A DNA stretch of 25,642 nt, taken from IMG/VR virus record IMGVR_UViG_3300028733_000012, positions 1-25,642 of that record; one strand, 5' to 3'. The stretch's first letter is position 1. Every line of letters begins with the position of its first letter. Positions 1-25,642 of the stretch are shown piece after piece. The stretch is from a virus. The notes under the pieces are model-generated. The model was not told the origin of the DNA and did no database searches. It saw nothing but the letters and a program-made list of their open reading frames with translations. Both the position numbers and the translations under genes were made by a program.

Positions 1-3000
1 CAGTCTGCGTTCCATCCTGTAGGGCTACCGCTCAAGACCACGCGAGTTCCAATCAAATTGGATACAATGTATGTTGTGGAAGGTGCTCCGGTTCCTGTGA
101 TCTTTACCTTATCACCACTCTTCAATGTATGTGTTGGAATTGTAAGAGAGGCTCCTTCTCCAGCCTTGACCCTACCGCCACGATCATCGCTGACAGTCTT
201 GTAGAAGAAGGTATTGAATAGCTGTTGGGTTTCTGTCCACGTCTTGGCTGTTGTAGCTGTCAAGAATGGATTGACGTAGTTGTGTGCTGTTTGTACGTGT
301 GCAACAGTCACCATTCCAGTTTCATTGGTGTCAGAGATATTGTCAACTGCCAGAGGATACATAGGAACGTTTGTTCCAATTCCCGGCACTGTCACAATAA
401 CTGGATCAACAAAGATAACCTTTGGGGAAGACGTGTCTCCCGGTACATCAGTTGTATCAATGGTGAACGTATTGGCAGCGACAGTCTTGACAAGGTATTG
501 TCCATATAGCTGATTGATGCCAGAGAATACGGCATACACGTCTGTCTGGGCCTTTGGGTTTGTTGCTTGGGTTGTGATGGTGTATCGGAAAACTCCTCCA
601 CCCTGAGCAACACCGGCAGAAACAGATGTAATTGCATTCCTTGTATCGATTCCCATTTCTGCCAAGTTCATGACAGACCTTGAGTCGTCAGCGGTTCCTT
701 CCCAATCTGCACCGAACTGTCCACCGTCAAAGAACGTGATGGAGTCTTCGTCTGCTGGGAGGATGTAGGCAGGAATACGCTCAAGGCCAATGTTGTCGTA
801 GAACACAGTCTGTCCAACGTCCTTTGTGGCAGGCAAGTAAAGATACGCTTCTCCTGAGCCAGTAACAGTTACAACCTGACGTAGCTCTTCACCCGAAGAC
901 CTTACCCCTGTATCTGTCTCACCGGGTTCTAGCTGCTTTGGGAATACCTTTGTTTCTGATGCTCCAACCACGAACTTTGGCTTGGTGCTTTCTGCCGTGT
1001 CCCAAGCAATGTCAGGGCTTGCTGAATTCATGACTGCGCTGACAACGTAACGTCCTGCGGTCACAGGTCCAAGATCAACAACAGCAAATGGGTTGGCTGC
1101 TGACCCATACCTGTCAACACGTAGGGAATACCCATCAGTGTCACCGAAAGAAGTGCTTCGCATTGCGCGTACCTGAGCGGAAGGCTCAATATACTTCACC
1201 TTGTCATACGATAGGGTATGACGCTTGTTCGGAGTATCGTATCCAACGGAGTAAACGGATGAGTCCGTAGAGAAGTTCTGGTCGAAGAATGAATTGGAAG
1301 AGCCGTCCTTCGAGATTACCAGTCCTGTTCCGTAGTATGTGATCTTGGAGCCTGACTTGGAGAACCTTGTACGCAAGTGGACCTGACCATTGAATGGGGT
1401 GATCTTGAATCCATAGTTTACCCATGTCCAGTCCGTACCCACGGAAACCGCTCCGCTGAATGTCTCTGAGGAGTACCACTTGCCCTTGGTCTTGTGACGC
1501 CACTCGTTGGAGCGACGTAGACCAATCTGCATCTTTGTCTTGGAAGAAGCCTTAACCCATAGTCCTACACGGACGTAATTGTCTGCCATAGTCACAGGCA
1601 GTGAAGTGTTGTAGGCGTCACTTCCTAGTGTAGGAGCATTGTCACCATAAGAGCCATCACCAGCTAGGAGCCATCCTCTATCTGAGTAGGCCGTTCCCTT
1701 CATGTACGTACTCGAAGTGAAGGTCTTGATATTGGTTGTCTTCACATATGCGTCTTGGGAAACAAAGGCTTGGGTTGCCCTTCCTCCATGTGTCTTGGTA
1801 GTGGAATATACCTTTGGCTTCCAACGTCCTACCGCTGCCGCTGGGTCATTGATTGCCCTTGGGTTCTGGGCAAAGTTCGCAGAGAGAACAGACCTTGCGC
1901 CTGCGGTCTTCATACGAGGGTTCTTGAATTCATTCTTCCTATCAATGACAACAGTGCCACCGGCAAGAACGGCATCCAAATCCTTGAATGTCTTGTTTGT
2001 TCCGCTAAAAGTAAAGGTGATATCCTGCGCTGTTGATGTAGCAGACTTAATCTCGTCACTATTCAGGGTGACGGTTGCCCCAGCATCATCCTTGTAGGAG
2101 AAATGAATTGCGCTCAGATCATCAACAAAGGTATAAGTCGTCTTTCGAATATCGAACTTGAACTCATTATCTCCAACCCAAGAAACGCTCACAACTCCAT
2201 TGATGTTTGGAATGGCGGTTGAAGTCTCGAAATTGACATTGGTCAACGTTGTTCCAATGGCGTAGCCGGGATTAGTTCCATCCACCAAGGTCACAAGAGC
2301 CACACCAGTTGAATCAATACTGATGGACTTGATAGCCGCCAATGGCAATGGGGATGTTCCCGCTGACGCGGTGATAGCTGCGGTATCAGGATAAGGTGCC
2401 GAGAATGTGTATGGAACCGTGATAAGGTCATAGTAGACATCGTTGACATCTACACGCTTGACAGGGTATGACCCATTGATGTCAGCATTGTCTGTTGGGA
2501 ACTCTGTAACAGTAATGGTATCACCTACGGCAATGATCTTTGGTGTGTCTACTAGGGTAAGCTTTACCTCATTGGATGTGACTACCGCCGCAGAAACCTT
2601 ACCCAAGGTAACCTCATGGTTGACATCCTCGAATGAGTAATCCTCTGTTGCTCCGGTGAGAGCCTGTAGCTCCATGAAGTATCCGTGATTCTTCACTGGG
2701 TCAACAAGAATACCGAGGCCACCACCGCCACCAGAAATTGTCAAGTCAGCGTTTGGTGTAGTCATGTAAGGCTTGGTGAGAATTTCAGAACCAATTGGCT
2801 CCTGTGATCCCGTGCTCAGGATTTCACCAATGATACGCATACGTGTACCGAAACTTGTGGGCACGGCGTCTAGCTTCTTGTGTACATAACTAACATGGTC
2901 ACGTCCCTGATTTGCACCAGAGAGAATCATTGCAGAAGATTGTAGCTTATCAACATCATTTGCCGTAGTCACACGGGAAAGAGGGTTGTTGATTTCGCTG

Positions 3001-5603
3001 GACACGCTGCTGAAAGTGGAAGCTGTGGATTGTGCTGTGACACCATTGGACACGTAGCCTGCTCCATTGTCAGTTGACAAGGACTGTGGATAATTCACCA
3101 CTGATGATAGTGTGAAGAGGTAGTTGCTGTTCTGGTACATTCCGTTGAGGCTGCTTACCCAATCCTCAGTGAGACCTTCGTGGTGGTCAACAATTTCAGT
3201 GTTGAACTTTCCACGACCATGTTCGGAAACGGTACCTTCTACAAGTGAAGTGTTTCCATAATCATCCGTGTCTGTGTATGGTTGTGCGTAGATGCGCAAC
3301 ATTCCTGTTGGGTAAATCTTGCCATTGAATGGCAATCCAAGGAAGTAGTTCTGGTACTCATCGGCAGACTGAATCCACACATCGCCTGTTCCGGTAACGC
3401 TGAACTGCACTGCATCATAGTGAATGATTTCACCATTGGCCCAAAGATATCCATTGTATGAAGAGAAGTAGTTTGCGGACTCTCCCACGCTGATAAGGTT
3501 GTCCGTGACAACTCCACCAACAACCTGTGGGACTGTTGTTGTCAGTGGTGCGCTCAATGGGAATGCACTGAGGGTGAACTCGGACTGCTTCTCTACCGCA
3601 TCGTTCTGGGACTTTACGTTATCCTGACCGGTTGCCTCCCATACCATGACGGGGGAGTAAATCCATTCCTTGTCCTTGTCACCATAAAGGCTCTGGGACA
3701 GTCTGCTTGTGCGCTGAATGTAACGCTTGGTGAAGGTTACCTCTCCATTGTTATAGAGTTCCCTTTCGGAAGAAGACACGTCCTTGATGTTTGCAAGGGC
3801 ACCGTCCTTATCTGTACCGCGCAAAACGAGGTCAGTGCTGCGAACATTTGCGTCAGGCAATACATATGCTGGGAATGCAATAACGAGAACATTGCGCTCA
3901 TCAAAATACATTGCAGTTTGGGTTGCCTCTGACAATGCAGACATAACATCGGCAACAGACATGTCTGGCGAAACAAAGAAATAGGGAATGAATGGCTCAT
4001 CCACATTTGGGATACGAAGGAATGAATACTTTTCATATCCGATGCTATCAAGCAATACCATGATTGCACGGCTGAGGGAAACATTCTCAAGGACTAGCTG
4101 TGGTGCAGTTGCACGCTCAAGGATGAAGAATTCATCACGAAGCTCAAAGCTTGTCGTCGTTGGCTCGTCAATGATCCTTGGTGCTTCTTCTGCATAAAGG
4201 GTCTTAATGGGAACATTGTACTTGTACCCGCCAACATTATAGATGGTCTCAGAGAAGTCGAACTTGATTTCCTGACCAAGGTACTTGGCGATAACGCTTC
4301 CCTTGCCAGTTGACAGGTCAAGCGCGAAGGATTCTGAGAGAGCGAAGTCATTGTTGCTGAGGTCTACGCTGCCCGTGCCCGCACGGAGGGCACCTACTGG
4401 AAGTGGGGACTGGCTTAGGTCACCCATTGTCTTTGTCACAGAGAAGCTGATGGCTCTTTCTGTGAGGTCGAATACTAGCCTAGGGCTAAGCTCGATCAGA
4501 TCAAAGGTTGTGTTGGGTAGGTTCATCGTGTCAACAACGATACGCATTCCCTTGAACCAGTCGAACTCACGGAATGCGATGTAGCTACCGTTGGTGAAGC
4601 TGGGAGGATCGATGAGATTCTTGATGACGTGGCTTGAGTTTACGTCAGACCATCCGTAGGATACGTTGGAAATAAGGTTCCACTCTCCGTCCTTGAGAAC
4701 GTAGAGGGTTCCCTTGTCGCTGCCCACGATAAATGCGTCACCATTATCGTGATCCGCAGGATTTGGCAAAAGAAACGCAGACTCAAGTTCTCCGATAAGT
4801 TCGAAGTTATCCGCATAGCTTGAGTCAAGCATGAGTCCATAGCCAAGCTCGACATATCCGTCCGCTGGGACGTTGCCGTTAAACGTGTACACAGTTTCCC
4901 ACATCTCGTCCCTAAGAACCTGAACCTTGAAAGACTTGGGGGTCTTGCTATTTGACGCACCGTAGAATGGGTCAACAACAATGCTGGGGTCAAGGCGCTC
5001 TGTTCCCACATGAGTCTGCATCTTAATTACGATACGATTGGCGCTCAATGTTTCGTTGTAGACAACGAACGGAGCAGTGTCATCAATATTACCGTCCGAA
5101 CGTGAAACTCCATGAGCAATTGGAAGACCGGCAAGATCAAGTCCCTTTGTCCTGTAGCTCGTCCAGTACTTGAATGGGTCTCTACGGGAGGATACATAAT
5201 ACCTTGGGCGTAGGGCGCTGAGCTTGTCATCGATGAACTGACCGTCCATGAACATAAGCTTGTTGATTCCAGAGCGAGGACGGTGGTGTGCAAACACGTC
5301 CTGAATTGGGTAGAGCTTGGGTAGCTGGGAATCTACCTTGTGGAGAACTCGCTCTCCAACATCTTCTGCGTCACCAGACTGCAATACGTTTGTCTCGTAG
5401 CTTACAGTGGAGTCGATTGTCTGCACATCAGATTCAGAGTAGAAAGAACTTGGCTGCACACCCTTCGCAGGGTCGCAAATGTAGTTTCCGATACGCTCAA
5501 TACGACCAAGGTCATTCAGGTTGATTTCACCGATAACCTTTGGCAGTGACCTTACTGTATGAGCAGTTTCAAGGTGCTTCTGCAATGCTGGTGCTTTGAA
5601 CAA
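1..5603 (-). CDS. Very large minor tail / tail-tip protein with carbohydrate-binding modules (3' end outside window)
   Basis: An open frame from TTG at 5603 to the left edge, 1867 whole codons without a stop. The TTG follows the preceding TAA directly, with GGAGG 8 bases upstream, and no ATG nearby has a comparable site. Residues 1 to about 950 look like an actinophage tail-tip or hub protein (QDVFAHHRPRSGINKLMFMDG; MSVADVMSALSEATQTAMYFD near 570). A five-glycine stretch near 953 marks a boundary. The C-terminal half is modular: small beta domains with a GD-x-(V/I)-T motif near 1010-1060, 1100-1150, 1660-1720 and 1815-1860, and jelly-roll, carbohydrate-binding-like modules near 1220-1430 and 1480-1640 (NEFKNPRM at the start of one, FFDGGQFGADWEGTADDS at the end of another, a pattern known from actinophage minor tail proteins). 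It probably binds the host cell surface. Confidence 0.85.
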   Translation of the reverse strand, partial: MFKAPALQKHLETAHTVRSLPKVIGEINLNDLGRIERIGNYICDPAKGVQPSSFYSESDVQTIDSTVSYETNVLQSGDAEDVGERVLHKVDSQLPKLYPIQDVFAHHRPRSGINKLMFMDGQFIDDKLSALRPRYYVSSRRDPFKYWTSYRTKGLDLAGLPIAHGVSRSDGNIDDTAPFVVYNETLSANRIVIKMQTHVGTERLDPSIVVDPFYGASNSKTPKSFKVQVLRDEMWETVYTFNGNVPADGYVELGYGLMLDSSYADNFELIGELESAFLLPNPADHDNGDAFIVGSDKGTLYVLKDGEWNLISNVSYGWSDVNSSHVIKNLIDPPSFTNGSYIAFREFDWFKGMRIVVDTMNLPNTTFDLIELSPRLVFDLTERAISFSVTKTMGDLSQSPLPVGALRAGTGSVDLSNNDFALSESFALDLSTGKGSVIAKYLGQEIKFDFSETIYNVGGYKYNVPIKTLYAEEAPRIIDEPTTTSFELRDEFFILERATAPQLVLENVSLSRAIMVLLDSIGYEKYSFLRIPNVDEPFIPYFFVSPDMSVADVMSALSEATQTAMYFDERNVLVIAFPAYVLPDANVRSTDLVLRGTDKDGALANIKDVSSSERELYNNGEVTFTKRYIQRTSRLSQSLYGDKDKEWIYSPVMVWEATGQDNVKSQNDAVEKQSEFTLSAFPLSAPLTTTVPQVVGGVVTDNLISVGESANYFSSYNGYLWANGEIIHYDAVQFSVTGTGDVWIQSADEYQNYFLGLPFNGKIYPTGMLRIYAQPYTDTDDYGNTSLVEGTVSEHGRGKFNTEIVDHHEGLTEDWVSSLNGMYQNSNYLFTLSSVVNYPQSLSTDNGAGYVSNGVTAQSTASTFSSVSSEINNPLSRVTTANDVDKLQSSAMILSGANQGRDHVSYVHKKLDAVPTSFGTRMRIIGEILSTGSQEPIGSEILTKPYMTTPNADLTISGGGGGLGILVDPVKNHGYFMELQALTGATEDYSFEDVNHEVTLGKVSAAVVTSNEVKLTLVDTPKIIAVGDTITVTEFPTDNADINGSYPVKRVDVNDVYYDLITVPYTFSAPYPDTAAITASAGTSPLPLAAIKSISIDSTGVALVTLVDGTNPGYAIGTTLTNVNFETSTAIPNINGVVSVSWVGDNEFKFDIRKTTYTFVDDLSAIHFSYKDDAGATVTLNSDEIKSATSTAQDITFTFSGTNKTFKDLDAVLAGGTVVIDRKNEFKNPRMKTAGARSVLSANFAQNPRAINDPAAAVGRWKPKVYSTTKTHGGRATQAFVSQDAYVKTTNIKTFTSSTYMKGTAYSDRGWLLAGDGSYGDNAPTLGSDAYNTSLPVTMADNYVRVGLWVKASSKTKMQIGLRRSNEWRHKTKGKWYSSETFSGAVSVGTDWTWVNYGFKITPFNGQVHLRTRFSKSGSKITYYGTGLVISKDGSSNSFFDQNFSTDSSVYSVGYDTPNKRHTLSYDKVKYIEPSAQVRAMRSTSFGDTDGYSLRVDRYGSAANPFAVVDLGPVTAGRYVVSAVMNSASPDIAWDTAESTKPKFVVGASETKVFPKQLEPGETDTGVRSSGEELRQVVTVTGSGEAYLYLPATKDVGQTVFYDNIGLERIPAYILPADEDSITFFDGGQFGADWEGTADDSRSVMNLAEMGIDTRNAITSVSAGVAQGGGVFRYTITTQATNPKAQTDVYAVFSGINQLYGQYLVKTVAANTFTIDTTDVPGDTSSPKVIFVDPVIVTVPGIGTNVPMYPLAVDNISDTNETGMVTVAHVQTAHNYVNPFLTATTAKTWTETQQLFNTFFYKTVSDDRGGRVKAGEGASLTIPTHTLKSGDKVKITGTGAPSTTYIVSNLIGTRVVLSGSPTGWNAD

Positions 5604-6176
5604 TTAAACTTCCTCCAACGCCAAATCAATGTCCCAGAAATCATAACGACCACGGTTGCCAAGCGTCATACCAAAGCTTGTGAAAGACATCAGCCTCTCT
5701 TCAACGTATCGTTGACCAAGCCTTGCGTTGACAATACCATCGTCATATGACAGATAAACATAGAAAGGCTCTGGATGTCCATTATACCAGTCGCGCAAAA
5801 GCCATGCCGGTGCTGCATTATCCGCAAGGAACATTGCTCCAATTGGTCTCTGCATACCGTTGGCATAATCCTGACCACCTTCTGCCAGACGTGATGGGAG
5901 GTTGTCCCACGATGTCTGCAAGGTGACCTTGTCTGCTGTCCAATACGACCTAGACGTTCCGTTGATCATTCGAGCCTTGGCTTCGATCCTATCAAATCCA
6001 TACTGGATTGGCTTACGTCCATGGTCTGGGAGAATGATGGCTTGCATCACTCCCTCATTCAAATCTGTTGGTGCGACATACTCATCGGTGCCGCTGTCAA
6101 AAGTGAACTTGCGGTCTGAAAAAATTGCAGCTTGGGGGCGCTGAAAAGTCTTCCTTGCTGCGAGTGTGTATGTCAT
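5604..6176 (-). CDS. Distal tail-type minor tail protein
   Basis: A 190-residue protein starting inside the last codons of the tape measure gene (ATGA overlap, with AGGAG upstream). Gene order puts it where siphoviruses encode the distal tail protein that starts the tail tip. The beta-rich pattern with aromatic strands (GRKPIQYGFDRIEAKARMI, then SYWTADKVTLQTSWDNLPSR, then WYNGHPEPFYVYLSYDDG) and the end GRYDFWDIDLALEEV suit that role. No enzyme motif is visible. Its stop is followed directly by the TTG start of the large tail gene, so translation is probably coupled. Confidence 0.65.
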   Translation of the reverse strand: MTYTLAARKTFQRPQAAIFSDRKFTFDSGTDEYVAPTDLNEGVMQAIILPDHGRKPIQYGFDRIEAKARMINGTSRSYWTADKVTLQTSWDNLPSRLAEGGQDYANGMQRPIGAMFLADNAAPAWLLRDWYNGHPEPFYVYLSYDDGIVNARLGQRYVEERLMSFTSFGMTLGNRGRYDFWDIDLALEEV

Positions 6177-9100
6177 GACCTACTCCTAATCTGACCGCGC
6201 TGGGCTTCCTTAATAGTATACATTACCTTGCCAGCGATTTCATCTGCTGTTGCAGTTGAGCCGAATCCGCTTACAGTCAAGTTGTACTCATTGTAGGTGT
6301 CACCACTGGTGCTACCGTTTACGGCAGGAGCCATGACAGGAACTGCTGTTGTGATTTCTGGGGCTGACCAATCACGGTAGAAGCTTCCCATGTTTCCACT
6401 CAATGCTGCCTTGTTAAGAGCAAGCAGACGCTTTGTCTCATACTTGTTCTGGCTCAAAGCCTCACCAACAGTAACGCCTTCCCCAGAACGTAGCATGGCA
6501 GGAACATTGTCACCGTGAGTTACTCCACGGAATCCCGGTAGAATACCTCCTCTTGCAGCGGTGAAGGACTTGCCATTCAAGGTGTAGACCATCTCGCCCT
6601 TTACCTTCTTGGCTGTGATCTTAACCTGCTTGTGTTCTGGGTCAACGCTGATCTGGGTAATGATGTGCTTCTTTACGTCGTTGTCCAGTGCCTCGGAAAT
6701 CTTGCGAGCGATAGTGGAGTAATCTCCCTTTACGTTCTTTCCGTTGATCTTGGAGGTTCCCTCAATGTCGTTCTTTGTTACTACCTTGGCATTTCCAAAT
6801 GTCTCAGAGACGTACTGGGCTGCTTCACCGGGACTGTTGAAGACCTTGATTGCGCCATTCTTGTCCTTGGTGACCATACCCATTTCAATCTTCTTCTGGA
6901 ACTTTGCCGCCTTGAGCTTAGCCTCAAGCTCCTTAAGGTCTGCTAGAGCCTTCTGTAGAGCCTTGCTGCTTGAACCAAGTGCCGTTCCAATTCCGCCTGC
7001 TGCGCCACCGGCTGCCTTTGACCTGTCGAACAATGTCTTCATTGCATTATTGATCTTGTTTGCATAGTCAAGCTGCTTGCGCTTCTGGTCAATGACTGCC
7101 TTCTCGCGGGCGATCTGCTGCTGGACATCTCCGAGGATGTCTGCAAGCAAGTCGCGCTGACGCTCAAGAGGCTTGATCTTCTCATCCTGAATCTTCTTGA
7201 TCTTCTGCTCAATGTCGTAAATCTGGTTGTCAAGGTCACGCAACGCTGGTGCGTACTTGTCAATCTGATCCTGCCAGAACTGAACCCTTGTATCGCGCTC
7301 GAACGTAAGCTGACGAATGCGCTCAGAGTTGTTTGCAATGCTGTTTGCAATTCCCTGTAGCTCAAGCTTGTAGTTGTCTTCAATGAGAGTGCGCTGTTGT
7401 GTCAAAGCTGCTAGCTGGCGATTAAGAGCGTCAACGCCCCTATCCATAGCGTCCTTGCGCTTTGAAAGCAAATCGTTCTGTGCGTTAAGGGCATCTGACT
7501 GTGCCTGTAGCTCGTCGCGCTGTCCCGTCATACCTGCGGTCTGTAGTTGACTTGCACCGCCTGCTGCACTGGACTGGGACTCAAGCATTGCTGCTGCGGC
7601 TGCGCCAGCATCACCGGAAGACAACGCAGAAGCTAGACCAAGCTGGGACTGCTTCTGTGCGGCAAGAATGTCATTGAGTGTCTTGACATCTTCAAGAGCA
7701 GAAATCTGGTCGTCAATTGCCTGAACCTGCTTGTCGATAAGCTCAGCATTAAGAGAGTTCTTCTCCATCTGGTCATCGAGAAGCTTGCCCTGTACTTCTG
7801 CTGCATACTGGGCTACATCAATCTGGTTCTGTAGAGCAGAAGTCTGTAGGTCAATTCCCTGTAGTTGCTTGTCTCTTGTTGCTTCAAGGGTTGCCTGCTG
7901 TCCTTCGAGCAACGTGTTGGCACGCTCAAGTGGCTTTGTCTGGGCAGCGTATCCCTCATTGATCTTATCAATTTCCTGCTGCCATTCGGTGATCTGACGA
8001 TTAATCTTATCCTGCTTGTCGTGTAGAACGTCAAGCCTGTCATTAAGAGGGTCAACCTGATTGCGGTTGATATCCTCAATCGTCTCATCGATCTGCTGCA
8101 TTGCGTATTCAACGTCGGCAGAATTCTTGACAGTTACCTTGAGTCCGTTGATTTCAACAGTCTTGCCACCCCAACGCTGATCCATGGCGTGCTGAATCTT
8201 GGAATCCTCGGTGCGGTCAATCTTTACCTCTTGGATATCCAGACGTGCGTTAGCCTTGGCAATAGCGTCAGACTTCTTGTCATACTTGGACTTAGGTGCT
8301 GATCCTCCACCACCGCCGCCGCCTCCACCGGAGCCTGCCTTCTTCTTGGCTGGCTTCTTTGTAAGGCTTGTGATCTGATTCTTCTTGGCTGCAATCTGTG
8401 CCTCAATGGTTCCAATGTTTGCGGTGCCATTAACGACAGGATTATTCTGTGCTGCTGCTGCAAGAACATTCAGTGCTGCTGTAGCAACGCCAGCGTTACC
8501 CGCTGCGCTCAATAGTGCATTGTTGATGTCAGTTGGGTCAGCGCCAGACATTACGGCATTAAGGGTAGCTGCCGCAACCGCTGCGTCATTAAGAACTGGA
8601 AGGTTGTACTGTAGTTGAACTCCCATTCCCTGAACTGCATTTGTGTATGCATCAGCCTGTGCCGCAGCATCCGTTGGGAATGCCTGCTGAACACTATTCT
8701 TGATTGCTAGGAATCCCTCTTGGAACTGCTGCTGATCAATAAGTCCAGCACCGAGGAACTTGTTGAGGTCTTCTGCGGACTGCTGAACAATAGAGCCTGA
8801 GCCAGCCTTGGTTTGAGCTTCCTCAGACCTGATAGCCTCAATGTTCTTCTTGTACTTTGCGATACTCTCAAGGGTCTTCTGATCGTATCCACCCTTGATC
8901 TTGATGCCATTCTTCTTGGCTTCCTCAATAAGCTTTTCCTGATCGGCAACCTTCTTGGCTGCCGTTGCTGCTGCCTCAAATCCCGGTGCCATGTTCTTCT
9001 GGATCAATTGAGCGACAGACCTGATCTTGCCCTTTGGATCAAGGGCGGTGCCTAGATCGTCACCAATCTTCTTGAAGATGTTCTGACGGTTTACTTCGTT

Positions 9101-12100
9101 AGCCATCTGCTCAACAATGGACTTAGCTACATCACCGGGAGCACCGGAAGCAAGAAGTGAGGTAAATGTCTGGCGAAGAACCTGCTCTGCCTGTGCGGCA
9201 GTTCCTGACTTGACAACATCAAGCTTTGCACGGAACTTGTCTCCATTTTCTCCCTCAGCCTTTGCCTGATCCCTTACCCAAGACTGGGCAGTAACAGCGC
9301 GTGCCTGAGCACCCTTGTCAGTATCCTGAGTACGGGTGTTGATGGAAGAAACATTCTCGTTATATCCAAATGATGTTGCTGCACTTTGAAGAGTCTCTGT
9401 TGTTGTCTTGACGGCCTCACCGAATGCATGAAGCTTCTTCTCTTCTTCCTTGTAGTGGTTGTAGACCAACCATGCAATACCGCCCAAGGCCACAAGTGCT
9501 GCTACAGCAATACCGGCAGGGGAAGCAAGTGCTCCCAACGCTGTACCGGCCAGTGGCGCTGCACTTGCGATTGGTGCGAAGATTCCACCAAGCTTAGCTG
9601 CACCAGAAACTGCTGCCATTCCCTGTAGCATTCCAGTGAATGCCTGAACGCCCATGGATGCGAACATAAGCTTCTGAGAGAACTCTGCAAGCTGTCCCGG
9701 TAGGAACATTGATCCAGCCATGAACGCCATATCAAGTCCACCAAGAGCGCCCTGTAGCTTTCCTCCACCAATCTTCTTCCTAGCAAGAGGAGTACCAGAA
9801 GATGCTGACGTGAGTGCGGCGGCATTGATTTCAATTCCTGCTGCCTTGATTGCCCTAGCAACACTGTCACCAGCATTGACTGTTGACTTGGTTAGAGTCT
9901 TGGATGTAAGAGCGATGCTTGTTCCGAATTCACCAAGTCCAAGCTTGAGGTCAGCCTTGCCCTTGCGCAATGCATCGACCGCCAAGATTGCACCCTGCTG
10001 GACACTATCTCCAATGAGAGTGATTTCCTTGGCTGGGGAGTGAATGCCTAGAGCCTTCTCTGCACCGCCCAAAGAAATGTTTGCACCCTGTAGGGATGTG
10101 ACGAGACCCTGAGAGAACTTGGTTGCCCAACGCTTGATGCGGGAAGACATATTGGCAGCTTCCTTGTCTGCTGCCGCGAATTCTGCACCTGACATTGCAC
10201 GGAACTTTGTTCCCTCACGAACCGTACCCATTGTCTTTGAGAAATACCCTGTACTCTTTGCAATCCTTGCAGGACCATTGTTGTCCAAGCTGAACTGCGC
10301 TGCCGTCTGTGCTGCGCGAGCCTTCCATGCTGATGTTGCACTAGTTCCCAGAGGAGTCCTACCTTGGAAGTTCTGTTCCTTGGCAAACTTGAGGTCTGTT
10401 GTCGCAATAGCCCTGACGGCTGCGACTGCTCCCATTGTCTGGGGGTGCATATCCTGAGCAAGCAAAGCTAGCTCGTACTTGGCCTGCTCTGCTGAAAGCT
10501 TGAATGCGTTGAGGCTTCCATCTGCATTCTTTCCGCTTGTGGCAATCTGCATGAAGGTCTTGGCTGCCTTCTCCTCTTCCAAGGTGAAGTTCTTTCCACC
10601 CTTGTCCATTTCAACAAGAGTATTGACCATCTTCTTCATACCCGCCTGAGTAGCCTCGGTGTATGTGTTGATGTATCCTGAGTCAACGCCTACGCGCTTT
10701 GGAAGCCAGTTCTTGCCCTCTGCCTCTCCACCCTTGGTAAGGTGGGAGATGTGGGTACCGTAGTTTGCAGCATTGAGGGCACCGGAAGGAAGGGTCTGTC
10801 CATTCTTCTGTGCCCACAACTTAAGGTCATCCTGAGTGGTCTTTAGCTGGTTGTTGAAGAATGTCTTTGTTCCGGTGTCAGCGTCTAGACCTTCCTTCTT
10901 TGCCTTGGCAAAATCGTTAGGTGCTCCCCATCCACTCTTAGAAGTATTCCTTGCTCCAATGTCGCTGAGAACAGGATTGCCTACCAAAGTCAACTTGTCA
11001 GCAATATTGTTTACGCTGACAGCGCTTCCTTCAAGCTTCTGGAACATGCGAATAAGCATCTGTGCATACTGGCTACCCTCGGCAACAACATCGTTGACCA
11101 TAGCCTGCATCTTCTCAGGTGCGCCCTTACCCCATGGCTTGTACTCTACATTGGTTCCACCTACATTGACAGAGTGCATTCCTTCTGTCTTACCACCGGC
11201 ATAACCCGGTAGCTTGCCCTGATTCATGAGAGCAAGGAGTGGAGCAAAACGCTTGGAGTCCTCAGCATTGATGACAGCTTCTCCCGGTGCCAGCATTGCT
11301 AGCTCGGTGTCCTTCTTTCCACTGCCCATACCGGGAACGATCTGGATGCGTCCCTTGGCAAAACCGGGAATCTTGGTGGTGCGGAAACCTGCTGGGTTCG
11401 AACGTAGAGCGGCTGATGCTGCAATAGACATTCTTTCATAGGCCGCTACCAAACGTGCTACGGCAGATGCCTGTACGTTGAGCGATCCTGTGAGCGTTGT
11501 GACACGCCCCTCAAGGCTAGCCGTAGCTGCCTCGGTGTCAAGCTCTGCTGTTGCGAGATAGTTTGCAGACGCCCCAGCGTTCTTGAATCCGTTCACGATG
11601 AACATGATTGGGTTCTTCAAGAACTTGATGATCATACCGCCCATGTTGGCGAATAGACCTACAAGCATCGTAACTGTTGGCAGAACGATTCCACCAATAG
11701 CTGTACCGATTACGAGGAACTGCCTGAACTGAGGATTAAGACCATTGAATGCCTTGAGGATTCCTTCAACGGCATCCATGACTGGGAGGATGGCTGTAAG
11801 GAACTGCTCACCAATAGGCGCAACCTCAGCCTTGAGTCGTTCTAGGCTTCCTGCGAATTTGATCGAAACTGCCTGCTCGATCTTTGAAAGTTCCTTGTCG
11901 GAGATTGAGGCCAAAGTAGACATGGATGATCCCATAAGGTCGAGTACGCGAGAAGCCTGTCCACCTTCCTTATTGATGTTGGCGAACATTGCAGTCATAC
12001 GTGCTACTTGGTACTTACCGAATACCTTGCCCATAAGCTGCTGACGCTTAAGACCATCATCAATGGAAGCAAATGCTGCTCCGATTTCCTTGATCATTCC

Positions 12101-13339
12101 CGGTAGGTTACCAGCGTTACGTGAAACAATTCCCTCTAGGTCGATTCCTAGTTCCTTGGACTTGTCGATAGCTGCCTGTGTTGGGTTGATCAAAGACATC
12201 AAACCAGACTTAAGAGCGTTGGAACCCTGAGCGGCGTTAACTCCACCTTCACGCATAGCGGTAAGCATGTAGGTCAAGTCCTGTACGTTACCACCAAGAG
12301 CCTTGATAACAGGAGCTACCTTCGGGATAGCCTGTGTAACGTCATCGATGGACAGAACGGTCTGGTTTTCAACAGCGTTCAGGAAGTCAATGTTTGTGCC
12401 TAGGTCTGCTGACGAGATACCGAAGGCAGTCTGCAAGCTGATGGTCGTGTCAAGAGCCTGCTGGTATTCAATCTGACCAAGTGTGGATAGTCGTGTTGCT
12501 TCCTTGGTCTGTGCAATAAGGTCTGGACCCTGAGAACCCAAGGCAGCGGCCTTAGCTGCAAGTCCGATTGTGTCCTTGACAGCGATTCCGTACTTGGTGT
12601 ATTCAGACGCAAGAGCCTTTACCTCATTAAGAGCCTTCTCTGTTTCTGGGGCAGAAGTGAATGCGTCACCATAAACACGACGGAAGGAAACGGAAGCCAT
12701 TTCGATATCACGGAATACCTTGATAGCCATAGCTCCGAAGATTGCAAGAGGCATGGAGAAACCGACCATAAGCTGGCGTCCTGCCCACTGTGTATTCTTA
12801 CCCCAGTTGACGAGGCTTGTGGAGCCATCAGTCATGAGCTTGTTGAAAATCTGCATACGCTGCGTACCAATTGCTGCGTCAGCGTTAAACAAATTGAGTG
12901 GACGCACAGCAAGAGCCTTGGTCATGCCGTTATGGGCTGTTCCAAGGCTTACGTACTGTGTTTGAAGCTTCTTGACTCTGTCTGTAGCCAAGTTCATGAT
13001 TTCGGCTTGCTGCCTGCCGAATGCATTCTTGAACTTGCCACTGGCTGCTACGCCGTATCGAAAGTAATCTCCCAGCTTGAGCTTGCCTGTGTCGATTGAC
13101 TTACCGAGACGATGGACGGAGGATTCAACCTCTGTGAGTCCGGTGGTGAATTGCCTCGTTCCTTCTACCTGCTGGGAGAAGGTCTTGATGAGGTCTTGCT
13201 GCTTTGATACCGCAGCGGAATTGGAGGAGATAACCGACTGGTTGAATTGGGAAATACCAGCTTGTAGCTGGCGAAGCTGGGCTAGTGCGCCAGCCGAATC
13301 AATAGTAATACCAATGCCAGCGGTTACGTCAGTTGTCAT
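6173..13339 (-). CDS. Tape measure protein
   Basis: A 2388-residue protein, the longest complete gene here, that sets tail length and is later ejected with the DNA. In order: N-terminal helices; a TP901-type core at about 150-480 (LGGNVQDLTYMLTAMREGG near 363); a hydrophobic stretch at about 530-566; an APGEAVINAEDSKRFAPLL motif near 686; a long region at about 710-1090 I do not recognise; LGIHSPAKEITLIGDSVQQG near 1100; a second hydrophobic block at about 1200-1296; a nine-glycine linker near 1670; coiled coils at about 1680-2170; and a second RSGEGVTVGEAL motif near 2280. At about 0.15 nm per residue this predicts a tail near 360 nm. The start follows AGGAGAAAT. No peptidoglycan hydrolase motif was recognised. 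The end overlaps the next gene by 4 bases. Confidence 0.93.
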   Translation of the reverse strand: MTTDVTAGIGITIDSAGALAQLRQLQAGISQFNQSVISSNSAAVSKQQDLIKTFSQQVEGTRQFTTGLTEVESSVHRLGKSIDTGKLKLGDYFRYGVAASGKFKNAFGRQQAEIMNLATDRVKKLQTQYVSLGTAHNGMTKALAVRPLNLFNADAAIGTQRMQIFNKLMTDGSTSLVNWGKNTQWAGRQLMVGFSMPLAIFGAMAIKVFRDIEMASVSFRRVYGDAFTSAPETEKALNEVKALASEYTKYGIAVKDTIGLAAKAAALGSQGPDLIAQTKEATRLSTLGQIEYQQALDTTISLQTAFGISSADLGTNIDFLNAVENQTVLSIDDVTQAIPKVAPVIKALGGNVQDLTYMLTAMREGGVNAAQGSNALKSGLMSLINPTQAAIDKSKELGIDLEGIVSRNAGNLPGMIKEIGAAFASIDDGLKRQQLMGKVFGKYQVARMTAMFANINKEGGQASRVLDLMGSSMSTLASISDKELSKIEQAVSIKFAGSLERLKAEVAPIGEQFLTAILPVMDAVEGILKAFNGLNPQFRQFLVIGTAIGGIVLPTVTMLVGLFANMGGMIIKFLKNPIMFIVNGFKNAGASANYLATAELDTEAATASLEGRVTTLTGSLNVQASAVARLVAAYERMSIAASAALRSNPAGFRTTKIPGFAKGRIQIVPGMGSGKKDTELAMLAPGEAVINAEDSKRFAPLLALMNQGKLPGYAGGKTEGMHSVNVGGTNVEYKPWGKGAPEKMQAMVNDVVAEGSQYAQMLIRMFQKLEGSAVSVNNIADKLTLVGNPVLSDIGARNTSKSGWGAPNDFAKAKKEGLDADTGTKTFFNNQLKTTQDDLKLWAQKNGQTLPSGALNAANYGTHISHLTKGGEAEGKNWLPKRVGVDSGYINTYTEATQAGMKKMVNTLVEMDKGGKNFTLEEEKAAKTFMQIATSGKNADGSLNAFKLSAEQAKYELALLAQDMHPQTMGAVAAVRAIATTDLKFAKEQNFQGRTPLGTSATSAWKARAAQTAAQFSLDNNGPARIAKSTGYFSKTMGTVREGTKFRAMSGAEFAAADKEAANMSSRIKRWATKFSQGLVTSLQGANISLGGAEKALGIHSPAKEITLIGDSVQQGAILAVDALRKGKADLKLGLGEFGTSIALTSKTLTKSTVNAGDSVARAIKAAGIEINAAALTSASSGTPLARKKIGGGKLQGALGGLDMAFMAGSMFLPGQLAEFSQKLMFASMGVQAFTGMLQGMAAVSGAAKLGGIFAPIASAAPLAGTALGALASPAGIAVAALVALGGIAWLVYNHYKEEEKKLHAFGEAVKTTTETLQSAATSFGYNENVSSINTRTQDTDKGAQARAVTAQSWVRDQAKAEGENGDKFRAKLDVVKSGTAAQAEQVLRQTFTSLLASGAPGDVAKSIVEQMANEVNRQNIFKKIGDDLGTALDPKGKIRSVAQLIQKNMAPGFEAAATAAKKVADQEKLIEEAKKNGIKIKGGYDQKTLESIAKYKKNIEAIRSEEAQTKAGSGSIVQQSAEDLNKFLGAGLIDQQQFQEGFLAIKNSVQQAFPTDAAAQADAYTNAVQGMGVQLQYNLPVLNDAAVAAATLNAVMSGADPTDINNALLSAAGNAGVATAALNVLAAAAQNNPVVNGTANIGTIEAQIAAKKNQITSLTKKPAKKKAGSGGGGGGGGGSAPKSKYDKKSDAIAKANARLDIQEVKIDRTEDSKIQHAMDQRWGGKTVEINGLKVTVKNSADVEYAMQQIDETIEDINRNQVDPLNDRLDVLHDKQDKINRQITEWQQEIDKINEGYAAQTKPLERANTLLEGQQATLEATRDKQLQGIDLQTSALQNQIDVAQYAAEVQGKLLDDQMEKNSLNAELIDKQVQAIDDQISALEDVKTLNDILAAQKQSQLGLASALSSGDAGAAAAAMLESQSSAAGGASQLQTAGMTGQRDELQAQSDALNAQNDLLSKRKDAMDRGVDALNRQLAALTQQRTLIEDNYKLELQGIANSIANNSERIRQLTFERDTRVQFWQDQIDKYAPALRDLDNQIYDIEQKIKKIQDEKIKPLERQRDLLADILGDVQQQIAREKAVIDQKRKQLDYANKINNAMKTLFDRSKAAGGAAGGIGTALGSSSKALQKALADLKELEAKLKAAKFQKKIEMGMVTKDKNGAIKVFNSPGEAAQYVSETFGNAKVVTKNDIEGTSKINGKNVKGDYSTIARKISEALDNDVKKHIITQISVDPEHKQVKITAKKVKGEMVYTLNGKSFTAARGGILPGFRGVTHGDNVPAMLRSGEGVTVGEALSQNKYETKRLLALNKAALSGNMGSFYRDWSAPEITTAVPVMAPAVNGSTSGDTYNEYNLTVSGFGSTATADEIAGKVMYTIKEAQRGQIRSRS

Positions 13340-13355
13340 ATTTCTCCTAGCCCCA

Positions 13356-13364
13356 ATTATAGCA
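13356..13364 (-). promoter_or_regulatory. Extended -10 promoter before the tape measure gene
   Basis: Minus strand reads TGCTATAAT in the 32-base gap between the chaperone stop and the tape measure start. The transcript would begin near 13349 with a leader of about 10 bases that contains AGGAG before the ATG at 13339. No -35 is seen. Confidence 0.5.
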
Positions 13365-13371
13365 GATGTAC

Positions 13372-14051
13372 TTATTCCACTATCTCGTAATCAAGGCCAT
13401 TTCCAATACCAATTCCAGCGGACATTGCTTCTGCCCCACGAAGGGTGGCGATGTCATTTGTCGATGTGCCGACTTCCTTTGCGGCCATCTTGTTTGCAAA
13501 GTCTTGGAGTGTCTTTGGCTCTTGGTCTTCGGGCTTACCGCCTTGGCTATCAAGATCGACTCCCTGCAATGCTGCATGGAATTTCTGCTGTTGATAGTCT
13601 GCGTCTCGTTTGGCGGCGAGAGTTGCGTTGAGTTCTGCCATTGAAAGACTGTGTTCGAGTTCCTCGTAGTCCTTCCACATACCCAACAGAAAGACTTCGC
13701 CTTCTAGCTTAGCAAGGTCGAAGTCTTCCCATGTTGTCCCGCCGCTTAGACGTTTCCCTGAATACGCATATCAATACCGGAAGCTACACGGATGATGTCG
13801 TAATAGTTGTTGATGTCTAGGTTATCTTCGATCCACTCCTTGGTCAAGTCTTCCTTGACCCACTGGCTTAGGCAGATGACTACACAGTCACCTAGGATGT
13901 TGAACGACTTGTCGTTGTCGCTACCGGCCTTCTCTAGCTTTGCGAACTCAGCCATGAACTTGCGGAGGTTGGCAATCTTTAGGGGCTTCATCGAGATGAC
14001 CATATTGTCTTCGAGCGTGAGGTTTTCAGTCTCATATACACTGCTTGGCAT
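13372..14051 (-). CDS. Tail assembly chaperone, frameshifted long form (gpGT-like)
   Basis: Join of 14051-13752 with 13752-13372, base 13752 being read twice. The product has 100 residues from the short frame and 126 from the -1 frame, 226 in all. The added part starts RLSGGTTWEDFDLAKLEGEV and then carries a Trp-rich, helical stretch (MWKDYEELEHSLSMAEL), as in other chaperone extensions, followed by a charged, linker-like tail ending GLDYEIVE. The second frame has no good start of its own: the only near start is a TTG at 13686 inside the open frame, without a Shine-Dalgarno. In lambda the T part binds tail tube protein and the G part binds the tape measure; the same split is assumed here. Confidence 0.85.
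13690..13729 (-). other. Inverted repeat downstream of the frameshift site
   Basis: In the minus-strand message AAGACTTCG (13727-13719) is perfectly complementary to CGAAGTCTT (13699-13691), and flanking bases add a G-U and a G-C pair, for a stem of about 11 pairs with a 19-base loop. It begins about 22 bases past the slippery site, further than the 5-9 bases usual for frameshift stimulators. Confidence 0.35.
13746..14051 (-). CDS. Tail assembly chaperone, short form (gpG-like)
   Basis: A 101-residue protein between tail tube and tape measure genes, where siphoviruses encode the chaperone that coats the tape measure while the tail is built. It is acidic and mostly helical (PLKIANLRKFMAEFAKLEK, then SFNILGDCVVICLSQWVKED, then IEDNLDINNYYDIIRVASGI). 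The last codons contain the slippery heptamer GGGAAAC, with the stop TAA two codons later. Most ribosomes should end here and a minority should shift to make the long form. No direct sequence match to lambda G is claimed; the call rests on place, size and the shift signal. Confidence 0.85.
   Translation of the reverse strand: MPSSVYETENLTLEDNMVISMKPLKIANLRKFMAEFAKLEKAGSDNDKSFNILGDCVVICLSQWVKEDLTKEWIEDNLDINNYYDIIRVASGIDMRIQGNV
13752..13758 (-). other. -1 ribosomal frameshift site GGGAAAC
   Basis: On the minus strand the zero frame reads CAG GGA AAC GTC TAA. The heptamer G-GGA-AAC fits the X-XXY-YYZ rule, so both tRNAs can re-pair as GGG-AAA, with reading resumed at CGT. The lambda G-T site is GGGAAAG, one base different. 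The new frame stays open for 126 codons to 13372. Confidence 0.88.
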
Positions 14052-14082
14052 GTGTATCCTTTCGTAGTAGTTGAATAACGAA

Positions 14083-14091
14083 AGTATATCA
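14083..14091 (-). promoter_or_regulatory. Extended -10 promoter for the tail chaperone genes
   Basis: Minus strand reads TGATATACT, just past the tail tube terminator. Start of transcription is expected near 14076, giving a leader of about 25 bases with GAAAGGAT before the ATG at 14051. No -35 is seen; the terminator stem occupies that area. Confidence 0.5.
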
Positions 14092-14103
14092 TAGGGACGA
14101 CAA

Positions 14104-14125
14104 AGGCACCCCCGTAGGGGTGCCT
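14104..14125 (-). terminator. Hairpin terminator after the tail tube gene
   Basis: A perfect 9-base stem (AGGCACCCC at 14104-14112 with GGGGTGCCT at 14117-14125) closes a 4-base loop. On the minus strand it is followed by TTTGTCGTCCC, a short U-tract. It lies 28 bases after the tail tube stop and 13 bases before the next -10 element. Its downstream flank CCTTTGTCGT is the same as that of the capsid terminator. Confidence 0.75.
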
Positions 14126-14152
14126 ATGCCATTCAGCTACTACTTGGAGCTA

Positions 14153-14749
14153 TTAGACTCCGACAGCGCGGTCAATGATCTTACCGTAGGTACCAGAGTT
14201 ATCTGGAAGCATACGGAAGGAGATTTCGAACTGAGAAGCTTCGTCGCGCTTCGCGCTGATCGTTACACTGTCCATGGACAATGCACGGTAAGCTGCATAG
14301 ATACGCTCTGTTGGAACGGTCTGAGGACCGGGACCAATTGCTACCAAGCCACGCTCGATAGGAGCGTCACCCAATTCACCAGACTTTAGCGTCAATTCTC
14401 CACCTGCGAGGTCCGTGTCCTTAGCTGCAATAGCAAGAACAAGGTTCTCAAGTGTAGCCTCTGCCAGTGTGGTCTTCATTGTAACCTGCATACCCTGCTT
14501 GAAGAGCTTAGCAACGTCTAGCTGCTGGTCAACCTTAACTTCACCGAAGTCAGGCTGGTACTGTAGCTCAAGTCCGTTGGTCGTGTAACCGACGTTACGG
14601 AAGTCTGCGTCAGCGGCAATTGTAGTAATTGCCTTTGTTGCTGGTACCCAAGTAGGTAGGTCAGCGGCTGCCATTTCGCCGTCTTCGAAAACGAAGAGTG
14701 CTGCGGCACCAACGATGATCTGCTTAGAGTCACCACGAGTATAAGCCAT
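14153..14749 (-). CDS. Major tail (tube) protein
   Basis: A 198-residue protein that would polymerise into the tail tube. It has the usual features: a short N-terminal arm, GAAALFVFEDG, then FRNVGYTTNGLELQYQPDFGEVKVDQQLDV, which fits the tube-protein pattern in which an early strand pair is followed by a loop ending at a glycine-rich turn, and alternating strands to the end (SMDSVTISAKRDEASQFEISFRMLPD). The start follows GAGGTGAAAC. It has its own promoter-like element and a terminator 28 bases past its stop, in keeping with the large amount of this protein needed, and it precedes the tail chaperone genes as in most siphoviruses. Confidence 0.88.
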   Translation of the reverse strand: MAYTRGDSKQIIVGAAALFVFEDGEMAAADLPTWVPATKAITTIAADADFRNVGYTTNGLELQYQPDFGEVKVDQQLDVAKLFKQGMQVTMKTTLAEATLENLVLAIAAKDTDLAGGELTLKSGELGDAPIERGLVAIGPGPQTVPTERIYAAYRALSMDSVTISAKRDEASQFEISFRMLPDNSGTYGKIIDRAVGV

Positions 14750-14794
14750 GTTTCACCTCTTTCTTTTTGGAGTTATGGACGTTTCCTCGAACTA

Positions 14795-14803
14795 ATTGTA
14801 CCA
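14795..14803 (-). promoter_or_regulatory. Extended -10 promoter of the tail tube gene
   Basis: Minus strand reads TGGTACAAT, 6 bases past the stop of the preceding gene. Transcription would begin near 14788, giving a leader of about 39 bases that ends in the Shine-Dalgarno GAGGTG before the ATG at 14749. No -35 match is seen. Together with the terminator at 14104-14125 it would make the tail tube a separate, strongly expressed unit. Confidence 0.5.
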
Positions 14804-14809
14804 TTGATT

Positions 14810-15316
14810 TTACTCAAATGGAGGAAGGTCCGCGTTAAGCCAATGGTATTTTACAACTACCATGAAGTTAGATACTACGAATGGCGCAGAGGCACTCTCC
14901 CTTGGCTTGCCGGGTTCGTTCTGATAAACGTCAAACGAATGAAAGTACACGGGACAAGAGTCTTCACCTAGCGATAGGTTGAAGTCATTGATGTCCTTTG
15001 CCGTGTCATCCTCACGGTCGAGAATCTTCTGTAGTGCCATTGACAACGGGATCGTCTGATCCGAGTCTGTTCGCATGGAATACACGAACGTGGCCTTCTT
15101 GATCTGATAGAAGGAATTCTCTACCCTCAGCGCCTGATTGTAAATGAAATAAGGCTTGCCCTCCCATTGTGCAATTCCAGAAGTGGAATCATTCGTTGGG
15201 AAGAAGGGAGTAATTGTGGGCCACATATCAGCAAGCTTGGGAGACATTACCTTTAGCTCTTCCCAAATGTATTTATTCACAACCCAGATTGGTTGTGGTT
15301 CGTCAAACAAGTCCAT
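14810..15316 (-). CDS. Tail terminator-type protein
   Basis: A 168-residue protein placed last before the tail tube gene, where the tail terminator that caps the finished tail is usually encoded. Visible features are IWVVNKYIWEELKVMSPKL at the N-terminus, QALRVENSFYQIKKATFVYSM in the middle, and VVVKYHWLNADLPPFE at the end, an alpha/beta pattern that suits the family. ATG 15316 is chosen because AGGAGG lies 5 bases upstream. An in-frame ATG at 15331 lies before that Shine-Dalgarno and would add five residues. It overlaps the preceding gene by 14 bases. A promoter lies between its stop and the tail tube gene. Confidence 0.6.
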   Translation of the reverse strand: MDLFDEPQPIWVVNKYIWEELKVMSPKLADMWPTITPFFPTNDSTSGIAQWEGKPYFIYNQALRVENSFYQIKKATFVYSMRTDSDQTIPLSMALQKILDREDDTAKDINDFNLSLGEDSCPVYFHSFDVYQNEPGKPRESASAPFVVSNFMVVVKYHWLNADLPPFE

Positions 15317-15977
15317 CAATGCCTCCTGCATTTAGGTATCTACGTGCTGCCTGTGCTCCTGCTCTACCGCCGACTCTAGAGCCTGCTGCAAAGAATTGCT
15401 TGTATTCTGTGGCCCTTGACATCTTCTTGAATAGAGGGTTCAGGATTTGCTTTGTTACATATGACGTGAAGAAAGAATCGACTGCGTTCTCGAATGATCC
15501 TGCAACATACTCACCACCGGGATGTTCCACGGTGACTTCTGTTGAAGTGAATACCGTCTCTCCGTCAACCTCGAACGCGAGTACTTCCGCATCCTTGGGC
15601 TTGATGACAACAGTGATTCCACTTTCCATGATCCTAGCCTTGTCATAGAAGGGGACTGTGCCTGTCGGGGAGACGGACTGTGATTCTAGGAAGGTGCCAG
15701 CAATCGTGATGTGCTCTGCTGTAGCCACCATGTTGAAATCGAAGAGCCTGCCAGCCTCTGTGCCGACCTGTCCCCACTCGTAGACGTGATGCAAGCTCTC
15801 AGGTGAAACTCTCGCAAGTCCGTCGATGTACTCACCGAGAAGCTTGACTACATAGTTTCCGATGTCTGTATTGAACTGCCTGCGCAAGCGCTGGGTCTCA
15901 ATCAAGAATCCCTCTGAGTATTCAATGATCTTGTTAAGCTTTAGGACAAGTTCAGTGACATCTACTGTCGCCCTCAC
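15303..15977 (-). CDS. Neck/tail completion protein (HK97 gp10-like position)
   Basis: A 224-residue protein. A helical N-terminus (ELVLKLNKIIEYSEGFLIET) leads to a beta middle containing FYDKARIMESGITVVIKPKD and GETVFTSTEVTVEHPGG. The C-terminus is basic (FKKMSRATEYKQFFAAGSR, then GGRAGAQAARRYLNAGG). That order, with a basic Gly/Ala/Arg end, is common in neck proteins placed third after the capsid gene. It overlaps both neighbours (4 bases before, 14 bases after). Function is assigned from position and size, and not from a defined domain. Confidence 0.55.
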   Translation of the reverse strand: MRATVDVTELVLKLNKIIEYSEGFLIETQRLRRQFNTDIGNYVVKLLGEYIDGLARVSPESLHHVYEWGQVGTEAGRLFDFNMVATAEHITIAGTFLESQSVSPTGTVPFYDKARIMESGITVVIKPKDAEVLAFEVDGETVFTSTEVTVEHPGGEYVAGSFENAVDSFFTSYVTKQILNPLFKKMSRATEYKQFFAAGSRVGGRAGAQAARRYLNAGGIDGLV

Positions 15978-16417
15978 AAGGCTCCCTTTTGGTCGTCACT
16001 GCGAACAAGCTGAGTCTTGAAATGCTCTGCTACTCCCCATGGGTTGATAAAGGGACTAAGGCTGCGGACCTCATAAACCGTAGGCACCATTCCTCCATCG
16101 ATGTTCTCGTTGAAAAGAACCAATCCCGTGTCGTCACAAGTCCTTGTGCGAATATTGGTGATACGAAGTTCTGAGAATGGTACCGAAGATTCGTCCTGTA
16201 GGATTTGGATATCCCTGTCAAACCTTCCGTATACCAGCATTGGCAAAGCGAATAGATCATCAAATGTCTGCAAGGCATTTTGCTTGGATGTGTTGAACGA
16301 CCCAGTCTTGAGTTCACAAGGAACCGACTGGTCGAACTCCCAGTTAGCTTCCATTGCACCGGAAGGCTTTTGAACCTTGACTGGGTAGTACACGTCTGCA
16401 AGCATAGGGAAGAACAT
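15974..16417 (-). CDS. Head closure (stopper)-type neck protein
   Basis: A 147-residue, beta-rich protein, with no motif I can name. The start ATG shares one base with the preceding stop (16417), and its end overlaps the next start by 4 bases, the tight coupling usual for neck genes. Its position directly after the adaptor, its size and the beta content (ELRITNIRTRTCDDTGLVLF, VYEVRSLSPFINPWGVAEHF) suit the stopper that seals the head after packaging. This is an inference from gene order. Confidence 0.55.
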   Translation of the reverse strand: MFFPMLADVYYPVKVQKPSGAMEANWEFDQSVPCELKTGSFNTSKQNALQTFDDLFALPMLVYGRFDRDIQILQDESSVPFSELRITNIRTRTCDDTGLVLFNENIDGGMVPTVYEVRSLSPFINPWGVAEHFKTQLVRSDDQKGAL

Positions 16418-17304
16418 CAGAGCAATCCTGCCCTCACGATGTAGTCCCTGTAAACCCTGAGCAGAACGTCCACTGTCTTATTGCCTGTGCCCGTAAGAGC
16501 CTTGGCGCTGTACTTGATCTTGTACTGGTCTGTTGCGTACTCCAAGACATACTTGTCGGTGTATGAGGAGCCGCACGTAATGTCGTCTACAAGAAGCTTG
16601 AGACATTGGCTTACTACTGGTGGGATAACTTCGTGACCTGTTTCGAACTGGACAACGTAATCTTTACCTGTTGGGAAGGAACCACTTCGTCCATATGTTG
16701 AGCCATAGTCTGATCCTGCGAACATGAGCGAGATTGGCTTTCCAGACTCATAGTCCGAATCACCTAGGTGAATGATCGATGTCCTGTCAGGTGAGATTGC
16801 AAGGTCGTATGGGTTGGTTTCTGATTCAGAGTCGTAAACCAGAACTCCACTCTCCCATACCTTCAATAGCTTGTTGAGCTTGTAGGGTACCGTCAGGTAA
16901 TCGCTACCGCTGCCCTCTGTCTCATATGTTTCCTTGAGCATGTAGAATCCATTGGTGTATCCGTCGATAATGCCTCTGGCGACAACCTCATTGGCTACCG
17001 CCTTGGCATACTGCGCCTCAGTATAGATTGATGGCAGCAAAGCTTTGATATCGATGTATGGCCTCACAACGGACACCTGATCAGCTACCTTGAGATATCC
17101 TCCTGTGGATACCTTCATAACGTAGTCATCATCGTACATGCTTGGAACTTCAATTCTTAGAGCGCCCTCATTATCAGTTGTTGCGGTGCCCTTAGCAACC
17201 TCAACAGAGTCTCCGTCAACCAAAGACCAAGTGTATACTGTGCTTGCTTCTAGCCCCGCCTTGTCATAAAACAAAGGGAATGGGGGCACTCTATGAATGA
17301 TCAT
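16417..17304 (-). CDS. Head-tail adaptor (connector) protein with N-terminal Ig-like domain
   Basis: A 295-residue protein. Residues 1-85 have the beta pattern of an Ig-like or prealbumin-like domain (STVYTWSLVDGDSVEVAKGTA, then DDDYVMKVSTGGYLKVADQV, in separate strands). Residues 85-295 resemble adaptor proteins that bind under the portal: DIKALLPSIYTEAQYAKAVA helix, a beta-rich middle, then HEVIPPVVSQCLKLLVDDI helix and a final LLRVYRDYIVRAGLL helix. Two cysteines (CLKLLVDDITC) lie close together. It overlaps both neighbours (4 bases before, 1 base after). Role is inferred from order and from the GHEVIPPVV...L pattern typical of gp6-like adaptors. The extra N-terminal domain is longer than usual and may project from the neck. 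Confidence 0.65.
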   Translation of the reverse strand: MIIHRVPPFPLFYDKAGLEASTVYTWSLVDGDSVEVAKGTATTDNEGALRIEVPSMYDDDYVMKVSTGGYLKVADQVSVVRPYIDIKALLPSIYTEAQYAKAVANEVVARGIIDGYTNGFYMLKETYETEGSGSDYLTVPYKLNKLLKVWESGVLVYDSESETNPYDLAISPDRTSIIHLGDSDYESGKPISLMFAGSDYGSTYGRSGSFPTGKDYVVQFETGHEVIPPVVSQCLKLLVDDITCGSSYTDKYVLEYATDQYKIKYSAKALTGTGNKTVDVLLRVYRDYIVRAGLL

Positions 17305-17597
17305 CGTCCGTAGAATTCCTTTACTTCCTCAACGGATGCCTCGCGTACCTTCTTCAAGGTTACCCACTTGGCTGCCGCTTCCTTGGTAACCACGTTGAAT
17401 CCTGCCTTTAGCTTTCCGACTTCGGACCAATCGATATTACCCTGAGAGACAACAATTGTCTTGTCATCTGCTACCGGCGCTACAACTGTCTTACGCGGCT
17501 TGCGTGACTGCTTTTGTGTTACTCCGGTCTTGCCCATTACTAGGGCACCAACACCTTCCTCTACAGGCTCAGGTGCGGTGACTTCAACATCACTCAT
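17301..17597 (-). CDS. Small hypothetical protein between capsid and head-tail adaptor
   Basis: A 98-residue protein. The N-terminal 50 residues are acidic and then basic and proline-rich, probably disordered. The C-terminal part (WSEVGKLKAGFNVVTKEAAAKW, then VREASVEEVKEFYG) is compact and resembles a small protein I remember at this place in actinophage virion gene blocks, with no assigned function. The start at 17597 follows GGAGGAAA. An in-frame ATG at 17609 overlaps that Shine-Dalgarno, lies 6 bases after the -10 element, and would give 102 residues by a leaderless start. The stop overlaps the next start by 4 bases (ATGA), so the two genes are coupled. Confidence 0.75.
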   Translation of the reverse strand: MSDVEVTAPEPVEEGVGALVMGKTGVTQKQSRKPRKTVVAPVADDKTIVVSQGNIDWSEVGKLKAGFNVVTKEAAAKWVTLKKVREASVEEVKEFYGR

Positions 17598-17615
17598 ATT
17601 TTCCTCCATGCGTTC

Positions 17616-17624
17616 ATTATATCA
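17616..17624 (-). promoter_or_regulatory. Extended -10 promoter for the neck gene block
   Basis: Minus strand reads TGATATAAT, a perfect extended -10, 13 bases past the terminator stem. No -35 is seen, since the terminator stem occupies that area. Six bases (GAACGC) separate it from an ATG at 17609 that is in frame with the small gene downstream, so the message may begin exactly at that ATG. The stretch upstream (CCTTTGTCGT, then ATGATATAAT) is nearly repeated at the tail-chaperone promoter. Confidence 0.6.
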
Positions 17625-17637
17625 TTGGGTACGACAA

Positions 17638-17661
17638 AGGGGGCAGGTTACCCCGCCCCCT
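17638..17661 (-). terminator. Hairpin terminator after the major capsid gene
   Basis: A perfect 7-base stem (AGGGGGC at 17638-17644 with GCCCCCT at 17655-17661) encloses a 10-base loop, which can shorten by pairing GG with CC inside. On the minus strand the stem is followed by TTTGTCGT, a short, weak U-tract. It lies 20 bases after the capsid stop and just before the promoter at 17616-17624. Some readthrough is likely. Confidence 0.7.
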
Positions 17662-17680
17662 CTGACTTAGCTTCTACCGA

Positions 17681-18745
17681 TCAGATGTCGGCTGCTGCAT
17701 CTGCATAAGCAAGTGCGTCAAGCTCTTCCCAAGCGAGTCCGAAACGTACGTATACGGTGTACTCGATTGTGTCCTTCTTGTTACGGAACTCGCGGTACAT
17801 CTGCACGTCGCGCTGGAAGCCCCACAAGCGGTTCTGTGGGAAGGTTAGTTCCACACGATCCTCTGGGAAGTAAGGTACTTCCACAACATTCAGACCCAGA
17901 ACCTTAGTAGCCTTGAGGCCACCAATTACCTGATCGGTACCGTTGAGGTACGTCTGCTTGTTGTTGTCGGTCCAGATAGCGTTGGCAAGAGTACCGTTGT
18001 TACGAACAATGTTCGCAAATGTGGTAGAGCCTGCGTAGAACTTTAGACCGTTCTTCATTGCGCGATACTTGCGAGGCATCGTGTCGATGAGACCCTGCAT
18101 AACCTCTGGCGTCCATGCTCCGCCAGTAACGGTTACAACCTTCTCATGTGCTCCTGAACCGGATGCGTCAGCGAGAGCTACGAATCCCGGCATAATCTTG
18201 AGGAACTTGTCAGCGCCGGTACCTAGACCGTTGATTGCCAAGTCTTCAATGTCATTTGCTAGTGCGTTCGTCATGTTGCGAACGATGCGATCTTCGAGGG
18301 CATCCTTTTCGATGTTGTCCTCAAGAACTTCTGTGGAAAGCTCCCAGTCGAGACGAATCTTCTTCGTAGTAAGCTCAATCTTTGTGAATTCAGCTCCTGC
18401 GTTCTCGTAAGTTCCGTCAGCCTGTGCTGCGGCGCGGATTACACGCTCACCAACATTAAGCTTCTCAATTTCTGCGGTGTTTGCACGCATTGTGATCTTG
18501 CGACCATCCTGAGCAAGATAAGTAGCATCCCATACGTAATCGATGAACTGCTTGGACTGATCTGGCTGTAGGATTCCTCCACCGGCTGTACCGGATGGGT
18601 TAACGGCGTTAGCACCGGATGTGCTTCCGAAATAGCCACCAGCTACGTTTCCTACATTACCTGCGGCTGGGGAAGTTACTCCACCAATACCACCGGCTGC
18701 AAGAACACCAGCTTCAACGGCCTTTTCTAGAACCTCTTCTGACAT
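17681..18745 (-). CDS. Major capsid protein (HK97 fold)
   Basis: A 354-residue protein forming the capsid shell. A Gly/Ala-rich N-terminal arm of about 55 residues precedes the fold proper (SKQFIDYVWDATYLAQDGRKI). Helical and strand segments typical of HK97-like capsids follow: LDWELSTEVLEDN, DALEDRIVRNMTNALANDIEDLAINGLG (spine-helix-like), then a TP-rich mid-domain with MPRKYRAMKNGLKFYAG, and a C-terminal VYVRFGLAWEELDALAYADA. The ATG at 18745 is chosen because GGAGGTG lies just before it. An in-frame ATG at 18757 overlaps that Shine-Dalgarno and would add four residues. It follows the protease by 27 bases and is closed by a hairpin terminator. No long N-terminal scaffold domain is present, which fits scaffolding by the protease C-terminus. 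Confidence 0.92.
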   Translation of the reverse strand: MSEEVLEKAVEAGVLAAGGIGGVTSPAAGNVGNVAGGYFGSTSGANAVNPSGTAGGGILQPDQSKQFIDYVWDATYLAQDGRKITMRANTAEIEKLNVGERVIRAAAQADGTYENAGAEFTKIELTTKKIRLDWELSTEVLEDNIEKDALEDRIVRNMTNALANDIEDLAINGLGTGADKFLKIMPGFVALADASGSGAHEKVVTVTGGAWTPEVMQGLIDTMPRKYRAMKNGLKFYAGSTTFANIVRNNGTLANAIWTDNNKQTYLNGTDQVIGGLKATKVLGLNVVEVPYFPEDRVELTFPQNRLWGFQRDVQMYREFRNKKDTIEYTVYVRFGLAWEELDALAYADAAADI

Positions 18746-18772
18746 TTTCACCTCCATTTGTTATTAAAACTG

Positions 18773-20275
18773 TCAGTTGTTGAAATAGGCGGTATCGAGG
18801 ATACGTCCAGCCCATTTACTTTGCTTAGCCGGTACTACCGACTCTACCTGCCTAATCTCGCCCAGATCAGCAGACTTCTGGAATGCGCTCTTGCTTTCCA
18901 CAGCATCGACACGCTTACCAAATTCATTTGTTGCGGAAGCAATCTCGTCCTTGGCTGCGGACAGGTCAGAAGAGACCTTCTGGATTGCTTCGCTGTTTTC
19001 CTGCACCGTTCCACCGAGAGACTTCACAAGTTCTGCAAGTCCAGCGAGTGGTGCCAATGCGTCGGTGAGACTCTTGAGCAGTGCCTTCATTTCAGAGTTG
19101 TCATCTACTGGGGCTTCAACAGCCTTCTCGACAACAACCTCTTCTGCGGCAACCTCTTCGACAGGTTCTACAACCTCTTCGACAGCTACCTCTTCTACGA
19201 CAGTCTCTTCTGCGGCATCCTTAGGTGTTCCTTCGAATACCTGCGGTGCGCCTAGGGATTCATCAACAGACTTCTCGATGACTACCTCCTCTACGACTGT
19301 TACGTCAGTTTCAGCGTTGTTCACGTTCTCAACCTCCTTATCCTTGGTCTTTGATAGTGAAGAAACATTCTTCAAAATACGACGATTTGCTGCAACCATT
19401 GTATCATCATTTTGTGCATAGATGCGTACAATTGCTACAGGGTCAGTTTCCGATGCGTTAAACACTTCATCAGAAGTGTCTAGCTTTACCGTTCCTGCGC
19501 TAATTACCTTCTCGATTACTCCGATACCCTCGTTGAAATCTACGGTATCACCGTCAGAAGGTACGTACCTTGCACCAGCCAATAGGGACTTGACAACTTC
19601 CATCTTGTCGCTATCGGATGATTCTACGAAACCAATGTTCTGCATTGTTGTATCACAGTGGTAACAAGTTGTTGCGGTTGCAGATGTAATCTGAACCGTA
19701 TTGTCGTTGCGGCACCAGAATACATTCTCTGGTGAAGTGTTTGCTAGGTATCCACCATCGGCACTCTTTTCGAATGACATGATTGCGGATAGCTGGTTAC
19801 ATGGGTTGTCTACCAAGGAGAGTTCGTTAAGGAAGTAATCCTCGATGACCCTGTAGATTCCCTTGTCTACGATCTTGTCGGATGTCTTGGTTACGACTCC
19901 ACCAATGGAGAAGCCCCTCAGGGTACCGTCCAAAACCTTCTGCCAAGTATCCTCAGCGCCCTTGGAAACATACGCTGAGACAAAGATACCGTTGTAGACC
20001 TTGTCGGTCTTTGGATCATAGAAGCGCTCTGGCTTGAATGAGATGACGCTTCCAACAGCCTTTAGCCTGTCGTGCATCTCTCGCATGTTGCCCGCGAAAC
20101 TCTTGAATGCCTTAAGCGATGCCTCAATAGGTACGATATCTCCTGCAAGGTCGATATTATCGAGCGTTGCAAATCCGTGGACCATTCGACGTTCTGTGTC
20201 CACCTTTGTAAGTGGAACAGTGAATTCGATACGTCCATCGATAATCTTACCGGAAGTTTCAGCGAAATTCATCAT
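18773..20275 (-). CDS. Prohead maturation protease with C-terminal scaffold-like region
   Basis: A 500-residue protein. Residues 25-165 match the capsid maturation protease fold of HK97 gp4/XkdF type: GFATLDNIDLAGDIV (34-48), MREMH with candidate catalytic His68, TLRGFSIGG with candidate nucleophile Ser123, and FLNELSLVDNPCN (148-160), a strong family signature. Residues about 228-290 form a small beta domain ending AIVRIYAQ. Cys159, Cys188, Cys204 and Cys207 could bind a metal. Residues 322-390 are very rich in Glu and Val. Residues 395-465 form a likely coiled coil. The acidic and coiled-coil parts look like a scaffold fused to the protease, which would be cut away after assembly. Two adjacent ATGs (20275 and 20272) follow AGGAG with 4 or 7 bases spacing, and either could be used. 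The capsid gene follows directly. Confidence 0.88.
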   Translation of the reverse strand: MMNFAETSGKIIDGRIEFTVPLTKVDTERRMVHGFATLDNIDLAGDIVPIEASLKAFKSFAGNMREMHDRLKAVGSVISFKPERFYDPKTDKVYNGIFVSAYVSKGAEDTWQKVLDGTLRGFSIGGVVTKTSDKIVDKGIYRVIEDYFLNELSLVDNPCNQLSAIMSFEKSADGGYLANTSPENVFWCRNDNTVQITSATATTCYHCDTTMQNIGFVESSDSDKMEVVKSLLAGARYVPSDGDTVDFNEGIGVIEKVISAGTVKLDTSDEVFNASETDPVAIVRIYAQNDDTMVAANRRILKNVSSLSKTKDKEVENVNNAETDVTVVEEVVIEKSVDESLGAPQVFEGTPKDAAEETVVEEVAVEEVVEPVEEVAAEEVVVEKAVEAPVDDNSEMKALLKSLTDALAPLAGLAELVKSLGGTVQENSEAIQKVSSDLSAAKDEIASATNEFGKRVDAVESKSAFQKSADLGEIRQVESVVPAKQSKWAGRILDTAYFNN

Positions 20276-20284
20276 AGCTCTCCT

Positions 20285-20293
20285 AGTATATCA
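20285..20293 (-). promoter_or_regulatory. Candidate extended -10 overlapping the portal stop codon
   Basis: The portal stop TGA runs straight into TATACT, giving TGATATACT. Only 9 bases (AGGAGAGCT) separate it from the first protease ATG, so transcription from here would start inside or just after the Shine-Dalgarno. It is the weakest of the series on position, but it repeats the stop-codon overlap seen at 25069-25077. Confidence 0.3.
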
Positions 20294-21997
20294 CTTATTT
20301 GCTTTTGCTCCACTACCCTTTGGATTTCTTCCAGTGGCAGTTGTTGGAGAATCAGAAGCATTCTGTGAACGTGACCTATCACGCGCATCGCGGGCTGGCT
20401 TTGCTCCCGCTACGGCAGGCTTAGCTGCTACTGCCTCAGCCTTTGCTTGTGCGGCAGTTGCTGCTGTATCAGCCTTCATTTGGTTTTCCTGAGCCTTGGC
20501 ATCAAGCTGCATTTGCATTTGTTCCTTGGCCTGATTTGCCTGCTCATCATCAAGACCCTCAATCTGAGCCTTGCCCAAATCTCCACGTACCTCATTAGGC
20601 TTGATAACATTCTGACCCAAGTAGATTTCGTGAATCTGTGCGGATACGAGTTCGTCAACAACAGAAGCCTCGTTGAACTTGAGTTCTACCAAGAGAGTCG
20701 CTTCCTTGATGATATTGGACACAACCTTCTCTAGGTAACGCTGCAATGGACGAATAACGTTGTCACGGAATGTACGGTCCTGTGTTACTGCCGCCGCTAC
20801 ACCGCTACCCTCAGCAATACCCAGCTTTGACAGCGGTACTTGGTGAGCCATCAAGATGTTCTGGCGATTGTTCTGGCGGTACTGCTCGAAGCTGGCATCC
20901 TGAATCTTGTTCTCTACAGGTTCCATCTTGAACTCAACCTTGTTGCCATCGGCATCAGGAGGAAGAGGGACGAACAGGGTACGGTGATTCTGACCCTTGA
21001 GGTTTGTCTGTAGGAATCGGAATAGCTTGTCTTCTGCCGTTGCTGAAAGCTTGGCACCCTTGAGGGTGATAAGATAACGAGGCACAGCCTTGTTCTCGAA
21101 GTACTCAAGGTTGTATTGTTCTGCCTGCTGGTCACCGACAACAGAAGTTGCTGCGGACACAACGTCAGGCACACCATAATAGGTATTCAATGGTGAGTAC
21201 TTCTTGAAATGAATGATTTCGTTTGGCTCTGGGTCACCAATGATTGGGTCAGGGTTCTTTGCACCGAAGTTACGGAAGTAAACTACCTTCTGTCCAATGA
21301 TCTGAACATAGCCATCCTTGAGGCGACGCACACGAACTGTAATAGCAGGAACGTGACCGACATAACCAATCTTTCCCGTGGTTGTACGACCGATTTCCAT
21401 GTAGCCGTTTCCGGTTGCTTCATAGTCAGTGACAATCTTGTTCATTGTGTCAGTGAATGCGTCCTGATCATTAAGACCTTCGAGCCATTCGCGTGCAGCT
21501 ACCTTGATCTTGTCAAGCTTCTTCTTGGCCTTGTCCTGAGCCTCTGGCTTCTTGGTCTGTAGCTCCTGCATTGCCTTGGGGGTAAGCTGAAAGGAGAACT
21601 CCATACCCACGGCAGAATGAACCTTCGCAGAGATAGCGGAGTGGTTGGAGAAGCTGGTGTCATAGAACCCAGCTAGGGTGTACAGGTTGTAGGGTGGGTT
21701 GATGGCGTCAAAGGCACCGTAGCCGTTGACATAATTTAACTTGCCGGGATTGATCTGGTTGGACTGCGCTCCACTACCCGAAGGCTGCATCTTGGACGAT
21801 TCCTCGTAAGATGCTGTAGGCGCTGCGCCCAATGACTTCTCAAGACGATCTACACGACGCTTGAGGTTGTTGTCTAGATTAACAGACTCAGACTTGATAT
21901 CCTTCCAAGCCTTATCGAAAGGGTCTGCGCTTGGCTTTGGTGTGGGGAGAATCTCATCCCTTGCCACCTTTACATCAATGAAGGTGTCAGTACTCAT
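20291..21997 (-). CDS. Portal protein
   Basis: A 568-residue protein with the landmarks of HK97/PBSX-type portals: the DYEATGNGYMEIGR block (residues 191-204), VPAITVRVRR soon after it, the IIHFKKYSP...YYGVPDV block (residues 261-279), and a central helical region that would form the channel. The first 95 residues include a charged helix and a low-complexity linker. The last 90 or so are Ala/Gln/Lys/Arg-rich and probably disordered or DNA-facing. Twelve copies normally form the ring at one capsid vertex through which DNA is packaged. The ATG lies inside the preceding gene and has only a poor Shine-Dalgarno, so translational coupling is likely. The stop TGA overlaps a promoter-like element for the protease. 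Confidence 0.92.
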   Translation of the reverse strand: MSTDTFIDVKVARDEILPTPKPSADPFDKAWKDIKSESVNLDNNLKRRVDRLEKSLGAAPTASYEESSKMQPSGSGAQSNQINPGKLNYVNGYGAFDAINPPYNLYTLAGFYDTSFSNHSAISAKVHSAVGMEFSFQLTPKAMQELQTKKPEAQDKAKKKLDKIKVAAREWLEGLNDQDAFTDTMNKIVTDYEATGNGYMEIGRTTTGKIGYVGHVPAITVRVRRLKDGYVQIIGQKVVYFRNFGAKNPDPIIGDPEPNEIIHFKKYSPLNTYYGVPDVVSAATSVVGDQQAEQYNLEYFENKAVPRYLITLKGAKLSATAEDKLFRFLQTNLKGQNHRTLFVPLPPDADGNKVEFKMEPVENKIQDASFEQYRQNNRQNILMAHQVPLSKLGIAEGSGVAAAVTQDRTFRDNVIRPLQRYLEKVVSNIIKEATLLVELKFNEASVVDELVSAQIHEIYLGQNVIKPNEVRGDLGKAQIEGLDDEQANQAKEQMQMQLDAKAQENQMKADTAATAAQAKAEAVAAKPAVAGAKPARDARDRSRSQNASDSPTTATGRNPKGSGAKANK

Positions 21998-22358
21998 TGT
22001 GACCGTTCTTTCTCATTGCTGCCTGTGCTGCCGCCAAAGCACCGAGGTCATTAACGCTGGGGATAAGACCTTCCTTTAGTCGGTCTACCTGCTCAGAGTG
22101 TTCGTCATCTGATGCCCTGCGGATTCCAGCTTGGAACCAAGGCTTGCCTTCTGGCTGACCATAATGTGCTGCTGCATTCTTGAGCTTCTTCATTGCGTCG
22201 AAGTCATACATGGAGCTAGCCTTGATATTGAGCATGTTTCCGTTACCGTCATGGAATAGGTGACCATCTGGCAACTGCCAGAAGAAAAGTCCCCACTCGT
22301 ACATCTTGGGAACAATTGTGGTCTTATGCTTTGCTTTGCTGAATGGATCGTCGCTCAT
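21987..22358 (-). CDS. Small hypothetical protein preceding the portal
   Basis: A 123-residue protein, not recognised. It is hydrophilic with aromatic stretches (YEWGLFFWQLPDGHLFHDGNGN, whose first part lies near residues 20-30) and an alanine-rich C-terminal helix (DLGALAAAQAAMRKN). No membrane or signal segment is seen. It overlaps the portal start by 11 bases, with the portal ATG lying inside its last codons, so it probably helps translation of the portal. No Shine-Dalgarno is seen before its ATG, but an extended -10 lies 7 bases upstream. Position suggests a packaging or head-assembly accessory role, but nothing in the sequence shows this. Confidence 0.75.
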   Translation of the reverse strand: MSDDPFSKAKHKTTIVPKMYEWGLFFWQLPDGHLFHDGNGNMLNIKASSMYDFDAMKKLKNAAAHYGQPEGKPWFQAGIRRASDDEHSEQVDRLKEGLIPSVNDLGALAAAQAAMRKNGHNEY

Positions 22359-22365
22359 ATACGCT

Positions 22366-22374
22366 ATTGTAGCA
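22366..22374 (-). promoter_or_regulatory. Extended -10 promoter before the head gene block
   Basis: Minus strand reads TGCTACAAT, starting two bases after the stop (TAA, 22379-22377) of the preceding gene. Seven bases separate the hexamer from the ATG at 22358. That gene has no visible Shine-Dalgarno sequence, so a leaderless transcript starting at or next to the ATG is predicted. No -35 is seen. Confidence 0.5.
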
Positions 22375-22376
22375 TA

Positions 22377-23672
22377 TTAGGCTGAATACGTACCGACACC
22401 TTTCCATGATGGCGTCGAAAGTACAAGATTCTCACCACTGTCCAACACGATAGCCTTAGAAGTAATTGTGATACCATCGTCAATGATGTACAGGGTGTGA
22501 GATTCCTCCCCCTCATCCTCACCCACAACGTATCTGTTTGTACCAATTGTTCCACGGTACTGCTTACCAATGTCCATTGCGGGAACGTCAGACGCAGAGA
22601 TATAAAGTTCAGCCCAAGTCTTGTCGTCCCAGTCCTGCCATGCCATTGACGTGTTGTTTGAGTATGCGACCTGTGCCCAAGAACGGAAGTTCATAATCTT
22701 GGCAAGGTTGTCTCCACCATAGAAGATGATGTTCTTTAGCTTTACGCCGGGACCAAAGGTGAACTTGGGTACTTCTGTACCCGGTTGGACTGGTGAATCA
22801 AAGGCGACACCGATTGCTGTCCATACTCCATTACGTAGTGTTGGAACAGAAACTTGCTGTCCACCTTGGAACAAAGTAAATCCGGTGTCCAAAGTTGTTT
22901 CACCTACGGAGAACCTAGCGGACACTCCTCCGTCATCGTACTGGGAGATGAAGAACTTCGTAATTCCGTCACCAACGGATAGTTCCATATCAACGTTGTC
23001 GTAGTACGCATCAGACTTTACCCAGAACTGCAATCCCAAGAATGTCTCATACTGTCTGCTAGTAACAGACACCTGTCCATCCAGAACAGAGATACCGCTC
23101 TCGTTGCCGAGGTTCATGACGGAACCCTCTGCCTTACCAATCATGTATGGTGATACGTTCTTCTTTGAGTAGTAGACACCTTCTGGCACGTATGGCAAAG
23201 CCTTAAGCTGTCCCTGTGTGCCTACCTCATTCCAATTACCGTTGTCGAAAAGGGCAAACACGGATACTTGAGGAAGCGTTGATGGTACAAGAGAATCATT
23301 ATCCAACAGGAAGTGGACATCCATTTCGTACAGATGTGGGTTGGGCAACCTAAAATCTAGGATCACGTCTGCTGGAATCCTGTATAACAGATTCTCCTCA
23401 GCAATGACGATAAGACTCTCTTCTGATCCCTGATTGGCAAATAGTGCATCAATGCACTTACCCTTGATCTTATGGAAGGACACATATGCCTGCCCGCGAA
23501 CAATTGGCGATGACATGGAGACATGGATGAACTTGATGTTGGACGTTGTTCTTCCGCCCGCATCAAGGTCAACCTGAGAGATACCGGACAGTGGTGTCCT
23601 AGACCTATAGTAGGTCTTCGTCATTGTGTATTCTCGGTCCTTGCCGAAACGATTGTTAGTCAGGTACGTCAT
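22377..23672 (-). CDS. Second beta-rich LamG-like structural protein
   Basis: A 431-residue protein. An in-frame TTG at 23687 would add five residues, but the ATG at 23672 is chosen because GAGAGGG lies 3 bases before it. The N-terminal half (residues about 25-160) has an extended beta pattern. Residues about 195-330 (FLGLQFWVKSDAYYDNVDMELSVGDG, then RNGVWTAIGVAF, then VKLKNIIFYGGDNLAKIMNFRSW) resemble a LamG-like jelly roll, and a short C-terminal beta domain follows. It overlaps the preceding gene by 17 bases, and the two look like two halves of what is often one long minor tail protein. Exact function is not known to me. Receptor binding or capsid decoration are both possible. Confidence 0.65.
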   Translation of the reverse strand: MTYLTNNRFGKDREYTMTKTYYRSRTPLSGISQVDLDAGGRTTSNIKFIHVSMSSPIVRGQAYVSFHKIKGKCIDALFANQGSEESLIVIAEENLLYRIPADVILDFRLPNPHLYEMDVHFLLDNDSLVPSTLPQVSVFALFDNGNWNEVGTQGQLKALPYVPEGVYYSKKNVSPYMIGKAEGSVMNLGNESGISVLDGQVSVTSRQYETFLGLQFWVKSDAYYDNVDMELSVGDGITKFFISQYDDGGVSARFSVGETTLDTGFTLFQGGQQVSVPTLRNGVWTAIGVAFDSPVQPGTEVPKFTFGPGVKLKNIIFYGGDNLAKIMNFRSWAQVAYSNNTSMAWQDWDDKTWAELYISASDVPAMDIGKQYRGTIGTNRYVVGEDEGEESHTLYIIDDGITITSKAIVLDSGENLVLSTPSWKGVGTYSA

Positions 23673-25062
23673 AATCCCTCTCAGCAATTAGGTCGAAGTC
23701 CAGCTTCTTGACTGCCCCATACTTCGCATACGTGCGCGAGAAGGTTGCAAAGTCTGCTCTTGTAAGCGTGTGGACGCCTTGACCCCATACGTACCTACGC
23801 TTGGCGATCAGAGGCGATACAACGTAAGGATAGATGGCAACAGGACCAAGCTCTACAGATAGGATGTCCCCTGCGTAGACACCGATCCAGTCAGTGTTGA
23901 AGTTGTAGTTGTTCGGGTAGCTGGTAGCTGGGGTCAGGGAACCAACCTCAATAGCATTGACCATCAATGTCACTCGCTGTTGCGTTGAGGTAATGCTCAC
24001 TAGCAATGGACCATCCTCTCCTGAGATTTCATAAGAGACGAGACCGTCGCCAATAGCCATGACCAACGATCCATTATCCACGTACAAGCCATCAGTTGAC
24101 CACAAAGGCCCCATCACCTTACCACTGGATGACCCTTCAAAGCCTAGACGCATCCACATTTCAAGTGTAAGCTCAGAATTCTTTCCAGTGTCATGCAAAA
24201 ATCCCTTACCGGGAAACACCACGGAAGGGTTTGGGTTGGAGATTAGGATAAGAGACGTGGAATCGCCATACACCAACGGGATACCGGTGGTTGACGCGGA
24301 TAGCTTGTTATCATATTTGATAACGTATGCCGTATCTCTGCCGAATCCATACTCTGGAATAGCTACGGCCTGATTGATACCCGCAAAATGTTGGAGACCG
24401 GACGCCTTGATTGGGGCTGAACTTGTTGTGCCGTGTTCAAGAATGATCTTCGATCCTCTACCCTGCCCTACTGACACTCCACCGATGAGGAAGTTGTATG
24501 TTGCTGGTGATGGGTAGTATGCTCGAATGCGGATACCTAGGTTCTGTACGTCTTCTGTAACCTTGGGACCGGGAAAAGTTGCATAAACCTGTTCCCACGC
24601 ATCAAGCTGAATTGTTACACGCGCTGCTGCATAATCAATCTGGTCGATTACGGCTGCGCTAGGATTGATCTTTGCGACGTTGCCCGCACTATTGACGAGA
24701 ACTACCTCAAAGAAGTTGAACAAACCAGACTCAAATCCCCAGAATCCAACATCAATGTTCTCCGTGAGGTTAATCTCGTCTGTCGTAATAATGTCAAGCT
24801 TCTTGATTTCAATATAGTGCTCTTGATCTGGAACGACACCAATTGTCGTTGTCGCGCTGGTCACCTTATAAGCTCCACCAATACCGGGGAACCTAGGAAC
24901 TCTGTCACGAATGAACGATGCGTAACTCTTGGCAGAGGCAGACCACAAAGAAACATCCTCATCGGCTTCTGTCAATAGCGTCAGATAAGTCAAATGATCG
25001 CTAAAAGACCACAAACCGATGGGATGTTCCCCGTACACTCTGTCACAATAGATGCTACTCAC
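23656..25062 (-). CDS. LamG/concanavalin-like phage structural (minor tail-type) protein
   Basis: A 468-residue beta-rich protein with few cysteines and no signal peptide or membrane segment. The N-terminus (EHPIGLWSFSD, residues 12-22) has the look of the first strand of actinophage minor tail proteins. Residues about 290-420 (ELTLEMWMRLGF, then SLVMAIGDGLVSYEI, then VTLMVNAIEVGSL, then WIGVYAGDILSVELGPVAIYP) follow the strand pattern of LamG-like jelly-roll domains, which often bind sugars. The start is GTG with only a weak AAGG just before it, which fits the leaderless start predicted by the -10 element 6 bases upstream. It overlaps the next gene by 17 bases, so the two are probably coupled in translation. 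A role in binding the host surface or decorating the virion is inference. Its place before the portal rather than after the tape measure is unusual for a tail-fibre gene. Confidence 0.7.
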   Translation of the reverse strand: MSSIYCDRVYGEHPIGLWSFSDHLTYLTLLTEADEDVSLWSASAKSYASFIRDRVPRFPGIGGAYKVTSATTTIGVVPDQEHYIEIKKLDIITTDEINLTENIDVGFWGFESGLFNFFEVVLVNSAGNVAKINPSAAVIDQIDYAAARVTIQLDAWEQVYATFPGPKVTEDVQNLGIRIRAYYPSPATYNFLIGGVSVGQGRGSKIILEHGTTSSAPIKASGLQHFAGINQAVAIPEYGFGRDTAYVIKYDNKLSASTTGIPLVYGDSTSLILISNPNPSVVFPGKGFLHDTGKNSELTLEMWMRLGFEGSSSGKVMGPLWSTDGLYVDNGSLVMAIGDGLVSYEISGEDGPLLVSITSTQQRVTLMVNAIEVGSLTPATSYPNNYNFNTDWIGVYAGDILSVELGPVAIYPYVVSPLIAKRRYVWGQGVHTLTRADFATFSRTYAKYGAVKKLDFDLIAERDYDVPD

Positions 25063-25068
25063 ACCTTG

Positions 25069-25077
25069 ATTATATCA
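25069..25077 (-). promoter_or_regulatory. Extended -10 promoter overlapping the reductase stop codon
   Basis: On the minus strand the reductase stop TGA is followed at once by TATAAT, giving TGATATAAT, a perfect extended -10 element. No -35 hexamer is seen 16-18 bases upstream. Six bases separate the hexamer from the GTG start at 25062, so the predicted first transcribed base is the start codon itself. This would begin the late structural transcription unit. The prediction rests on consensus match and position only. Confidence 0.55.
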
Positions 25078-25642
25078 GGTGATGTCTACGTCTTCGCATC
25101 CTGTTTCTGAGGAACACGCAAGTTCCTGAGAACCCTTTGTTCCGTCCTCTGATTCGTACAGTGGCAATAGTGACCAATTGACACTCGAAGGCATCTTGGC
25201 ATTCCACGCATCGAACTCTTCCTTGGTGACTGCCTGATAGGGAGCCTGCTTGTAAGAGTGCTCAGAAGCTGGCAGGAATGACACTCCACCGATTGCATCG
25301 AAGTTGTCGTATACCCAAGCTCCTACTCCCACCCACTCCTCTTCCTTGACATTGATCGTCACGGAAGGATTGTGTTCGGTCCAGTGCTCACGATAAAGCT
25401 TCCAGAGCGTTAGATGTTCGATTGCTGTCAAGTCCTTGGTGTACTTGACTCCCTTCGGTGCTGCCGTTGGGAAATAGAACACAGTGGTTGCGTCTGGCTT
25501 TGTTACATCAGGCTCCCACGGGATTCCTTCGTCCTTCATCAACTGCGTGAGCGGGTCTTTGTTGTCTGCTCGTACAGTCCTGAGGTAGTACTCTGAGTAC
25601 CAAGGATGAATACCGGAGGATACTCCTGTTAGCTGGCTCACC
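25075..25642 (-). CDS. nrdJ: Class II (adenosylcobalamin-dependent) ribonucleotide reductase, C-terminal fragment
   Basis: The gene enters from the right edge, so its true start is outside the window and the first codon seen (GTG, 25641-25639) is an internal valine. The 188 visible residues resemble the C-terminal part of monomeric, B12-dependent ribonucleotide reductases: SSGIHPWYSEYYLRTVR near residue 8, then the FYFPTAAPKG block near residue 56, and a C-terminal cysteine pair (ACSSETGC, C-x5-C) followed by an acidic tail. In this family the radical chemistry and the active-site cysteines lie upstream, and the mobile C-terminal pair re-reduces them. The best-known Lactobacillus enzyme has C-x4-C, so the spacing here is one residue longer. 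The enzyme makes deoxynucleotides for phage DNA synthesis without needing oxygen. The stop TGA (25077-25075) overlaps a promoter-like element for the next gene. Family call is from recognition of motifs, not a search. Confidence 0.85.
   Translation of the reverse strand, partial: VSQLTGVSSGIHPWYSEYYLRTVRADNKDPLTQLMKDEGIPWEPDVTKPDATTVFYFPTAAPKGVKYTKDLTAIEHLTLWKLYREHWTEHNPSVTINVKEEEWVGVGAWVYDNFDAIGGVSFLPASEHSYKQAPYQAVTKEEFDAWNAKMPSSVNWSLLPLYESEDGTKGSQELACSSETGCEDVDIT

Follow-up and report, generated by a model that had tools for sequence, protein, structure and literature searches.

Terminator-like hairpins and extended -10 boxes behind the major capsid and tail tube genes of a virus fragment and its relatives

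The window, that is, the whole stretch of DNA analysed here, is a 25.6-kb virus fragment (25,642 nt) with its genes on the minus strand, in the order portal, protease, major capsid protein (MCP), a small gene, head-tail genes, tail terminator, tail tube or major tail protein (MTP), tail assembly chaperones, and tape measure, which matches the order found in the Streptomyces phages of the Stanwilliamsviridae. In tblastn comparisons, the MCP is 42-45% identical over about 80% to annotated Streptomyces phage major capsid proteins, and the MTP about 46% identical over 99% to annotated Stanwilliamsviridae major tail proteins, while the chaperone gene at 13746-14051 is syntenic with Circinus gp34 and Faust gp37. 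The features of the two units are as follows:

20285-20293, minus: hairpin-less extended -10 box TGATATACT, overlapping the portal stop, which would open the protease-MCP unit
17681-18757, minus: MCP gene, the upstream gene of unit 1, with a likely real start at 18745
17635-17664, minus: post-MCP hairpin CAGAGGGGGCGGGGTAACCTGCCCCCTTTG, 13-bp stem, 4-nt loop, -28.4 kcal/mol
17631-17640, minus: CCTTTGTCGT, copy 1, the 3' end of the stem plus an imperfect U-tract (5 T in 8)
17616-17624, minus: post-MCP extended -10 box TGATATAAT, without a -35
17301-17597, minus: small gene behind the putative post-MCP promoter, start 17597, with the SD sequence GGAGGAAA directly upstream
14795-14803, minus: hairpin-less extended -10 box TGGTACAAT upstream of MTP, which would open the MTP unit (20 relatives have the box, none with a hairpin)
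14153-14749, minus: MTP gene, the upstream gene of unit 2
14131-14143, minus: 5' arm GTAGTAGCTGAAT of an outer inverted repeat that surrounds the hairpin and promoter of unit 2
14099-14130, minus: post-MTP hairpin, GC core at 14104-14125 plus a UGUC/GGCA outer clamp, -26.5 kcal/mol
14097-14106, minus: CCTTTGTCGT, copy 2, the stem end plus an imperfect U-tract
14083-14091, minus: post-MTP extended -10 box TGATATACT
14064-14076, minus: 3' arm ATTCAACTACTAC of the outer inverted repeat
13746-14051, minus: tail assembly chaperone gene behind the putative post-MTP promoter, start 14051

Read on the minus strand, the full post-MCP cassette is CAGAGGGGGCGGGGTAACCTGCCCCCTTTGTCGTACCCAATGATATAATGAACGCATGGAGGAAAATATG and the full post-MTP cassette GGCATAGGCACCCCTACGGGGGTGCCTTTGTCGTCCCTATGATATACTTTCG. 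Both have a strong GC hairpin with a short T-rich tail and then, after 7-10 nt, an extended -10 box without a -35. An initial sequence-only reading had described a terminator-promoter cassette after both genes, and this description holds, given that a hairpin and an extended -10 are present at each site and are kept in relatives.

Two further structures lie close by. The post-MTP hairpin and promoter sit inside a 13-bp outer inverted repeat (14064-14143), also found in the relatives L125 and L131, in which its two arms have changed in concert; a comparison of the window with L131 by eye gives three compensatory pairs. As RNA, this repeat could form only in read-through transcripts. Between the two chaperone ORFs, at 13687-13745, there is a strong stem-loop (GAAGACTTCG...CGAAGTCTTTC); it is in this region that tailed phages usually have a programmed frameshift.

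A search of viral contigs with the MCP recovered 320 relatives, 80 of which were kept. Nearly all of these have a G+C hairpin with a T-rich tail behind the MCP gene, and TGnTATAAT directly upstream of the SD sequence of the next gene. The 80 relatives and six isolates were clustered at 92% MCP nucleotide identity, which left 40 representatives, including Streptomyces Stanwilliamsviridae and the Rhodococcus phage Trina. A hairpin was counted at a junction when it reached -15 kcal/mol or better, and a box when it read TGnTAYAMT; genes were called by a simple ORF/SD script, in which the TAC and TACT labels are sometimes swapped in distant members, leaving the MCP and MTP counts unaffected.

The post-MCP junction has a hairpin in all 40 representatives and a box in 34, with most of the other six keeping a recognisable variant of the motif. 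After MTP, 29 of 30 junctions have a hairpin and 21 a box. Boxes are also frequent after the portal gene (17/34), after the tail-terminator gene (20 of 29), and after TACT (20 of 25), where hairpins number 0/34, 0/29, and 1/25, respectively. Neither element was found after the protease (hairpins 0/40), the adaptor (0/37), w17.3 (0/33), w15.3 (0/28), or w15.9. These counts place candidate promoters at many late junctions, and, in the structural region, the hairpin-promoter pair only at MCP and MTP. Counting from the boxes gives the same picture: all 34 post-MCP boxes and all 23 post-MTP boxes have a hairpin directly upstream, as against none of the 20 boxes in the gap from the tail-terminator gene to MTP, and 1 of the 27 antisense boxes. 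The median distance from the hairpin end to the TG is 11 nt at MCP and 7 nt at MTP. The layout is similar in Circinus, Samisti12, Faust, Comrade, Coruscant, and Trina, with some of the -10 boxes degenerate.

The two halves are also separable. In the relative L194, the MCP hairpin and the promoter have been split apart by an inserted antisense ORF. The promoter stays beside the downstream gene and is nearly identical to that of L172 (CATATTCTGATATAATAGCAGTGGAGGTCACAATG), so both halves are kept even when they are no longer adjacent. The inserted ORF (L194:11074-11546) resembles, by eye, an HNH/endonuclease VII-type gene.

The special position of MCP and MTP, as proposed in the sequence-only reading, is thus upheld for the structural region, but not genome-wide. 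The complete genomes of Samisti12 and Faust contain 6 and 11 hairpin-box sites, respectively, in all at the same cut-off, some of them weak folds, in coding sequence, or next to tRNAs; the extra cassette that stands out most clearly is at Samisti12 85192, behind a Ro-like RNA-binding protein gene. The further cassettes in these two isolates limit the exclusivity to the structural genes, and the cassette is a general boundary in sparing use, of which the MCP/MTP pair is the conserved use. A looser pattern, CTTTGTCGT-N(1,12)-TGATATA, gave more than 100 matches over all viral contigs, and was too loose to be informative.

The hairpin half resembles an intrinsic (rho-independent) terminator in being a stable, G+C-rich structure at the 3' end of a gene. 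Against dinucleotide shuffles, the window hairpins have z values of -5.8 (post-MCP) and -6.2 (post-MTP), with none of 200 shuffles equalling either, and a terminator scan of the window has a match at 17654-17640, in the post-MCP hairpin. The stems of the two window hairpins are unlike in sequence, as the sequence-only reading had noted, and stem sequence is highly variable among the relatives, while the structure is kept. There is no support for one cassette having arisen as a copy of the other, as the post-MCP and post-MTP flanks are unlike within other genomes. Behind the stem, the U-tract has 5 T of 8 in the window and is T-rich in most relatives. Given that the window U-tract (TTTGTCGT) is imperfect, and that the post-MTP tract of L125 and L131 is essentially absent, with the hairpin leading straight into TGCTATACT, the strength of termination is uncertain.

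The promoter half has a TGn directly upstream of a TATAAT-like hexamer, as in an extended -10 promoter of the primary sigma factor. In 603 kb, TGnTAYAMT occurs 196 times in the sense and 27 times in the antisense orientation, where shuffles predict about 47 per strand, and 172 of the 196 sense sites fall in intergenic DNA, which makes up 7% of the sequence. Alignments of the relatives by junction have no -35 signal in any junction group, and in the cassette the position of a -35 falls within or beside the hairpin. At the boxes before MTP and before the protease, an AAAA block lies a few nt upstream of the TG. Five other gene junctions of the window (25077, 22374, 20293, 14803, and 13364) have an extended -10 without a hairpin, which means that the promoter half is not specific to the two sites; only the pairing with a hairpin is.

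Some of the sequences just downstream of the boxes are also unusual. In L177, L166, L143, L154, L197, L134, and L136, the post-MTP box lies 6 nt from the chaperone ATG, a distance that predicts a leaderless chaperone mRNA; leaderless phage mRNAs have also been proposed for the Cluster O mycobacteriophages (PMC4351075). In the window (14750-14803, minus strand) and in 22 relatives, the tail tube mRNA has a 5' leader that begins, immediately behind the -10, with a strongly conserved element, which reads TTGAGGAAACACGCC in the relatives, TTCGAGGAAACGTCC in the window, and GAGGAAGTGCC in the Streptomyces isolates. At approximately 35-45 nt before the MTP ATG, it is too distant to be an SD sequence.

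It is quite probable, on the pattern of these motifs, that a terminator-like hairpin combined with a sigma-A-type extended -10 bounds the MCP and MTP units, and raises both above their neighbours. The hairpin, with its short, imperfect U-tract, would end the capsid (or tail tube) transcript, and the extended -10 (TGnTATAAT, without a -35), about 5-15 nt further on, would start the transcript of the next, less-needed genes. Strong transcription from the promoters upstream of protease-MCP and of MTP would stop at the hairpins, and the hairpin-less upstream promoters, together with the cassettes, would make MCP and MTP separately bounded units, expressed at a higher level than their neighbours.

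The hairpin could also act chiefly on the mRNA, as a 3' stabiliser or a processing site, and lengthen the life of the MCP and MTP mRNAs with little termination, in which case the -10 would be an independent internal promoter. The stems are strong and G+C-rich, and the U-tracts are weak or missing in part of the family (L125 and L131 post-MTP, and the imperfect tract of the window); a siting confined to the genes of the two most abundant proteins would fit stabilisation equally well, and protecting or defining the 3' ends of the mRNAs would be an equally possible role for the hairpins. Against little termination, most members have a T-rich tail directly behind the stem, as in intrinsic terminators, and a promoter directly behind the hairpin would presumably be needed only if the upstream transcripts mostly end there, which makes this alternative unlikely as the main function.

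For the promoter half, the reader of the boxes might be a phage-specific initiation factor, such as a T4 gp55-like protein or a diverged sigma, as a very uniform motif without a -35 recurs at many late junctions. TGnTATAAT is, however, the ordinary extended -10, which primary sigma factors use without a -35. In addition, the sigma region-2 domain (PF04542) was found in 0/16 records (six complete isolates and 10 long contigs), a search that a strongly diverged factor would escape, and the region-4 helix-turn-helix (PF04545) gave only sub-threshold matches, in Faust and Coruscant. A dedicated phage factor is improbable on this evidence, and, with no region-2 domain in the six complete isolates, the host primary sigma factor would be the simplest reader of the extended -10 boxes.

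The two window cassettes also share the 10-mer CCTTTGTCGT, of which there are exactly two copies in the 25.6 kb, on both strands searched, at equivalent positions. The sequence-only reading took this flank to be a specific signal between terminator and promoter, either a protein-binding site or a box for pausing and restarting the polymerase, and, in its favour, TTTGTCGT/TTTGTCAT recurs in Trina, Comrade, L172, and L151. When the relatives are searched, hairpin and box recur, but the flank is not kept, an outcome that the sequence-only reading had itself named as refuting its proposal. It is missing from relatives with an 84% identical MCP, which have CCTTTCGCGT or no T-tract at this position, and from most of the 40 representatives, in which the hairpin and -10 persist. 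The post-MCP flank is CCTTTCGCGT in L125-L130 and CCTTTTCGCG in L131, the post-MTP flank is CCATTGTGC in L125 and L131, and more distant relatives have CCCTCTTTTTTT, CCCCTTATTCAT, and similar sequences. The tail after the stem is just as variable (TTTGTCGT in the window, TTTCGCGT in L125, TTTTCGCG in L131, TTTTTTTCATT in L177, TTATTCATT in L166, TTTCGTGTT in Faust, and TTTTGTCGT in Trina and Comrade), so that the 10-mer is no conserved box.

The composition of the 10-mer points in the same direction. Its CC is part of the stem's 3' arm, and TTTG / TGTC pair partly with the 5' flank, so that it is no separate box between terminator and promoter. TTTGTC recurs in L172, L151, L205, and Trina, usually with a pairable GAC or GGC in the 5' flank, and the GTC after the T's often faces such a triplet (L172, L180, L151, Comrade, and the window MTP), which gives a longer stem; the GUC is thus mostly paired where it recurs, and the UUU is the U-tract. 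A dedicated signal is highly improbable, and the claim falls: CCTTTGTCGT is the 3' arm of the hairpin plus an imperfect U-tract, often pairing as a stem clamp, and the GTCGT common to both window copies, while more than random letters, is a detail of this lineage. A chance juxtaposition of an AT-rich gap and an unrelated hairpin has a negligible probability, as the lack of an excess over shuffles in generic sigma-70 and terminator scans of the window arises because those scans demand a -35, absent from the extended -10 type, and as folds with z near -6 and conservation in 40 divergent phages exclude it.

Within the preferred reading, that of bounded MCP and MTP units, the very short spacing places the promoter at the position of a terminated polymerase, which would allow a hand-over: having released the capsid or tail-tube RNA, the host polymerase would not leave the DNA, but would be caught by the -35-independent promoter a few base pairs away and begin a new transcript on the gene behind it. 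Single-molecule work with purified bacterial polymerase has shown that a sigma-retaining polymerase can diffuse after termination and restart at a nearby promoter (PMC6978380). If this were true, transcription of the remaining structural genes would be coupled to transcription of the genes for the two most abundant proteins, and the tight spacing would be under selection. A hand-over is nevertheless a doubtful proposition here, and the compact insulation of neighbouring units is the simpler reading.

A large group of actinobacteria phages probably sets the stoichiometry of its virion proteins by dedicated transcription boundaries at two genes, as far as can be judged from the motifs. The clean, -35-less late promoter consensus for actinophages may be of use in annotation and in expression tools, and dozens of natural cases in which terminator and promoter are separated by a few bp offer a good test bed for the reinitiation of the polymerase after termination. 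Transcript mapping for the Stanwilliamsviridae or Coruscant was not recognised in the titles and abstracts of the matching papers. In the open-access literature, outside which many journals lie, no description was found of a paired MCP and MTP cassette of a terminator and a -35-less extended -10, which is apparently undescribed, while post-MCP terminators are already known from T7-like phages and SPP1.

Poor U-tracts have a parallel in the early region of the Streptomyces phage phiC31, which, going by the title of a paper, reportedly contains strong terminator stems of this type. In the Cluster O mycobacteriophages, a terminator-like hairpin with a short, weak U-tract follows the tail tube gene, and leaderless downstream genes, served by SigA promoters, are predicted (PMC4351075), but no promoter box has been described directly behind the hairpin, nor any matching post-capsid element. 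The Bacillus phage SPP1 is similar in having a predicted intrinsic terminator (8775-8815) just behind the stop of its MCP gene 13, which ends at 8777, but differs in that no late promoter consensus was found there, and no promoter was described behind the terminator (PMC6316719).

A further likeness is to T7 and its relatives. Late transcription in T7-like phages is carried out by a phage single-subunit RNA polymerase, whereas the boxes described here look like a host sigma-A extended -10, of the bacterial sigma type. In T7 and the T7-like LUZ100, the MCP gene has a local promoter and a strong terminator directly downstream (PMC10134795). The present phages resemble them, by sequence only, in the hairpin directly after MCP (40/40) and the extended -10 before protease-MCP (17/34), but differ in that a promoter lies directly behind the terminator, and that the same cassette is found at the tail tube gene.
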